From NCBI GenBank assembly GCA_030041475.1, contig JASHNU010000089.1:1-64000 (forward strand): a stretch of 64,000 nucleotides of DNA. The letters run 5' to 3'. The notes under the pieces are model-generated. The model worked only from the letters and a program-made list of their open reading frames with translations. It was not told where the DNA came from and searched no databases. The position numbers and the translations under genes are program-made. Below are positions 1 to 64,000 of this stretch, in pieces (the first letter of the stretch is position 1; each line of letters opens with the position of its first letter). The DNA is from Candidatus Sulfotelmatobacter sp. (lineage in GTDB: Bacteria; Acidobacteriota; Terriglobia; Terriglobales; Acidobacteriaceae).

Positions 1-137
1 GAGTAACGATGGTCAATCGGTGACTCAGGCCGGACTTTCCTCCGCGAAGCCGCGTCCCATCTCCCTTGCTGACGGCACGACGGAAGTCGTACCCTTCCGA
101 CGATTAGAAGCGGGGCTTCCTGTCAGGTTACTAGATT

Positions 138-641
138 CTAGCGCCCGACAGCACGCTGCCGCTGGTGGGTCGTTGCCGTATGAAGATGGCAAATGGCAAT
201 CGCGAGGGCATCGGAGGCGTCCAGCGGTTCGGGAGGGGCGGGAAGCTCGAGCAGCCGGGTCACCATGAGCTGCACCTGGTGCTTTTCCGCGCGTCCGTAG
301 CCCACTACCGACGATTTGATGGTCAGCGGCGAGTATTCGGAGACTTCCAGCCCGGCGGCTGCAGCGGCCAGCATGGCAACACCTCGAACCTGCCCCAGCT
401 TCAGCGCCGACTTCACGTTGAGGGCATAGAAGACGTCCTCGATGGCGACTTCATCGGGCTGGTACTCGGCGATTACCGCTCCCAGCTGCGTGTAGATGCG
501 TGAGAGGCGGCGAGGCAGAGCCTCGCGCGGGGAAAGCTTGATTGCACCGCAGCCAAGACAGCGAAGCTTGCCGGCAGGATGCATCTCGACTACGCCATAA
601 CCGGTATACTCTCCGCCGCAATCTACTCCCAGGACTCGCAT
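138..641 (-). CDS. ruvC: Holliday junction resolvase RuvC
   Basis: Endonuclease that resolves Holliday junctions together with RuvAB during recombination repair. The 167-residue protein has normal family length. It opens with the RNase-H-fold strand MRVLGVDCGG and carries the four acidic catalytic residues at the expected places: D7, E68 (in AIEDVF), D141 and D144 (in DASDALAIAICH). The ATG start gives the canonical N-terminus. No ruvA or ruvB is visible in the 137 bases downstream, so the rest of the ruv set would have to lie outside the window. It is divergent from the phosphofructokinase gene. The identification is firm. Confidence 0.96.
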   Translation of the reverse strand: MRVLGVDCGGEYTGYGVVEMHPAGKLRCLGCGAIKLSPREALPRRLSRIYTQLGAVIAEYQPDEVAIEDVFYALNVKSALKLGQVRGVAMLAAAAAGLEVSEYSPLTIKSSVVGYGRAEKHQVQLMVTRLLELPAPPEPLDASDALAIAICHLHTATTHQRQRAVGR

Positions 642-884
642 GTGAGTGCAGTGTATCGCGGAAAGGACCAGGATCCTAGCTCAACGGACAGGAACGCAAC
701 GCTCATCCTGCATGAATCTTGAAATGCCCGGATCAATTTCTGCTTCCCTTGTTTTGATGTTACCCTAGACGTTCCAGACGAGTCACACTGCTGTGCGAGT
801 CCCGATTCATACAGGCCTCGACGCAGAGTGCACTCCGGGGGCTTTCATACAGCATTTCCCGAGTTCCTGCCAAGGAGCACATTG

Positions 885-1955
885 ATGAAAATCGGCATGC
901 TAACGGGCGGAGGCGATTGCCCGGGTTTGAACGCGGTGATCCGCGCCGTGGTGCGTAAAGGATTCTTCCACTACCACGATGAATTTGTGGGCTTCCTCGA
1001 AGGGTGGCGTGGCCTGATCGACGATATGAGTATGTCCGTTGATCTGGACACCGTCAGTGGCATTCTGCCGCGCGGTGGAACAATCCTCCGCACCTCGCGA
1101 ACCAACCCCTCCAAGCGCACGGACGGCATCGACCGCTGCATCGCCACGCTGGGTAAGCACAAAGTGGAAGCACTGGTCGCGATTGGAGGCGATGACACAC
1201 TCTCGGTCGCGCAGAAGCTGCACGAAAAAGGAATCAAGGTGGTGGGCGTTCCCAAAACAATTGACAATGACCTCGGAGGCACCGATTACACCTTCGGATT
1301 CGACACTGCGTGCAACGTGGTGTGCGAGGCCATTGACCGCGTCCACACAACCGCCGAGGCGCACAACCGCGTAATGGTCGTCGAGGTCATGGGACGGGAT
1401 GCCGGCTGGATCGCGCTCTACAGCGGCATTGCCGGCGGTGCGGATGTGATCTTGATTCCCGAGCGGCCGTTCGATGTGGACAAGGTCGCGGAATCAATTC
1501 GCCAGCGGCACGAGCGCGGCCGTTATTTTTCGATTATTGTCGTCGCCGAGGGCGCTAAGTTTTCGTCGGACTCGGGGAACGGCGCTCCCATTCTGCAGGA
1601 TATGGGCAAGGACGAATTCGGTCACGCAAAGCTCGGCGGCATCGCCAACATTCTCGCGCGGGAGATCGAAAAACGCACCGGCTTTGAAACCCGCGCAGTG
1701 GTGCTGGGCCACATCCAGCGCGGGGGTTCGCCCAGCGCGTTTGACCGCGTGCTGGCGACGCGCTACGGTCTGGGCGCCATTGACATGGTGCATCGCAGCG
1801 AGTTCGGCTGTATGGCGGCGTTGCGCGCAAACAAGATCGTTTCCATCCCGCTGAAAGAGGCCATCGCCCGCAATCGCACCGTAGACGACGAAATGATTGA
1901 GATCGCCGAGGGATTGTTTGAAGAAGTCGGCGTGAAGGAAGCGGCAAGCAAGTAG
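885..1955 (+). CDS. pfkA: 6-phosphofructokinase, pyrophosphate-dependent type by signature
   Basis: Phosphorylates fructose 6-phosphate in glycolysis. The start at 885 is chosen over the in-frame codon at 828 because an AAGGAG ribosome site (872-877) lies 7 bases upstream and the protein then begins MKIGMLTGGGD, as in the family (356 residues). Counted from this start, GGDD puts Asp at 104 and PKTIDND puts Lys at 124 and the catalytic Asp at 127. In known PFKs, Gly104 goes with ATP use, while Asp104 plus Lys124 goes with pyrophosphate use. The enzyme is therefore inferred to use PPi and may run in both directions. PFK identity is certain; the phosphoryl donor is inferred from two residues. 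Confidence 0.95.
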   Translation: MKIGMLTGGGDCPGLNAVIRAVVRKGFFHYHDEFVGFLEGWRGLIDDMSMSVDLDTVSGILPRGGTILRTSRTNPSKRTDGIDRCIATLGKHKVEALVAIGGDDTLSVAQKLHEKGIKVVGVPKTIDNDLGGTDYTFGFDTACNVVCEAIDRVHTTAEAHNRVMVVEVMGRDAGWIALYSGIAGGADVILIPERPFDVDKVAESIRQRHERGRYFSIIVVAEGAKFSSDSGNGAPILQDMGKDEFGHAKLGGIANILAREIEKRTGFETRAVVLGHIQRGGSPSAFDRVLATRYGLGAIDMVHRSEFGCMAALRANKIVSIPLKEAIARNRTVDDEMIEIAEGLFEEVGVKEAASK

Positions 1956-1976
1956 CTACGGTACACTACACGCCGT

Positions 1977-2051
1977 GGCCACGGATCGTGGTTGGAAAGA
2001 TCATGGTTGGCAGCATCGTGGTTGGAAGTATCGTGGTTTTACGGATCGCGC
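1977..2051. repeat. Degenerate 15-bp tandem repeat, about five units
   Basis: Units begin TTGG and end ATCGTGG. The three central units are at 1992-2006, 2007-2021 and 2022-2036, flanked by weaker units. A 12-base perfect palindrome CCGTGGCCACGG (1973-1984) overlaps the left end, and CCACG-GAT-CGTGG (1979-1991) can form a small stem. The array lies between the pfkA stop and the first plausible start of the next gene. Read in the frame of that gene it would give a repetitive SWL-type peptide, which argues against it being translated. Confidence 0.75.
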
Positions 2052-2099
2052 TTTGACAAATCGTCGCCCGACGGCAGAATTCTTCGCCTCTCCTGCGCC

Positions 2100-3815
2100 G
2101 TGACTGCACCCATTCTGGAAGCGTTGCTGGTAACCGCCTGCGCAGCGTTGACCGTTCGTTCGCTACGAAAGCAGACCCCCGGACGCGAGCCTCCTGTCTT
2201 TCTACGGTCGGACGGCAGTCTCTCCCGACTTGCCCGCCGAAAGGCGCTGGCAGTCTTTCTCGTCGGCGCCGGCACACTGGCTCTTCGCGTAGCGATCATT
2301 CCGATCTGGAGTATTCCCCAGCCCGCCTGGCATGACGAATTCAGTTACCTGCTGGCCGCCGATACGTTTGCTCATGGCCGGCTGACCAATCCCACCCACC
2401 CGATGTGGATGCACTTCGAAAGCTTCCACATCATCCAGCATCCGACTTACATGTCCATGTATCCGCCCGGGCAAGGACTTATACTCGCGGCCGGCCAGTT
2501 GCTGGGAAATCCCTGGATTGGCGAACTGCTCATCACGGCGCTGATGTGCTCCGCCATTTGCTGGATGCTGCAGGCCTGGGTGCCGGCGCCCTGGGCGCTG
2601 CTGGGAGCTAGCCTGTCTGTATTGCGTGTGGGAATTTTGAGCTACTGGATGAACGGGTACTTCGGCACTTCTCTGCCGGCGCTGGGAGGCGTGCTGGTGC
2701 TGGGAGCGTTGCCGCGAATTCAGCGCAACGCTCGTGTGCGCGATGCGTTGCTGATGGGTCTCGGCCTGGCCATTCTGGCAAACACGCGGCCGTTTGAAGG
2801 TTTCGCATTCAGCCTGCCGGTCGCCGCCGTCCTTCTGGTTTGGATGATCTCGCAAAAGCGGCTGCCGGCTTCGGTCGTCGTCAGCCGCGCGCTTCTCCCA
2901 CTCGTCCTGCTTCTCGGCGTAACCGGCGCCGCAATGGGCTACTACTTCGGGCGCGTAACCGGGAATGCGCTTGTCATGCCCTACCAGGTTGACCGCCAAA
3001 CTTACGCCATCGCGCCATATTTTATATGGCAAAAGCCGCGGCCGGAGCCGGTTTATCACCATGCCGAGATGCGCGACTTCTACGTCAACTACGAATTGAA
3101 AGATTATCAGTCAGAGATGAGCCTGCTCGGGTTCGTGCAACATGTCGGCCGCAAGCTCCGCGATCTCTGGTCATTTTATGTAGGGCCCGTTTTCACGTTG
3201 CCCATGCTCGCCTTACCTTGCCTCTTTCGCGATCGAAAGATGCGAGTGCCGCTTATCATCGGCGGCGCAGTCGCCGTCGGATCGTTGATCGAGGTCTGGA
3301 CTCTGGCGCACTATCTCGCTCCGGCTTTCGGGCTGTTCATTCTCTTTCTGGTCCAATGCATGCGGCATCTGCGCCTGTGGCGATGGCGCGGACAGCCGAT
3401 TGGATACGGCCTGGCGCGAGCGGTACCTCTGGTCTGCGCCGCCATGATCGTTCTGCGAGTGTCAGCGGTCGCCGCCGGCATCAGGATCGAACCGCTCGGC
3501 TCGCGGGGAGTATCGCCTAGAGCCGTAGTGCAGCGCGAACTCGAAGCCATGCCCGGCGAGCAACTCGTGATCGTGCACTACGGCCCGGGACACATTCCGC
3601 ATGAAGACTGGGTGTATAACAAGGCCGACATTGATGACGCGAAAGTTGTCTGGGCGCGGGATATGGGTGCGGACGGCAACAAGGAATTGCTGGCTTATTT
3701 CAAGGATCGCCAACCATGGCTCGTCTATCCCGACGAGCATCCCGCCCGGGTGGAGCACTACCTGCCAACTCCGGAAAAGACCGGGTTCCCTATGGCGGCT
3801 CCTTCCGTTCCTTGA
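2100..3815 (+). CDS. Multi-pass membrane protein, GT39/PMT-like glycosyltransferase
   Basis: About 571 residues from an in-frame GTG at 2100. A TTG at 1992 would start inside a tandem repeat and is less likely. The protein has about ten hydrophobic segments and an acidic pair after the first one ([18 protein letters not shown]), the position of the DE motif in lipid-linked-sugar-dependent GT-C glycosyltransferases. This is followed by [16 protein letters not shown]. The C-terminal 130 residues look soluble. It would act in the inner membrane, moving a sugar from a polyprenyl-phosphate donor; the acceptor is unknown. The stop overlaps the start of the next membrane gene (TGATG), so the two are translationally coupled. 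The superfamily is likely; the substrate cannot be told. Confidence 0.65.
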
Positions 3816-5119
3816 TGTCGCCGTTACCATCTATGGTGATTGAATCGAAACCGCGCAGTTGGCTGACCGCCAAACGCCTCGCCGCGCATGGGACGACTCT
3901 GGCTGCATGCCTGTGGTTGCTGTATGCGTGGACGCTTGCCACTCCCGGCCTGCGCGATCGCAACGGCAATCTCAAGGGAACTGATTTTCTGCACTTTTAC
4001 ACGCTGGGGGCTCTGGCGATCGAGCATCGCGGCGCTGACTTGTACGACATGAATGCGCAGGCCGCTTTGGCCGCGCAGCGCGTCCCGCAGGCTATGGGCA
4101 TTCGCTACTTGCCGCTCTATCCGCCGCATGTCTCGCTTCTCTTCGCGCCGCTGGCACTTTTTCCCTATCCTGCGGCGCTGGCGCTGTGGTGGAGCTACAC
4201 CGCACTGGTCTATGGCATCTGCTGTTACAGCGTGTGGCTGGCGTGTCTGCGGCTGCGCAAATACGGCCGACTGGCGGCCATTCTCGCGATCGCCCTTCCA
4301 GCGTTCTTTCATTTGATCGCCTGGGGACAAACTTCGGCCTTGGCATTGGCGTGCTTCACTGTGATGTTCTTCCTTCTGCGCGAGCAGCGCGAATTTGCCG
4401 CCGGACTCGTGCTGGGCTGCCTGATTTTCAAGCCGCAGCTGGGGTTGGCCGCCGCCGTCATTTTCGTCGGCATCGGCGCGTGGAGAGTCGTGGCCGGGGC
4501 GGCGCTCTCAGCAGCACTGCAACTCTCGGCGGGAGTCGTCTATTACGGCGTGGACCCGCTGCGTCGCTGGCTCGAGCTGCTGCGGAATGCTGGCGCCGTC
4601 ATGCCGTTGCTCGAGCCCAAGCCCTACCAGACGCATTGCCTGCGGACGTTCTGGTCGATGCTGATACCGTGGCCGCAGCTTGCCCTGCTCCTGTACGTCC
4701 TAAGCGCGATTACGGTGCTCGGGCTAACGATTGCCTGCTGGAGGACGTCGGCTTCAGCGCCACTGTCTCTCCGCTATTCGGTGCTGCTTCTTGCCACGGC
4801 GCTCGTGGCGCCACATTTGACCGTCTACGATCTCGTGATTCTGGCCCCGGCGTTTCTGTTGTTGGCAGACTGGCTGTTGGGGCGGCTGTCCAATTCTTCA
4901 ACCCGTTGGCTAGGAACCGTTCTGTATCTGATCTACGCACTGCCGCTAATTGGGCCGTTTGCACGGTGGACACACGTGCAGTTGTCGGTCATCGCGATGG
5001 CTGCCGCTTTGTACCTGATCCTGCAGATGTGCCGCCCGGCAGGGTCAGAAATCAGCGGCCGAACAGAAACGTCAGCGCCTCGGGAAAGCGCCGCGCCCAC
5101 GCCGACTCGTGATGGGTAG
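3815..5119 (+). CDS. DUF2029 / GT87-like membrane glycosyltransferase
   Basis: The start at 3815 overlaps the upstream stop as TGATG; the frame is open further upstream but inside the previous gene. The 434-residue protein is mostly membrane helices. It shows the usual GT87 hallmarks: an early GTDFLHFYTLGALAI segment followed by GADLYD, then YPPHVSLLFAPLALFPYPAAL. Known GT87 members are polyprenyl-phosphomannose-dependent mannosyltransferases of mycobacteria; here only the GT-C fold is supported. Coupling to the preceding GT39-like gene suggests they modify the same product. The last 68 bases overlap the 3' end of the convergent esterase gene. Confidence 0.75.
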   Translation: MSPLPSMVIESKPRSWLTAKRLAAHGTTLAACLWLLYAWTLATPGLRDRNGNLKGTDFLHFYTLGALAIEHRGADLYDMNAQAALAAQRVPQAMGIRYLPLYPPHVSLLFAPLALFPYPAALALWWSYTALVYGICCYSVWLACLRLRKYGRLAAILAIALPAFFHLIAWGQTSALALACFTVMFFLLREQREFAAGLVLGCLIFKPQLGLAAAVIFVGIGAWRVVAGAALSAALQLSAGVVYYGVDPLRRWLELLRNAGAVMPLLEPKPYQTHCLRTFWSMLIPWPQLALLLYVLSAITVLGLTIACWRTSASAPLSLRYSVLLLATALVAPHLTVYDLVILAPAFLLLADWLLGRLSNSSTRWLGTVLYLIYALPLIGPFARWTHVQLSVIAMAAALYLILQMCRPAGSEISGRTETSAPRESAAPTPTRDG

Positions 5120-5906
5120 CACCGTCTTCAATGACCAGCCGCAATCGTCCCTCGTCGAGTCCGCGGTGGCGCAGAATTCCAGCAAGTTCGCGGACATCGT
5201 CAACCACGCTCTGATTGCGATCGTTGCGCCCAGCCTCAGCCGTGCCGACGCCCAAAAAAACTCGCGCCGGCCAGCGCTGGACCCTGCGGCTTTCCTTGAT
5301 CGCCTGCCGGTTCGACGCCCACAGCGACGGGCTCTCAAGGAGAAGCCGGCCGAAGATTCCCGGGCGCACGCTCACCGTATAAAGCGCGATTAGTGCGCCG
5401 AGAGACGAACCGCCCAAGCCGGCGTTTTCCGGCCCGGCAGCCACGCGGTAGTTCCGAGCCACAAACGGCATGACTTCCTGGGTCAAGAATTTTGGATATC
5501 GATTGCCCTGCGCCCGCAAAGTGATGGGGTGCAGCGAGCGGTGTGGCATGTATTCCCGGATGCGGTCTTTGCCGGCGTTGTCGAGGCCAACGATGATCAT
5601 CGCAGGAATGGTTCCCGCGCGGATCAGACGGTCCGCAGTCTCATCCACTTGCCACTCGACGTGAGTAAATGATGTCGCGGCCTCAAACAGGTTCTGGCCG
5701 TCGTTCAGATACAGCACCGGATAACGCCGCGCGCTGTTCGCTGTGTCGTCATAGCCTGGCGGCAGCCAAACGCGCAGGTAACGGCTGTTGCGGAAAATCC
5801 GGCTGCGAAATTGGTGAAGGCGCAAGTCCCCCGTCGCCGACTGTGCGGCGATAAATGGCGCCATGGCCTGGACCGGAACATTTTCAGTTCTCTGGATTTC
5901 TTCCAT
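5052..5906 (-). CDS. Alpha/beta-hydrolase esterase, enterochelin-esterase-like (COG2819 type)
   Basis: A 284-residue protein. After an all-beta N-terminal part (RSRIFRNSRYLRVWLPPGYDD) comes the hydrolase core with YPVLYLNDGQNLF. The nucleophile elbow is GGSSLG with the Ser at residue 168, and a C-terminal His sits in DGATHHESAW (265/266). The family includes Fes-like esterases and uncharacterised serine esterases; the substrate cannot be told from sequence. No signal peptide is seen, so it is probably cytoplasmic. It converges with and overlaps the GT87-like gene by 68 bases, an unusually long tail-to-tail overlap in which both reading frames look genuine. Confidence 0.85.
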   Translation of the reverse strand: MEEIQRTENVPVQAMAPFIAAQSATGDLRLHQFRSRIFRNSRYLRVWLPPGYDDTANSARRYPVLYLNDGQNLFEAATSFTHVEWQVDETADRLIRAGTIPAMIIVGLDNAGKDRIREYMPHRSLHPITLRAQGNRYPKFLTQEVMPFVARNYRVAAGPENAGLGGSSLGALIALYTVSVRPGIFGRLLLESPSLWASNRQAIKESRRVQRWPARVFLGVGTAEAGRNDRNQSVVDDVRELAGILRHRGLDEGRLRLVIEDGATHHESAWARRFPEALTFLFGR

Positions 5907-6005
5907 CAGGAAAAGGTCTTAACAGAATACAACGGTGGGCTGTGGAACGGACGACAGCCCTCACGCCGGGCCGACCAGATTCAGCGCAGATTTGTCGCAC
6001 TGCCC

Positions 6006-6473
6006 TCACGCCCTGGCCGATTTCACCTTCACGGCGACAGCGAGCAAGCTGATGGCCGCAATCAGCCCTAGCGAGATCAGGCACAAGATGCACCACGTCG
6101 TCAGAACATAGGCCTCGATGTAAGTCAGATACAGAGCAAAGGCCAGTCCGACAAATGCCCCGCATAGCAGCCAGTTTGGCGTCTCCGGGCGCGATCGCCA
6201 CCGCGTTGCCAACATAAGTAGCGCGATGTATCCGACGACGCCGATGCCTGCTACTGGAATTCCGATGATGCTCGAGTACTCGCTCCTGTTGACGATGTCG
6301 CAGCTGAACTTCTGGCTGAAGTCGCAAAATTCCGTCGCCGACTTAGCGTAATGGCGTTGCAATGACACCGCAGACACAATTAAACCAGCCGGGGAAAGAG
6401 CAGCAATTAGGGCAAAGAGAATTCGATTGGAATGCACACGAGTTTCAGCACTTGTAACTCCGGAATCGCTCAC
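6006..6473 (-). CDS. Vitamin K epoxide reductase (VKOR) family protein
   Basis: Inner-membrane quinone-linked oxidase that re-oxidises a thioredoxin-like disulfide-forming partner, the functional counterpart of DsbB. The start is the GTG at 6473, overlapping the upstream stop as GTGA; the frame is open to 6731 but only as a shadow of the upstream gene. The 155 residues contain four membrane helices, the periplasmic loop cysteines C50 and C58 (EFCDFSQKFSCDIV) and the active-site CILC (C128, C131). The four-cysteine pattern matches bacterial VKOR. Translational coupling to the thioredoxin-like gene supports a working pair. Confidence 0.9.
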   Translation of the reverse strand: MSDSGVTSAETRVHSNRILFALIAALSPAGLIVSAVSLQRHYAKSATEFCDFSQKFSCDIVNRSEYSSIIGIPVAGIGVVGYIALLMLATRWRSRPETPNWLLCGAFVGLAFALYLTYIEAYVLTTWCILCLISLGLIAAISLLAVAVKVKSARA

Positions 6474-6889
6474 GGCAGGCTGCACCCGGTCTTGTCGCTT
6501 AGGGTGTCCATGTCCAGGATTCCTTCTTTTGGCGGGTCCACACCAAACTGCCAACTCGGGAACAGTTTGACTCCGGCCATCTTGCAAGCGGGCGCAAGCT
6601 CCTTTGAGTCCTTGATGGCGCACTCCACGTAGGCCACGTAACGGAACGAGGCGCCAAACTTTTCTTTCTGCTCGGCGCAGTGCGGGCACCAGTAGAGCCC
6701 GTACATTTTGGCTCCTCTGGCCGTCAGACACTGGGCAAAGGCGTCGTACTTGTGATTCTTGTGATACCAGCCGAGAACGTATGCCCCGGCAAGCAGAATC
6801 ACGATCCCGCCCCAGGTGAGATGTTTCTTCACCCTCCCATCGTTTGCGCCTTCGCGCTCCGCTTGCCGTTTTCTGCGCTCTTCTGACAT
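6470..6889 (-). CDS. Membrane-anchored thioredoxin-like protein, VKOR partner
   Basis: A 139-residue protein with a charged N-terminus, one membrane helix (about residues 25-42) and a periplasmic thioredoxin-like domain. Its redox motif is WCPHC (C68, C71), followed by a short version of the fold with KLFPSWQF near the expected cis-proline position. Four more cysteines (C54, C90, C102, C136) are present. The layout resembles the thioredoxin-like domain fused to VKOR in cyanobacteria; here the two are separate but overlap by four bases. Its inferred job is to pass disulfides to secreted proteins and be re-oxidised by the VKOR downstream. Confidence 0.88.
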   Translation of the reverse strand: MSEERRKRQAEREGANDGRVKKHLTWGGIVILLAGAYVLGWYHKNHKYDAFAQCLTARGAKMYGLYWCPHCAEQKEKFGASFRYVAYVECAIKDSKELAPACKMAGVKLFPSWQFGVDPPKEGILDMDTLSDKTGCSLP

Positions 6890-6938
6890 CGCATTTCCTT
6901 ATATCACGGCCGAAGCCCTGACCTTCCCCTCACGCTGA

Positions 6939-7877
6939 TTACGCCACGACGTTAAGCGCGCCGGGCAACACATCCAGTTGTTCGCAGTGCAGCGTGAGGA
7001 CTTCGCCGTCGATCATCACATCGACGGGACTATGGAGCTTGAATTCAACGCGCCGCACGGCCTTGCGCTCCGCAAGCGGATGGTTGATATGCGTGCCGTC
7101 GTAGAGTGTTGGCAAATTGCGAATCAGTCCCAGTCGCCCGATGGGTCCCCATCGCACGTATTCGATCATGCCGTCATCGATCTCCGCCCTCGGCGCAATC
7201 ATCATTGAGCCACCGGTAAACTTGCTGTTGTTGAAAGTGAGAAACAGGCAGCGGCGTTCGTCGAAAGCAGCATCGCCTTCGACCCGCAGTGGAAACGCGC
7301 GGCGGTTGAAGCGCGCAAGAGTCAGGAAAATCGAACTGAAGTAGCCAAATTCTCCCCAGGTGCTGAAGCGCCGCGCGCGCAGTGTGGCCACGTCGGCCGC
7401 GAATCCCATGCTCAACAGATTGATGTAATGGAGAATGCCGCCACGGTGACGCAGCCGCAGCACATCGGAGACTCGGCGGCGATTGGCCAGCAGTGACTCG
7501 ATCGCGTACTCGACCCCACGATCACTGAAATCGCGCAGAAAAGAGTTCCCCGTGCCGAGTGGCAAAAATGCGAGAGTCGGCCGCTCGCCGCCGGTTACCG
7601 ATAGATCGGTCGCCAACGGAAACAGCCCGTTCACGATTTCGTAGGCGGTACCATCACCGCCCGCTGCGATGAAGTTGCGAGTGCCACGCACATAAGCGTC
7701 GCGGACGATTTCCCTGGCTTGGCCGGCAGCGCGGGTTTCAACAACCTCGACCATGACGCCGCCTGCCCGCAAGCGTTCGAGCGCGGGATTCAGCAGCTTG
7801 AGGCCGCGCCCGCCCCCCGCCGCCGGATTGACGATCGCAAGATAGGTTTGCCCCAAGGTTTGCGAGATCCCGCTCAA
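6939..7877 (-). CDS. Diacylglycerol kinase-family lipid kinase (YegS/BmrU type)
   Basis: A 312-residue ATP-dependent lipid kinase. It shows the N-terminal NPAAGGGRG motif, the nucleotide-binding GGDGT at residues 73-77, and PLGTGNSFLRDF at 106-117, followed by the beta-sandwich domain ending in the usual EVLTLHCEQLDVLPGALNVVA-type tail. Members phosphorylate diacylglycerol, phosphatidylglycerol or sphingoid/ceramide lipids; the substrate is open. It lies 12 bases downstream of the acyl-AMP ligase and is the last gene of the lipid operon, which suggests it phosphorylates that pathway's lipid product or intermediate. Confidence 0.9.
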   Translation of the reverse strand: MSGISQTLGQTYLAIVNPAAGGGRGLKLLNPALERLRAGGVMVEVVETRAAGQAREIVRDAYVRGTRNFIAAGGDGTAYEIVNGLFPLATDLSVTGGERPTLAFLPLGTGNSFLRDFSDRGVEYAIESLLANRRRVSDVLRLRHRGGILHYINLLSMGFAADVATLRARRFSTWGEFGYFSSIFLTLARFNRRAFPLRVEGDAAFDERRCLFLTFNNSKFTGGSMMIAPRAEIDDGMIEYVRWGPIGRLGLIRNLPTLYDGTHINHPLAERKAVRRVEFKLHSPVDVMIDGEVLTLHCEQLDVLPGALNVVA

Positions 7878-7889
7878 GCTTCAGCCGTG

Positions 7890-9599
7890 TCACAACCCCA
7901 CGATTGCACCGCGTTCCGCCGATTTACCAATTTCTTCGCCCAGCACCTGCCGCTTCACTTTCATCGAAGCGGTTCGCGGAAAGTCCCTGTCCCAGATCAA
8001 ATAACCGCCCACGCGCTTGAAATCGGGTAGGCGCCGGTTACGCGCGGAAATTTCCTCCAGCAGTGTCGCATCAAAGTGCTGGTTCTGCTCGAGCCGCAGC
8101 ACCAACACCAGAATCTCACCGCCGAGTTCCTTCCGTGGCCAGATGTAATTTGCCGCGAACACGCAATGCTCCTTCACCGGCAGGCCGTCGAATACGTTTT
8201 CAATGTCCTCTGGGTAAATGTTCTTCCCGCCCTCAGTGACCACCATGTTCTTTTTGCGGCCAAACAGCTGCAAATGTCCATTTCCGTCGAAACGGCCCAG
8301 ATCGCCCGTCAGCAGCCAGCCATCGACGATCGTCTCCAGTGTCAGTTCTGGATCATCGAGATAGTGCGACATCACAGTAGCGCTGCGCGCAGCGACTTCT
8401 CCGATCCCGTCAGCGTCCGGGTTAAGGATGCGCAGTTCGACTCCAGGCAGCGGCTTGCCGACGGTATCGGCACGAAACGGTTTAAGATCGTTGAGCGTAA
8501 GCGCGGTGCCCGCCTCGGTCAGGCCGTATCCGTTGACCACAGGGATGCCGAGATCGTAGAAGAATTGCATGGTCGAGGGCTCCATGAACGCCCCTCCAGT
8601 GATCAAGGCCAGCAACTCGCCGCCGAATGCGCGATGCACGCTGCCGAGCAGCATGCGGCTGAGCTTCACTTTCGGCCGGCGCCGCGTCAGCAACTTGTTG
8701 GTGGCGATCATCGTGTTGAGAAATGCCCGCTTCCACGACGGCAGTTCATCGAACTTAACGCGCAGGCCGCGCTCCAGATTCTTCACAATCATCGGCACCA
8801 GAGAAACGTAGGTGATGCGGTAACGCACGAAAGCGTCGCGCACGAACTCCGGACGCAACGTACGCAGATGCACCACGCAGGCTCCGCACACGAACGGCCC
8901 GATGAAGCCCACCATAAAATCGATCGCGTGGTTAGTCGGGAGAATACTCAGATAACGCACACCCGGCCAGAATGGATACCACGCCGTGAGCGCGCGGCAT
9001 TGCTCGAGATAGTTCTCGTGAGTCAGGACGCAGCCCTTCGGACGGCCGCCCGTACCCGAAGAATACACAATGCAGGCAGTGTCCTCCCGCTGCCGCAGAA
9101 CGAAGTCTGGGGCCCCTTTGCGTCGGAAGTCTTCCCAGCGGAATGCGCCGGCCAAATCCGCGCCCAGCGGAGCCTCGGTAACCAGGACGATTCGGGTGCC
9201 GATCTTTTGAAAGTCCGGCGACTGCATGATCGCCCGCCACAGGTGATATTCGACGATGAGGATCTTCGCCTTGGAGTGCGCCAGCAGTTGCAGATGTTCA
9301 ATCGCGCTGAGTTTGTAGTCCAGCGGCACCAGGACGCCGCCGCAATAAAAAATGGCATACGCGGAAATCAGCCACTTCGACTGATTCGTCATGATGATCG
9401 CGGCGCGATCGCCGGCATCGAAATCCGCATCCTCAAGCGCGCGAGCCAGCGGCAATGCAATTTCTTTGAAATCGGAATATGTCAGGCGGACCTTTTCGCG
9501 GTCGCGATCGGCCTCGATCAGGCACACTTCCGAGGAAAAACGGTCCAGTGCATCGCGCAATGCTGCGCCCAAGCATGCGTACGAGCGGAGATCGAGCAT
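7890..9599 (-). CDS. AMP-forming acyl-CoA/acyl-ACP ligase (operon copy 2)
   Basis: A 569-residue ANL-superfamily enzyme that activates a carboxylate as an acyl adenylate and hands it to CoA or to a carrier protein. Motifs in order: phosphate loop [18 protein letters not shown], the A5 motif [14 protein letters not shown], the hinge region [20 protein letters not shown] followed by [20 protein letters not shown], and a C-terminal lysine in [11 protein letters not shown]. The usual Gly before that catalytic Lys is Met here. It resembles long-chain fatty acid ligases. The neighbouring acyl carrier protein gene, 112 bases upstream, is a natural acceptor. Which carrier is used is inferred, not shown. 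Confidence 0.88.
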
Positions 9600-9711
9600 A
9601 TAAAGATGCCGACTTCAGATTGTAGATTGCGGCCTGAGTAAACCAGAGTCAGCCTTCGAGGGATGTTCCTCGGCAATCAACAATCGAGAATCAGTAATTA
9701 ACCAGAATTCT

Positions 9712-9954
9712 CTACAACCGAGCCTGGATTTTTCCAGCCAGGGTGCGGAAATCGCTCACGCCCTGCAGTTCATAGTCGGGCAGCTCAACCTGGAAATGGT
9801 TTTCGAGTTTGGTCAGCAGATCGAGCGTTTGCAGGCTGTCGATGCCTAGCGCCTTGAAGAAGTCGTCGTCGGGAGAGAGCCTCTCGCGTGGGACTTTAAA
9901 GTGAGAAGCCGCAAGCGTGAGGATTTCGTCTAGGGTCTTTTCGGCAGTTTCCAT
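9712..9954 (-). CDS. Acyl carrier protein
   Basis: An 80-residue acidic four-helix carrier with the phosphopantetheine attachment serine S40 in ALGIDSLQTLDLLTKLE. It is not the housekeeping AcpP type: the usual DSLD/V motif is DSLQ, and it sits in a specialised operon between a crotonase-fold enzyme and an acyl-AMP ligase. It is inferred to hold the acyl chain while the reductases, hydratase or ligase of this operon act on it. The family call is secure; the partner enzymes are inferred from position. Confidence 0.9.
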   Translation of the reverse strand: METAEKTLDEILTLAASHFKVPRERLSPDDDFFKALGIDSLQTLDLLTKLENHFQVELPDYELQGVSDFRTLAGKIQARL

Positions 9955-10004
9955 GGCGTTTATTGTAGTTGAGTGACCTGAATTTGGTTCGCTCCAGCCC
10001 GCGC

Positions 10005-10859
10005 CTACGGCAAATACGGCTGTGCATCGGTGCTCTCCACAAATTTCTTCAGCCCGGCTTCGACCGCAGCGGAAGTGAATAGCTCGCAGAACAGATCAAT
10101 TTCTCGCTTCAGTTCGTCCTGCGGAATCGGCTTGATAAACTTCTTGGCGGCTGCAACGGTGTGCCCGTCAAACTTGCTGATCTGCGCCGCGGTGGCCCGT
10201 GCCGCTCGTAACGCTTCACCTTCGCCGACCAATTGGCTCACGAGTCCGATCTGCTGCGCCTTTGTGGCGTTAAAACTGCGCCCGGTGAATAGCAGGTCCC
10301 GGACGATCGCATTCCCCAGATCGCGCTTCAGGCGGGGGATTCCGCCGAATCCGGGAATGAGGCCCAGCCTCAGCTCGGGGAAGCAGAAGCGCGCCATCTT
10401 GTCGGCGATTATCAGGTCGCAGACTAGAGCCAGTTCGAATCCTCCGCCGAAAGTCACGCCGTGCACTGCGGCAATCGTCGTGAGCGGGGAGGAATCGATC
10501 CGGTTCAGGACATGATGAATTCTTTGCAAGAACTCGCGCACGCCGCGTTGAGCCGCGGTTTTCTCCATAGCTTGCGAGCGCTCATAGAGCTCCCGCAAAT
10601 CGGCGCCAGCGCAGAAGCCCGACTTCATCTCACTGTAAATAATGAGTGCGTGGGCTTCCCGCTCCAGATCGCACAGAGCAGAAGCAAAGGTTTCGAATTC
10701 GCCCAGCGACAGCGATCCCAACTCGTTGCAGGGCTCGCGATGGAGCGCCAGCTCGATCACTCCCGCCTCACTTTTCCACGACAGCGCCTGACCCTGAAAC
10801 TGTTTCACACGAAACTCGGCTCCTACCGAGGCTCCTCCGCACGCTTCTCTACACCGCAT
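10005..10859 (-). CDS. Enoyl-CoA hydratase/isomerase (crotonase) family protein
   Basis: Crotonase-fold protein, 284 residues from 10859; a GTG at 10808 (giving MKQFQGQALSW) is an equally plausible start. The oxyanion-hole segment GFCAGADLRELYERS and both acidic positions of hydratases are kept: E in FGGGFELALVCDLI and E in CFPELRLGLIPGFGGIPRL. So hydration or dehydration of an enoyl thioester is possible. The first bases overlap the upstream AMP-ligase by 11 and the gap to the acyl carrier protein gene is 50 bases, placing it firmly in the operon. The exact substrate is unknown. Confidence 0.87.
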   Translation of the reverse strand: MRCREACGGASVGAEFRVKQFQGQALSWKSEAGVIELALHREPCNELGSLSLGEFETFASALCDLEREAHALIIYSEMKSGFCAGADLRELYERSQAMEKTAAQRGVREFLQRIHHVLNRIDSSPLTTIAAVHGVTFGGGFELALVCDLIIADKMARFCFPELRLGLIPGFGGIPRLKRDLGNAIVRDLLFTGRSFNATKAQQIGLVSQLVGEGEALRAARATAAQISKFDGHTVAAAKKFIKPIPQDELKREIDLFCELFTSAAVEAGLKKFVESTDAQPYLP

Positions 10860-12495
10860 GTCTGACGTGGTACATCTCCTCGATTTCGCTCTTCATCCGG
10901 ACCGCAATCAGTTCGCGCTTCAGTTTGCCGTTGGCCGTCAGCAGGCCATTTTCAATCGAGAATGGATCCGGCCGCAGGCAGAACGCGCGCACCTGTTTGT
11001 AGTGCGGCAATTGCGCATTGGCCGCGTCGAGCGCGGCCTGCACCCGGTCACCCGGCACGCTCCCCGTAACAATCGCGGAAAGATATCCGCGCCCGTTGCC
11101 GACGACCACGATTTGCTGCGCGCCCGGCAGATGGCGTCCGATTTCTTCCTCAATCGTTTCCGGTGCGATCTTGTGACCGGAGCCGAGCACGATCAGATTC
11201 TTGATCCGCCCGGCAATGCGCCAGTTGCCTGAGGCGTCCATTTCTCCCTGGTCACCGGTGTGGAACCATCCGTCACGCAAAACCTCCGCCGTCTGCTGAG
11301 GGCGATTCCAATATCCGCGAAACACATTGGGACCGCGAACGACGATCTCGTCGTTTTCGCTCAACCGCATCTCCATGGCCGGAATGGCCAGCCCAACGCG
11401 GCCAGGCACGGGATTCGCGGGATCATCCATGGTGCAGATGCCGGTTGTTTCCGTCAGGCCATAAACTTGGAGCACCGGAATGCCCAGCATGGCGAAATAG
11501 TTCTGCGTTTCTGGCGTGAGCGGCGCCGAGCCGCTGATCAGGGCCTTCAGATTTTCACCGAGCATCTTCTTTCTGATCGTCGGAAACACGAGCGAGTTCG
11601 CCAGCCACAGCCAGACCGCGTCGCCCGCTTGCGGCTGAGCTCTCTTCCGCTGCCATGCCGCTTGCGCTCGCGAATACACAGCCTGCGCCAGGCCGCCTTT
11701 TTGCGCAATCTGTTCATCTACGCCGCGACGCATGCGCTCGAGCAGTTGCGGCACGTTCAGGAAATAATGCGGCGCCACCACGGGCATATCGTTCGGAATC
11801 TTCGTCAGGTCGGTATTCAATGTAATCAGGCTGCCGCGCTTCAAGAAAGTCAGTACAGCGATCCAGGACGCGCAAAAACTAAATGGCAGGTAATGAAAGA
11901 CGCGATCCTGCATGGTACGGCCATCCATCAATTGGACGAGTCGCGCCGCAGTGCGCTCGAGCATGAAGCCGACATTCGCGGCCGTGAGCACAACGCCCTT
12001 GGCTTCGCCCGACGTGCCCGAAGTATAGATGATGGTCACTGCATCCTCGTCCCGAACCTGCGGACGATCCAGTTGAACGCCATTAACACCGGCGAAAATC
12101 TCGTCGAAGAGAAACATCGGCGGTGCACTCGGCCAGTTCTGCTGAATGGAATCGCGAAGCGCCGCATCGCCGCAGCACACCAGCGCAGGCGTGCTGTCTT
12201 TCATCATGGCAACCAGCTCGGCAGGCGCCTGCCGAGAGTACAGCGGGACCACGATCAGACCCTCGGCCATTGCCGCCAAGTCCATCGCAACCCAGCGAAT
12301 GCTGTTCGCGGCGAGCAGGCCGCACCGCTCGCCTTTCTGCAAACCCTTCGACGCGAGGAATGTTCGCGCCTTCCGAATTACTTCGAGCAGCTCGTTCCCG
12401 GTCATTCCTGTGAACTGGCCGCCGCGGATTTCCTGCAGCACGGGTGTGCTCGCACCCGCTTTCAGCTGCGAAAATATCTCTCCGACGAATGGCAT
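10849..12495 (-). CDS. AMP-forming long-chain acyl-CoA synthetase-like ligase (operon copy 1)
   Basis: A 548-residue ANL-superfamily enzyme. The start MPFVGEIFSQLKAG at 12495 is preferred; the frame stays open to 12609 but that would run into the pyruvyl transferase gene. Motifs: IIYTSGTSGEAKGVVLT (phosphate loop), LQVYGLTETTGICTM, WFHTGDQGEMDASGNWRIAG followed by RIKNLIV, and the catalytic lysine in GLLTANGKLKR. It resembles FadD/long-chain AMP-binding enzymes. The two ligases of the operon are clearly different proteins, so they probably activate different acyl substrates or serve different acceptors (CoA versus ACP). Confidence 0.88.
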   Translation of the reverse strand: MPFVGEIFSQLKAGASTPVLQEIRGGQFTGMTGNELLEVIRKARTFLASKGLQKGERCGLLAANSIRWVAMDLAAMAEGLIVVPLYSRQAPAELVAMMKDSTPALVCCGDAALRDSIQQNWPSAPPMFLFDEIFAGVNGVQLDRPQVRDEDAVTIIYTSGTSGEAKGVVLTAANVGFMLERTAARLVQLMDGRTMQDRVFHYLPFSFCASWIAVLTFLKRGSLITLNTDLTKIPNDMPVVAPHYFLNVPQLLERMRRGVDEQIAQKGGLAQAVYSRAQAAWQRKRAQPQAGDAVWLWLANSLVFPTIRKKMLGENLKALISGSAPLTPETQNYFAMLGIPVLQVYGLTETTGICTMDDPANPVPGRVGLAIPAMEMRLSENDEIVVRGPNVFRGYWNRPQQTAEVLRDGWFHTGDQGEMDASGNWRIAGRIKNLIVLGSGHKIAPETIEEEIGRHLPGAQQIVVVGNGRGYLSAIVTGSVPGDRVQAALDAANAQLPHYKQVRAFCLRPDPFSIENGLLTANGKLKRELIAVRMKSEIEEMYHVRHAV

Positions 12496-12539
12496 AGGTT
12501 TTGATTTTGGGAGATCCGTTCCCCAAAAAACCCGGGGAA

Positions 12540-13949
12540 TCAGGTGTACACCGCCACCAACTGGCGCAGGGAGTCGCTCATTGGCGGCAAGTAATTTTCC
12601 CAGCCCCACTCGCCGCGCCGCGTGGGGAAATCGGGATAGCGCCGCTGCACTTCTTCCTCAAAATAAACACCCATTCGCGCCATGACTTTCAAATTTTTCA
12701 CCACTGTGCGGGCGATCCTGTCCGCGATGCGCTCGCCTTGCGTAGCCAGCGTTTCGAGCGCAGACAGCAGTCTCGCTTCGAGATCGGGATCGTCCACGTT
12801 CATCAGCAATTCCTGATGTCCGCGTTCGCGCATGAGATTGCGGATACGCTCGTCCATGGTGATTCCCGCCGAAGGCACAAGCGCAGGCATAGACGTCACT
12901 ATGCCGTGGTAGCGCGACGACGCCATCATGTGGCAGGCGCGCAGAATGCTCACCAGTTCGTACATGTTGTACTGATCTGAGGTTAGAACCGGCACGCCGC
13001 CTAACCTTTCCGCGATCCGATTGGCAGGGCGTGCATCCAGGCGCTCGGTCGCAACCAGAATCACGAACACGTTGCGCTGCTTGCGGAACGCATCCACAGC
13101 ATTCGTAATTGACGTCAGATAGTGTTGATAAGCGCGATCGGCGGCTGGTCCGGAATTGTGAAAGTAGACCGTGCGGTAGTGGCTGTCTTTGTACGCGCCG
13201 GTCAGACTGTGCAGCGCGTATTTGGCCACCGATGCCTTCACCGGCCACTCAAAGGGATTGATAGGGCACACCACCAGCACGGGAGTTCGGCTATCCCAGC
13301 CGACCTGCCGCAAAATGCTCTGTCCGTACTCCCCGGACCGGGGCTCGAATGTCCATGCAGTGTCAGTGCCGAGCTCGGTTGGAACTCCCAGATCCCGCAA
13401 AATGGTTCGTGATTCTTCATTGCGCGTGATGATCAGCGAATTCTTGCAGTAGCGGGCACACATTTTTGCGACGAGCGGATCCATGTGGCCGGCTTCGGCG
13501 CCGTAGCCGACGGAAAGCTTGTTCTCGACTGCGGCGATCCCCAGCGACCCGATCATCATCGTGGTCAAGGCGTTGGCAAACTTGCTCTTGAACATGGAGC
13601 CTTCGCACGCCACCACGCCATGGTGCTGCGGGACCTCCTCAGCCAGAAATGGCGGAAAAATGTCGGGCAGGTGCACCTGCCGCGTCCCGTCGAAGTATCC
13701 TTTGGAGAACTCGAAAACCTGGCTCATCACGCTGAAGTCGACCTGGTCGGCGCCGAGAATGTGCCGGACCTGACGCAGCATTTCCTCGACGCGTACATCC
13801 GATCCCATGTTGCGCGTGCCGTTGTAGCCGGCAAACAGGAGCTTCAACTTCTCGCCAGGCTGCCACCGCTTGCCAGCTCCGAGCATCCACCGGGCCTTGG
13901 CGCGTTCGATGTTGCCGCTGACCCAAGCTTCCAGAATGAGGTCCATCAT
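12540..13949 (-). CDS. Polysaccharide pyruvyl transferase family protein
   Basis: A 469-residue protein of the CsaB/PssM/WcaK family (PF04230), which moves the enolpyruvyl group of phosphoenolpyruvate onto sugar hydroxyls to make pyruvate ketals. Recognisable parts are [22 protein letters not shown] at the N-terminus (the family's G.GN.GD region, with the Asp kept), [18 protein letters not shown], and the C-terminal SSRYHGIV with the conserved H. Its start overlaps the SDR stop by four bases. A ketal-forming or glycosyltransferase-like enzyme inside an acyl-chain operon suggests the lipid product carries a sugar head group, but the family also has members of unknown function. Confidence 0.85.
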
Positions 13950-15079
13950 GCGGCGGTACCTCCGGCCTTTGCAGGCCAGGGCGCGTACTTGTATTGGAAA
14001 TGACTTTCGCGGCTGAATTTCAAGAGCGCATAGCTGTACTGGGAAAACGGAACCGGTTGCCGTCCCAGTTCCGACGTAACCCGCCGGTTGTCAAACACTG
14101 TATTCCACACCAGGTACGGCAGGAACACTTTCAGGAGCGATGCGCCGTAGCCGAGTGCACCTCTGCGATTGGAAAGGAAATTCACGGAACCGGTGAACGG
14201 TTTTTCGGTGAAGGGCAAAAACACCGGAGCCCGCTTTTGCTGCGCTGCAGCCAAAGCCGTGGTCAGCTGGCGGAACGTCTGCGAGGAAGTGCCCGACGAG
14301 AGATGATACGTGTCGAACTTCGGCTGATCTTTTTGATGCAATGCAGCAATCGCGTTGGCCACGAAGTCCACGTTCACGATGTCGATCTTGTCAGCGGGAC
14401 GGAACGGCAATGCCGGCAAGCCAGCAAGAAAGACGAACGCCTTCACCATATCGAACTGGGTTGTGGCCGGGTAACGGCTGTCGCCCAGCACAATACTGGG
14501 GCGAAAAATCGTCTTCGGCGTATCCGGCAGCAGGACGCGCGCCATGTGCTCGCAGAATTTCTTCGTCCGCGCATAGGGATCGTAGTCCGAGCGGTTCCAG
14601 TCGATGGCAGCATCTTCGCTTACGACCTCGTTACTGCGCTTGCCGGCCACGGCCACCGTGCTGACTTCGCTGAAACGGCGCAGTCCGTGGTAGTGTTCGG
14701 CGTGGCGCGCCAGCGTCAGCACTTCGAGCGTGCCGCGCAGATTCACATTCAAGCAGCTCTTTTCCGACTTGCGGTTCAAAGAAGCGGCGCAATGAATCAC
14801 TGAGTCCGTGGTGTGCACCAGGCGGTCGTACTCATCCCGGCCCAGACCAAATCCGGGCGAAGTTAGATCGCCCACGAATACACGAACCCTCGTCTGCAGG
14901 TGCTCGTAGAAACGCGGAAATTCCAGATGCAGCTGCAAGGCCTGCCACAGTCGCAACTGCGCCTCCTGGGGATCGCGCGCTCGCACCAGCAGGTTCAGCG
15001 AAGCGCCGTACCCGTCCAGCAGATTGGCAGCGACATGCGCGCCGATGTATCCGGTCGAACCGGTCAGGAATATCGCCAC
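13946..15079 (-). CDS. SDR/NAD(P)-dependent thioester-reductase-like protein
   Basis: A 377-residue extended short-chain dehydrogenase of the NAD_binding_4 (male-sterility/thioester reductase) type. It begins with the nucleotide-binding motif [18 protein letters not shown], has the acidic turn [15 protein letters not shown], the catalytic serine region [10 protein letters not shown] and the [10 protein letters not shown] (YxxxK) motif. Such domains reduce acyl thioesters to aldehydes or alcohols, or act as sugar epimerases; the [11 protein letters not shown] signature favours the former. It overlaps the upstream reductase by 16 bases and the downstream pyruvyl transferase by four, so it is co-translated with both. 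Confidence 0.82.
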
Positions 15080-17439
15080 GTTGCTCCATTGGTCCCGGTC
15101 TTTATGGCATCGCCGTTGGCGGGCGCGAGTTGAAAGCTGCGAGGAGGTCGGGCTTCAAGCGGCCGGCCTTCAATGAGCGGATAAGTCCACCGCCGCAGCG
15201 CCGGGATGTGAACGTTGATCCAGTAGTCCCACCAATCCAGCGATCGCGTGTCGTATCCGAAATCCGCACGCTCTTCCGGCGCGAGCGCATGAGAGAGTTT
15301 TTCTATGTTCTCGGCGGCGAAGTCATGTTCATGAAGCAGAATAAAGGGCTCAAACAGCTCAATCAGTTTCTCCACACGCTCCAGGTTGCGCTCGGCCTTC
15401 GCCAGTGGCGCCTTCTTCAGCGGCAGCGGCGACATGATTCGTTGTATCGACTTCACAATCGCTCTTTGCGCCGGCGCCGACATGCGGTTGTAGCGTTCCT
15501 TCGAGACCGGAATCGCATCAAAACGCAGGCGCAGCCAGGATTCCAGCCCTTCCTGGGCGCGATAGTGACGGCGGTGCGCGAGCGAGGTCAACTCGATCGA
15601 CCGTCCCATGTCGCAGGGATTCGTAACCGACGTCGCCAGCTGATAAAGCGCATCATGCCGCCGCTCCATCACAGCGGCAGAGATCAGCGTCATGCCCGCG
15701 CACACCGAATCTACCGGAATGATGTCGAGGCGCTTGCTCTCGTTCGACGGCAACTGCCGGAAATATGTGCCCAGGAGATACGACAGCGAAGCCGAAGTGT
15801 TGATGCCCTCGTTCCACCCGCGAAACGGCTTCGCGACCGACGTCTCGACAATCGCCGGGCGTACAACCGCAACAGGCAATCCCGCTCCGTACTTGGCGAT
15901 CAGCGATTCGGCCAGACTCTTGGTGAGCGTATACGTGTTCGGCCAGCCGAGTTCCTTGGCGCGCCGCGTACCAGCTTCAGTCAGATACGTCTTCAGCCAG
16001 CGGACTCGGTTCTTGCGAATCTGGTTCTCCAACGCCGCCCCCTGCAGGCCCTTGGCGGCGTGCTCCTTGGCCAGCGACTGCATGCGCAAGCCCGCGGTCA
16101 CTTCAGCGCTCTCCGACTGCACCTCGGCCTGCTTGATCAGTTCATGCAGGGCCTGCCACTCGCGCTCCGCGTCGAACTCGGCAAGTCCCCGAGGGTTGTA
16201 GTTAGGAATCAGTTTCTCGCTGACGCGTCCATCCTGTTCGCCGGCCACGTAACACGTGGAAAGATGCAACAGGCCGGAATGATCCGTGGTGCGAACGAAT
16301 TCGAGAACATTGAGAGCGGCGTCCGTATTGGTGGCGAGAGCATCGCGCAGATCAGGATTGAAGTCAGTCAGCCCGGAACTGTTAACGATCAGGTCGAGAT
16401 TTTTCTGCAGGCCTGCCCCGACCTCCGGGCTCAACCCCAGGCCTGGCTGGGTTACATCCCCTTCCACGACCTCGATTTTTTCGTGCAGAAAATCACCCAG
16501 CCGGCTTCCGTAGCGCTCGAACAGTGGATCGAAAACCGGCGAATCTTCCACCATCTTCTCGAAGCGGCGTTCCGCGGGATTCGACTTTTGCCGCCGGATG
16601 AGCAAATAAATCCGCTCAATACCAGGCAGTTCGAGCAGGGTATTGACCAGCCAGACTTTGCCGATGAATCCAGTGACGCCGATCAGCATGACGTGCCCGC
16701 GGGCAAAGGCGCGGCGAACGGAGAATCCCTGGGCTTGCCGGCTGCTTTCAAAATGAACGATGGGCCGCACCGGCGCAGAAACCTGCCGCTCGGCTGAAAC
16801 CGTGGCCGTGCGCAGATCGTCCAGAGAAATGTCGAGGTGACGTGCCAGCGTCTTCGGTGCGCGGCGGCCGTCGGGCATGTTCTCACGGAAGGGGGCGAAA
16901 GCGCCGCGCGGGCGGATGACCGGCTCGAGCAACCGGCCCGTGGCCGTCCCATCGCGAAACTCCAGGCGATTGGCGACGATGTGCTTGACGCCCAGGTGCT
17001 CCGCCAGTGGCCGCATGATGTGATCTAGCGCCTGGCTGACGAGCACCACGTCGGCCCCGCTTTGTACCAGTTCCTGAACTTTTCGAGCGCCTTCGGGCTT
17101 CAACCGCGGCTTCAGCTTGTACTGGAAGTACTCGTTGCCCAAAAGATCAAGCCGATCGGCGGAGACTCCACGCAAAGCTGTGTGCACCACGCGGGTGGCA
17201 AACTTGCGGTTCGTGGAATAAAGGAACGGGCGCAATAGCGCCATCAGGAAGATGAGACCGCGGCGCCGGAAACGCTCGGTGAAGGTCTGGGCGTTCCAGG
17301 TGAAGAACGCCACCGGGCGCACGACCGTCAGGTCGAGCAGGCTGCCCTCCACCCGCCAGTAGACGGTGGGGGCCGCACTGGAATTGTGGTTTGGCGGTTC
17401 CAAATCGCATGTCGTCCGGCGTTCAGGGGTCCGTCTCAC
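15064..17439 (-). CDS. Fatty acyl-CoA reductase-like protein with degenerate HAD-like N-terminal domain
   Basis: Two-domain protein, about 791 residues from a GTG at 17439; the frame is open to 17643 but that part overlaps the upstream gene and reads as noise. Residues about 25-190 resemble an HAD subfamily IB phosphatase, but the nucleophile motif DxDGT appears as WRVEGS, so both aspartates are replaced. The rest is a fatty-acyl reductase: [19 protein letters not shown] (NADPH site), [24 protein letters not shown] and [10 protein letters not shown] (YxxxK). It is inferred to reduce a fatty acyl thioester. It is the first gene of the lipid operon. The start codon is the weakest part of this call. 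Confidence 0.8.
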
Positions 17440-17563
17440 ATGCCGGACGAAACTTCTATTGTAAACAATTGCAGGGATTGAGCGAAGCAGAACTCGCTGG
17501 TTTTGGCGCAGGTTACCACGTTCGTAAAGAAGCTTCCTGCCAGCCCTCAAGACGCGCGGCCGC

Positions 17564-18691
17564 CTAGATCGGCGGAGGCGCCATGCCGGAGGTCGCACGC
17601 GCCGGGGCCGGGACTGCAGGTGCCGCAGGATAAAGCACAGCACTCAGCCGGGGGTATCTCCCCGCAAAGAAGTAAATGGAATACGCGGGAAAGAACACGA
17701 TGGCGGGGACAGACACCAGCGAAACCAGATAGAGAAAGATTCCTAGCAAAATGCAGCCCACAACGATGGCTAGCGTGATGGTGTAGACGTTCCAAGTTAG
17801 CCCGGCAGATTTGCCCGTCAGGATCGCGAGAATGCTAAGCATGCCCGTAGGGACGACGAAGAACAATCCCATGATCAGCGCGGCGATTCCAATGATGATG
17901 CCCACCACGATCGCGAGCACGATCTTCATCGCAATATAGCCGGCATAGGCTCCCATCTCGGCCTGCATCATGGCCCACAACCGGCGCCAGCCCTCGAACG
18001 CGTCCACGTTTTCCAACGCCATCTGCGGAACGACAAAGTCTTTCGTCAATACAAAAATGACCGCCGTGGCGATCAGCCAGGCAAGAAAGAATAAGAACAG
18101 AATGACTCCGCCGAGCACCAGAGGAGGCACATGCTGCTTCGGTTGCTTCAGCCACCCATTGGCGAAGGCAAAAGCCAGTGGGACCCCGACCAGCACTGCA
18201 ATGCCCGCCAGCGAAACCACCGCATAAAGCACCTTCCACACGAAGTATTTCCAGCCGGCACCCACGCGCCGACCCCAGCTCCAGCGGATGTGACACTCCT
18301 TTGCGATGATAGCGTCGAACAGAACAAAGCGCATCACGCTGCTCACATACGTCAGAATGATCCCGATGGTGAATGCGGCGAGAACCGCGGCCACAGCCGC
18401 GGAGATAATCGCCGCCATCAGCGCAGGATCAATTCCCAGGGAGCCAAGGCCGGGAAAACTTGTTCCCGGGCCCGGGATTTGGGTGTGCGGCACAGTTCCG
18501 GGATGCATGGGAAGGTGGAAGTTGCTGCGATTGCACCCGTTGCCTCCGAGTTCACCCGCCAGCAGCCCTACGAAGGCCAGCCGCGTCCACTGGCCGATGC
18601 GGAAGGGCTGGAGCAGCTGTTGCTTGGTGTGCTCAATGGCAGGCGTAATCGCGTCGACGGCGGAGATCGGCAACGTGCACCTCGGCAACAA
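17564..18691 (-). CDS. Multi-pass membrane protein of unknown function
   Basis: About 375 residues with six or more hydrophobic segments and a proline/alanine-rich C-terminal tail (YPAAPAVPAPARATSG). The N-terminus begins with an amphipathic PAIEHTKQQLLQPFRIGQWTRLAFVGLLAG stretch followed by a loop rich in Gly/Pro, a pattern seen in acidobacterial DUF-type integral membrane proteins. No catalytic motif is visible. The start is uncertain: TTG codons at 18691 and 18673 are both possible. It lies 124 bases upstream of the lipid operon on the same strand and could be its first gene, but nothing else ties it to lipid synthesis. Confidence 0.7.
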   Translation of the reverse strand: MLPRCTLPISAVDAITPAIEHTKQQLLQPFRIGQWTRLAFVGLLAGELGGNGCNRSNFHLPMHPGTVPHTQIPGPGTSFPGLGSLGIDPALMAAIISAAVAAVLAAFTIGIILTYVSSVMRFVLFDAIIAKECHIRWSWGRRVGAGWKYFVWKVLYAVVSLAGIAVLVGVPLAFAFANGWLKQPKQHVPPLVLGGVILFLFFLAWLIATAVIFVLTKDFVVPQMALENVDAFEGWRRLWAMMQAEMGAYAGYIAMKIVLAIVVGIIIGIAALIMGLFFVVPTGMLSILAILTGKSAGLTWNVYTITLAIVVGCILLGIFLYLVSLVSVPAIVFFPAYSIYFFAGRYPRLSAVLYPAAPAVPAPARATSGMAPPPI

Positions 18692-18791
18692 ACCTTTTCA
18701 GCAGCAAGGTACTAAGAATTGAGGCGCGGATCAAACGAATTCTCAACAGGCCGATTTCTGCCCGGCACGCAACCGCGAACGAAGAGTCAGT

Positions 18792-19826
18792 TCATTTCTT
18801 CGCATAGGTTCTCTCTTCTCCGGTCCGGCCGTTGGTGACCGTGAATGTGCCGTCGTCCTTAGCCGAGACCTTGATGTATTTTCCCTGGCAGTTTTCTTTC
18901 ACGTTGGCGATCCGCTCCTCGGCGACGTTGTGATCGCGATCTGACTCGGCGGCATAATGAAGCTGCCACAAATCCTCCAGGCCAGGAGCGTCGTGCACGA
19001 TCTGCCAGGCCGCAGGGCCCGCTCCCTTGCGCGGCCCGTTGTCGATGATCGCAACCCGCGGATGCAGCGCCCAGTCCAGAGCTTTCGCGTTCGAAGAGTC
19101 TTCTCCGTGATGTGTGACGAGAAAAAGATCGACCGTGCCCAGCAGATTATCGGGACAGGCAAGTTCCAGTTCTTTCTTCTTCGTCAGATCGCCAAGGTCG
19201 AGAAAGCGAAATTTCCCGTACGTGATCAAAACGCCCACGGACCGCGCATTTTCGGTGTTGTCAACTTCAGCTGCAGGCTCCTTGGTGCAGTAGGGATTCG
19301 CGTCTCCGGCTCGGGGCAGTGGGCGGGTGATGTGATCGCCCGCCGCGGTGAGAAATCGCACTTCAATCCCTTTGATGGGCAATTTCCATCCCGGCTTGAC
19401 CACAACGTGCGCGTGGCCTTCGACCGTCTTCTGATAGGCAGCGTAGTCGGTGCGGGTGACCTCGGAGTCCTCCAGGTTCGGGCCGTGATCCAGGAATGTG
19501 CCGATCTTGATGCCGTCAGCCAACTGCGGAACGCCGCCCACGTGGTCGCGGTGGTAGTGCGTGATCAGAACATAGTCGAGCTGCTGAATGCCGGCCTGGT
19601 GGGCTGCGGCGATAATGCGGTCGGCGTCGCGCCCCTCATAGCCGGGCCAGCCCGCGTCGATCAGCAGCGATTGGCCGGACGGGCTTACGATCAGCGTGGA
19701 CTGCCCTCCTTCTACATCGATGAAATAGATCTGCAGAGCATTGGCTGCCGCGGGTGTAGCTGCGGCGCAGAGCGATGCGAGCGTCAGAACAACAAGGCTG
19801 AGAGCGAGGCTCAGGACTCGAGGCAT
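18792..19826 (-). CDS. Secreted MBL-fold metallo-hydrolase, ComEC/Rec2 C-terminal-like
   Basis: A 344-residue protein with an N-terminal signal peptide (MPRVLSLALSLVVLTLASLCAA). The metallo-beta-lactamase fold follows: IYFIDVEGGQSTLIVSPSG, the metal motif ITHYHRDHVGG (HxHxDH) and a later FLVTHHGEDSSN histidine, with DLGDLTKKKE supplying the bridging Asp. This arrangement (short distance, THHGEDSSNA) is that of the hydrolase domain of ComEC-type DNA-uptake proteins, here as a stand-alone exported enzyme. The substrate is unknown; a phosphodiester is plausible. It is monocistronic as far as spacing shows. Confidence 0.85.
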   Translation of the reverse strand: MPRVLSLALSLVVLTLASLCAAATPAAANALQIYFIDVEGGQSTLIVSPSGQSLLIDAGWPGYEGRDADRIIAAAHQAGIQQLDYVLITHYHRDHVGGVPQLADGIKIGTFLDHGPNLEDSEVTRTDYAAYQKTVEGHAHVVVKPGWKLPIKGIEVRFLTAAGDHITRPLPRAGDANPYCTKEPAAEVDNTENARSVGVLITYGKFRFLDLGDLTKKKELELACPDNLLGTVDLFLVTHHGEDSSNAKALDWALHPRVAIIDNGPRKGAGPAAWQIVHDAPGLEDLWQLHYAAESDRDHNVAEERIANVKENCQGKYIKVSAKDDGTFTVTNGRTGEERTYAKK

Positions 19827-19918
19827 GACGTAACACCTGATTGGGGATTTTGCCGAAGATTATGACACGCTGCGGCGGAAGGCGGGAGGGTTGATTTTGA
19901 GAGAGGTCTTATTTCGAG

Positions 19919-21121
19919 TCAGCGCGCGGAGCAGTTGCTCGGAGCCGGACGGCCACTAAATCGCGCCTGAATCCACGAAATCTGATCCGGGACGGAATCG
20001 CCGAACACGCTGCCAACGTCGGATTGACGATATCTTTCGAACTGAACCTGATCCCCTAGTCTGCACATCCCTGCAACGATTTGCGCCGTTCCGCCAATCG
20101 GTGTGTCGGGATCCAGTTCGCTGCTGATGACCAGCACCGGGCCTTGTGCTGGCTTTTGGCCAAGCGCATTCCGGTTCAGGTATTGCCGCACAAATTTGTT
20201 GTCGGCCCAGTTCGGCTTGAGCATCTTCGCCGGGCTTAGTTCTTCCCTGCCCGGCTCATGGCAAGATTGCTGAATGCGCGGATATAACTCAAGGGCTTTC
20301 TCGGTGAGTATGTCTTTCGGAGCGAATTCCGGATAGACACTAGCCACGCCATAGGTAAGAAGCAGAGGCCGCGGATAAAAGGTGACCTCACCGGAATGCT
20401 CGTACCGATCCTCCAGATCTTCCAGGCCGGAAACTGCGATGCTCCCGAGATAGTTCGCGTCGTGAATGTCTCGCTCCAACTCCGCGACTCCAATCACTGC
20501 TGGCCCGCCCTCGCGGACTCCGATTGCGATCCATCTTGAACCGAGTTGTGGCAGCGCGCGCCGTGCCGCCTGCACGGAGTAAATCACGTCGTTGGCGTTC
20601 GATTGTATGTCCAGAAACGCGTTGCGAAAGTCCGTTCCCAATCCAGCGTAGTCCGTGGCGACAACTGCGTAGCCGAGATTGACATACATCGAAAGAGCAG
20701 CGCCATGCTGCAGATTTCTAACGAGCGATGGAGCGCACTTTCGTGAAACGCCGTCGAGCGAGTGCGCCCAGGCAAGAACCGGCCAGCCACCGGCGGGCGG
20801 CTTCCCATCGGGATACAGAACCACACCCGACACGGCTACGTCCTGCCCACTCGCGGAGCGCGAATGGTACAGAATGCGCACAGCCAGAACAGCGAGGGGC
20901 AGGTCGTAGTCGTCGAAGTCTTCGGAACGGATCAGCTCACCCGGTTTACCCGAAGGCAGCGGGTCGGGAGTGTCATAGAACTTGGTAAGCAGAAGGGTGC
21001 GGCGAATACCGCGAATTCTCGCCGCATCCGGGCTTTGAGTCTGGCAATAGCTTGAAGAAATACCGAATGCGGCGGCAAGAAAACCGCCTGCCGCGACCGC
21101 AAGCAGGACGCCAGCCCTCAA
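19919..21121 (-). CDS. Secretory lipase-family protein, probably catalytically inactive
   Basis: A 400-residue exported protein with a signal peptide ending about residue 28. The fold matches the secretory lipase (LIP) family: PAGGWPVLAWAHSLDGVSRKCAPSL, YVNLGYAVVATDYAGLGTD, a helix before the elbow, and VISSELDPDTPIG for the acid. In active members the elbow is GxSxGG and a C-terminal His precedes a Gly. Here the elbow reads GVREGG, with Arg in place of the nucleophile Ser, and the C-terminal region reads RQSDVGSVFG with no His. It is therefore inferred to be a pseudo-hydrolase, perhaps a binding protein. It ends 12 bases before ctaB on the minus strand but does not obviously belong to that operon. 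Confidence 0.72.
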   Translation of the reverse strand: MRAGVLLAVAAGGFLAAAFGISSSYCQTQSPDAARIRGIRRTLLLTKFYDTPDPLPSGKPGELIRSEDFDDYDLPLAVLAVRILYHSRSASGQDVAVSGVVLYPDGKPPAGGWPVLAWAHSLDGVSRKCAPSLVRNLQHGAALSMYVNLGYAVVATDYAGLGTDFRNAFLDIQSNANDVIYSVQAARRALPQLGSRWIAIGVREGGPAVIGVAELERDIHDANYLGSIAVSGLEDLEDRYEHSGEVTFYPRPLLLTYGVASVYPEFAPKDILTEKALELYPRIQQSCHEPGREELSPAKMLKPNWADNKFVRQYLNRNALGQKPAQGPVLVISSELDPDTPIGGTAQIVAGMCRLGDQVQFERYRQSDVGSVFGDSVPDQISWIQARFSGRPAPSNCSAR

Positions 21122-21133
21122 CTCTTGGAACCC

Positions 21134-22033
21134 TCAGGCCTTGGAGACCATCATCATCGCGAGCACAGTCGGAAGATACAGAACCGAGGCGTGAACGACG
21201 CGACGGGCCAGAACCGTCGAAGCGGACTTCGTCAGTTTGGCAACATGATAAAGGAAGTAACAGCCCGCCAGCGAAACCGCTGAGAGATAAATTAGACCGC
21301 CCCGGCCGGCCAGCGGCAGCAATGTCGCTAAGACTAGAATCACGCTGAATCCAAGAATCTCTGCCCGTGTGAAGCGCGAGTCCGCGTCAAACCGCGGCAG
21401 CATCCGGTAGCCCGCGCGCGCGTAGTCCTCGCGATACATCAGGGCAATGGCCAGGAAGTGCGGGAATTGCCAAAGAAAGAGAAGTGCAAAAAGAAACCAG
21501 GCGTTCCGGTTGATGCTGGCCGAGGCTCCGGCCCAACCGATCAGCGTCGGCATGGCGCCGGGAAACGCGCCTAGCAGAGTACACAGCGGTGTCTTGCGCT
21601 TCAGTGGAGTGTAGATCAGCAGGTAGGACAACAATGTAGAAACGGCAAGCAGGGCGGCAAGGCCATTCACGGCGACCGCGAGATACAAACCTCCCGCGAG
21701 GCTCAGCAATATTCCGAACCAGAATGCTTCGTGCGCGGTCAATCTTCCCGAGGGAAGGGGACGCGACGCAGTTCGTCGCATCTGCCCATCCCACACCCGC
21801 TCCAGCCACTGGTTCAGCGTCGCAGTCCCGCTCGCGACGAGCAATGTGCCGACCAAAGTGTTCAGCAGGCCGCCGACGTGCAGCGGTCCGCGCGATGCCA
21901 GGTAGTAGCCCGCCGATGTGGTCATCAGTATCAGCAGGTTCACTTCGGGTTTTGTCAAGATGTAGTAATCCTGAACTTTCGACTTAAGCATTTGCACAGA
22001 ACCCCAGTTAGCCGTCACGTAGGTGGTCGCCAT
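21134..22033 (-). CDS. ctaB: Protoheme IX farnesyltransferase (heme o synthase)
   Basis: Transfers a farnesyl group to heme b to make heme o, the first step towards the heme a used by the neighbouring oxidase. The start MATTYVTANWG at 22033 gives 299 residues. The UbiA-type prenyl-binding motif is present as LNQWLERVWDGQMRRTASRP, followed by LPSGRLT, with eight to nine membrane helices and the KRKTPLCTLLGAFPGAMPTLIGW loop typical of CtaB/CyoE. It follows the small CxxC gene with a one-base gap, so it is the last gene of the cox operon. Confidence 0.95.
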   Translation of the reverse strand: MATTYVTANWGSVQMLKSKVQDYYILTKPEVNLLILMTTSAGYYLASRGPLHVGGLLNTLVGTLLVASGTATLNQWLERVWDGQMRRTASRPLPSGRLTAHEAFWFGILLSLAGGLYLAVAVNGLAALLAVSTLLSYLLIYTPLKRKTPLCTLLGAFPGAMPTLIGWAGASASINRNAWFLFALLFLWQFPHFLAIALMYREDYARAGYRMLPRFDADSRFTRAEILGFSVILVLATLLPLAGRGGLIYLSAVSLAGCYFLYHVAKLTKSASTVLARRVVHASVLYLPTVLAMMMVSKA

Positions 22034-22034
22034 T

Positions 22035-22325
22035 TTACCAGTCCTGGCCGGATTCCACACCGTTGCCGGTGCTCCGAACCTGATTGCGCCTGCGATGCAA
22101 CACGAAAATCATCCCGATCGATCCGAGTGTCGGCGGAATGACCAAAATCAGAATTCCGCTCTTCAGGGCCGCGATGATCTTTGCTCCGGACGAGGCCGCT
22201 TGCGTGTAGCAGAGCGCGCAGCCCTGGGCGAGAGCCGGAGCGGCAATTAGCAGAAGCAGGCCGGCCAGCATAACTCTCAGGCCCAGTCCCCGCCACTTCA
22301 GTCCGAATTGATTGATCGCCTTCAT
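22035..22325 (-). CDS. Small membrane protein with CALC motif in cox operon
   Basis: A 96-residue protein starting MKAINQFGLKWRG at 22325. It has a cleavable-looking or membrane N-terminus, a GCALCYTQAASSGAKI segment with two closely spaced cysteines (CxxC) just after APALAQ, a second membrane helix (LILVIPPTLGSIGMIFVL) and a basic tail. I do not recognise the family by name, but small proteins of this shape occur between cox genes and ctaB in Acidobacteriota. A role in oxidase assembly or copper/heme handling is only suggested by position and by the CxxC. Confidence 0.75.
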   Translation of the reverse strand: MKAINQFGLKWRGLGLRVMLAGLLLLIAAPALAQGCALCYTQAASSGAKIIAALKSGILILVIPPTLGSIGMIFVLHRRRNQVRSTGNGVESGQDW

Positions 22326-22348
22326 TTTGCCCACTTCATTTTGCCCAC
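22321..22348. repeat. Perfect 14-bp tandem duplication over a stop/start junction
   Basis: TTCATTTTGCCCAC occurs twice in tandem (22321-22334 and 22335-22348). On the minus strand the upstream copy holds the coxD stop overlapping an ATG (ATGA). The second copy supplies the ATG (22325-22323) actually followed by the small CxxC gene. The first ATG leads only to a five-residue peptide, MKWAK. The duplication has thus moved the start of the downstream gene away from the stop of coxD. Confidence 0.85.
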
Positions 22349-22644
22349 TGCACGCCGTCGAGCAAACGGAAGCTGTCGGTCCATCCATATTGCAGGGTCA
22401 ACAACACAAAGACCGTGAAAATTGCGAAGAACCACAACAGCCCGCGATTGTCCGCCAGATGCATGAAAAACAGCAGGGCCAGCACGCCTTCCACGATCGC
22501 CAGACAGAGCATGCGCGTGAACATCTGCCCGCCGGAAATGTTGGAATACGCAATCACAAACTGCAAGGCTGCAATCACGAGGAGGATGACATATACAATC
22601 ACGTACTTTCCCACGCTGCTCCGATGCCCTTCAGCCGTTGCCAT
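22336..22644 (-). CDS. coxD: Cytochrome c oxidase subunit IV (prokaryotic type)
   Basis: A 102-residue protein with three membrane helices. It has KYVIVYVILLVIAALQFVIAY, then MFTRMLCLAIVEGVLALLFFMHL, where the histidine-containing FMHL motif is typical of bacterial subunit IV, then GLLWFFAIFTVFVLL. It stabilises the heme-copper oxidase. It sits between a subunit III gene (51-base gap) and the small CxxC protein. Size, topology and location all agree. Confidence 0.85.
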   Translation of the reverse strand: MATAEGHRSSVGKYVIVYVILLVIAALQFVIAYSNISGGQMFTRMLCLAIVEGVLALLFFMHLADNRGLLWFFAIFTVFVLLTLQYGWTDSFRLLDGVQWAK

Positions 22645-22695
22645 AAACTTTGCTCCTGCCTTTCCCTAATATCCACTTCCCAGCCACTGCCGGAT

Positions 22696-23313
22696 TCAGT
22701 GACTCAGGTTGAGGAGATACACCAGCGGTACGACGAACATCCAAACCAGGTCGACAAAGTGCCAATACAGGCCCGTTATTTCCAGATCGTCGGCGTTGTA
22801 GCGGCCACCGTTGTAACGAATCCCGACCGCAATCAAGGCAATCACGCCGCCGGTCACGTGGAGCAGGTGCAGGCCCGTGATGCTGAAAAATGCCGAGCCA
22901 AACAGGCCGGTGCCCCAGGGGTTCTTGAACAGAGTCATGCCTTCGTCGATGAGCGCCAGCCATTCCCGAATGTGCAGCAGCGCGAACACCGCGCCCAGGG
23001 CCGCCGTAATCATGGTCCAGCGCAGCGCCTTCGCCTTATCTCCGGCTTTGGCGCCGTCGATGCCGAACAACATGGTCAGACTGCTGGTCAACAGGATGAA
23101 CGTCATGAGCGCCACATTGGTTATGCTATGGAAGGGACGCGGCCAGTTGGGAGTAGCATTGCGCAGAAATCCGTAAGCCACCAGGCACCCGGCAAAGGTC
23201 GCGGTGTCGGCGATAATGAACAGCCACATCGCCATCTTCTTGGCGGGAACGGAAAATGCAGGTCTCTCCATCGCGGCTGAGTGTCCTGCCATCGTGATCT
23301 CGGCTTGGCTCAC
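22696..23313 (-). CDS. coxC: Cytochrome c oxidase subunit III (downstream copy)
   Basis: A 205-residue heme-copper oxidase subunit III with five membrane helices, lacking the first two helices of the seven-helix mitochondrial form. Family marks are KKMAMWLFIIADTATFAGCLVAYGF at the start of the core, FSITGLHLLHVTGGVIALI, and YWHFVDLVWMFVVPLVYL at the end. It begins 22 bases after the preceding subunit III gene. Two adjacent subunit III-type genes are common in this oxidase layout; this one carries the better-conserved ITGLHLLHV and WHFVDLVW motifs. Confidence 0.9.
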   Translation of the reverse strand: MSQAEITMAGHSAAMERPAFSVPAKKMAMWLFIIADTATFAGCLVAYGFLRNATPNWPRPFHSITNVALMTFILLTSSLTMLFGIDGAKAGDKAKALRWTMITAALGAVFALLHIREWLALIDEGMTLFKNPWGTGLFGSAFFSITGLHLLHVTGGVIALIAVGIRYNGGRYNADDLEITGLYWHFVDLVWMFVVPLVYLLNLSH

Positions 23314-23335
23314 GGTGCCTCCTTTTGATGAGGTT

Positions 23336-24016
23336 CTAGAGTTTCATCCACAGCAACACCAGCAGATAAATCCACAGCGCGTCCATGAAATGCCAGTAGC
23401 GCGAAGTTGCGACCAGCGTGCTCTTCCGCAGCGTCGCATTCCTGAGCTTGTAAATGACCCGCACCAGTCCACCCAGTCCTCCGGAAACGTGCAGGGCATG
23501 GATTGCGGTCAGGACGTAGAAAAACGAACTGTTGGGATTGGTCGCCAGGAATAGCCCTTGCGCGCGCAACTGCACCCACGCGACGTACTGGCCCACTACG
23601 AAAAGCAGGCCAAAGCCCAACGTGATGTTCAGCCAGAGCGCGGGCGCAGCTCCGTTCCTCGGTCCGCGCATAAAGGCGTCGACCTTGCGCCGTGCGACTT
23701 CGAGCGCCACACTGCTGGCCAGCAACACAACCGTGTTCAGATAAAGAATTCCTGGCAGGGTCAGGTGATGCCAGTCTTTGCCGTCTCCTTGGCGCACGAT
23801 CAGGGCGCTGGTAAATGCCGCAAAAGTCATCGTGATCGACGCCAGCACCACCCAGATTCCCGTGGAAGACGGAGGTGGCGCGGAATCCTTCACGCGCCGA
23901 AGTTCGCCGCTGAGCGGCGGCAGGGCGTGCCCGCCACCGTTGCCAGAGCCGGTGACCGGCGGCGTTCGATTGCGCTGCTCGTCGATTCTTGGCGGTTCGT
24001 GTACCGTGGTTGCCAT
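23336..24016 (-). CDS. coxC: Cytochrome c oxidase subunit III (upstream copy)
   Basis: A 226-residue subunit III paralogue with a 50-residue proline/arginine-rich cytoplasmic N-terminus, then five helices. The last third carries the signature YVLTAIHALHVSGGLGGLV and YWHFMDALWIYLLVLLWM. It lies 37 bases downstream of coxA. It differs strongly from the second subunit III gene in its N-terminal half, so it is an old duplication rather than a recent one. Both are likely part of one complex, or alternatives for it. Confidence 0.88.
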   Translation of the reverse strand: MATTVHEPPRIDEQRNRTPPVTGSGNGGGHALPPLSGELRRVKDSAPPPSSTGIWVVLASITMTFAAFTSALIVRQGDGKDWHHLTLPGILYLNTVVLLASSVALEVARRKVDAFMRGPRNGAAPALWLNITLGFGLLFVVGQYVAWVQLRAQGLFLATNPNSSFFYVLTAIHALHVSGGLGGLVRVIYKLRNATLRKSTLVATSRYWHFMDALWIYLLVLLWMKL

Positions 24017-24053
24017 CAGAGACAGACTCCCTCAATCCCGAAAGACTCTTCCC

Positions 24054-25841
24054 TTATGCCTCGTCGTGAGGCGAGTTCACCTGCTCCGGCGAGGTCTGCA
24101 TCACATAGTCGCCTGCGGAACCTTGCACGCCGTACTGGTACGGATCGTGGAAAACCTCGGGCAGTGTGTCCCCAAAATTGTTGTGCGGAGGGGGCGTGGT
24201 CGGCGTGCTCCACTCCAGCGATGTGGCCTGCCACGGATTGTCAGTTGCCTGTTGGCCGGCGAAACGGCTGTGAATCAGGTTGTACAGGAAAATCACCTGC
24301 ACCGCACCAGTGAACAAAGCGGCGACGGTGATGAACTGGTGCAAGGGAATCAGCGGCTGCATGTAGTCGGCCACGAACGCCTGGTAGCGGCGTACGTTCC
24401 CTGCAAGTCCGAGATAGTGGAACGGCATGAAGATGGCATACGCGCCCACAAACGTGCACCAGAAGTGAATCTTGCCCAGGGTCTCGTTCATCATTCGCCC
24501 GTACATCTTGGGGAACCAGAAATACGTTCCCGCGAAGATGCCGAACATCGCCGCCACGCCCATCACGAGATGGAAGTGACCGACCACGAAGTAGGTCGCG
24601 TGCAGCATGATGTCGGTTGAGGGCTGCGCCAGGAAGAAACCGCTGACCCCCCCCGAGATGAACATCGAAATGAAACCGAGGGCGAACAGCGACGCCGCGT
24701 TAATGCGTATCTTCGCCCCGTACAAGCTGCCCAGCCAGATGAGTACCACGATGGTCGACGGAATCGTGATCACCAGCGTCGGGAACGAGAATGCCAGCGA
24801 GGAAACCGGATTCATCCCGCTGACGAACATGTGGTGCCCGTAAACCATGTAGCTCAGGACCCCCAGAGCTCCCATCGAATACACCAACACCCGATGGCTC
24901 AGCATCGGCCTGCGAAGGTTGGTGATCAACACGTGCGAGACGATGCCCATGCCGGGCACGATGGCGATATATACCTCTGGATGGCCGAAGAACCAGAAAA
25001 GGTGCTGCCAAAGCAGAGTCGATCCACCCGAGTGCGGTTGCAGCTGATCGTTCAGGACCAGATTTGACGGGACGAAGAAGCTCGTTCCAGCCACGTGGTC
25101 CAGAATGAGCAGGATGCAGCCCGGCATCAGGACTGCGAACGCAGTCAAGCCCATGCACGATGTGATGAACCACCCCCACGCGCTGAGCGGCAGGCGCCAC
25201 AAGCTCATGCCCTTGCAGCGCATGTCCAGCGTGGTGGTGATGAAATTCAGCGAACCCAGCAACTGGCCCACGCAGAAAATCGCGATCGACGTGGCCCAGA
25301 GCACTACGCCCCAACCCTCTCCAGGACCGCCGACGGGGCCGAGCGCGCTCAGCGGTGCGTATTGCGTCCAGCCGCCGAGCGTTGGGCCGTCGCTCACGAA
25401 GAACGACGCCACCAGCACCAGGAAGCCGGTGAACGTCACCCAGAAACTCATCATGTTGAAGTGGGGGAAGGGCATGTCTTCCGCGCCAGCCTGGATCGGC
25501 AAAAAATAGTTGCCAAAAGCTGCAAATGGCGCTGTGGTCAGCACGAAGAAGACCATGATTGTGGCATGCATGGTCATCAACTGCAGGTAGTATTCGGGCG
25601 TCATCACGTTCCCGGGCGCACCGTTGGCCGACAGCAGATGCAATCCGGGAATGGCATAGTTCGTCCACCCCAGGTGAATGCGCATCAGCCACGACAGCAC
25701 CATCCCGATCAGCACGGCCACCAACGCCAGGCCGTAATACTGCTTCCCGATGACCTTATGATCGAGGCTGAAAACGTGCTTATGGATGAAACTGGTCGGC
25801 TCTCCGTGATGTACGGCCGCATGGCCTGACATGTCGTGCAT
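24054..25841 (-). CDS. coxA: Cytochrome c oxidase subunit I, type A1 heme-copper oxidase
   Basis: Catalytic subunit that reduces O2 to water and pumps protons across the inner membrane. The 595 residues have about twelve helices. Ligands are visible: H92 (MHATIMVFF) and H424 for the low-spin heme, H287 (GHPEVY), H336 and H337 (YGHHMF) for CuB, and H422 (VVGHFHLVMG) for the high-spin heme. E289 and Y291 in GHPEVYI mark type A1, and the D-channel set N111, D122 (GAEDMPFPHFN) and N129 is present. It sits between coxB and coxC as in standard aa3 operons. Confidence 0.97.
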   Translation of the reverse strand: MHDMSGHAAVHHGEPTSFIHKHVFSLDHKVIGKQYYGLALVAVLIGMVLSWLMRIHLGWTNYAIPGLHLLSANGAPGNVMTPEYYLQLMTMHATIMVFFVLTTAPFAAFGNYFLPIQAGAEDMPFPHFNMMSFWVTFTGFLVLVASFFVSDGPTLGGWTQYAPLSALGPVGGPGEGWGVVLWATSIAIFCVGQLLGSLNFITTTLDMRCKGMSLWRLPLSAWGWFITSCMGLTAFAVLMPGCILLILDHVAGTSFFVPSNLVLNDQLQPHSGGSTLLWQHLFWFFGHPEVYIAIVPGMGIVSHVLITNLRRPMLSHRVLVYSMGALGVLSYMVYGHHMFVSGMNPVSSLAFSFPTLVITIPSTIVVLIWLGSLYGAKIRINAASLFALGFISMFISGGVSGFFLAQPSTDIMLHATYFVVGHFHLVMGVAAMFGIFAGTYFWFPKMYGRMMNETLGKIHFWCTFVGAYAIFMPFHYLGLAGNVRRYQAFVADYMQPLIPLHQFITVAALFTGAVQVIFLYNLIHSRFAGQQATDNPWQATSLEWSTPTTPPPHNNFGDTLPEVFHDPYQYGVQGSAGDYVMQTSPEQVNSPHDEA

Positions 25842-25893
25842 GGACTCACCTCAAAAGGTTGTTCTCGTCCCAACCTCAGGAACGGACCTGCAT

Positions 25894-26697
25894 TTACTGC
25901 AATGCGGCTTCCTTCTTCAACCAGGCGTCGAAATCTTCCGGGGACAGTACGTAAAGATAAGCCTTCATGTTGTAGTGGCCCAGTCCGCAAAGCTGGGTGC
26001 AGACAATCTCGTATTTCCCAATCTTGGTGGCCGTGAAATGCACAGAGAGATCAAGGCCGGGAACGAAATCCTGCTGGATGCGAAGTTCAGGCACAAAAAA
26101 CGAGTGACCGACGTCTTTCGAGTGCATGAGCAGATGAATCTCGCGATTCACGGGAACGGCCATTTCCGCGGCCACGATGTCATCCTTCGAATCAGCGTCG
26201 TTATCCGTATCCAGACCGAAGAAGTTCTGGTTGGCTTCGCTGATCTTGTCTGGATGAATCAGGCCGAACGTACCATCCGGTCCCGGATAGCGGAAATAGA
26301 AGGCGAACTGTCCCGCCTGCACCTGGATAGGCATGGCGTTGGCCGATGGCGGTGTGAAGTAGACGTTTGCCCATGCCTTGACGCCAAAAACGCCGAGCGC
26401 CAGAACCTCGGTCCCGACCAGCAGAAAAGCGGCCCACACCATGGCCTTCGCGCCGCCGGGAAAGCTCGTAATCTTTTCGCCGGGACGATCGCCCGAGAAC
26501 TTCCAGATCAGGAACGCGAGAATGATCTGCGAGGCGAGGAAGGAGATTCCCGCCTCGGCCATCGTCTCCGACATTTGTTCGTCGATCGGCGCGCCGTGAG
26601 TGGAAATGTCCGGTGCCATCCACCACGTGTGCCGAATAATGGGGATCGCGGACAGGATTGCAATCACGAAGAGGGTAACTGCAAAGAGTTTCGCCAT
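25894..26697 (-). CDS. coxB: Cytochrome c oxidase subunit II with CuA site
   Basis: Electron entry subunit. The 267 residues hold three hydrophobic segments (about 3-20, 50-66 and 84-105) and a periplasmic cupredoxin domain. CuA ligands are H198 (VGHSFFVPEL), C233, Q235, C237, H241 and M244 (CTQLCGLGHYNM). An aspartate-rich insertion (about residues 160-175) precedes the CuA domain; a surface loop like this could bind the electron donor or calcium. No cytochrome c domain is fused to the C-terminus, so an external donor is needed; the diheme cytochrome and cupredoxin upstream are candidates. Confidence 0.95.
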   Translation of the reverse strand: MAKLFAVTLFVIAILSAIPIIRHTWWMAPDISTHGAPIDEQMSETMAEAGISFLASQIILAFLIWKFSGDRPGEKITSFPGGAKAMVWAAFLLVGTEVLALGVFGVKAWANVYFTPPSANAMPIQVQAGQFAFYFRYPGPDGTFGLIHPDKISEANQNFFGLDTDNDADSKDDIVAAEMAVPVNREIHLLMHSKDVGHSFFVPELRIQQDFVPGLDLSVHFTATKIGKYEIVCTQLCGLGHYNMKAYLYVLSPEDFDAWLKKEAALQ

Positions 26698-26823
26698 GTC
26701 TTCCTCGCTAGTCCTGCTGAGCTCCCTTTAAACGCAAAAAACCTCCCACTCCGGTGTTCGGACAAACCAGCGATTATGGCCATCCTGCTCGAGGGTGGCG
26801 TGAAGAGTTTGGTTGCGCCCTTC

Positions 26824-27696
26824 TTAAGCGACCGCTTGCGACAAAGGGGGACCGCTAAAAGAGGCAATTGCTTTTTCTTCGTCGTTGTAAATGTCGAAAA
26901 CCGACGCCAGCCGGGTGAGTTGGAGCAGGTCGTGCACCCTCTGACTCAGGTTGGTCAGCTTCAGCTGTCCCCCCTGGTTTCGAAGGGTGGTATGGGCCTT
27001 TACCAGTTCGCCAATGCCGGAACTGTCGACATAGTGCACTTCCGCGAGGTTCAGGACAATCCGCTTCTGCCCCTTGTCCGCGAGTTCGCGAACGAGTTCG
27101 CGCAGAGCCACATTGCCTTCACCAAGAGTGATGCGCCCGCTGATGTCCAGGATCGTAACTTCGCCGGCCTGGCGCGTGTTCGTGTGCATTTTGGCGGGAG
27201 TCGCGCCGCGCATGCCCAGACCCAACCGATCGAGAATTTCGCAGGCAAGCTTGGCTGTATCTTGCGATTCGCTCTGCACGACAACGAGGGAACGACCCTC
27301 CTTGAGAACCTCGCGCAAGAATGCCGCCTCTTCCGAGATCTTTTCATTCGCAGTTGGCTGCGGCGCCCCGCTGTCATGGGTTGCGGCCGAGCCCACGCCG
27401 CGTCCGGCTCCTGCTCCGGCTGCACCCAGAAGGGCTGCCGCGCCGAACCCGAGTGCAAATACCGTTCCGATGCCGGGGAGAAGCAACGACGCGGCAATTA
27501 CACCTGCCGTCATTCCAGCCGCCCCGCCCACAAATCCCCCAACATACGTACCGAACTCCTTGGCGATCGTCTCAGCTTCGCTTTCGGAGCGAGTAAGGTA
27601 GTTGATGGAACCCTCAGGTACGCCCTTTTGTAGTAACTCCCTTACCGCCTCTTCAGCGCGATCGCGTGAAGCAAATACTCCGATAGCAGTTTCCAT
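26824..27696 (-). CDS. STAS-domain protein with N-terminal stress-protein-like/glycine-zipper region
   Basis: A 290-residue protein starting METAIGVFASRDRAEEAV at 27696, just after a GGAGG. Residues 1-50 resemble the general-stress-protein 17M/YflT-type domain. A long Gly/Ala-rich hydrophobic stretch (about 55-110) looks like a glycine zipper able to enter membranes. The C-terminal about 110 residues form a STAS domain of the anti-sigma-factor-antagonist type, with the phosphorylatable serine in YVDSSGIGELV. It suggests a membrane-linked partner-switching regulator. It interrupts the cytochrome genes on the same strand, with 126 bases to coxB, and may be transcribed with them. Confidence 0.8.
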   Translation of the reverse strand: METAIGVFASRDRAEEAVRELLQKGVPEGSINYLTRSESEAETIAKEFGTYVGGFVGGAAGMTAGVIAASLLLPGIGTVFALGFGAAALLGAAGAGAGRGVGSAATHDSGAPQPTANEKISEEAAFLREVLKEGRSLVVVQSESQDTAKLACEILDRLGLGMRGATPAKMHTNTRQAGEVTILDISGRITLGEGNVALRELVRELADKGQKRIVLNLAEVHYVDSSGIGELVKAHTTLRNQGGQLKLTNLSQRVHDLLQLTRLASVFDIYNDEEKAIASFSGPPLSQAVA

Positions 27697-27875
27697 ACGC
27701 CCTCCGGTGCCCGCCGAGGTCGTGGGTGAGTTCGTCCCACCGCACACTAAAAGGAGCCCCGACTGCGGCAATTTTTACTGGCGCAAAACTCTGTACCCGC
27801 CCACAGCTTTTGTCAAGCGAAAACCCTTGCCGGAAGCGGGTTCTGGAGCTTTTCCAGCCGGGATCATCCCCGCTT

Positions 27876-28619
27876 TTACTTCGACTTGAAGGTGAAATCG
27901 GCTTTCGCCGCCCCACCCGCCGCAACCGCTACTTTTGCCGTCTGCGTGCCGAACTGCTCTTGCCATGCGGTTACCGTGTAATTTCCAGGCGGCACGTTAT
28001 TGATGGTGTAGTTGCCGTTCGCGTCCGTGGTGGCGTAGGGCCCCTTGACCACGGCGAACCAACCATGCATCCAGGGATGAATGTTGCACTTCACCTCAAT
28101 CCATTCCGGAGCCTTCCAGCTCTTCTCCACCGGCGGCGCTCCCGGTGGTTGCGACTGGTTCCACGGGATGTTGCCGGTCATTGGATTCGGGTTGGGGTGA
28201 ATATTGTGAGCCGTCTGGTCGCTGGTTTCCACTTTGAAGGTCTGGCCGACGTCCATCGCCAGCACGTGCGGCGTGTACACGCAGTTTTTCTGGTCGAAAA
28301 CCGGAATGGTTGTGGACTTTTCAGCCAGAGCGCTGGCGCTCAGGCCCTCGGAAATGTAGAGGACCACGTTTTCCAGCCCACCGCTGGCCCCGACTACAAC
28401 ATTTTCCATCTTTGGAGTGCTGTTGGCGTTGGCCTTTACGCAGTAAGGGTCCTTCGACATATCGATGCCCTTCATGTGCGGAGGAGGGCCATCGAGCTTG
28501 ACGGTCCCTGTGATCTTGCCCTCGCCCGCGGCGTTGACTTGTGGCATGTGAACCAGCGCTGCACAGGCGATCAAAACTACTGTCGATAGGACAGCGACGA
28601 ACTTGTATTGCGTCTTCAT
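27876..28619 (-). CDS. Exported cupredoxin-like protein with carboxypeptidase-regulatory-like tail
   Basis: A 247-residue periplasmic protein with a signal peptide ending about residue 30. The central domain shows a blue-copper-like ligand set: H138/H141 (AHNIHP), then C178, H181 and M184 in VKCNIHPWMHGW (C-x2-H-x2-M). C60 and C113 could form a disulfide. Residues about 192-245 form a beta-sandwich of the CarboxypepD_reg type (TTDANGNYTINNVPPGNY). It lies 39 bases after the diheme cytochrome gene. The inference is an electron carrier between cytochromes and CuA, in the place of rusticyanin; a copper-handling role is the alternative. Confidence 0.8.
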   Translation of the reverse strand: MKTQYKFVAVLSTVVLIACAALVHMPQVNAAGEGKITGTVKLDGPPPHMKGIDMSKDPYCVKANANSTPKMENVVVGASGGLENVVLYISEGLSASALAEKSTTIPVFDQKNCVYTPHVLAMDVGQTFKVETSDQTAHNIHPNPNPMTGNIPWNQSQPPGAPPVEKSWKAPEWIEVKCNIHPWMHGWFAVVKGPYATTDANGNYTINNVPPGNYTVTAWQEQFGTQTAKVAVAAGGAAKADFTFKSK

Positions 28620-28658
28620 GAGATATCTCCCTTAAGGAACTGAGGCCGTGCGACCGCG

Positions 28659-29537
28659 TTATTGCGTCGGAGCCGGCGCATTCGGGTCGACCGGCTTCAG
28701 TCCAAGTTGCTGTGCGATCGCTTTTTCCTTGCTGGGTTCGCGCATCAGTGATCGCAGGTAGAAAACCAGGTCCCAGGCCTCATCCGGCTTGATGTTGTCG
28801 GCAAATGAAGGCATGGGTGTGCCGTCCAGGCCGGTCATGAAAATCCGGTAAATGTCCTGGTCTGTGTCACCGCATTTCGGCCGCGATCCCTCGGTAAAGT
28901 TGAAGGCTGCGATAGGCCGTCCGAGATCATCCTGCAAAGTGGAGGCGGAGGGGCCATTGGCTTCGCCAGTCACGCCGTGGCACTTCCAACATTGCACGCG
29001 CGCGAACACCTCCCGGCCTGCTTTGACGCGTTCCGCGGTAACCTCGGGCTCGGGCGGAATCTGAATGGCTGTGCCGGGCTTTTCGCTGACGAAGCGGGGT
29101 GAAAAGTGCTTCACCCACGCCACCAGGTCAACGCGCTCTTGCTTCGTGAACGTGTTCCAGATCGGCATGCCGGAACGATCAAACCCGCGGCTGATCGCGT
29201 CGTAAAGGTCCTGATCAGTCGGGAGCGTGCCCGTCGGGGTGGAGCGGCACTTGAAGATGCCCAGTTGAAAATCACGGGGCTTTGGGAAGTTGGGCGGATC
29301 GAACCACTGTGCGACCTCGCCGTTGCCGTCCCCCCGTACTCCGTGACATCCCTCGCAGTAGCGGTGGTAATCGGCCGCGCCATCCTTGGCATGGCCCGTA
29401 ATATTTCCAACGTGGCTTTCCATCTTCAGGCGCGAGTCCAGATCCGCTTTCGTCAGCTGCGCCCACGAAACAAGCGGAAGCGAGAAAACCGCAGCCGCAA
29501 GCAAGAACAGCGACCACCTGATTAAGCTTCTCCGCAT
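28659..29537 (-). CDS. Periplasmic diheme cytochrome c
   Basis: A 292-residue exported protein (signal peptide to about residue 26, SLPLVSWAQ) with two class I cytochrome c domains: heme motifs CEGCHG near residue 60 and CWKCHG near residue 183. Each is followed by a methionine ligand region (GMPIWNTF; GTPMPSFADNIKPDEAWDLV). The layout is that of cytochrome c4-like or Cyc1-like electron shuttles. It starts 12 bases after the stop of the cytochrome-porin gene and precedes the cupredoxin gene, so the three exported electron carriers form one transcription unit. Confidence 0.9.
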   Translation of the reverse strand: MRRSLIRWSLFLLAAAVFSLPLVSWAQLTKADLDSRLKMESHVGNITGHAKDGAADYHRYCEGCHGVRGDGNGEVAQWFDPPNFPKPRDFQLGIFKCRSTPTGTLPTDQDLYDAISRGFDRSGMPIWNTFTKQERVDLVAWVKHFSPRFVSEKPGTAIQIPPEPEVTAERVKAGREVFARVQCWKCHGVTGEANGPSASTLQDDLGRPIAAFNFTEGSRPKCGDTDQDIYRIFMTGLDGTPMPSFADNIKPDEAWDLVFYLRSLMREPSKEKAIAQQLGLKPVDPNAPAPTQ

Positions 29538-29549
29538 GTTTATCCCTCT

Positions 29550-31067
29550 CTAGAAGTCGAAGTCAAAACCGAGCAGCAACTCGCTTACGGTTAGATTGGT
29601 GCTAAGGCCACTGATTGGCGAAGCTGGTCCCGTGCCCTGCTGGTGAAATATGTTGAATTCGTTGTGCCAAGCAAAACCGGCGCGGCTGGTCATAAACGGG
29701 TTGTAGCGGTAGCCGATGGTGTAGTTGCTAATGTTGCCCAGGTTGGATGCAGACGGACCTGTGAGCCCGTTAGGTCCCGTAAAGCCTACCGTATATCCCG
29801 ACCCGTTCGCCTGCTGCGACATCCGCTCCGTCTCATAGACGGCCAGGAAGATCAACTGCGGACTATACACGTAGCGAGCCTCGAAGGTGACGCCGTTCCA
29901 GCTAGGTGCCTGCGCTCCCACCGGAAGAGCTGTTCCCGGGAAATTGTTCGGAGGGCAGGGGGCTGCCGTGCAGGTTGCAGCTCCATTGCCATTTGTAGCT
30001 ATTGGGTTGCCATAACCCTGTCCGAACCACGCGTTGTCCTGGCCGTGCTGGGTCACCACGTTGAGGTCGAAGTGAGGACCGAAGTAGAATTGCCCGTAAA
30101 AGCCCTCGCGACTAAATCCCTTGTTACCAATTCCAGAACCAGGGATGGGCACTCCGCCAGAAGTTTTATAGTACGTTGCCGCCTGTCCAACAAAAGCGTA
30201 CGCCCCGAGGCGCTGCACGCCCAGCTTCCCCGCATCAAAGGCTTGGTCGAAAGTGAAGAATTCGCTATAGGAGTTGGCTCCCATAATCAGGTTCACGTTC
30301 CCATCGCTTGAACTGAGCAAGGAGGCGGAAATGCGCGTGCGATCGTCCACCGAGTGTCCTACGTACTCCAAGCCGAGCTGGTTGTCACCCATCTGCCCGA
30401 AGATGTTACCGTCTCCCACGGGAATGAAGTGATACGTCTGATAGATACCGCCATTACCGGTGAGAAACAGAGTACGCTTCTCAGAAAGCAGGTTGTTGAG
30501 TTCGAATCGACCGAACTTGATATTGAGCCATGGACTGCCAAAGAGGTTATCCAGGCGCCCCATGACGGTCTCAAAGTGAAAAGCGCCGGTAGGATCAGAG
30601 GACGGCAGTACGTAGAAGGAGATGTTCTTCTCCAGAGTTCCACCGGTATGGAAGTCGAGGCCGCTCAGGTCAAAGCCGGAACTGGAGATGCGGTCAATCG
30701 CCGAGTTCGTGCCCGTCTGAACTCCACCAGCGTATGTGTCCACGTTCTGGTTGACGCTCAGCCGATGCCAGATCGGCGTGATGCGGAAGGTGACCGGCCA
30801 ATAGCTTGGGTTCTGCCAGATCGGGGCGTCATGATCGTTCATCAGTTGATAGCCGTTGTCTCTGAACTTCAGCCCGAAGTTATTCAACTGGGGCCATGAT
30901 TCGTGACAGGCCGAGCAGCGCAAGCCGTACTTGCGAGCAAAGGCAGGCAGGGCATTGGCCCGCTGACTGCCGCTGAGAATCACGAAGACGACAATCAGCG
31001 CTGCGGTTAGAGGGTATCGAAGCGACAACGGATTTCGGAAAAGGCGAGACTGCGTGTCGATACGCAT
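29550..31067 (-). CDS. Outer-membrane monoheme cytochrome-porin, Cyc2-like
   Basis: A 505-residue protein starting MRIDTQSRLF at 31067 behind a GAGGAG; the frame is open to 31367 but that part is repeat DNA. A signal peptide (to about residue 39) is followed by one heme-binding motif, C51-S-A-C54-H55, in FARKYGLRCSACHESWPQLNN. The remaining about 430 residues are alternating, Gly/aromatic-rich beta strands ending in GFDFDF, an outer-membrane barrel with terminal Phe. A single CxxCH at the N-terminus of a porin, with PQL..FG..F...GY just after it, is the design of the iron-oxidising Cyc2 family. The fold call is strong; the iron function is inferred. Confidence 0.78.
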   Translation of the reverse strand: MRIDTQSRLFRNPLSLRYPLTAALIVVFVILSGSQRANALPAFARKYGLRCSACHESWPQLNNFGLKFRDNGYQLMNDHDAPIWQNPSYWPVTFRITPIWHRLSVNQNVDTYAGGVQTGTNSAIDRISSSGFDLSGLDFHTGGTLEKNISFYVLPSSDPTGAFHFETVMGRLDNLFGSPWLNIKFGRFELNNLLSEKRTLFLTGNGGIYQTYHFIPVGDGNIFGQMGDNQLGLEYVGHSVDDRTRISASLLSSSDGNVNLIMGANSYSEFFTFDQAFDAGKLGVQRLGAYAFVGQAATYYKTSGGVPIPGSGIGNKGFSREGFYGQFYFGPHFDLNVVTQHGQDNAWFGQGYGNPIATNGNGAATCTAAPCPPNNFPGTALPVGAQAPSWNGVTFEARYVYSPQLIFLAVYETERMSQQANGSGYTVGFTGPNGLTGPSASNLGNISNYTIGYRYNPFMTSRAGFAWHNEFNIFHQQGTGPASPISGLSTNLTVSELLLGFDFDF

Positions 31068-31090
31068 GCCGAGCTCCTCATGGCAACTCA

Positions 31091-31141
31091 GTGTTGAACA
31101 CAACTTGGTGTTGAACAAAGCTTGCATCCCACGAATGCAAG
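31091..31141. promoter_or_regulatory. Direct repeats and a dyad just upstream of the cytochrome-porin gene
   Basis: GTGTTGAAC occurs twice (31091-31099 and 31108-31116), 17 bases apart. Next to it is a perfect inverted repeat CTTGCAT-N7-ATGCAAG (31121-31141). They lie 24 to 74 bases upstream of the start codon at 31067, where an operator or leader structure would act. The binding protein is unknown. Confidence 0.45.
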
Positions 31142-31253
31142 GACAAGTGTTTGACAGCGGCGACGAAGCGGTTGTCTGCGAAACCCCTTCCGCAGACTGT
31201 CTCGCGCTGTTTCGCGCGAAGTAGGAGCACGTGAAGTTTTCACTGTCTGTGAC

Positions 31254-31328
31254 GGTCCAACCACCGTACCGTAGCAAGCCGCCACAGGTCCTACCACCGT
31301 ACCGGGGCCGAATCCTACTACGGGTCCG
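31254..31328. repeat. Three 18-bp direct repeats upstream of the respiratory cluster
   Basis: GGTCCAACCACCGTACCG (31254-31271) and GGTCCTACCACCGTACCG (31287-31304) differ at one base. A third, weaker copy AATCCTACTACGGGTCCG follows at 31311-31328. They lie in the roughly 435-base divergent gap between the cytochrome-porin gene and the secreted-protein gene at 31504, so they could serve either side. Apart from these repeats and the dyad at 31121 I see no gene in this gap. Confidence 0.6.
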
Positions 31329-31503
31329 TAACGACTTGCAAGGGGGTTCTTCGCATTTTTTTGACATTGTCTCCGACCGCGTGCCAAAGCTCCTCCCGAC
31401 CCGGCGAATCGTTTTTCAAACTCGCAGCCGCTTGCACCGGGTTGAAGCCGCGGGTTGACAGATCGGGAAGGAGTTGAGAATCTTTGCTTCGGAAAGGAGG
31501 CGC

Positions 31504-32481
31504 GTGCGAAAGCCGAAGTCTGAACGCCAGCAGTTGGCAGGTTGCAGCCAGCAGTCACTTATCCCGTCATGGTGGCTTAGGAAGGCTGTGCTCGTTCTGG
31601 TTTGTGCCCTAGCCGCATTGCCACTCGCTGGCCGCGAAAAGGACGCCATTCAGTGGGGAATGGGACTGATCGTGAACGTTCCGTTTCCTGAAAGTGAGGT
31701 TGCACAGGTAGTGCACGACGTGGCGCAGAATGGAATCATTCGCGGAACCAAAGAGTACAACAAGGACGAATACGTTACCGGCGCAGCCGCGGTCGGGTCG
31801 ACCCGTGTGTTTCCCGAAAAGGCCGAAGGCCAAGTTTTCTATAAGGTTCGTTTGAAGGCGCTCGATCCTCGCAACTTTAGAGACAGCGGCGACGTGGGCA
31901 CGCTGGCCGTGCGCTACCTGCTGCAACCCCAGGGCGACAAGAACACGGTCCTGCGCATCGACGCGCGCTTCGTTGAGGACTTTCGCAAAGTCCCACATGC
32001 GTCTAATGGCAGTGTCGAAAGCGCGGAGTACAAGGATATCCATGATCGTCTCGACGCCATCGAATCGATGAAGGCCGCAACCGCCGAAGCGAAACAAGAA
32101 AAGGAAGAGTATCTGGCAAGAAAGCAGGGGCTCGCGCCGGCGAACGTCCCGGAATCGTCGAGCTTGTCCGCGAACAATGATTCCGCCGTGCAGGCCGGAG
32201 ACAATGCTGGCATGGCCGCTGCACCGCTAAACGCAGATCGGCCAGTCGTGCAGACGCTCGAAGAACACGTGAAGGATCTTCGCCGGCAGGTGGAGCGGAC
32301 GGTGAAATCACCCGGCGCACCGCTCAAGTCAGCTCCTTTCAACACGGCGAGCACGCTGCAGACACTCGTGGCCGGAACCCAAGTGCTGATTGTGGTTTCG
32401 ACACCCTATTGGCTGGGAATTGAAACCCATGATGGCCAGCACGGATGGATGTTGCGCGATGACCTGGAGTTGTTGCCATGA
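31504..32481 (+). CDS. Exported protein with C-terminal SH3-like domain, unknown function
   Basis: A 325-residue protein. The GTG at 31504 is chosen because AAAGGAGG (31493-31500) sits at the right distance; a TTG at 31474 is also in frame. A hydrophobic signal (about residues 24-42) is followed by a soluble domain (QVVHDVAQNGIIRGTKEYNKDEYVTGA and on), a charged Ala/Glu-rich linker and a final beta domain ending HGWMLRDDLELLP, which resembles bacterial SH3 domains. The stop overlaps the next start as ATGA. The product is probably periplasmic. I do not recognise the family of the first domain. Confidence 0.75.
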   Translation: MRKPKSERQQLAGCSQQSLIPSWWLRKAVLVLVCALAALPLAGREKDAIQWGMGLIVNVPFPESEVAQVVHDVAQNGIIRGTKEYNKDEYVTGAAAVGSTRVFPEKAEGQVFYKVRLKALDPRNFRDSGDVGTLAVRYLLQPQGDKNTVLRIDARFVEDFRKVPHASNGSVESAEYKDIHDRLDAIESMKAATAEAKQEKEEYLARKQGLAPANVPESSSLSANNDSAVQAGDNAGMAAAPLNADRPVVQTLEEHVKDLRRQVERTVKSPGAPLKSAPFNTASTLQTLVAGTQVLIVVSTPYWLGIETHDGQHGWMLRDDLELLP

Positions 32482-33911
32482 CGCTAGGAGACCGAGTACA
32501 GCGCGCAGTGGCGTCGTGCGCGATCGCGGCGAGTTTTATGGCTGCGGTGCTTGCGGCGCAGGATAGCCCCCACGAACGCGTATTTCCGCAAACTAAAGCC
32601 GCTGTGGAGAGAGCCCTTCACGCCCTGCAGCCCACTATGTCGGGACATTTGCCGACGCTTGAGGGATTTGCCAATGCGGGAGATCGTCCTCTCGAGCGCT
32701 ATCAGCGCGGCTATTACCAGACGACGGTGCTGGTGACGGCGATGGCCGACGGAAGTTCGCTGGCAAGAGCTACCTCGAAGGTGACCGCCTGGTATTCCGA
32801 TCCGGCAGGATTCCATTCCGGATATGAGCTGCTCACATCCAACGGCCGAATTGAGGAAGATCTGCTCGATCAATTGGCAGATCAACTTTCCCGCGTGGCA
32901 GGGGGACAAGTCGAGCAGGCTGCTCCGGCGGCAGCACCGAAGCTGCTGCCTGCGACGCCTGCCACCGCACCCAGCGTGTCGCGCCCGGCGGATGACAGCA
33001 GCAGAGCCAATTCTGTTTCAGGCTCCGGTTCATCATCGAAACCGGTTGCGGCTCCTACACCATCGACTGGGTCGGATATTTCCGCTCCCTCGGCCGTTTC
33101 GCGTGCCGGTGAGTTCTCCGCGTCGTCCGACCGGAGCCTGGGTTCGGCCGAGCGGGCGAGTGCCCATGATTCGACGACTCCAACGCAGCCGGGCCCTCGG
33201 CAACCCACCGAGAAGGCAAAAAGTGCCTTGCAGGCCGAAGCCGACAGCCTGGAAGAGATTCTTAGGAATCAGGCTCACCCCAACAACCTCGTCGCGGTAA
33301 AGAAGTCGGGAATCCCGGTGGTGAGCTCGCCCAGCATCACGGCGAAGCCATTGTTTCTGGCTAGCCTGCACGATGAGTTTGAGCTGCTGGATTTCAACCG
33401 CGACTGGGTGCACGTGCGTATTTCAGGCCTTTCGCGCGGCTGGATCTGGCGCGATAGCGTCGAGATGCCCAACGGCATCCCGGACACCGTGGTGCAGAAG
33501 GGTCCGGCGCCGCCGGCGGCGGCCGATCTGTTCCGCGTGGTGCGGGAGGAAACGGCGCCTTTCCCCGGCGACTGGGAGCCATTGCGCGGCAAGACCGTGA
33601 AAATTTTTTCCGTGCAGAAAGCTGACGAAAACGCCAAAGACACCGGCCCCGCCGAACGCCTGGCCTACGCCAAGTTTCTGCTCGACAAGACTTATGTAGA
33701 GATCACGCAAAGAGCGGGAGCCCAGAAACCGCAGGAATTGACCGGCATCGTGCTGATCTTCGACTCCGCCGATGGCGGCATGATCGCGGCCACGATGGTG
33801 GCGTTGCAGCAATGGAAGGCGGGCGTGCTGTCAGATTCGGCGCTGTGGCATAAGTGCTTCTTTGATCCTCCGGAAACTTTTGATTCCACAGGTTCGTCCG
33901 GGAGCCAGTAG
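32478..33911 (+). CDS. Exported SH3-domain protein, partner of the preceding gene
   Basis: A 477-residue protein translationally coupled to the preceding gene (ATGA). It has a signal peptide (to about residue 27), an N-terminal domain of about 110 residues, a long low-complexity Ala/Pro/Ser linker (about 145-245), an SH3-like domain ending SRGWIWRDSVEMPNG and a C-terminal domain of about 120 residues. Linker plus SH3 domain repeats the architecture of its neighbour, so the two probably arose by duplication or work as a pair at the cell wall. No enzyme motif is seen. Confidence 0.75.
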   Translation: MTLGDRVQRAVASCAIAASFMAAVLAAQDSPHERVFPQTKAAVERALHALQPTMSGHLPTLEGFANAGDRPLERYQRGYYQTTVLVTAMADGSSLARATSKVTAWYSDPAGFHSGYELLTSNGRIEEDLLDQLADQLSRVAGGQVEQAAPAAAPKLLPATPATAPSVSRPADDSSRANSVSGSGSSSKPVAAPTPSTGSDISAPSAVSRAGEFSASSDRSLGSAERASAHDSTTPTQPGPRQPTEKAKSALQAEADSLEEILRNQAHPNNLVAVKKSGIPVVSSPSITAKPLFLASLHDEFELLDFNRDWVHVRISGLSRGWIWRDSVEMPNGIPDTVVQKGPAPPAAADLFRVVREETAPFPGDWEPLRGKTVKIFSVQKADENAKDTGPAERLAYAKFLLDKTYVEITQRAGAQKPQELTGIVLIFDSADGGMIAATMVALQQWKAGVLSDSALWHKCFFDPPETFDSTGSSGSQ

Positions 33912-33965
33912 CGGCTTAGCTCTAAGCTAGTGACTGCGACGCGAGCGGAGCCGGACGTTTCAGGA

Positions 33966-35780
33966 TCAAGCGGGAAATTCCCAGCCTTCTTCCTTCATTT
34001 TACGATTGGTCCAGCGCTGAAGTTGTTCGAAGAGTGCAGGCTCGATCACGACGAAGCGCAGGCCAACGCGGCCCTCCTCGCCGATCCACATCAAGCGCGC
34101 TTTGGCCTGGAATGACACATCGCTGCCGGGCAGCACGAAACTGGCATCGAGCAGGCCGGAGAGACGCAGCGGCTCCTTCACTTCTGCCAGCCCCATGCCG
34201 CCTGTGCTCAAGTTCACTGCCTGCACCGAAACCTGCTCGCCCTTGGAATTTGTGATCGTGACGGGAATCTGAACGCGAGACCGGAAAAATTTCTGCTGCT
34301 CGTTGCTGATGAAGCCGAGCGTCGCCGTCGTGTCTCCGGGAGCGAAGCTGATGTTGTATTCCTTGAGCTTGCGACTGAGAGTACGGCGGGAGATGCCAAG
34401 TTGTTCGGCCGCCTGGCTACGGTGTCCACCGGTGCACTCGAGCGCCTTGATGATCATTTGCTCTTCCATACTGTCGAGGTTGCCGACCGGCATGGAGGCA
34501 GTCTGACGAAGCGCGGCAGGTTCACCCGTGAGCGCGCTGCTCAGGCGCGAAAAATCAATCTCGGTCTCCGACGACTCCATAGCCAGTTTCGCGACCAAGT
34601 TGCGCAGCTCGCGAATGTTGCCCGGCCATGGGTGCGACAGCAAGGCAGAGATGGCTTGCGCGGAAAAATGTTTACCCGCAGCTTTGAGGCCGAGGAAATG
34701 CTCGCCTAGGGCCACGATGTCTTCCGGCCTTTCGCGCAGCGCTGGAACGCGCAGGTGAAACTGGCTCAGACGGTGGAAGAGATCCTGGCGAAAACGGCTT
34801 TCGGCGACCGCGGCTTCCAGATTCTGGTTAGTGGCCGCGACGACGCGTACGTCGACTTTGATCTTGCGATGTCCGCCAAGACGATAGAACGGCTGGCCAT
34901 CGAGCACGCGCAAGAGTTTCACTTGCGTGTGCAGTTGCAATTCCCCGATTTCGTCCAAGAATAAAGTGCCTTTGTCGGCAAGCTCGAAAAGACCTGGTTT
35001 TGACGAATCCGCACCGCTGAACGCGCCTTTCTCGTAGCCGAAGAGTTCGCTCTCGACCAGGTTTTCCGGCAGCGCGGCGCAGTTGATGTCAATCCATGGC
35101 CGGCTACGGCGGTGCGAGGATTCGTGAATCGTGCGGGCAATGAGTTCCTTGCCGGTACCGGTCTCGCCCGTAATCAGGACGGTTTCTGAGTGCTCCGCGA
35201 CACGATCCACTAGTCCCATGAACTTATGCATGACGGGGCTGGCAAGAATGAACTGCGTGTCGTCGATTTTGCGAGAGGTAACGCCGGGGTTCGCGCCTTT
35301 TGTGCCTGCGGAGTGCCCCGATGGAACTGCCCCCGATACCACTTCATTCACCGGCTGAATAACGGCCACGATCGCGCAAGGATGGGCAGAAGAGTCGCGC
35401 AGCAGTGTCGCCGTAAGGCAGATCGGAAAGCCGCTGCCGGACTTGGAGCGTGCATAAAGCGTTCCGCGATATTCGCCGTGGCTCGTGACTCCGGTCAAAA
35501 TGTCCCGGTCGATGTTCCGGCCGCTCTTGGCATCGCCCTCCTCGGACGGGGCAAACGGACCGGAGAAGTTCTGGCCCACCAGATCCTTCGCTGAGTACCC
35601 GAGCAGATCCGTAAAGGCTTGATTGCAGGCGCTGAGAGACCCTGAGGCGTCTGCAAAGCAGACGGCCATTTCCGCTGAGGCGCAGGATCGAACAGTGCCC
35701 TGTCCGGCGGCCGGCACGGTGCTAGCTCGAGCGGCGCCGAGCGGGAAGCGCTGGTCCGAATTGCGATTGGACGACGGCAT
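33966..35780 (-). CDS. PAS / sigma-54 activator / Fis HTH / PilZ response protein
   Basis: A 604-residue transcription activator starting MPSSNRNSDQRF at 35780; the frame is open to 35921. In order: PAS domain (about 36-148), AAA+ sigma-54 interaction domain with Walker A GETGTGKE (205-212), GAFSGA (252-257, the sigma-54 contact loop, with Ser for the usual Thr) and Walker B LFLDEIGE (273-280), then a Fis-type helix-turn-helix (RSQAAEQLGISRRTLSRKLKEY). Last is a C-terminal PilZ domain of about 105 residues with NLSTGGMG (NxSxxG). PilZ domains bind c-di-GMP, so sigma-54 promoters may be switched by c-di-GMP. It is divergent from a GGDEF/HD-GYP gene 350 bases away. Confidence 0.9.
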   Translation of the reverse strand: MPSSNRNSDQRFPLGAARASTVPAAGQGTVRSCASAEMAVCFADASGSLSACNQAFTDLLGYSAKDLVGQNFSGPFAPSEEGDAKSGRNIDRDILTGVTSHGEYRGTLYARSKSGSGFPICLTATLLRDSSAHPCAIVAVIQPVNEVVSGAVPSGHSAGTKGANPGVTSRKIDDTQFILASPVMHKFMGLVDRVAEHSETVLITGETGTGKELIARTIHESSHRRSRPWIDINCAALPENLVESELFGYEKGAFSGADSSKPGLFELADKGTLFLDEIGELQLHTQVKLLRVLDGQPFYRLGGHRKIKVDVRVVAATNQNLEAAVAESRFRQDLFHRLSQFHLRVPALRERPEDIVALGEHFLGLKAAGKHFSAQAISALLSHPWPGNIRELRNLVAKLAMESSETEIDFSRLSSALTGEPAALRQTASMPVGNLDSMEEQMIIKALECTGGHRSQAAEQLGISRRTLSRKLKEYNISFAPGDTTATLGFISNEQQKFFRSRVQIPVTITNSKGEQVSVQAVNLSTGGMGLAEVKEPLRLSGLLDASFVLPGSDVSFQAKARLMWIGEEGRVGLRFVVIEPALFEQLQRWTNRKMKEEGWEFPA

Positions 35781-36130
35781 TCTGGGCGTTTGGAATTGAT
35801 GTTGACACAGGCGAAGGGCTTCGACCGACTGGCATGTCATCGGCTGAGTAACGAAGGTAATCCGTCGGCCCTTAAGCAAGAGAAGAAATTTCCCACACGG
35901 GCAGACCGAAATAGAGGGCATAGCGCAAACGGGCCATTACCTCGGTAAGCTTCTGACGGCCTGATCCTTAGCCTACGATTCCAGCAAGGCCCCGAGACGG
36001 AGGTGTGTCTGCGGGCCGGCACGGACCGCAGAGTCCGCGCGCAGCGATGATCTGTCTTCGCTGGCGACAGCGAGGGCGTGGCTAAGTGACCCATTTCCAG
36101 GTCTAGAGGGCCGCGGGAGTCAAGGCGTAG

Positions 36131-38602
36131 ATGAAACTAGCGGCGAATGAGCTCACACTGAAGACCAAGGCGTTTGTAGCCGTCTCCGTGTCGCTCGGCA
36201 TCGTGGTGCTGGCGCTGGCGCTGCCGCACTGGCAGTCGCACGATCTGGCGCGCTTCGGTTGCTACCTGCTTGTGGCAGTGCTGGCGTCGGGATTGAAGGT
36301 GCAACTGCCCGGCATCGACGGCACGATGTCAGTAAATTTCCTCTTCATCCTGCTGGGCGTGCTGGAGCTGAGCCTACCCGAGACGCTGGTCATCGGTTGC
36401 ACCGCCAGCCTAGTGCAAAGCGTCTGGCAGCTGCGCAAACGGCTTGATCCCATCAAGGTTCTCTTCAACGTAGCCGGCATGATGGCCAATGCCAGCGCGC
36501 TGACGTACGTGGCTTATCACTGGCTTTCCGAGCGGGCCGGAGGGAATCGACCGTTTCTGCTGATGGTGGCGGCGCTGGTGTTCTTCTTCGCCAATACTCT
36601 GCCCATCTCGATCGTAATCGCCCTGACCGAGGGCAAGTCCGCGCGCCGGGTGTGGTCGGAGTGCTATTTCTGGTCGTTCCCGTACTACCTGGTGGGAGCG
36701 GCAGCGGTGGGCCTGGTCGGGTTCATCAACCGCTCGGCGGGGTGGGAAACCTCGCTGCTGGTTCTGCCGCTCATTTACTGGGTCTACCGCTCGTACCGGC
36801 AATATCTGGGCCGCCTGGAAGCGGAGAAACAGCGGGTGGAAGTGGAGAAGCATCACGTTGAGGAAATCGCTTCTCTGAACATGCGAACGATTGAGGCGTT
36901 GGCGCTGGCCATTGAGGCCAAAGACCATACAACCCACACGCATTTGCAGCGGGTTCGCACTTATGCGCTGGAAGTCGCCAAGGAATTAAACCTTCCCGAA
37001 GACGAAACCGAGGCGCTGCGGGCAGCGGCATTGCTGCACGACATCGGAAAATTGGCCGTGCCTGAGCAGATCATCAACAAGCCGGGAAAGCTGACGCCGG
37101 AAGAATTCGAGAAGATGAAGGTGCATCCGCTGGTGGGCGCCGAGATTCTGGAGCGCGTCGCATTTCCCTACCCGGTCGCGCCCATCGTTCGTTCGCACCA
37201 CGAGAAATGGGACGGCACGGGATACCCGGAAGGACTGGCGGGTAGGCAGATTCCCATGGGTGCGCGCATTCTGGCCGCCGTCGATTGTTTGGACGCGCTC
37301 GCGTCGGACCGGCAATATCGTGCGGCGCTGCCTCTTGCAGAAGCCATGATGCGGTTAAAGGAACGCGCCGGGACTTGGTTCGATCCGCAAGTTGTCGAAG
37401 TTCTCGAGCGGCGTTACCAGGAACTGGAAAAGCTGGCGAAGACCAACGAGGAGGCGGCCGCGCCCCAGGGACTTTCGAAATTAATGCGGGTGGAGCGGGG
37501 CATGGCTCCTGCGGCCGGGTTCGAGCGCTCCGAGCCAATGAGCGGGCCGGAGAACACGGACTTTTTGTCGCTAATCGCCTCGGCGCGGCAGGAAGCGCAA
37601 ACCATGTTCGAACTCAGCCAGGATCTGGGCGTATCGCTCAGCCTGAGTGAGACGCTGTCGGTGCTCTCGATGCGGCTGCGGCGGATGATTCCTTATGACT
37701 CGATCGCGGTGTTCGTGAATCGCAATGGCTGGCTGCTGCCGGAGTTGGTGAGCGGTGAAAATTTCCGCGTTCTGTCGTCGTTAAAGATCCGCGTGGGCGA
37801 GGGCTTATGCGGATGGGTCGCGGAAAACTGCAAGCCGATCGTGAATGGCAATCCGGAAGTCGAAACCGGCTACATCGTCGACCGCGATAAACCCGCTGCG
37901 TTGCAGTCCGCGCTGGCCGTGCCGCTGGAAGGACTCACCGGAGTCGTCGGCGTCCTGGCCATGTATCACGCCAACCGAGATGCGTTCACTCCTGACCACC
38001 TGAGAATCCTGCTGGCGGTGGCGTCGAAAGTGGCGATGTCAGTAGAGAACGCGCTCAAGTATCAGCAGGCGGAAAGTTCTGCCACGACGGACTATCTGAC
38101 CGGTCTGCCCAATGCGCGCTCGCTCTTTGTGCACCTTGCGCAGGAGGTGGCGCGGAGCCGGCGCATGAAGACGCCGCTGGCAGTTATGGTGTGCGACATC
38201 GACGGATTTAAACAGATCAACGATTCCTTCGGACACGTCGAAGGCGACAAATTACTGCGCGAGTTCAGCACGCGGCTGAAGGACGCGTGCCGCGGCTACG
38301 ACTACGTGGCGCGAATGGGTGGAGACGAATTTGTCGTCATCGCGCCTGGTCTGACGTTCGAAGCGGCGCAGGAAAAAGCGGAGCGGCTCAACCAGGCAGC
38401 GATCGAAGGGGGACGGCATGTTTGCGGGCGCGACCTGATCACGCTGAGCGTGGGAACAGTGTTCTGTCCGGAAGACGGATTTGACGTGGAACGCCTGCTG
38501 GCCGAAGCCGATCGCCGGATGTACGCCATGAAGCAGACCCACCACGCGGAAGCGGCTGCGCGCGAGCAGGAAACGAAAGCGCGCGGGGCCTCGGTGAGTT
38601 GA
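36131..38602 (+). CDS. Membrane sensor / HD-GYP / GAF / GGDEF c-di-GMP turnover protein
   Basis: An 823-residue protein. Residues about 14-235 form a six- to seven-helix membrane domain with KVQLPGIDGTMSVNF, IALTEGK, SFPYYL and WVYRSYRQY. A short coiled coil leads to an HD-GYP phosphodiesterase domain (HDIGK near 301; HHEKWDGTGYPEG near 357), a GAF domain (about 490-640) and a C-terminal GGDEF cyclase. The cyclase has the active motif MGGDEF near 731 and an inhibitory RxxD site just before it (RGYDYVAR). Both catalytic motifs are intact, so the protein may make and break c-di-GMP. The next gene starts four bases after its stop. Confidence 0.92.
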   Translation: MKLAANELTLKTKAFVAVSVSLGIVVLALALPHWQSHDLARFGCYLLVAVLASGLKVQLPGIDGTMSVNFLFILLGVLELSLPETLVIGCTASLVQSVWQLRKRLDPIKVLFNVAGMMANASALTYVAYHWLSERAGGNRPFLLMVAALVFFFANTLPISIVIALTEGKSARRVWSECYFWSFPYYLVGAAAVGLVGFINRSAGWETSLLVLPLIYWVYRSYRQYLGRLEAEKQRVEVEKHHVEEIASLNMRTIEALALAIEAKDHTTHTHLQRVRTYALEVAKELNLPEDETEALRAAALLHDIGKLAVPEQIINKPGKLTPEEFEKMKVHPLVGAEILERVAFPYPVAPIVRSHHEKWDGTGYPEGLAGRQIPMGARILAAVDCLDALASDRQYRAALPLAEAMMRLKERAGTWFDPQVVEVLERRYQELEKLAKTNEEAAAPQGLSKLMRVERGMAPAAGFERSEPMSGPENTDFLSLIASARQEAQTMFELSQDLGVSLSLSETLSVLSMRLRRMIPYDSIAVFVNRNGWLLPELVSGENFRVLSSLKIRVGEGLCGWVAENCKPIVNGNPEVETGYIVDRDKPAALQSALAVPLEGLTGVVGVLAMYHANRDAFTPDHLRILLAVASKVAMSVENALKYQQAESSATTDYLTGLPNARSLFVHLAQEVARSRRMKTPLAVMVCDIDGFKQINDSFGHVEGDKLLREFSTRLKDACRGYDYVARMGGDEFVVIAPGLTFEAAQEKAERLNQAAIEGGRHVCGRDLITLSVGTVFCPEDGFDVERLLAEADRRMYAMKQTHHAEAAAREQETKARGASVS

Positions 38603-38605
38603 ACC

Positions 38606-39502
38606 ATGCCGAGGCACAGGCAATTCGCATCCAGCGCGTTGCTGCAAAAAATCGCGCGGCACAGTCTGGCATTGGTAGCAACTGTTTTGCTCGGAGGATT
38701 CCTGGCAGCGGTTCTGGTGCGGCTGGCGCCGGGCTTCGAGGTCGATGAACGGCAACTGGATCCGCGGCTGAACAGTGAAAGCGTTCACGCACTGGTGCAA
38801 GCGCGCGCCGCGCCGCACAACATCTTCTCCTTTTACGTTCGTTCCCTCGAGCGCGCCATCCACGGAGATCTTGGAACTTCGATTTCCCTGGGCCAACCCG
38901 TAAGCAGCCTTCTGCGGGAACGCGCTCCACTCACGCTGCGGCTCGTCGCGCTGGGCCTGATCCTGAGTTGGACCTCCGCAATGGCTCTAGGCCTGAGCGC
39001 GGCCTGGCTGCGTACTACGGCCTACGACGCGCTGACCACGGTGCTCAGCGGAACGTTTCTTTGTATCCCCGCAGCCGTGCTGGCCCTGTTGTCAGTGCTG
39101 TGGAACCTGCCTGGCGCGCTGGCCATTGCACTGATCGTGTTTCCGCAGGTTCACCGCTATGCCCGCAATCTGCTGGCGAAGGCCTATAACCTGCCTCACA
39201 TCATTACTGCCCGTGCCAAGGGTCTGAGCGAGTCACGGATTCTGTTCTGGCACGTGGTTCCCGTCGTGGCGCCGCAATTGCTGGCCGTGGCCGGAGTATC
39301 GGTAAACATTGCGATAGGAGCTGCGATTCCGGTGGAAGCGCTGTGCGGACTCGCTGGAGTTGGACAACTGGCGTGGCAGGCAGCGCTGGCGCGCGATCTG
39401 CCATTGCTGATGAACGTCACGATTCTCGTGACGCTGGTAACCCTGCTGGCCAATTCCAGTGCCGATGTAATCGGACATGTGCTGCGGAGCCAGCAAGCAT
39501 GA
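38606..39502 (+). CDS. Dipeptide/oligopeptide ABC transporter permease, DppB-like
   Basis: A 298-residue inner-membrane permease with six predicted helices. It has the DppB-type periplasmic region (SFYVRSLERAIHGDLGTSISL, then a VSSLLRERAPLTLRLVALG turn) and the cytoplasmic EAA loop ARAKGLSESRILFWHVVP. It begins four bases after the GGDEF gene and overlaps the next permease by four (ATGA). The N-terminal half is more divergent from classical DppB than the C-terminal half. The substrate, peptide or nickel or other, cannot be told. Confidence 0.85.
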   Translation: MPRHRQFASSALLQKIARHSLALVATVLLGGFLAAVLVRLAPGFEVDERQLDPRLNSESVHALVQARAAPHNIFSFYVRSLERAIHGDLGTSISLGQPVSSLLRERAPLTLRLVALGLILSWTSAMALGLSAAWLRTTAYDALTTVLSGTFLCIPAAVLALLSVLWNLPGALAIALIVFPQVHRYARNLLAKAYNLPHIITARAKGLSESRILFWHVVPVVAPQLLAVAGVSVNIAIGAAIPVEALCGLAGVGQLAWQAALARDLPLLMNVTILVTLVTLLANSSADVIGHVLRSQQA

Positions 39503-40323
39503 GACTGTTCCGCAACAATGCGTGGCGCACGCTGGCGTGTGCGGTCTTGCTGGTGGTGGTCGTTGTGTCGCTGGCCGCGAACTGGCTGGCTCCGGCGGGA
39601 TACGCGAAGCAGTATCGCGAAGCCACAGACGCGGCTCCTTCGGGGCAGCACTGGCTGGGAACGGATGAAATCGGCCGCGACCGCTTTGCGCGTGTGCTCT
39701 ACGGCACAAGAATCTCGCTGTTGCTTGCGCCGGCTGCGGCACTTCTTTCGACGCTAATGGCCGCGCTGATCGGCGGGCTCGCGGGGTATCTGGGAGGCAC
39801 CTGGACGCGGGCGGCAATGGCGGTGACGGATTTATTTCTGTCGCTGCCCTGGCTGTTTTTATTGATCACGGTTCGGGCGGTCATGCCTCTGAATGTAACG
39901 CCGCTGGCTTCCGTCGTGGTGACGTTCCTGTTGTTGGGGCTTCTCGGCTGGACCAGCGCGGCGCGGGTTCTGTGTGCCACGGCGGGATCGCTGCGCGATT
40001 CCGATTTTGTGCGGCAGGCGCGCGCCCTGGGGGTCCGCCCGTTGCGACTCTTCTGGCTGCATGTATTGCCCAACTTGAAGCCGGTACTGTACGCGCAGTT
40101 CTGGATCTCGATTCCCGTATTTATCTTGACCGAGGCGAATCTGGGAATTCTGGGACTGGGCGTCGCCGAGCCGATGCCGTCATGGGGAAGTTTGCTGAGG
40201 GAACTCGAAGGACTGGTCTCGCTGGGGGAAGAACCGTGGAAATTCGTTCCGCTGGTGTTGCTGGCGGTGGTAGTCACGTCGTTTCAATTCGTGCTTTCCG
40301 AGCAGCAGGAGGCGGCCGCATAG
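39499..40323 (+). CDS. Dipeptide/oligopeptide ABC transporter permease, DppC-like
   Basis: A 274-residue permease starting MRLFRNNAWRTLACAV in an ATGA overlap with the previous stop. It carries the family's N-terminal GQHWLGTDEIGRDRFARVLYG motif, the EAA loop RQARALGVRPLRLFWLHVLPN, and the C-terminal AEPMPSWGSLLREL segment before the last helix. It forms the heterodimeric channel with the upstream DppB-like protein. Confidence 0.92.
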   Translation: MRLFRNNAWRTLACAVLLVVVVVSLAANWLAPAGYAKQYREATDAAPSGQHWLGTDEIGRDRFARVLYGTRISLLLAPAAALLSTLMAALIGGLAGYLGGTWTRAAMAVTDLFLSLPWLFLLITVRAVMPLNVTPLASVVVTFLLLGLLGWTSAARVLCATAGSLRDSDFVRQARALGVRPLRLFWLHVLPNLKPVLYAQFWISIPVFILTEANLGILGLGVAEPMPSWGSLLRELEGLVSLGEEPWKFVPLVLLAVVVTSFQFVLSEQQEAAA

Positions 40324-40346
40324 CGCGGCCAGAGAGGTCGGCAGTC

Positions 40347-41999
40347 ATGGTAACGAAGTCGAGGAATGCAATCCTGGTTTCAGCGCTTCGAGTGTCGGCG
40401 CTGTGCATAGTTCTGGCTGGATTCGCGTTGGCGCAGGGGGGAGGCGAGCTCCGGTTCTGTCTCCATTCAGAGCCGAAAACATTCGACCCGCTGAAGGTGG
40501 AGGACGACGCGTCCGTGTCGATCCGGTACTTGACCGGGGGTGTGTTGCTTCGCATCAACCGTCAGACGCAGGCTCTGGAGCCGGAGCTGGCGCAGTCGTG
40601 GAAAGTTTCAAAGGACGCGAAGCAGATCACGTTCAAGCTGCGTAGCGGGATTTCGTTCTCCGACGGCACGCCGTTTTCGGCAGAAGACGTGGTTTATACG
40701 GTGCGGCAGCTGATGGATCCAGCGTTGCACTCGCCCACGGGAGATTCCTTCCGGTCCGGGCCGGGCATTGTGGAAACGCGCATCATTTCTCCAACTGACA
40801 TTTCGATTACATTCCCCGCACCCGTGGCTGGACTCGACCGGCAGTTCGACCAGGTCGCGATTCTCTCCGCGCACTCGCCAAAGAAGGAAATGGCTGTGCT
40901 CGGCCCGTTCATGGTCGCCGATTACAAGCCCGGGGCCACTGTGCTCCTGGTGCGCAATCCGAATTACTGGAAGACGGATGCGCAGGGCAAGAAGCTGCCG
41001 TATCTCGATTCGATCCGCCTGGACATTCAGCCCAATCGCGATGTGGAGATGTTGCGTTTCAAGCGCGGAGAAGTGGACCTGATTAACTCGCTCGACAGCG
41101 AATATTTCGACAAGCTATGGCAGATCGCGCCCCAAGTGGTCCACGATGCCGGACCGTCGCTCGACAGCGAGCAAATGTGGTTCAACCAGGTCGAGAAGAG
41201 TCCGCTGCCGGCATATAAGAAGACGTGGTTTCGGTCGGCAAGTTTCCGCCGTGCGATTTCCGAAGCGATCAACCGCGACGATTTGAGCCGCGTCGTATTT
41301 CGCGGGCATGCGCAGCCGGCAGTCGGGCCGATCTCGCCAGCCAACAAGTTCTGGTTCAATGCGAAATTGAGCGCCGCCGCCGCCTATTCGCGTGATGCGG
41401 CGCTGAAAGCTCTGCAGGGCGAGGGATTCCAGCTGCAGAACGGCACGCTGAAAGATAAAGACGGCAACGAGGTGGTGTTTTCGATCATTACCAATTCGGG
41501 GAACAAATATCGCGAGCGCATGGCCACGATGATCCAGGAGGATCTCGGGAAAATCGGTATCAAAGTGAACGTCGTCACGCTCGACTTCCCTTCATTGATC
41601 GAGCGCATGACGCAGACCTTTGAATACGAGGCCGTCCTGCTTGGTCTGACGAATACGGGCCTCGATCCGAACGAGCAGATGAACGTGTGGTTGAGTTCGT
41701 CGGAGAATCATCAGTGGAATCCATCGGAAAAGACTCCAGAAACCGCCTGGGAAGCCGAGATTGACAAGCTGATGCGCGAGCAGGCATCGTCGGCCGATGC
41801 CAGGGCGCGCAAAAAAGCTTTCGACCGCGTGCAGGAGATTGTAGTGGATGAAGTTCCGTTCATCTATCTGGTCAACCGGAATGCGCTGTCGGCGGTAGCG
41901 GCTGACGTGCAGGGGGCAAGCCCCGTCATTCTCTCGCCGCAGACCTTCTGGAATGCGGACCGGCTGGAAGTGAAGGGAGAGCGGCTGGCGCTGAAATAA
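40347..41999 (+). CDS. Peptide-type ABC transporter substrate-binding protein (SBP family 5)
   Basis: A 550-residue exported binding protein starting MVTKSRNAILVSALRV at 40347, with a signal peptide to about residue 30. Family 5 features are ELRFCLHSEPKTFDPL, LEPELAQSWKVSKDAKQITFKLRSG, GTPFSAEDVVYTVRQ, and FRRAISEAINRDDLSRVVF. It captures the substrate in the periplasm and docks to the DppBC-like permeases encoded just upstream (23-base gap). No lipobox cysteine is visible, so it is predicted to be soluble. Confidence 0.92.
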   Translation: MVTKSRNAILVSALRVSALCIVLAGFALAQGGGELRFCLHSEPKTFDPLKVEDDASVSIRYLTGGVLLRINRQTQALEPELAQSWKVSKDAKQITFKLRSGISFSDGTPFSAEDVVYTVRQLMDPALHSPTGDSFRSGPGIVETRIISPTDISITFPAPVAGLDRQFDQVAILSAHSPKKEMAVLGPFMVADYKPGATVLLVRNPNYWKTDAQGKKLPYLDSIRLDIQPNRDVEMLRFKRGEVDLINSLDSEYFDKLWQIAPQVVHDAGPSLDSEQMWFNQVEKSPLPAYKKTWFRSASFRRAISEAINRDDLSRVVFRGHAQPAVGPISPANKFWFNAKLSAAAAYSRDAALKALQGEGFQLQNGTLKDKDGNEVVFSIITNSGNKYRERMATMIQEDLGKIGIKVNVVTLDFPSLIERMTQTFEYEAVLLGLTNTGLDPNEQMNVWLSSSENHQWNPSEKTPETAWEAEIDKLMREQASSADARARKKAFDRVQEIVVDEVPFIYLVNRNALSAVAADVQGASPVILSPQTFWNADRLEVKGERLALK

Positions 42000-42076
42000 G
42001 CGGCCTCTGAAACGCGCCGCCCTTGCCGGGAACGGCGGAGAATTTGCGCCTACTCGAAGGTCGTAATGCCACAAAA

Positions 42077-42973
42077 ATGAACTTCCCGTCGCAATCGTCG
42101 CCGCCATTGCCATCCTCTGACGTTCTGCTGACGGCGCGGATTTCTGTGCGCTATGGCGACCAGCCTGCCGTGCTGCGTGACGTGGAACTCGACATACGCT
42201 CAGGCGAAGTGCTCGGACTGGTGGGGCAAAGCGGCTCGGGCAAGAGCACGCTGGCAATGACGATTCTTGGGTTGCTCGATCGGAAGCGGGCGCAGGTCGA
42301 AGGCACCATCCAGTTTTTGGGCTGCAATCTGGTCGGCCTCAGCGAAAACGAGTTGCGGGAACTGCGCGGGCGCAAGATCGCACTCGTCCTGCAGAGCCCC
42401 CTGTCGTCGCTGAATCCCGCGCTGAGAATTCGTACGCAGCTGAAAGAAGCTTGGAGAGCACACGCTTCCGGCCCGGCGACCGAATACGACACCGCGATTG
42501 AAAATGCACTGAAGAACGTGAGCCTTCCTGCGACCGATGAATTCCTCAAGAAATATCCTTCGCAGATGAGCGTGGGCCAGGCGCAGCGAGTGCTGATCGC
42601 AATGGCCATTTTGCACCGCCCGGCGCTGCTGATCGCCGACGAGGCCACCAGCGCACTCGACGTGATTACTCAGTCCGAGATTCTCGCCCTGTTTCGCGAC
42701 CTCAACCGCGCGACCGGCATGGCGATTCTGTATATCTCGCACGACCTCGCGTCGGTGGCGGGACTTTGCGACCGGATCGCGATTCTGCACGAGGGCCGAA
42801 TCGTTGAACTGGGCACCACGCAGCAAATTTTTACCAACCCGCTGCACGAATACACGCAACGGCTGATGGCCGCGCTGCCCAAAGTTCCGGGACAGAGCGC
42901 GCCGCAACAACACAGCCCGCGGATAGCGGCCGTGGCCTCGCAAAGCAGCGCAGCCGCTGCAGGCAACAAATAA
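42077..42973 (+). CDS. ABC transporter ATP-binding protein, DppD-like
   Basis: A 298-residue ATPase (start MNFPSQSSPPLPSS; an in-frame ATG at 42023 is also possible). It shows Walker A GQSGSGKST, Q-loop LVLQSPLSSLNP, Walker B LLIADEATSALD and the switch His in LYISHDLASVAG, with the DppD-type C-terminal GTTQQIFTNPLHEYTQRLMAALP. The ABC signature reads MSVGQAQRV where LSGG(M/Q)xQRV is usual. Peptide importers normally have two ATPases (DppD and DppF), but no second ATPase gene follows, so this one may act as a homodimer or borrow a partner. Confidence 0.9.
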   Translation: MNFPSQSSPPLPSSDVLLTARISVRYGDQPAVLRDVELDIRSGEVLGLVGQSGSGKSTLAMTILGLLDRKRAQVEGTIQFLGCNLVGLSENELRELRGRKIALVLQSPLSSLNPALRIRTQLKEAWRAHASGPATEYDTAIENALKNVSLPATDEFLKKYPSQMSVGQAQRVLIAMAILHRPALLIADEATSALDVITQSEILALFRDLNRATGMAILYISHDLASVAGLCDRIAILHEGRIVELGTTQQIFTNPLHEYTQRLMAALPKVPGQSAPQQHSPRIAAVASQSSAAAAGNK

Positions 42974-43025
42974 GCTCCGAGTGTTGCACCGCCATTCGTT
43001 CGCCTCCAAGCGGAAGTAGCCTGCT

Positions 43026-43071
43026 ATGGGACAGACTGTCCCATGCCCACGCCGGCGGGACAGACTGACCC
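43026..43071. promoter_or_regulatory. Perfect 19-bp palindrome plus related half-copy
   Basis: ATGGGACAG-A-CTGTCCCAT (43026-43044) is a perfect dyad. A second element, GGGACAGACTGACCC (43057-43071), repeats its core with one arm altered. They lie in the 230-base gap between the ABC ATPase gene and the subtilase gene. They could be an operator for the subtilase or a transcription end signal for the transporter operon; no T-run follows, which argues against a classic terminator. Confidence 0.5.
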
Positions 43072-43215
43072 AAATGGAAGGCCGGACGACCCCGCAATCT
43101 CCATTAATTTCAATCACTTGCATGGCTTCAATTGGTGTTTGCCTTGCAATAGTCAAACGGTACTGAGCGCGATCTTTCCCCCGTAAGTTTCAGTAAGCAA
43201 GAAAGGGTGAGATTC

Positions 43216-45045
43216 ATGGTGCGTACACAGAAGCCACAGAAACCGGGTCGCGGAGAGCGTCATAGCGCGGCATGGGGCAAACGACTGAGCTTGGTCCTGC
43301 TGATGGCGACGGGCATGGCCTTTGGACAGCACTTCGGCGCCACCGGCCAGTCGTCAATCTCGGACAAGCTTTCGCCCGATCTGGCGGATATGCTGAGTGC
43401 CAGCCCGCACGTTGCGGGATTTCAGGCCAACACCTCTGTGAAAGTGATCATTCAGTACAAATCGTTCCCCAACGCCGCGGACATGCTGCAGGTCCAGAAG
43501 CTGGGTGGCACGGTTTCCAGACAGTTGCGCCTGGTCCACGGTGCCGCGATCAGCGTGCCCATCCGTTCCCTGCTTCAGTTGGCGAGCGATCCAAGAGTGA
43601 CTTTTCTTAGTGTCGATCACCCGATGCAAGTGGCCGATGATCTTACGAACGATGCCACCGGCGTAGCGGCAGCCTGGAACGCAGGATACACAGGAGCAGG
43701 CGTAGGCGTGGCCGTTATCGATAGCGGCATCAATGACAGCCATCCTGATCTTTGGAATTCGAGCGAGACCACCTCGCGCGTGGTATATCACGAGGACTTC
43801 ACCGGAACACCGACCACCAACTCCAACGGCGCCAAATATGACCTTTACGGCCACGGCACGCATGTGGCCGGTATCATCGGCGGCAACGGATATCTTTCCG
43901 GCGGGCAGTATGAAGGCGTGGCTCCTGGAGTGAGCCTAGTTGACTTGCGGGCGCTGGATGAGAATGGGGCCGGGACCGACAGCACCGTGATCGCGGCGAT
44001 TGAGGAAGCGATCGCGCTGCAGAACACCTACAACATCCGCGTCATCAATCTGTCACTGGGCCGCGGAATCTTCGAAAGCTACACGCAGGACCCTCTGTGC
44101 CAGGCGGTGGAGTCGGCATGGAAGAGCGGCATCGCAGTAGTGGTTGCCGCCGGCAACTACGGCCGGTTGAGTGTGGACGGAAGCAACGGCTATGGAACGA
44201 TCACTGCCCCAGGCAACGATCCTTTCGTGATCACCGTGGGTGCGACCAAGGCCAATGGATCGCCTTCCGCGTCGGCCGAGACCCTAGCGAGCTATAGTTC
44301 GAAGGGACCCACGACGTACGACCATGTCGTTAAACCTGACCTCGTTGCCCCCGGCAACGATGTGGTTTCTCTGTCGGCTCCCGGCGCAACACTGGAAACG
44401 GAGTTTCCCGCCGAGCTGGTCACCGGAACCGACGGCAACAACGATTACTTCACGCTGAGCGGGACCAGCATGGCGACTCCCGCCGTTGTGGGGGCCGTCG
44501 CTTTGATGCTCCAGGAGCAGAGCACGCTCACTCCGGATCAAGTGAAGGCGCGTCTGATGAAAACCACGTACAAGATGGGCCTGACTTCCACATCGGCGTA
44601 CGTACCGCACCTTGAGCAGACCTTCGTGGACTACTACGATCTATTCGCGGTGGGATCGGGCTTATTGGATGTGCAAACCGCTATCACCAACACGGATCTG
44701 GCTCCGGCCACGGTGGGAGCGGCCCTGTCGCCAACGGCAGTCTACAACCCGCAGACCGGCGTGGTTTCGCTGGTGTACGGAAACTCCAGCGTCGCTTCGA
44801 CCTCAGTGGTTTGGGGATCATCGCTTGTTTGGGGTACAGCCATCGTGTGGGGTAGCGCCGAAGTCAATGGCACGTCCATCGTCTGGGGCGCCTCCTTGCC
44901 ATGGAACACCAACACCCTGAGTGCGTTCAGTGTGGTTTGGGGATCGAGTACGGGCACGTCCACTTCGGCCGCGAGCCTCGTATGGGGCGCCTCGGTAGGC
45001 AATGCCGACGCAGCTTTCTCTGATGCCGGAGACGACGAGCAGTAG
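43216..45045 (+). CDS. Secreted subtilisin-like serine protease (S8) with C-terminal VWG repeats
   Basis: A 609-residue protein from the ATG at 43216 (AAAGGG at 43202). A signal peptide is followed by an I9-like pro-region (VKVIIQYKSFPNAADMLQVQKLGG and on, about 50-130), then the S8 domain with Asp near 167 (VAVIDSGINDSHPDL), His near 213 (GHGTHVAGIIGG) and Ser near 418 (SGTSMATPAVVG). After the catalytic domain the last about 95 residues contain six VWG triplets in S/A-V/L/I-V-W-G-S/T/A blocks. I know of no assigned function for this tail; export, surface anchoring or folding are possible. The triad is intact, so it is predicted active. Confidence 0.93.
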   Translation: MVRTQKPQKPGRGERHSAAWGKRLSLVLLMATGMAFGQHFGATGQSSISDKLSPDLADMLSASPHVAGFQANTSVKVIIQYKSFPNAADMLQVQKLGGTVSRQLRLVHGAAISVPIRSLLQLASDPRVTFLSVDHPMQVADDLTNDATGVAAAWNAGYTGAGVGVAVIDSGINDSHPDLWNSSETTSRVVYHEDFTGTPTTNSNGAKYDLYGHGTHVAGIIGGNGYLSGGQYEGVAPGVSLVDLRALDENGAGTDSTVIAAIEEAIALQNTYNIRVINLSLGRGIFESYTQDPLCQAVESAWKSGIAVVVAAGNYGRLSVDGSNGYGTITAPGNDPFVITVGATKANGSPSASAETLASYSSKGPTTYDHVVKPDLVAPGNDVVSLSAPGATLETEFPAELVTGTDGNNDYFTLSGTSMATPAVVGAVALMLQEQSTLTPDQVKARLMKTTYKMGLTSTSAYVPHLEQTFVDYYDLFAVGSGLLDVQTAITNTDLAPATVGAALSPTAVYNPQTGVVSLVYGNSSVASTSVVWGSSLVWGTAIVWGSAEVNGTSIVWGASLPWNTNTLSAFSVVWGSSTGTSTSAASLVWGASVGNADAAFSDAGDDEQ

Positions 45046-45079
45046 CCGTGTGAAATTTCCAGGAGAAAGGAGGGCAATC

Positions 45080-45823
45080 ATGAATCACACACGGCGAGTT
45101 CAGACGTTCATCGGCGCGGCGATGCTGCTAGCAGCCAGCACAGCTGCCTACGCGATATCGTTGAGCCATACGCTGCACGGCTATTTCGCCCTGGCGGTGC
45201 TTGCACTGGCGGCAGCTACGTCGCGGATGAAGGTCAAGCTGCCAGGCATTAACGGCAACATGTCGGTCAATCTTCCGTTCTTGCTCACAGCGGTGGTCAA
45301 TCTCAGCGCCGCAGAAGCGATTCTGATCACCTGCGTCTCGACCGCGGTGCAGTGCTGGCCGCGAAAGAGTGCGAAGTTCAACTCGCAGCAGATGGCGTTC
45401 AACATCAGCATGATGACGTTTGCCACTTGCAGCGCGAGCCTGATGTTCCACGGAGAAGCGCTGCATGGCTGGGCTTGGATGTCCTTGGCGTGGAAGTCCA
45501 CCCCGCTGAGTCTGGCCCTGGCGACGCTGACCCTGTTCCTGGGACAAACCGTGCCCGTGGCAGCGATCATTGCGCTGAGCGAGGGCAAGGCAGTCGGGCC
45601 ACTCTGGGGCAGCATGGCGCAGCTATCGTTCCCCTACTACGTGTTGAGCGCGGGAATCAGTTCCATGGTTGAAACTGTCAGCGCGCATATGGGCTGGCAA
45701 CTGGCGCTCGCCGTCTTCCCAGTGATGTACGCCATCCACCGGTCTTACCGGCTGTATTTTGCAAAGACGGCGGGGACACAACGCGCTGACGTGCTGGTCA
45801 GAGCAGCCAGAGCGGGCGCGTAG
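45080..45823 (+). CDS. Stand-alone integral membrane sensor-like domain
   Basis: A 247-residue all-membrane protein starting MNHTRRVQTF behind AAAGGAGGG. It aligns by eye with the N-terminal membrane domain of the HD-GYP/GGDEF protein at 36131: KVKLPGINGNMSVNLPFLL, FNISMM, VAAIIALSEGK, LSFPYYVLSAG and IHRSYRLYF all have counterparts at matching spacing. It then ends without any cytoplasmic output domain. It may bind the same signal, compete or pair with the larger protein, or be a remnant. It lies 34 bases after the subtilase stop, likely in one transcript. Confidence 0.8.
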   Translation: MNHTRRVQTFIGAAMLLAASTAAYAISLSHTLHGYFALAVLALAAATSRMKVKLPGINGNMSVNLPFLLTAVVNLSAAEAILITCVSTAVQCWPRKSAKFNSQQMAFNISMMTFATCSASLMFHGEALHGWAWMSLAWKSTPLSLALATLTLFLGQTVPVAAIIALSEGKAVGPLWGSMAQLSFPYYVLSAGISSMVETVSAHMGWQLALAVFPVMYAIHRSYRLYFAKTAGTQRADVLVRAARAGA

Positions 45824-45937
45824 TCGCTGTAACGAGGGTTGACTCAAGGAGGAGGGCGGTATGCGGTGCTTTGGGCTGACGTCCTTCTTTTATTTCGACT
45901 GCAATTCTGGCGCAGAGCCCGGGCAGCGCCCTGGCAA

Positions 45938-47809
45938 TCAGCGATGTGCACGCAGGGCGTCGCGGCGCTCGCGGGCTTCGGTCATGTCCGGAGCCATTTG
46001 CAACGCGGCGTCATAGGCATTGATCGCGGCTTCGACCTGGCCCTTGTCTTCCAAAGCGCGACCCAGCCAGAAATCCGCCGGCGCCATCGGTGCGATCTTC
46101 GCCGCCCGCGACAAATCCGCAATCGCCGCGTCCAAATTCCCCAGCCGATACTCCGCCATGCCGCGGCCCAGCAGACTGTTCTGCTTATCGGGATAGATTT
46201 GAAGCGCCCCGCTGAACTGTTCAATTGCAGGCTTGAGATTGCCCCGATTCAGCCACAGGAAACCGAGATTGTTGTGGGCTCTCGCGGCCCCGTTCTCGTC
46301 GGACGCGTAGTGCAAGGCAAGCTCGTACTCCCGCACCGCGTCGTCGAGCTGCCCGTGCTGTTGCGCCAGAATACCGAGGTTGTAATGTGCCCCGGAAAAC
46401 TGCGGCATGTACGTCACCGCGGCCTGGAAGTGAGGCAGGGCAAGATCGGGCTTGCCCATTTCTACCAGGGTGCTGCCAAGATTGTCCTCAGCAATCGCGT
46501 TGTGCTCGGTCACCTGCACTGCGTGCACAAACAGCCGGTAACTGTCGTGCCAGTAAGTCATCTGAAGGATTGCCATTGAAGCGTAAGCCACCAGCGGTGC
46601 CGCTGCCAGCACGGCCTTAACCATGCCTGACAAGTCGAGTCGCGCGAACAGATCAGCGCTTCCCCAGACGGCAATGATGAACAAACCAATGAACGGGAGG
46701 TAGGCGTAACGATCCGCCATGGCCTGCCTTCCCACCTGCACGATGCCAATCATGGGGACCATGGCGACCACGTACCACAGCCATCCGGTCAGCAGGTAAC
46801 GGCAGCGTTCGCGGTACAGCCAAACCGACAATGTGATCGTCGCAAGCAGCAATCCAGCCGCCAGAACTTTCCAGATCGCCAGTGAGTTTTCCGGATGCGG
46901 ATAAAAGACTGCCAGCCGCGATGGCCAAACTCCTTTCACAACATACCTAAAGTACGAATAGATGGCGTTGCCGACGCGCAGCCTGAGGGGAAGGACTTCG
47001 GCAAGCGCCATGGCACCACCACGGTGCTGCGCGTAAATGGTGATCGCGGAACTGGCCGCCGACAAGACCAGTAACGGAATTTTCTCTCCCACGAGCAGCC
47101 AAACGCTTGGCCGCTGCGACGCTTCTTTGTCTGCGCGCATGTTTGGCAACGGCCAGTAGTCCCAAAGCAGCAGCAGAAGCGGCAAAGTTACAACCATGGG
47201 CTTGGCCGCCAGTCCCAATGCGAAGAGCAGTACCACTGTCGCGTAGCCACCCGCACTGCGATGGCTTGCATACCGCTCGTAGGCCGACAGAGCCAGAAGA
47301 AAAAAGAGCATGGCGAGCAGCGATTTTCTCTCTGCCACCCACGCCACGCATTCCACATTCAAGGGATGGACTGCAAAGAGCGCGGCCACTAGTGCGCTGC
47401 GCGCCACATTGCGACTGGCCCGCCGCAACACAAAAAACAGAAGCACAACGTTTAACGCATGCAGCAGAATGCTGACCAGATGGTGGCCGACGGGATGCGT
47501 TCCGAAAAGCTGCACGTCCGTCATGTGGGAAATCCACGCCAGCGGATGCCAATTCGCTTCCTCCGTAGTCGTGAACGCCCACGCGACGTTGCTCCACGAG
47601 AGTCCTCGCAGCACATGCGCGTTCGCGGTGACGTAGTCATCGTCGTCATAGTTGAGGAAATTGGCGCCAAGAGCCGGAATGTACAGGATCAGCGTCCCGG
47701 CAAAGAGGACGATCGACAACACGACCGGTGAATTCAGGCCTGGGATGGAAATTTTCCCGTTGCCTTGGTTCGCGGAACTTTCAGAAGCGAAGTTTTCAGG
47801 ATCAGTCAT
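45938..47809 (-). CDS. Membrane glycosyltransferase-like protein with C-terminal TPR repeats
   Basis: A 623-residue protein. The first about 400 residues hold some ten membrane helices, with an acidic motif in the first periplasmic loop (NYDDDDYVTANAHVLRGLSW) and NWHPLAWISHMTDVQLFG, as in bacterial GT-C/TMTC-like proteins. The last about 200 residues are at least five tetratricopeptide repeats (for example SGAHYNLGILAQQHGQLDDAV). The combination suggests lipid-linked sugar transfer onto partners held by the TPR domain, but no activity has been shown for this arrangement that I can name. It is convergent with the membrane-domain gene. Confidence 0.75.
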   Translation of the reverse strand: MTDPENFASESSANQGNGKISIPGLNSPVVLSIVLFAGTLILYIPALGANFLNYDDDDYVTANAHVLRGLSWSNVAWAFTTTEEANWHPLAWISHMTDVQLFGTHPVGHHLVSILLHALNVVLLFFVLRRASRNVARSALVAALFAVHPLNVECVAWVAERKSLLAMLFFLLALSAYERYASHRSAGGYATVVLLFALGLAAKPMVVTLPLLLLLWDYWPLPNMRADKEASQRPSVWLLVGEKIPLLVLSAASSAITIYAQHRGGAMALAEVLPLRLRVGNAIYSYFRYVVKGVWPSRLAVFYPHPENSLAIWKVLAAGLLLATITLSVWLYRERCRYLLTGWLWYVVAMVPMIGIVQVGRQAMADRYAYLPFIGLFIIAVWGSADLFARLDLSGMVKAVLAAAPLVAYASMAILQMTYWHDSYRLFVHAVQVTEHNAIAEDNLGSTLVEMGKPDLALPHFQAAVTYMPQFSGAHYNLGILAQQHGQLDDAVREYELALHYASDENGAARAHNNLGFLWLNRGNLKPAIEQFSGALQIYPDKQNSLLGRGMAEYRLGNLDAAIADLSRAAKIAPMAPADFWLGRALEDKGQVEAAINAYDAALQMAPDMTEARERRDALRAHR

Positions 47810-48101
47810 TCCGAAGCTGAGAAGTCATTTTCCATGGTGACACTTTTTCCTCGAAAAAAGTCGTGTCGAGCAAGATGCATCGAGAGAAAATTCTTTAGTC
47901 GCGGAGGCGCGCTTGGAGGGGCGAGAGCCGGCCGCCTCTTCCTATCCCTCCCCGGTCAGCAGTTCCTCGGTTGCCAATAGCGCAGCCAGATAGCGAGGCT
48001 CGTTTCGACGCACTCCATGCTAACCTGAAACCGTTTGTGCTCATGCTGCGGCTGAGCGAATGAATCGCATGAAAGGCGGCGCAGCTGCAGTGGAGGGCGC
48101 G

Positions 48102-49175
48102 ATGACGTTGAGGACGCGAGTATCCCTGCCCAGCGTTGAATCGAAGGTGTCCAAAGATTTTTCGTTTCCCCCACGGTGTTGCCTGCTTCTCGCCATTTTC
48201 AGTATCTGCACCGTCCACCTCCAGGCTCAAAACACAGTAATTGTTGGTTCGGGATCAAGCATACCGGCGCCGCTTTACAACCGCTGGGCACAGGAGTACG
48301 GAAAACGTAATCCGAAGATTCAGTTGCGTTATGTGCCCATCGGCACAAGCGAGGGGATCAAACAGATTTCGCACGGCGCCGGCGATTTCGGCGCCGGAGA
48401 GGCCCGCCTCACGGACAAAGAACGGAAAGAGGGTGACCTGATCGAGTTGCCGGCAGTACTCATTGGCATCGCGCCGATTTACAACCTTCCCGGCATTCCA
48501 CAGGAACTGCGGCTTTCCGGCGAGGTCTTGGCCGAGATCTTCCTCGGCGAGATCAAGACATGGAACGCAGCGTCCATCGCGAAGCTGAACCCGGACCTGG
48601 CCCTGCCCAATCTTCGCATTCAGGTGATCAATCGCCCCGGGGGCAAGGGATCGAACTACGTATTCACCGACTTCCTTTCCAAGACCAGCCCTAAGTTCCG
48701 TGCCAAGATTGGAGTGACAGCTTCGCCAAGCTGGCCGGTAGGCACACCGGCAGAACGAAGTGCCGACATGGTGGACAAGGTCAAGAGCGAAGCGGGCACG
48801 ATCGGTTTTGTGGAGCTGCAGTATGCGCTCAAAGCAAACATCCCCACTGCGGCAGTTCTCAACCCGGCTGGGAAGTATGTTAGAGCGTCGGCTGAGACAA
48901 TTTCTGCCGCCTGCGAAGCCGTGGAGGCGCCCCGCTGGAGCAGTTTCAGCGCGTCGTTGACGAACGCCTCCGGCGCCGATTCGTTTCCCATCGTTAGCTT
49001 CACCTGGATTTATCTACGAACCGAGTCCTCGGATTCCGCTCGATCCGCTGCGCTGCACAGTTTGCTGGACTGGATCTACTCCGACGGCCAGCAGTATGCG
49101 GCAGAAGAAGGCTATTCTGGGCTTCCTCAGCCGCTGCTCGCCGCAGCCCGAAAGAGGGTTCAGGAGTTGCACTAG
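48102..49175 (+). CDS. PstS-like phosphate-binding protein, orphan
   Basis: A 357-residue exported binding protein (start MTLRTRVSLP at 48102 behind GGAGG; ATG 48060 also possible). The PBP-like fold shows VIVGSGSSIPAPLYNRWAQEY, then GTSEGIKQISHGAGDFGAGEARL (PstS: GAxDFGxSDxPL) and INRPGGKGSNYVFTDFLSK for the phosphate-binding SGT-type loop, and VKSEAGTIGFVELQYA. No pstC, pstA, pstB or phoU lies nearby. It may supply a distant Pst transporter or act as a sensor/scavenger. About 300 bases upstream (47810-48101) I see no gene. Confidence 0.85.
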   Translation: MTLRTRVSLPSVESKVSKDFSFPPRCCLLLAIFSICTVHLQAQNTVIVGSGSSIPAPLYNRWAQEYGKRNPKIQLRYVPIGTSEGIKQISHGAGDFGAGEARLTDKERKEGDLIELPAVLIGIAPIYNLPGIPQELRLSGEVLAEIFLGEIKTWNAASIAKLNPDLALPNLRIQVINRPGGKGSNYVFTDFLSKTSPKFRAKIGVTASPSWPVGTPAERSADMVDKVKSEAGTIGFVELQYALKANIPTAAVLNPAGKYVRASAETISAACEAVEAPRWSSFSASLTNASGADSFPIVSFTWIYLRTESSDSARSAALHSLLDWIYSDGQQYAAEEGYSGLPQPLLAAARKRVQELH

Positions 49176-49225
49176 AATTGGTCTGCTCCATTCTGATAAA
49201 CCTTGATTTCCGCCTTGGAGGCATA

Positions 49226-49753
49226 ATGCGAAGCTGGATTTTCTGCGTCCATATTGCCCTGCTAACAAGTTTCGCTCCGGCGCGACAGCCGCCAACCCAG
49301 GCAAATTCCGCTCAGTCTAGTCCCATCCCAGCTAATCCAACCCCTGCCAAACCGGCTGACAGCACTCCCTCCGCCGACAAAGAATCGGCTCTGAAAGCTA
49401 TGTTTGAGGGCAAGATCAGAGCAGAATGGGACGCCATCAAGACCAAGGACAGGAAGGCCTACGGCGAACTGCTGGCGGACGATTATCAGGGTGTCGAAAC
49501 CGATGGGCGAGGCGAGCGCAACAAGATTCAGGCGATCAATGAACTGGTGGACACTAACGTCTTTACCTACACGCTGTGGGGGATGAAAGTAATTCCTGTC
49601 AGCCCGGACGCTACGTTTGTCATTTATGAGGTTACGATGCAATTCCCTCCGAAGTCCCAGGTGCGCTATTCGCGCGTTTATATTGGAGCACTCTGGGTGA
49701 AGCGCGGCGGAGAATGGAAGGAACTGCACTATCAGGAAACGCACGTAAAGTAA
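49226..49753 (+). CDS. Exported SnoaL/DUF4440-like (NTF2-fold) protein
   Basis: A 175-residue protein starting MRSWIFCVHIALL behind GGAGG. A signal peptide (to about residue 20) and a Pro/Ala/Ser linker lead to an NTF2-like cone fold: EWDAIKTKDRKAYGELLADDYQGVETDGRGERNK, ending GALWVKRGGEWKELHYQETHV. DUF4440/SnoaL-like domains bind small molecules or act as simple enzymes; no active-site set can be named here. It lies 50 bases after the PstS-like gene and may be co-transcribed. Confidence 0.8.
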   Translation: MRSWIFCVHIALLTSFAPARQPPTQANSAQSSPIPANPTPAKPADSTPSADKESALKAMFEGKIRAEWDAIKTKDRKAYGELLADDYQGVETDGRGERNKIQAINELVDTNVFTYTLWGMKVIPVSPDATFVIYEVTMQFPPKSQVRYSRVYIGALWVKRGGEWKELHYQETHVK

Positions 49754-49838
49754 TCCTCTGTTGGCCGCACTAATTAGCAACCAGGGAGTAATTCTGGTCA
49801 TCCGTTTAAGCATAGCGTCGGTGATTAGGAGGTGTGTC

Positions 49839-50204
49839 ATGAGGCCACTTGTGTTCGCTATGCTGCTGCTCTCTGCCAGTTTTGCCCTGGCGCAGAACGG
49901 CAATGCTGCTTCTGCAGACAATTCCAGACATGGTAAGGACGAAGTAACGATTCAGGGTTGCGTTACGCGATCCAGCGGCGACTACATCCTGTTGAAGCAA
50001 GATCCGGCCATCAGTTATGAACTGCTGCCGACCGGCAAGATCAGACTCAAGGACTATCTCGGTCAGCGGGTCGAAGTGACTGGAGAACAATCGCCCACCC
50101 TGAGCAGCAGTTCCGACGCCATGAACAGGACCGGATCTGCCGCCCCGGTGACGATTACAATCCGCTCAATCAAGACGCTAGATAAGCAATGCGAATTGCG
50201 ATAA
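49839..50204 (+). CDS. Small exported protein, OB-like, unknown function
   Basis: A 121-residue protein starting MRPLVFAMLLLSASFALAQ behind AGGAGGT. After the signal peptide is a single beta-rich domain (VTIQGCVTRSSGDYILLKQD, then YLGQRVEVTGEQSP, then VTITIRSIKTLDKQCE) with two cysteines that may pair. The shape resembles small OB-fold secreted proteins that are very common in Acidobacteriota. I do not know its role. It is the last plus-strand gene before a convergent region. Confidence 0.75.
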   Translation: MRPLVFAMLLLSASFALAQNGNAASADNSRHGKDEVTIQGCVTRSSGDYILLKQDPAISYELLPTGKIRLKDYLGQRVEVTGEQSPTLSSSSDAMNRTGSAAPVTITIRSIKTLDKQCELR

Positions 50205-50269
50205 GCGGCGTAAGTGTTTCAGCCACGGTCGGGCAACATCGTCGGGGCGAGCCGGGATGATCCTGGGCC

Positions 50270-50902
50270 CTATTGGCAATCCGGCGGCATCGCCATGATT
50301 GCCGACTCTGAATCGCAGGGCGGTTTCGTCTTGGCCGGCTCGAATCGGGCGGGACGGTTGTAACGCAGAACCCACAATCCCTGGTCGTTGGTAAGGTAGA
50401 TCAGGCCGTGGTGGCCATCGGGAAGGAGGCTGGTGACCTTGGTGAAGGTTTCGAGCGTCTTCGGATTGCTCGGATCACTTAGGTCCAACAGTCGTACGGT
50501 TTCTGTGGGACGGTTGCTGTTGGTCAGAGTAGTGGGTGTTTTCTCGGGAGCTTCCGCGATCGCCACGTCTGGACTGACCATTTCCAGGTTGCCGGCGGTG
50601 GATTGATTCTGTTGGGCGGTGCGTTTCAGCAGACTGGGCTGCTCCGGCTTGCTGACATCGATAATCATAAAACCCTGCTTTGAAGCCTGCTGCACGTAGA
50701 GATATTGCTTCCCCTCTTCCCGCTGCAGAAGCATCTGACTTCCCGTAGCCTGCGGCAACGGCAAGTGGGCAATCACAATTGCCGGAACGTCGGTGGGCTT
50801 GGGCGCCGGCTGGTCAGTCCTGCAAAGCAACGTCACTGGCAAGACCAGAAAAGATACCGCTAGAACTCCATTGCGGACGAGACCCATAGGAAACATCTGC
50901 AT
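50270..50902 (-). CDS. Exported LVIVD-like/beta-propeller fragment protein
   Basis: A 210-residue protein with a signal peptide. Repeated strands such as QGFMIIDVSKPEQPSLLKR and VRLLDLSDPSNPKTLETF match the LVIVD repeat pattern (propeller blades with DVSDPxxP turns). The chain ends LYNRPAR-like and then a cysteine-containing tail, too short for a full propeller, so it may assemble with a partner or be a reduced form. The function is unknown. It lies on the same strand as the large surface protein upstream (124-base gap). Confidence 0.7.
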   Translation of the reverse strand: MQMFPMGLVRNGVLAVSFLVLPVTLLCRTDQPAPKPTDVPAIVIAHLPLPQATGSQMLLQREEGKQYLYVQQASKQGFMIIDVSKPEQPSLLKRTAQQNQSTAGNLEMVSPDVAIAEAPEKTPTTLTNSNRPTETVRLLDLSDPSNPKTLETFTKVTSLLPDGHHGLIYLTNDQGLWVLRYNRPARFEPAKTKPPCDSESAIMAMPPDCQ

Positions 50903-51026
50903 AATTTACTTCCTGAGCCCGCTCTCGTCGAACCAAAATAAAACGCTAACCGAGAGCACCGGGCAACGACGCGAGGCCTGACGGCTTCGCGTCTCTCGCA
51001 ACTATATCACTCGGCTCCCCGCTGCT

Positions 51027-53054
51027 TCACTGCTGCGCGACAACAGCCACGCACCCGTTGGCACTTTGTGTGGTGCAGATCGACCCGGCCTGCATGGGCA
51101 CGAAAGCGTGGTTCGTGCTGGGGTCCACGGAAATGCTGTGCGAGTTAGTGTTGGTGGGGAAATTTACCAGCCACTCGTTGGTTGCGGCATCGATCACGCC
51201 CATCGCCGCCCCGGTGGGCAGGTCGCGCGCAGCCAGGTAGTACTTGTTGTCGCCCGGGTTATACCAGATTTCGTCCACGCCGCCGGTGTTGAAGACTTGC
51301 ACGCAATTCACCATCGGACCCACGCAGTTGACGTTGTACCCGGTTCCGGCAGTAAAGCCCCCGGAGAGATTGATAACGTATTCGTTAGGAGGGAAGGCCG
51401 TGCCATCATGGTCTGCACAGCCCACGAGGAAGTTCTCACCCGGCCCCTGCACAATACTGGTCGGCATGCAATTGGGCGTAACAATACTTCCGACGACGAC
51501 CGGGCCGTTTCCCGTGCCCAGCTGGAGATTGATTACGTCAACGTTGCCAATGTCGGTGGTGGCGATGGAATTCGAATTCGTCAGTAGCACGAAGCCGGTA
51601 GCCGGATCGAAGGTCATCGCACCCAACCCCGCGGGAGCGATGGCGCCCGCGCAGGTAGTGTCCGAAAAGGGAGGAGCCTGGGTGCCAACGGGGTTGTTCG
51701 TCGAGGCATTAGCACCTGGGCAATATTGTCCGGTTACGTAGCTGACGATCGGGCCATGGTGGCAGGGGATTGTGTAAAGCGTCCCGGTAGCCGGAGTTAT
51801 GCCAATTCCAGGGATCAGCGAGGCCGCCGCCGACCCGGAAACGCCGCTAAAAGTCTGCGGGTTCGAAGGATCCGGGCACGGGAACGTCGCCCCAGCGTTG
51901 TCCACGGGCACCGTGCCTGTAAGACCAACGCCTGCTGATGCAGCCCCGCCGGCGCCGTCATAGTAGATCTGCCCGATGACGCAGCTGGGAGGGTTGAAGG
52001 ACGCGCCGGGCGCCGGAGTGACTACCGTCTCTGACGTCCCCTGGAACGGGTAGCTTGCGGGGTAGGTTCCAAGGTTGAATCCCGCTGGATACGGGCCGTA
52101 GGGATAAGCGGCATCGATCGGCAAACAATGCTGTTGCGAAGGAGTTCCCGTCTTGCTGATGATATTAGTCACGTCGAAGAAAGTGATGAACGGAAGTCCC
52201 GGATCACCGTCGATTACAGCGAGCACCTGATGCGCGGTCCCGCTTGTGTCGTTGACCGTCCCCAGGGCCTGCTCGTCGCCGCGATCATCGCCGCAATCAG
52301 CGCTGGAACCGGCTTCGCCGTTCCACGAAGCAACACATGGAGCGATCCCTAAAGGACCGTCATAGTCAGCCGACACGCCAGTTGGCATATCGGCAATCAC
52401 TTGCGGCTGGGTGGGCGGATTTGTGCTCAAGTTCATCCCAGTCAGGTCGAAAACCACCACGCTTGAGCTGCCATTACCCACAAACAGAAACTTTCCATCT
52501 GGCGTAGTGGTATTGCCGTCCGGCCCGGACATCGGATTCACGCCGTTGGCGCGCGCAGCGCAGCACTGGGCGCCTGGGAATCCGCCAAAATTCCCGCTGG
52601 CTCCGAAACCTGAATCGAGGTGAAAGGGCGCGTTCCTGCAGCCGAACCGGGTGAAGTTGCCGAACACGGAGACCAGCGGAGGAATGCTGGGATCGCATGG
52701 ACTGGCGCCATTGCCCGCATCCGTGACGGCGTTCTGTCCTTGCAGGGCGTCCACGGCGATGTCTTGCGAGGTGTCAATCACCACCATGGCCAGACCGATA
52801 CGGTCCGAGATGTAATCCAGGTAGGGACCTCCCGTGCCGGTCACGTTGGGCGCGATGGTGCTGATGTCGAAGGAGTTGAATGGACCACCCGGCTCGCCGG
52901 TGGGATTGTGTTCCGGCACCGGAATGACGTTGATCACGGCATATGCGCCGTTCGTCGTGGTGCCGCACACCGGACAATTCGACGCTGTACCGCAGCTGCT
53001 AGCCAGCACAAACAGCGCCGTCAGAAAAGTAGAGAGCAGAAGCTTCGACTTCAT
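51027..53054 (-). CDS. Large exported, probable lipoprotein with propeller-like repeats
   Basis: A 675-residue protein starting MKSKLLLSTFLTALFVLASSC at 53054 behind GGGAGG; the cysteine after LASS could be a lipid anchor, though the lipobox is imperfect. The mature part is Gly/Pro/Asp/Thr-rich with blades such as NTTTPDGKFLFVGNGSSSVVVFDLTGM and GGVDEIWYNPGDNKYYLAARDL. This is typical of YVTN/lactonase-like propellers that report on surface proteins. About ten cysteines suggest disulfides, in keeping with the VKOR system. The enzyme function, if any, is not visible. It follows the porin gene by 110 bases on the same strand. Confidence 0.75.
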   Translation of the reverse strand: MKSKLLLSTFLTALFVLASSCGTASNCPVCGTTTNGAYAVINVIPVPEHNPTGEPGGPFNSFDISTIAPNVTGTGGPYLDYISDRIGLAMVVIDTSQDIAVDALQGQNAVTDAGNGASPCDPSIPPLVSVFGNFTRFGCRNAPFHLDSGFGASGNFGGFPGAQCCAARANGVNPMSGPDGNTTTPDGKFLFVGNGSSSVVVFDLTGMNLSTNPPTQPQVIADMPTGVSADYDGPLGIAPCVASWNGEAGSSADCGDDRGDEQALGTVNDTSGTAHQVLAVIDGDPGLPFITFFDVTNIISKTGTPSQQHCLPIDAAYPYGPYPAGFNLGTYPASYPFQGTSETVVTPAPGASFNPPSCVIGQIYYDGAGGAASAGVGLTGTVPVDNAGATFPCPDPSNPQTFSGVSGSAAASLIPGIGITPATGTLYTIPCHHGPIVSYVTGQYCPGANASTNNPVGTQAPPFSDTTCAGAIAPAGLGAMTFDPATGFVLLTNSNSIATTDIGNVDVINLQLGTGNGPVVVGSIVTPNCMPTSIVQGPGENFLVGCADHDGTAFPPNEYVINLSGGFTAGTGYNVNCVGPMVNCVQVFNTGGVDEIWYNPGDNKYYLAARDLPTGAAMGVIDAATNEWLVNFPTNTNSHSISVDPSTNHAFVPMQAGSICTTQSANGCVAVVAQQ

Positions 53055-53164
53055 CGCATTTCCTCCCTTGCCACCTGAATCGCCATGCTCGTGTGTCACC
53101 GCGCACCTTGTTTGCGAATCGCTGTGTTCTGATTGTCGGTTCGTGGGATCCATGTGTCCGTCTC

Positions 53165-54823
53165 CTAGAACCTGAACTGTAGCCGCTGCAAAACAACGTA
53201 GTAGTTCTGCGGCACATTGCCGATCGTGCTGGGATCTTTCAGCTGATCGATGCCCACATTGACCACATATTTGACCCAGTAGTTTGGATACCAGTTGATG
53301 CCCACGGTGTACTCGAACGTGTGGTAATCAAAGGTCGGAACATATTCCGGGGTGTAGTAACTGTAGAAGTTTGCGCCCGGCTCATTGGCTTGGATGCCGG
53401 TAAACCGGAAACCAACTTCCCACGCTCCTAATCCGCGCCCCTTGCCACCGGGAGTATCGGGACCAAACAGCGGATTCTTGACGCGAGGAGTGCCATTCTC
53501 CGGCCGCTTTTCGCCCGTCAGCAAATAAGTCGTGCTAAGGTCCCATGCTTTGCCAGTAATTCCCGGCAAACTGATGAAACCGAGCCCTCCCGCCTGCTCG
53601 GAACCGACATTGCGACGGAACTGATTGATCTGATCGTATTCGCCACGCAGCGCGAAATTCGATTTCAGGTAGGTGAACTCGCCGTTGTAGCGCTCGATGG
53701 GACCGTTGATGGGGAACTGCGGGAAAAAGCTGTAGGCGCCGTCGGGCAATGTGCTCGCGAAGCTTAGGTCGCCAGAAAGACCACGGGAACGGCCATAGTC
53801 AACGGAACCGCCGAAGGCGAGTTCCTTGAACCAGCTGCTGTTGGTTTTGCGCCAAGGGTAGAAGCGAAGCCTTCCAATCACTTCCGGTTGATTGGTCGTG
53901 TTGGCGGTGGCGTACCCTTTGCCGTTAAACGCCCCAATCCAGTACTGCATGACGCCACCAGAAATATCGCCATGAATGGCAGCGCCCGGACTGCGGTAGG
54001 CAGAGGCTGCAGAGGGGTACAACATGGACTGGAAACCACGCTCCACAAAGTCCAGATTGGTGTCGCCGATTCCGGTTTCCTGGGCAAAAGGAGCCTTGAA
54101 CTGGCCGACCTGAAACTGGAACTCTGGGTTGACTCTTATGTTGAGGTAAACGTCCCGCACCACAGATCCAGTCGTGGAGGCCGCGTCAGTGAGCAGCGCG
54201 AAATCGAAGTGCGACCCGTAATTACCCTGGAAGCCGAATCGTGCCTGACGCAGGATGAACGTGTCCGCCGGGGCTCCGTCGCCCTGGTAGGCTCGGTAAT
54301 CGTTATTCACGTAGCCGTAAGGGCTGATGCTGAACTGCCCGTCAGCGCTTCGGATGAAGAAGTGCTCGCCGTTCCACCCCGCGGCAAGCGGTGCCGTGTC
54401 TTTCTTGGGCTCTCCAGCGGGAGCCTGCTCAACCATGGGCCAGGCTTCGGGCTCAGGCTCTCGCAGAACCGCGTCGCTAAGATGGACACCTGCGCCACCC
54501 GAAGCATCCGCTGGCTGCCATAGAGCTTCCGTCGTGGCCGCGACCGGCTTGACGGTGGCCGTACCCTCCGCCGTCCCTTTGGCGATTGGCTCCTGGGCCT
54601 TATCCTGGGCCTTGGCCAGTTTCTCCACCAGCGCCTTCAGTTCTTCGATGGTTTGGCGTTGCGCCGCCACTTCGCTGCGCAACTGATCCACCTCAGCCTT
54701 GGTGGCGCTCGGAGATGGGGACCCTCCCGCATTGGCGGCTGGCTCGGTGCCTTGAGCAAGGACGAATGAGCCGGGTGCCACGAAAAAGACGAGCAGCACA
54801 AGAAGCTTTATCAGCGAGCGCAT
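53165..54823 (-). CDS. OprP/OprO-like phosphate-selective porin
   Basis: A 552-residue outer-membrane protein starting MRSLIKLLVLLVFFVAPG at 54823 behind GGGAGA; the frame is open to 55291 but that extension looks non-coding. After the signal peptide comes a coiled coil for trimer or wall contact (EVDQLRSEVAAQRQTIEELKALVEKL), an Ala/Thr linker, then the barrel with ISPYGYVNNDYRAY, LRQARFGFQGNYG, FQVGQFKAPFAQE and a terminal Phe (LQRLQFRF). The family lets phosphate or other anions through. With the PstS-like protein 4 kb away it could serve phosphate uptake, but specificity cannot be read directly. Confidence 0.85.
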   Translation of the reverse strand: MRSLIKLLVLLVFFVAPGSFVLAQGTEPAANAGGSPSPSATKAEVDQLRSEVAAQRQTIEELKALVEKLAKAQDKAQEPIAKGTAEGTATVKPVAATTEALWQPADASGGAGVHLSDAVLREPEPEAWPMVEQAPAGEPKKDTAPLAAGWNGEHFFIRSADGQFSISPYGYVNNDYRAYQGDGAPADTFILRQARFGFQGNYGSHFDFALLTDAASTTGSVVRDVYLNIRVNPEFQFQVGQFKAPFAQETGIGDTNLDFVERGFQSMLYPSAASAYRSPGAAIHGDISGGVMQYWIGAFNGKGYATANTTNQPEVIGRLRFYPWRKTNSSWFKELAFGGSVDYGRSRGLSGDLSFASTLPDGAYSFFPQFPINGPIERYNGEFTYLKSNFALRGEYDQINQFRRNVGSEQAGGLGFISLPGITGKAWDLSTTYLLTGEKRPENGTPRVKNPLFGPDTPGGKGRGLGAWEVGFRFTGIQANEPGANFYSYYTPEYVPTFDYHTFEYTVGINWYPNYWVKYVVNVGIDQLKDPSTIGNVPQNYYVVLQRLQFRF

Positions 54824-54973
54824 GGGTTGTTCTCCCAAATGATTTGCAAAAACGGCCTCAAGACGGTGCAGACACGGGCTGCGGCAATGTTGGGTTCGGG
54901 TTGAGCGTTGACGACGAAATGGCGTACTGAAACTTGATCCGGTATGAAAAGCGGACCAGTGACCGACTCGGCG

Positions 54974-55002
54974 GTTTAACACGTAGAAATGAAGACTGTC
55001 AA
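54974..55002 (-). promoter_or_regulatory. Possible sigma-70 promoter for the porin gene
   Basis: On the minus strand, a perfect -35 TTGACA (55002-54997) is followed 17 bases later by TTAAAC (54979-54974), a weak -10. It lies about 150 bases upstream of the porin start. The rest of the 589-base gap 54824-55412 shows no convincing gene on either strand. Confidence 0.4.
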
Positions 55003-55298
55003 GAAAACTTTTCAATGAGCCGCTGCCGAACATTAATTCCGCGGCCAACGCGTAGTTTGGAGTTCGCCGAACAGTAAACATTCTCCGAGGCTTGCCCAGG
55101 GGTAAGTTCAATGCTCCAGCCGCGTGATCGGAACCTCCGATCAAACCAAGGGCGTATACTTTCCTGTTAGGGCGGTCGGGAGGGCGTGCCAGCGCTCTCT
55201 GGATTTGGATTATCGTCTGCTTCTCAGCCCGCGTCATCATCTCACGGCGTGAATGAGGGCAATAAGGAGAACTAATCGAATCGATCAACAAAATTAAC

Positions 55299-55326
55299 TT
55301 GACTACACTTGCGGTGCCGGTACACT
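55299..55326 (+). promoter_or_regulatory. Possible sigma-70 promoter for the aminotransferase gene
   Basis: TTGACT (55299-55304) and TACACT (55321-55326) are 16 bases apart and lie about 87 bases upstream of the ATG at 55413. The match is five of six at -35 and four of six at -10. It would drive the glyoxylate aminotransferase and possibly the ligase and reductase genes that follow. Confidence 0.45.
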
Positions 55327-55412
55327 GCCAGACTCTATGTCGCTTTCCTATTTGAGGTCACGATCTCGTGTAACCCTTGAGCTTTTCATCTTCTGACAGG
55401 AAATGAGGCTTT

Positions 55413-56570
55413 ATGAGTGCTATCTCACAACCTTCTGCGCGCGAGCTGTTCGCCCCGCTGAACCCCCCGCAGCGTTATCTTTTCGGCCCCGGACCCACGA
55501 TGGTCGACCCACGCGTCTACCAGGCGCTCTCAAAACCGATCGTTGGACATCTGGATCCGTACTTCATCGACATGATGCAGGATGTGCAAGAGCTGCTCAA
55601 GACGGCATTTGGCTTCAAGAGCGGCTCGACGCTGGTGATTTCTGGCACAGGCAGCGCAGGCATGGAAGCCAGCGTCGCTAACTTTGTCGAGCCGGGAGCA
55701 AAGTTCGCCGTGTTTGCCAACGGGTATTTCTCCGATCGCTTGACGGAAATGGCCCGGCGCAACGGCGCCAATGTGGTGCGATTCGAGAAGGCATGGGGAG
55801 AAACGTTCAGCGACGCCGAGGCGTCGGATTTCATTCGTCGCGAGAAACCGGCCGTGGTGGGCTATGTCCATGCCGAGACGTCGACGGGTGCGTTGCAGGA
55901 AGGACAGGCGATCTGCGCCGCGGCACATGATGCCGGGGCTCTGGTGATCGCCGACTGCGTTACGTCGCTCGGAGGCCTCCCGGTCGAGTTCGATCGCACC
56001 GCCATCGACATCGCTTACAGTTGCACACAGAAGGGATTGAGTTGCCCGCCGGGTTTGTCGCCGATGGCGCTGTCGCCGCGAGCGATGGATTGGCTGCGCG
56101 CTCGCACCACCTCACCGCGGAGCTGGTATCTGGATCTCAAGCTGATTCACGATTACTCCACCGTTTCGCACCGCTACCACCACACTGCTCCGATTTCGAT
56201 GTTTTACGCGCTGCGCGAGGCGCTGCTCGTGATTGCCGAGGAGGGTATTGAAAACCGTTGGGAGCGTCATCGCCGTTTCCACAGGTTTTTTGTGCGCGAG
56301 ATCGAAGCCATGGGATTGCATATGCACGTTCCCGCGTCCCACCGCATTCCAACGTTGAACACGGTGCTGGTGCCAAGTGGCGTGGATGACGGCAAAGTGC
56401 GCAAACGGCTGCTGGAAGGTCCGGGCATCGAAATCGCCGGCGGATTTGGACCGCTGGCCGGCAAGGTCTTTCGTATCGGCGTCATGGGGCCGCTGGCTAC
56501 GGAAGAGAATCTGAAATTCTTCTTGGCCGAGTTTAAGAAGGCCTTGAAGGCGGAGGGCTACTCGATCTAG
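55413..56570 (+). CDS. Alanine/serine-glyoxylate aminotransferase (class V)
   Basis: A 385-residue PLP enzyme that transaminates glyoxylate to glycine using alanine or serine. Marks are LFGPGPTMVDPRVYQALSKP at the N-terminus, VISGTGSAGMEASVANFVEPG, the PLP-binding Asp in DAGALVIADCVTSLGG, and the Schiff-base lysine in YSCTQKGLSCPPG. The C-terminal LLEGPGIEIAGGFGPLAGKVFRIGVMG segment is typical of the AGAT branch. It is the first gene of the probable oxalate/glyoxylate locus, 100 bases before the ligase gene. Which amino donor it uses cannot be decided here. Confidence 0.9.
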   Translation: MSAISQPSARELFAPLNPPQRYLFGPGPTMVDPRVYQALSKPIVGHLDPYFIDMMQDVQELLKTAFGFKSGSTLVISGTGSAGMEASVANFVEPGAKFAVFANGYFSDRLTEMARRNGANVVRFEKAWGETFSDAEASDFIRREKPAVVGYVHAETSTGALQEGQAICAAAHDAGALVIADCVTSLGGLPVEFDRTAIDIAYSCTQKGLSCPPGLSPMALSPRAMDWLRARTTSPRSWYLDLKLIHDYSTVSHRYHHTAPISMFYALREALLVIAEEGIENRWERHRRFHRFFVREIEAMGLHMHVPASHRIPTLNTVLVPSGVDDGKVRKRLLEGPGIEIAGGFGPLAGKVFRIGVMGPLATEENLKFFLAEFKKALKAEGYSI

Positions 56571-56670
56571 TTTGCCCATTCGTCGTGGCTAAAGACGGGT
56601 GCGAAAAGCGCCGCTTGTATCGATCCGTCGCCGACATTGCGCCCAGGGTACCGGGCCGAGGACTGCTTCC

Positions 56671-58194
56671 ATGTCTACCAAACTCACCCTGAAATCCGTC
56701 ACAACTCTGCTCGACGTTTTGCACTATGCAGATAGTCACGCCGCGATCGCTGTGCCTGAACTTGAAATCTTTGTCACCTACGATTCGTTGCGCGAGCAGG
56801 TCTTGGCGATGGCTGACGCCTTGGCCTCCGCCGGCATTCGCCGCGGAGACCGCGTGGCGATGGCACTGCCCAACGGACTGCCTGCCATCGTAAGTTTCCT
56901 GGCTGCATCGATTGCCGGAACTGCCGCGCCATTGAATCCGGCTTATCCGTACGAAGAGTTCCTGTTTTTCCTCCGCGACACGGAGGCGAAGTTGTTGCTG
57001 TCTCCGCCAGCCGGCGCGAATTTCGTGCGCAGCGCTGCGACGGACCTGAAAATTCCCGTCCTTGAGGTCGGCATGACCGACAAGGGCATGGCTCACCTCA
57101 TCGATGCTCCCTCGGGAGCGAAAGCGGTTGAGCCAACTCCCGATGACATCGCCCTGGTGCTGCACACCAGTGGCAGCACCGGACGCCCGAAGCGCGTCCC
57201 GTTGCGTCATTTCAACCTGGCCGTGTCGGCCGCGAACATCGCCAATACCTATGCGCTTTCGGAGGACGATGTCTCGTTGTGCATCATGCCGCTGTTTCAC
57301 ATCCACGGCCTGATCGGATCCGCCATGTCCACGCTCCTCTCCGGCGGCGAACTCGTTGTCCCTACGAAATTCAACGCGCTGACCTTCTGGAAAACGGTGC
57401 GCGAGCATCACGTCACCTGGTATTCGGGTGTCCCGACGATGCATCAAGTGCTTTTGGCGCGCACGCACCACAAGCTGCCGGAAGCGGCAACGCTGCGTTT
57501 CATCCGTTCGTGCAGCGCGCCTCTGTCCGCTGAACTGATTCACAAAATTGAGGGCATCTTCGGCGTGCCATTTGTCGAAGCATACGGAATGACCGAGGCC
57601 TCGCATCAAATGACTTCGAATCCGCTGCCTCCGCGGCATCGCAAGGCGGGGTCTGTGGGAGTCGGCACGGGCATTCGGATCACGGTCATGGACAAAGACG
57701 GCATTGAGCTGGGCATGAATCAGCGGGGAGAAATTGCCATTCAAGGAGCCAGCGTGTTTCGCGGATACGAGAACAATCCCGAGGCCAATGCGCGCGCGCT
57801 GACGCGAGGATGGTTTCGCACCGGCGACGAAGGATTTCTCGACGAGGACTGCTACCTGCATCTGACCGGCCGCATTAAAGACATCATCATCCGCGGCGGA
57901 GAGAATGTCGCGCCGCATGAGGTCGACGAGATTTTGCTCAAGCATCCCGCGGTGGCGGCGGCCGTCACTTTCCCGTTTGCTCATCCCACACTGGGTGAAG
58001 AGATAGCTGCGGCCGTGGTGCTCCACGAGCCGCACGGCGCAACTGAGAAGGATCTTTTGAAGCATTGTCGCGAGTGCCTGGCGGAATATAAGTGTCCGAA
58101 GAAGATCCACCTGGTGACCAGCATTCCCACCACCGCCACCGGGAAGATTCGCCGCCGCGCTGTAGCGGCCGCTTTGCTGGATATCGACGCATGA
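56671..58194 (+). CDS. AMP-forming acyl-CoA ligase of AAE3/Pcs60 (oxalyl-CoA synthetase-like) type
   Basis: A 507-residue ANL enzyme starting MSTKLTLKSVTTLL at 56671; the frame is open from 56599. Motifs: LVLHTSGSTGRPKRVPLRH (phosphate loop), IMPLFHIHGLIGSAMSTLLSGG, TWYSGVPTMHQVLL, FVEAYGMTEASHQM, WFRTGDEGFLDEDCYLHLTG and the catalytic lysine in TTATGKIRRR. The combination of MPLFHIHGLI and WYSGVPT is what I know from plant AAE3 and yeast Pcs60, which make oxalyl-CoA from oxalate. The next gene overlaps it (ATGA). Oxalate as substrate is inferred from similarity and from neighbours; other small dicarboxylates are possible. Confidence 0.85.
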   Translation: MSTKLTLKSVTTLLDVLHYADSHAAIAVPELEIFVTYDSLREQVLAMADALASAGIRRGDRVAMALPNGLPAIVSFLAASIAGTAAPLNPAYPYEEFLFFLRDTEAKLLLSPPAGANFVRSAATDLKIPVLEVGMTDKGMAHLIDAPSGAKAVEPTPDDIALVLHTSGSTGRPKRVPLRHFNLAVSAANIANTYALSEDDVSLCIMPLFHIHGLIGSAMSTLLSGGELVVPTKFNALTFWKTVREHHVTWYSGVPTMHQVLLARTHHKLPEAATLRFIRSCSAPLSAELIHKIEGIFGVPFVEAYGMTEASHQMTSNPLPPRHRKAGSVGVGTGIRITVMDKDGIELGMNQRGEIAIQGASVFRGYENNPEANARALTRGWFRTGDEGFLDEDCYLHLTGRIKDIIIRGGENVAPHEVDEILLKHPAVAAAVTFPFAHPTLGEEIAAAVVLHEPHGATEKDLLKHCRECLAEYKCPKKIHLVTSIPTTATGKIRRRAVAAALLDIDA

Positions 58195-59186
58195 GGTTCC
58201 TGATTGCGGGCGCAGGGGCGATCGGCGCTTACATCGGCGCGCGCATGACCCATGCCGGATTCGACGTGACTCTGTTTGCGCGCGGGCCTCACCTGAAGGC
58301 CATGCAGGAGCGTGGCGTTGAGGTACGGAGTTCCGAAGGAAATTTCCAGGTACAGCCTCGCATTGTCGCATCGCTCGAAGAAGCTGGGCCGGTGGACGTG
58401 GTTTTTCTGGGCGTGAAGGCACACGGCCTTCCCCAGCTTGCGCCTCAGCTGAAGCCGGTACTGGGGCGCGACACGACGGTCGTCAGCACGCAGAACGGAA
58501 TTCCCTGGTGGTACTTTCAGGGTTTCGGCGGCCCGTGGGATGGTCTGCGTCTCGAGCGCATCGATCCGGGCGGCGTGATTTCTAATGCGATCGAAGCCCG
58601 CCGCGTGGTCGGTTCGATCGTCTATTTCTCCACACAAATTGTCGCTCCAGGAGTAATTCAACACACCGAGGGCAACCGCATTTCTCTCGGCGAACCGGAC
58701 GGCGCGCGCTCCGAGCGTTGCCGCAAAATCGCGGAAGCGCTGGTGGCGTCAGGTCTGCGCTGTCCCGTCAGCGCCCGTCTCCGGCAGGAAATCTGGGTCA
58801 AGATTCTGGGCAACGCCTCGCTGAATCCCCTAAGCGCATTGACCCGCGCCACTCTTGCCCAAATGTTGCGCGACCCCGGAGTCGCCAGCGTGATTCGGAA
58901 CATCATGCTCGAGGTGGAAGCAGTCTCACACAAACTGGGAATGGGACTGCCCGTTTCCATCGAGCAACGAATGGCCGGCGCTGAGAAAGTTGGCGAACAC
59001 AAAACATCAATGCTCCAGGATCTCGAAGCCGGACGGCCCATGGAACTTGAAGCCCTCGTCGGTTCGGTCGTAGAGTTGGGGGAAAAAGTGGGCGTGGCGA
59101 TGCCTCATACGACAACGGTCTACCATTGCGCGAAGTTGCTCGGACTGTCGAGCCTGGCTGCCACTCACGCTGCGAAACCGGCTTGA
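58191..59186 (+). CDS. Ketopantoate reductase (PanE/ApbA) family oxidoreductase
   Basis: A 331-residue NADPH-dependent reductase, ATGA-coupled to the ligase gene. It shows the N-terminal MRFLIAGAGAIGAYIGARM dinucleotide motif, VDVVFLGVKAHGLPQ, TVVSTQNGIPWWYFQG, the catalytic lysine in LRQEIWVKILGNASLNPLSALT, and a C-terminal acidic residue region EALVGSVVELGE. The family reduces 2-ketopantoate, but many members of unclear substrate sit in catabolic operons, and the WWYFQGFGGPW insertion departs from PanE. Here reduction of a small 2-oxoacid such as glyoxylate is an attractive guess only. Confidence 0.85.
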   Translation: MRFLIAGAGAIGAYIGARMTHAGFDVTLFARGPHLKAMQERGVEVRSSEGNFQVQPRIVASLEEAGPVDVVFLGVKAHGLPQLAPQLKPVLGRDTTVVSTQNGIPWWYFQGFGGPWDGLRLERIDPGGVISNAIEARRVVGSIVYFSTQIVAPGVIQHTEGNRISLGEPDGARSERCRKIAEALVASGLRCPVSARLRQEIWVKILGNASLNPLSALTRATLAQMLRDPGVASVIRNIMLEVEAVSHKLGMGLPVSIEQRMAGAEKVGEHKTSMLQDLEAGRPMELEALVGSVVELGEKVGVAMPHTTTVYHCAKLLGLSSLAATHAAKPA

Positions 59187-59248
59187 ACCAACAGCCTTCT
59201 CAGGGCCGTCCCTCGCCGGCGCCGAGAAATTGCCCGCCCCTTGACAAC

Positions 59249-59284
59249 CGGAGTATACTCCGTGTGGTCCACTTATCGGACCAC
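59249..59284 (+). promoter_or_regulatory. Operator-like dyads upstream of the FadR-type regulator
   Basis: Two perfect inverted repeats lie side by side: CGGAGTATACTCCG (59249-59262) and GTGGTCC-N7-GGACCAC (59264-59284). They sit next to a consensus -35 TTGACA (59241-59246) and 14 bases before the regulator's ATG at 59298. The GGTCC-type half sites resemble those of FadR-subfamily GntR proteins, so autoregulation by the downstream gene product is likely. I found no second copy by eye before 55413 or before 60263. Confidence 0.7.
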
Positions 59285-59297
59285 TTTGGGGTTTCCC

Positions 59298-60011
59298 ATG
59301 TCTTCAGCTCTCAATTCCAACTTCGAGATCATCCGCCGCAATAAAGTCTACGAAGACGTCGCACGGCAGATCGAGCGCCTGATTCTCAAGAAACTGCATC
59401 CCGGCGACAAACTCCCTTCCGAACGCGAGCTCGCTGAAACTCTCTCCGTGAGCCGCAGTTCGATTCGCGACGCCATTCGCAGCTTGGAACTGATGGGCAT
59501 GGTGGAACCGCGGCAGGGCGCGGGCACGATCGTTCGCGAGATCACTGCCAACTCCGTAGCCAATCCACTGACCAATGCCCTAAAGCGCAAAAAGGAACTG
59601 ATGAGCGAACTGCTCGATTTCCGCCGCATCCTCGAGCCGCCGCTGGCCGCGCGCGCCGCCACGCACGCTTCGGCCGAAGAGATTGCGGAGATGGAGGACA
59701 TCCTCAACCGGCAAGAGACGAAACTGCGCAAGGGTGAAAGCACAATTCCCGAAGATTCCGAGTTTCACTATGCCGTCGCCATGGCATCGGGCAACAGCGT
59801 TGTGCTCAAGGTGCTCGACATTCTGATGGATCTGCTGCGGGAGACGCGCGAACGCAGCCTGCAGGTTGAGGGGCGCCCGCAAAAGTCGATTGCCGGCCAT
59901 CGTCGTATCCTGGCCGCGATCAAGCGCCATGACACGGAGGGTGCAAAAGCCGCCATGCGCCGGCATATTGAGGACGTCGAAGAGATTGTTCTGCACGAAG
60001 TGCATTATTGA
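59298..60011 (+). CDS. GntR-family (FadR subfamily) transcription regulator
   Basis: A 237-residue regulator starting MSSALNSNFEIIRRNKVYEDV at 59298; the in-frame start at 59241 would put the operator inside the gene. The winged helix has PGDKLPSERELAETLSVSRSSIRDAIRSLELMG and a GAGTIV wing. The C-terminal FCD domain carries its metal/ligand region as DFRRILEPPLAARAA, DSEFHYAVAMASGN and a final histidine in GHRRILAAI. Ligands of this family are typically small carboxylates such as lactate, glycolate, pyruvate or malonate. It sits between the ligase/reductase genes and the oxidoreductase genes and is inferred to control both. Confidence 0.92.
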   Translation: MSSALNSNFEIIRRNKVYEDVARQIERLILKKLHPGDKLPSERELAETLSVSRSSIRDAIRSLELMGMVEPRQGAGTIVREITANSVANPLTNALKRKKELMSELLDFRRILEPPLAARAATHASAEEIAEMEDILNRQETKLRKGESTIPEDSEFHYAVAMASGNSVVLKVLDILMDLLRETRERSLQVEGRPQKSIAGHRRILAAIKRHDTEGAKAAMRRHIEDVEEIVLHEVHY

Positions 60012-60262
60012 ATTTGATCGAATATGAGTTGCTTGCGTAAACGATCGCTTCTGTGGGCGATCCTTTACGAATAGAACTACGGGGAACGTGGCCGCTCCGG
60101 GAAGTGCTGCCGCAAGCAGGTCTGGGGATATCCGAAGTGACCGAATTCGAAAACGAGATTTCTCGTGAGGCCGCGACGCCTCGCGCTGAGAACTGGACTG
60201 CGGCGGGAACATCCGATTGCAATTCAGTTTCAGAGACATCCTGAATCTGGACGAGGTTGAAC

Positions 60263-60910
60263 ATGAGCTACACAGAACTTACGGTTTGGACGCGCGGCAT
60301 CATCATGGACAAGGAAGGCCGCGACATTGTCAATTCCGTCTCCGCATCGGCTCGCCTGGAAGGCAAGTACGCGCAGGCGATGGAAAACTACGTGGACAAT
60401 CCCGATCGCACGAACGCGCCTACGCGCAAGTACTGCCGCGTGAGCGACCGGGTGCTCGAGAACGAACTCACCTACGAAAACGAGCACCCGAACATCGTCG
60501 TGCTGGTGGAAGACACGATGGTCAAAGGCTGGGATTACATGCGCGGTATGCCTCCCGGCGGAACGCTAATCATCAATACGCACTATTCGCCCGACTACAT
60601 GCTTCGCTTCGTGCCTGGGGTCGAGCGGCTGGCACAACTGGTCTGTGTGGACGCGGCTCACTTGGCGCACCACAAGTGGTTGTATTACCGGCTGGGCGAA
60701 TTGGGTCTCGACCGCCTTTCAACCGAGGGCGCGGCCGAGCGCAGCAAACTGATCGCTCCGGACATCGCTGCTCCGCTGATCGCTGCGCTCGTCAAATCCA
60801 CGGGCATCGTCAAGATGGAGACGATCCTGCCCATGATCGCCAACAAGAACGCATTTGAAATGGCGTTGAGCGAAATGAAGATCATGCAATTCAACCCAGT
60901 GGCTGTGTAG
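60263..60910 (+). CDS. 2-oxoacid:ferredoxin oxidoreductase gamma-type subunit
   Basis: A 215-residue subunit starting MSYTELTVWTRGIIMDKEG behind GAGG (60253-60256). It has the gamma-domain features of the POR family: SRYCRVSD-like KYCRVSDRVLENELTYENEHPNIVVLVEDT in the middle, GMPPGGTLIINTHYSP, VCVDAAHLAH and a final NKNAFEMALSEMKI segment. The first glycine-rich loop of classic gamma subunits (G.GGQG) is not evident, so it is a divergent member. It bridges CoA-site or structural contacts of the alpha-beta core in relatives. It is 10 bases upstream of the flavoprotein gene. The 250 bases before it (60012-60262) hold no clear gene. Confidence 0.78.
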   Translation: MSYTELTVWTRGIIMDKEGRDIVNSVSASARLEGKYAQAMENYVDNPDRTNAPTRKYCRVSDRVLENELTYENEHPNIVVLVEDTMVKGWDYMRGMPPGGTLIINTHYSPDYMLRFVPGVERLAQLVCVDAAHLAHHKWLYYRLGELGLDRLSTEGAAERSKLIAPDIAAPLIAALVKSTGIVKMETILPMIANKNAFEMALSEMKIMQFNPVAV

Positions 60911-60920
60911 GAAGGAACTC

Positions 60921-62753
60921 ATGTCGACAAAGGGCACAAAAATTCCTGATTGGCTTACCGTACCGTTCGCGGGTATCACGCCTGCGCCTTCGCAGGACAA
61001 GGGACAGAACCTGTTTCCCACCGGCAACTGGCGCGCGATCCGGCCTGTTTACCGCGACAAGTTGCCACCCTGCAACAATGCCTGCGGCACCAACGAAAAA
61101 ATCCAGGGATATCTCGATCTGGTGAAGCGCGGCAAGTATCTCGACGCCTATGCACTTATCAAGGAAGACATGCCCTTCCCTTCCGTGACCGGACGCGTGT
61201 GCTACCACCCGTGCGAGCAGGCCTGCAATCGCGGCAAGTACGATGAAGCCATTTCCATTCGCGCAGTCGAGCGCTTCCTCGGCGATCTGGGACAGGCGCT
61301 GAAGCATGATGTAGTGAAGCCGGGAAAACCGAACGGCAAGAAAGTCGCCGTGATCGGCTCCGGGCCCGCAGGCCACAGCGCCGCTTATCAGCTGGCGCGC
61401 ATGGGTTACAAGGTAACGATTCTCGAAAAATCTCCGAAGCCCGGTGGGCTGAACCGCGGCGGCATTCCCGTCTGGGTTCTTCCTCCACACGTGCTCGATC
61501 GCGAAATCGAGCGCCTCGTCGAACTCGGCATCACACTCAAAACCAACACCGAAGTTGGCAAAGACGTCAGCTGGGACGATCTGAAGAAAAACTACGACGC
61601 TTGCGTGCTGGCCGTTGGCCTGACGGAGCCGAACAGCGTGCGCGCCGAAGGTGAGAACAAAGAAGGCGTGCTCTACGGACTTCCCTTCCTGCGCGACATC
61701 GGCATGGGGACATCGAAGGTGAAGCTGGGGCCCCGCGTCGCAGTGATTGGCGGCGGCAATACGGCCATCGACTGCGCCCGCGAAGCGCTGCGGCAAGGTG
61801 CAGTCGAAGTCACTATGATCACGGTCGAAGCGAACACGCAGGAAATGCCAGCCTCGCCGGAAGATCTTCACGACATGTTCGAGGAGGGCGTCGACCTGTG
61901 GCACGGACGCGCGATGACCGCGGTTCTGGGCAACGGCAAGGTCGAATCGCTGCAACTGCATCCGGCGCGCTTCTCCGGCGCCATTAATGCATCGCCGATC
62001 AACATTGATCGCAATGCGCCGGCAGAAAAATTTGCCGTCGACAACGTGATCATCGCCGTGGGGCAACATGCTTCGCTGAACTGGCTGCCGCCGGAATTCA
62101 AGAACGAGCGCGGAACTATCAAGATCGATCGCTTCGGCCGCCTCGGCGATACGAATTTCTTCGCCGCCGGCGACATCGCACAGTTCGGTTCGGGCCAGCC
62201 GCTCATGGTCGTCAATGCAGTCGGCGACGGCAAGCGCGTAGCCTTCAACCTCGACAAAGCATTGCGGGGTGAGCCGCTGCAGCCGCGCACGATCGCCATC
62301 GACGTCATCATGGACCTGAACCGCATGAACATGACGTATTTCCCGCACTTCCCGCGCGTGCACCAGGGCATGCTGAACCCGATCACGCGTAAGAAGACGC
62401 AGGACGAAGTCATCCAACCGTTCACGGAAGAGCAGGCCGTCGAAGAGGCGGCGCGCTGCTTCAGCTGCGGCACCTGCAACGCCTGCGACAACTGTTACCT
62501 GGTCTGTCCAGAGCCGTGCATCACTCGGCCAGAGCGCTCGAACGGCCTGTACAAGATCATCGTCGACTACTGCAAGGGATGCCGCGTGTGCATCGAGGAG
62601 TGTCCGACCGGATGCCTCGAAGGCGTGCCCGAACTCGACTTCGACACCGGTGTGGTGCGCATGGATACTGCCTTTGCCATCAGCCCCGGACTGCACGGAC
62701 GGCAGGCTCAGGAACTCGTGAATCTGGCGAGCCGCCCTGCGAAAAACATCTAG
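60921..62753 (+). CDS. GltD-like FAD/NAD(P) and 4Fe-4S electron-transfer subunit
   Basis: A 610-residue fusion. Residues about 50-115 form the GltD-type N-terminal Fe-S domain (PPCNNACGTNEKIQGY; VCYHPCEQACNRGKYDE). An FAD site follows (VAVIGSGPAGHSAAYQLARMG), then an NAD(P) site (RVAVIGGGNTAIDCAREALR), and at the C-terminus a bacterial ferredoxin domain with two 4Fe-4S sets (CFSCGTCNACDNCYLVCP; YCKGCRVCIEECPTG). Relatives couple NAD(P)H to the Fe-S clusters of 2-oxoacid oxidoreductases. It therefore probably takes the place of both the delta (ferredoxin) subunit and a separate ferredoxin:NADP reductase. It is flanked within 21 bases by gamma- and alpha-type subunits. Confidence 0.88.
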   Translation: MSTKGTKIPDWLTVPFAGITPAPSQDKGQNLFPTGNWRAIRPVYRDKLPPCNNACGTNEKIQGYLDLVKRGKYLDAYALIKEDMPFPSVTGRVCYHPCEQACNRGKYDEAISIRAVERFLGDLGQALKHDVVKPGKPNGKKVAVIGSGPAGHSAAYQLARMGYKVTILEKSPKPGGLNRGGIPVWVLPPHVLDREIERLVELGITLKTNTEVGKDVSWDDLKKNYDACVLAVGLTEPNSVRAEGENKEGVLYGLPFLRDIGMGTSKVKLGPRVAVIGGGNTAIDCAREALRQGAVEVTMITVEANTQEMPASPEDLHDMFEEGVDLWHGRAMTAVLGNGKVESLQLHPARFSGAINASPINIDRNAPAEKFAVDNVIIAVGQHASLNWLPPEFKNERGTIKIDRFGRLGDTNFFAAGDIAQFGSGQPLMVVNAVGDGKRVAFNLDKALRGEPLQPRTIAIDVIMDLNRMNMTYFPHFPRVHQGMLNPITRKKTQDEVIQPFTEEQAVEEAARCFSCGTCNACDNCYLVCPEPCITRPERSNGLYKIIVDYCKGCRVCIEECPTGCLEGVPELDFDTGVVRMDTAFAISPGLHGRQAQELVNLASRPAKNI

Positions 62754-62774
62754 CTAAAGAGAATTGGAGTGAAC

Positions 62775-63983
62775 ATGCCAACGGTTACTGCCACAAAAAA
62801 GAAAACGGTGCGGATTAACGGCTGCGTTGCGTCGGCACAGGCGGCCAAGTACGCCGATGTGGACGTCATCGCCGCCTATCCCATCCGGCCTTATACCGCG
62901 ACCATGATGGCGCTGGCGCAGATGGTCGCCAATGGTGAACTCGACGCCGAGTACATCGTGGCCGACAGCGAGCACTCGCAACTGAGCATCGCGCACGGCG
63001 CCTCGTCAAGCGGCGCCCGAGTCTTCACCGGCAGCTCAGGCGTGGGCGTGCAGTTTGCTTACGAACTGTATTCGCCAATTTCCGGCAGCCGCATGCCCGT
63101 CCAGATGATGATTGCCGACCGGACGCTCGACCCTCCCGGCGATTTCGGCTCCGAGCATACCGACGCGCTTTCCACGCGGGACATGGGCTGGCTCATGGGC
63201 TGGGCCTGTGACGCGCAGGAAGCATTCGACAATCATCTCATTGCCTATCGCATCGGCGAGGACCGGCGCGTGCTTTTACCCCAGATGGTCTGCCAGGACG
63301 GTTTCTTCGTGTCGCACATCACCAGCGACGTAGAACTGCCCGACTCGAGCCAGGTACGAGAATTCTTGCCGCCCTACAAACATCCTTATCCGCTTGATCC
63401 GCGGCATCCGGTATCGCACGGCCCGCAGATCATGCCGGAGCAGGGTCCGCCGCTGCAACTTGAGCGGGCGCGCGCCATGGAAGGTTCAATGGCTGTAATC
63501 GAAGAAGTGCATAAGGAATTCGGCGAGATTTTCGGACGCCATTATGATCCGTGGCTCGAAGAGTACAAGACCGACGATGCCGAAGTCGTTTTCTTCCTGC
63601 AGGGCGGGCACGGAGTCACGGCGCGGTTCGCGATCCAGCACATGCGCGAAAAAGGATTGAAGGTCGGCATGGTGCGGCTGCGTACCATCCGTCCGTATCC
63701 CACCGACCGGGTATGTGAAGTTCTGAGCAAGTTCAAAGTGGTCGGCGTGATCGAAACCAACATGGGACTTGGCAGCCCCAGCAGCGGAGGCGTCCTCTAC
63801 GCCGACGCCTGCGCCGCACTTTACGAGGCTCCAGAACGGCCGCTCGTGATCTCGTTCATGGCCGGCATGGGTGGAGAAGCGATCGTGCTGAAAGAGTTTT
63901 ACTGGATGACCGAAAAGATGATTCAGGCCCAGAAGCGTGGAAAAATCGAAAAGCGCACGCATTGGGTGGGATTCGAAGAATAG
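62775..63983 (+). CDS. 2-oxoacid oxidoreductase alpha subunit, oxalate-oxidoreductase-like
   Basis: A 402-residue alpha subunit starting MPTVTATKKKTVRING behind GGAG. It has the pyrimidine-side TDP fold with ASAQAAKYADVDVIAAYPIRPYT, SEHSQLSIAHGASSSGARVFTGSSGVGVQ, MMIADRTLDPPGDFGSEHTD and a C-terminal MVRLRTIRPYPTDRV domain. The substrate-site position that is Thr in pyruvate oxidoreductase (YPITP) is Arg38 (YPIRP). Arg116, Asp119 and Phe124 follow at the spacing I recall for R31, R109, D112 and F117 of Moorella oxalate oxidoreductase. The enzyme would split oxalate to two CO2 and pass electrons to the upstream subunit. The TDP-binding beta subunit must lie just beyond the window. Confidence 0.85.
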   Translation: MPTVTATKKKTVRINGCVASAQAAKYADVDVIAAYPIRPYTATMMALAQMVANGELDAEYIVADSEHSQLSIAHGASSSGARVFTGSSGVGVQFAYELYSPISGSRMPVQMMIADRTLDPPGDFGSEHTDALSTRDMGWLMGWACDAQEAFDNHLIAYRIGEDRRVLLPQMVCQDGFFVSHITSDVELPDSSQVREFLPPYKHPYPLDPRHPVSHGPQIMPEQGPPLQLERARAMEGSMAVIEEVHKEFGEIFGRHYDPWLEEYKTDDAEVVFFLQGGHGVTARFAIQHMREKGLKVGMVRLRTIRPYPTDRVCEVLSKFKVVGVIETNMGLGSPSSGGVLYADACAALYEAPERPLVISFMAGMGGEAIVLKEFYWMTEKMIQAQKRGKIEKRTHWVGFEE

Positions 63984-63987
63984 GAAC

Positions 63988-64000
63988 AGGAGAAACGGAT
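63988..64000 (+). promoter_or_regulatory. Ribosome binding site and first bases of the next gene
   Basis: AGGAG (63988-63992) lies six bases before AT at 63999-64000, which is most likely the start of an ATG cut by the window edge. The spacing after the alpha-subunit stop (five bases) suggests the next gene is the TDP-binding beta subunit of the same enzyme. Confidence 0.6.

Follow-up and report, generated by a model that had tools for sequence, protein, structure and literature searches.

We describe a gene set with which soil bacteria very probably take up oxalate and oxidise it to CO2. Taken as a whole, and with a probability of about 0.82, it would provide a NAD-linked variant of oxalate oxidoreductase (OOR) for oxalotrophy in aerobes, accompanied by a glycine branch and a GntR regulon. 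The window, meaning the whole stretch of DNA that was analysed, covers bases 1 to 64,000 of a contig of 111,755 bases (C61) in an acidobacterial genome of 4.63 Mb that is 99.6% complete. The operon runs in the order gamma, a fusion of a GltD-like flavoprotein with delta, alpha, and beta, the last lying just beyond the window (Table 1).

Table 1. Genes and sites at the oxalate loci. Plain positions refer to the window, and prefixed ones to a contig (C) or an extracted locus (L).
Feature	Position	Strand	Details
PF00115 gene	24315-25751	minus	in window, one of four in genome
Porin-like ORF	53165-55291	minus	named from sequence; divergent from aminotransferase
Class-V aminotransferase, alanine/serine-glyoxylate type	55413-56570	+	1vjo alanine-glyoxylate aminotransferase, E=2e-105
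AMP-forming ligase, candidate oxalyl-CoA synthetase	56599-58194	+	
PanE/ketopantoate-reductase-family protein, candidate oxalyl-CoA reductase (PanE2-like)	58191-59186	+	PF02558/PF08546
Sigma-70-like promoter	59230-59259		directly precedes window palindrome
Operator candidate TGGTCC-N7-GGACCA	59265-59283		14 bp before regulator ATG
GntR/FCD-type regulator	59298-60011	+	ATG taken as start, open frame from 59241; PF00392 + PF07729
CDC48-type ATPase remnant, N terminus	60053-60211	+	53 codons, 75% identity
Gamma subunit	60257-60910	+	217 aa from TTG; alternative ATG 60263
GltD/NfnL-like FAD- and NAD(P)-binding flavoprotein with C-terminal two-[4Fe-4S] OOR/POR delta domain	60921-62753	+	610 aa
OOR-like alpha subunit	62769-63983	+	404 aa from GTG; alternative start ATG 62775
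Beta subunit	C61:64001-65065		starts at first base beyond window; best solved match Moorella OOR beta
Conserved 127-aa protein	C61:65062-65445 (L009:1062-1445)		ATG overlaps beta stop
Receiver-like protein	C61:65454-65819 (L009:1454-1819)		after 127-aa protein
Second palindrome site	C61:67084-67102		127 bp before antiporter ATG
Oxalate/formate antiporter (OxlT family)	C61:67230-68576		downstream of operon; 469 bits, cut-off 335
Second YPIRP locus of the same genome	C96, L011:1005-6949		regulator, fused gamma-delta, alpha, beta, oxalate/formate antiporter

The alpha subunit is the starting point of the argument. The frame from which the sequence-only reading set out is present, with ATG 62775 as taken there and GTG at 62769 also possible. 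A phmmer search against all solved structures places alpha with chain A of 5c4i, the Moorella OOR (508 bits, E=1.6e-151), and the next-best solved relative, a pyruvate enzyme, scores 239 bits; with an identity to the Moorella chain of 57% over 389 aa, this likeness is not due to chance. Alpha also passes the curated NCBIfam model for OOR-alpha, NF045791 (581 bits, cut-off 500). The AlphaFold prediction for alpha has 5c4i_A as its top Foldseek match; it was built from 14 sequences, is of middling quality (pLDDT 71), and is unsure at the plug loop, where residues 91-142 fall below 50.

The active-site residues lead to the same enzyme. YPIRP with R38, then R116, D119, and F124, had been singled out earlier; all are present when counted from ATG 62775, as is D123, and the phmmer alignment with 5c4i chain A pairs R38, R116, D119, D123, and F124 with Moorella R31, R109, D112, D116, and F117 without a gap. 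Alpha thus holds equivalents of both substrate-site arginines of OOR, R31 and R109, and of D112, D116, and F117 of the plug or switch loop; in addition, a twelve-residue stretch, ADRTLDPPGDFG, is identical in alpha and 5c4i chain A. We take D112 and F117 to act at the oxalate site and its switch loop in Moorella. For the Moorella enzyme (MtOOR), a passage of PMC5020499 places Arg31 within a ‘unique YPIRP motif’ and names Arg109 and the plug-loop Asp116. Among the relatives that group with the window alpha, here called type 1, R/D/D/F at the four loop positions is kept in 56 of 56 rows, and YPIRP is found in 53 of the 54 rows with letters there (YAIRP in the remaining one); these rows are partly redundant, with the window gene present three times and at least three further contigs entered twice, and they represent alpha ORFs of 250 aa or more, shorter ones such as that of L079 being left out.

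Two trees, of 46 and 44 rows with near-duplicates dropped and with long branches flagged in both, place these sequences relative to two characterised rows, one OOR and one pyruvate enzyme. Type 1 and the Moorella OOR form one clade (100/99), type 2 is its sister (100/100), and the YPITP enzymes lie outside; the same groups are recovered after the motif columns are removed from the alignment. Measured against that one OOR and one pyruvate enzyme, alpha does not fall inside a characterised non-oxalate clade. The proposal of an OOR-type alpha in a soil acidobacterium is therefore borne out by model score, tree, and identity together. The residue match on which the sequence-only reading relied stands as well. 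YPIRP, however, does not mark OOR exclusively, since the sister clade carries the motif too; taken by itself, it therefore leaves the choice of substrate undecided. Oxalate as the inferred substrate of the window enzyme is nevertheless supported, and the neighbouring genes and the common operator point to oxalate independently of the alpha sequence.

Type 2 combines YPIRP with GNRALDDPGAFG. It shares R31, R109, D112, and F117 with the window enzyme and differs in having Ala in place of D116; its alpha is 41% identical to that of the window. Within this clade, YPIRP was seen in 13 distinct genes from Acidobacteria (15 rows, one gene accounting for three) and in 8 further rows, and no characterised member was found. 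The type-2 loci read encode a fused gamma-delta chain, alpha, and beta, and they lack a GltD module, whereas in the window gamma is split off and delta is fused to GltD; a regulator and an antiporter accompany several of them. One type-2 locus belongs to the same genome as the window, and in two loci, L028 and L034, types 1 and 2 stand together in one gene row. The type-2 substrate may also be oxalate.

The remaining subunits resemble OOR in a rearranged form. In the PDB, gamma comes closest to 5c4i_B, the gamma-delta chain of OOR (E=2.8e-44), and the same chain covers residues 518-574 of the flavoprotein-delta protein, where delta models place the domain at 516-575. Gamma (175 bits against NF045790, cut-off 230), delta (50 bits, cut-off 230), and beta (442 of 590 bits) all remain below their NCBI equivalog cut-offs, and we thus treat the complex as an OOR variant rather than a standard member; the NCBI gamma-delta model describes one fused chain, whereas gamma and delta are separate here, and the OOR model is still the top-scoring one for beta and gamma. 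A fused gamma-delta chain of the Moorella type, without flavoprotein, is absent from the window operon. The flavoprotein-delta protein scores 503 bits against PRK12771 (cut-off 516), and its cluster cysteines are kept in all 11 rows printed. In the same 11 rows, the second Rossmann site reads TVE or SLE after its second strand, with an acidic residue; the three reductases aligned for comparison have YRR at that stretch. An acidic residue at this position usually signifies NAD+, which suggests that the GltD-like module passes electrons to NAD+.

Smaller genes accompany the operon. The 127-aa protein has no family match at E 0.001; 1 of its 14 members is weakly similar to ribosomal protein S6 (E 0.059), and its AlphaFold model is uninformative (mean pLDDT 42). 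Where enough flank is available, nearly every acidobacterial locus has both it and the receiver-like gene on the 3' side of beta; neither gene was found in the 5 actinobacterial loci. A CDC48-family AAA ATPase lies between regulator and gamma in most relatives; the window keeps its first 53 codons, and a full-length copy (L029:4693-6951) encodes 752 aa and scores 769 bits (cut-off 803).

The genes around the operon can be tied to oxalate by their best-matching proteins. The closest solved relative of the antiporter is the oxalate:formate antiporter 8hpj, and the genome has two antiporter genes over the cut-off, one at each YPIRP locus (C61 and C96). The carrier is named an oxalate/formate antiporter, but OOR yields no formate, which is a point against the scheme proposed below. 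On the other side of the operon, the four best PDB chains for the ligase are all oxalate-CoA ligases (6qjz, 5ie0, 8aff, and 8atd). The protein encoded next to it resembles PanE2 at the level of family, as opposed to an alignment with the PanE2 sequence itself; PanE2 of Methylobacterium is an oxalyl-CoA reductase according to passages of PMC8411744 and PMC12686821 and is called a CoA-acylating glyoxylate dehydrogenase in a passage of PMC7486775. PanE homologues also lie near oxlT in Azospirillum ramasamyi, with one gene between, and near an oxalate/formate antiporter in Methylobacterium bullatum. For the aminotransferase, no NCBIfam model exceeded its cut-off.

Two further observations concern gene neighbourhoods. 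In a Nonomuraea record, two neighbour genes are acetolactate-synthase-like and CoA-ligase-like and gave no lead. Divergent from the window aminotransferase is the porin-like ORF, and related ORFs are found near OOR in four loci (L039, L042, L072, and L076); it could possibly be an outer-membrane entry for oxalate.

A 19-bp palindrome, TGGTYNRNTNANYRGACCA, links the operon to the carrier. It was reached by eye, through a 24-bp pattern, from the sites before the regulator and the antiporter; looking for a TNGTNNNACNA-type GntR operator had given no useful lead. The exact palindrome occurs at 2 sites in the 4.63-Mb genome, one before each of these genes. At up to one mismatch there are 3 places against 4 matches of a reversed-pattern control, so that only the exact sites stand out genome-wide. 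Across 52 related loci (727 kb) we count 38 exact sites, 18 before the regulator, 20 before the antiporter, and 0 elsewhere; with one mismatch allowed, 45 of 45 sites precede one or the other. The true pattern gives 38, 45, and 57 sites at 0, 1, and 2 mismatches, and the reversed one 0, 1, and 8. Since the 19-bp pattern was composed after viewing sites in related loci, the fit and the counts there are partly built in; their placement and the reversed control are not. Counting loci in which the gene itself exceeds 60% identity, a site at up to one mismatch accompanies 20 of 21 regulators and all 21 antiporters. The palindrome was not found, at up to 2 mismatches, at the type-2 locus that the genome has on C96. 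The GntR regulator would thus control its own operon and the carrier by binding the palindrome, and the position of the palindrome right after a sigma-70-like promoter, matches to which are about equally frequent in shuffles, would fit repression.

This arrangement recurs in relatives. The GTDB genome scan yielded 52 loci, 46 labelled Acidobacteriota, 5 Actinobacteria, and 1 in a metagenome-assembled genome (MAG) called Myxococcales. Some are incomplete operons, and two pairs (L064/L072 and L078/L079) are each two pieces of one MAG. Some contigs were entered twice, through a genome search as well as through the contig scan (L013/L039, L015/L048, and probably L016/L062, to go by contig number and length). 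Identity to the window alpha is 98% in the nearest named relatives, Candidatus Sulfotelmatobacter MAGs, down to 81% in other Acidobacteriota, 63-65% in Actinobacteria, and 87% in the Myxococcales-labelled MAG. The enzyme genes of that MAG (L070) are 83-88% identical to those of the window, which could reflect either transfer or misbinning. Plasmid records matching alpha number 45, all below 60% identity, the best-ranked at 35%.

Linkage and palindrome counts draw exclusively on the contig-scan loci, and the linkage counts on those of the 47 non-actinobacterial loci that have enough flank. The enzyme genes are nearly always together (fused flavoprotein 38/38, gamma 36/37, beta 41/41), as are the regulator (25/25), the 127-aa protein (37/39), and the receiver-like gene (35/37); the CDC48-type ATPase is found in 24/30, and an antiporter-like gene, on either side, in 24/29. 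Fewer than half of the loci have the assimilation genes linked: PanE in 9/22, the ligase in 7/20, and the aminotransferase in 3/20. From the actinobacterial loci, the four enzyme genes alone were recovered at that threshold, and no assimilation genes were seen in these 5 loci, one of which has long flanks; two loci (L068 and L069) have a distant MFS carrier nearby, and L068 also has a GntR-like gene. In evenly drawn samples of 396 genomes each, the cut-off of the alpha model is exceeded in 4 from the window's own phylum and in 3 from the phylum to which the actinobacterial genome G398 belongs.

Other routes of oxalate cleavage were sought in the same genome. Its best score for Oxc (oxalyl-CoA decarboxylase) is 181 of 739 bits, with none over the cut-off; Frc (formyl-CoA:oxalate transferase) and bicupin oxalate decarboxylase gave no match, and the glyoxylate carboligase model reaches 342 of 711 at best. 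The search for oxalate-cleaving enzymes covered Oxc, Frc, and bicupin enzymes. The genome has four members of the heme-copper oxidase family PF00115, and each of 10 other OOR-bearing genomes tried has at least one; PF00115 also covers nitric-oxide reductases, and the host is taken to be an aerobe on the basis of gene content. Because the Oxc, Frc, and bicupin models fail and PF00115 is present, OOR looks like the main oxalate-cleaving enzyme of these oxygen-respiring hosts.

The phylum sample shows Oxc over the cut-off in 0 of 396 genomes. Oxc-like proteins at 520-535 bits occur in 13 phylum genomes of one genus (G089, G108, G117, and ten others), and none of these is among the 12 of the 396 in which an OOR-like alpha, type 1 or type 2, reaches E <= 1e-100. 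The Oxc-like proteins of that genus may give the phylum another way to break down oxalate.

From these elements we propose the following scheme. Oxalate would enter through the OxlT-family carrier and reach a four-subunit OOR of gamma, flavoprotein-delta, alpha, and beta, where it would bind to thiamine pyrophosphate between alpha and beta, its carboxylates held by the Arg31 and Arg109 equivalents. Cleavage would release two CO2 and two electrons; the electrons would probably pass from the [4Fe-4S] cluster of beta through the two delta clusters to the FAD of the GltD-like module, which would reduce NAD+ (less likely NADP+) for aerobic respiration. Part of the carbon could follow a branch from the candidate oxalyl-CoA synthetase through the PanE2-like oxalyl-CoA reductase and the glyoxylate aminotransferase to glycine. 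A dedicated GntR regulator would govern both its own operon and the carrier through the common palindrome.

The acceptor is where a true OOR could depart from this scheme, by delivering electrons to ferredoxin, flavodoxin, or NADP+ while the GltD-like module is otherwise used or supplies NADPH for the PanE-like reductase. Relatives of GltD and Nfn mostly use NADP(H), and PanE2 requires reductant. In a passage of PMC12654022, moreover, the OOR of ‘certain anaerobic bacteria’ gives electrons to ferredoxin. The fusion of the delta clusters to the flavoprotein and the replacement of YRR by TVE or SLE argue against this version, so we hold it to be unlikely, if worth keeping in mind. It is improbable that the enzyme runs in reverse, or that it detoxifies oxalate and does not sustain growth: the chemistry is reversible in principle, and soil oxalate is abundant and mildly toxic, but the carrier and the glycine branch, the latter linked in a minority of relatives, fit use for carbon and energy.

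Another 2-oxoacid oxidoreductase, for glyoxylate, pyruvate, or a phenylglyoxylate-like substrate, might also have come to lie beside oxalate genes by chance. All members of the family have the fold in common, beta and gamma miss the OOR equivalog cut-offs, and NCBIfam names include a NAD-linked phenylglyoxylate dehydrogenase with comparable subunits. Yet neither substrate arginine has been lost, the plug-loop string is intact throughout, the palindrome ties the operon to an oxalate carrier, and the models for the other enzymes score far too low: PadG 253/700, PadI 179/700, and PadE 38/300 bits on the window operon. Pyruvate:ferredoxin oxidoreductase was rejected on YPIRP in place of the YPITP threonine and on PorA (341 bits, cut-off 550); residues, model scores, and tree together speak against pyruvate, 2-oxoglutarate, and phenylglyoxylate enzymes, and these readings were rejected. 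We therefore consider such a coincidence highly improbable.

Relative to earlier work, the NAD-linked OOR variant concerns a known gap between oxalate supply and accumulation: a passage of PMC10192776 notes that soil oxalate accumulates less than plant production suggests, and a text search of the main text of this oxalotrophy survey found no mention of OOR. A passage of another survey of oxalate degradation (PMC8062136) sets OOR aside for lack of information, and part of PMC5986945 scores it absent in four Paraburkholderia terrae strains. OOR-like genes had already been described beyond the acetogens, since a passage of PMC12654022 lists OOR subunits detected by BLASTp for three probiotic strains. 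Our searches of the open-licence literature turned up nothing on OOR in Acidobacteria. What is new is the architecture, together with the hosts, the regulon, and the existence of a second clade. We lean, by a little, towards the wider claim of Oxc/Frc-independent, NAD+-linked oxalate oxidation across soil Acidobacteria and some Actinobacteria, with a new OOR architecture, one GntR regulon that includes the carrier, and, in places, the ferredoxin-type type 2 as an oxalate enzyme also. If true, soil would harbour a class of oxalate consumers so far uncounted, and such oxalotrophs would escape surveys based on counts of oxc, frc, or oxdC. In addition, aerobes would then be using, with NAD+ as acceptor, a low-potential thiamine/[4Fe-4S] enzyme of a kind known from an anaerobe.

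Three known systems bear comparison. The phenylglyoxylate:NAD+ dehydrogenase PadEFGHI of Azoarcus/Aromatoleum includes a NAD-linked flavoprotein subunit; both it and the window complex are 2-oxoacid oxidoreductases with a flavoprotein subunit, and electron delivery may be alike. Oxalyl-CoA reduction by PanE2 in Methylobacterium extorquens has a PanE-family reductase in common with the window; the window differs in its AMP-forming ligase, with no Frc match and no Oxc over the cut-off, and its energy would come from OOR. Closest is the OOR of Moorella thermoacetica (PDB 5c4i, 5exd, and 5exe), with the same substrate residues in alpha, the best match of both beta and gamma, and a delta with two [4Fe-4S] clusters in both systems. 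In Moorella, gamma and delta form a single 315-aa chain and there is no GltD module, whereas the window system keeps gamma separate, fuses delta to a GltD-like flavoprotein, and adds a small protein and a receiver-like protein to the operon. The hosts differ as well: Moorella is an oxygen-avoiding acetogen, and the window host, by its gene content, is an aerobe.
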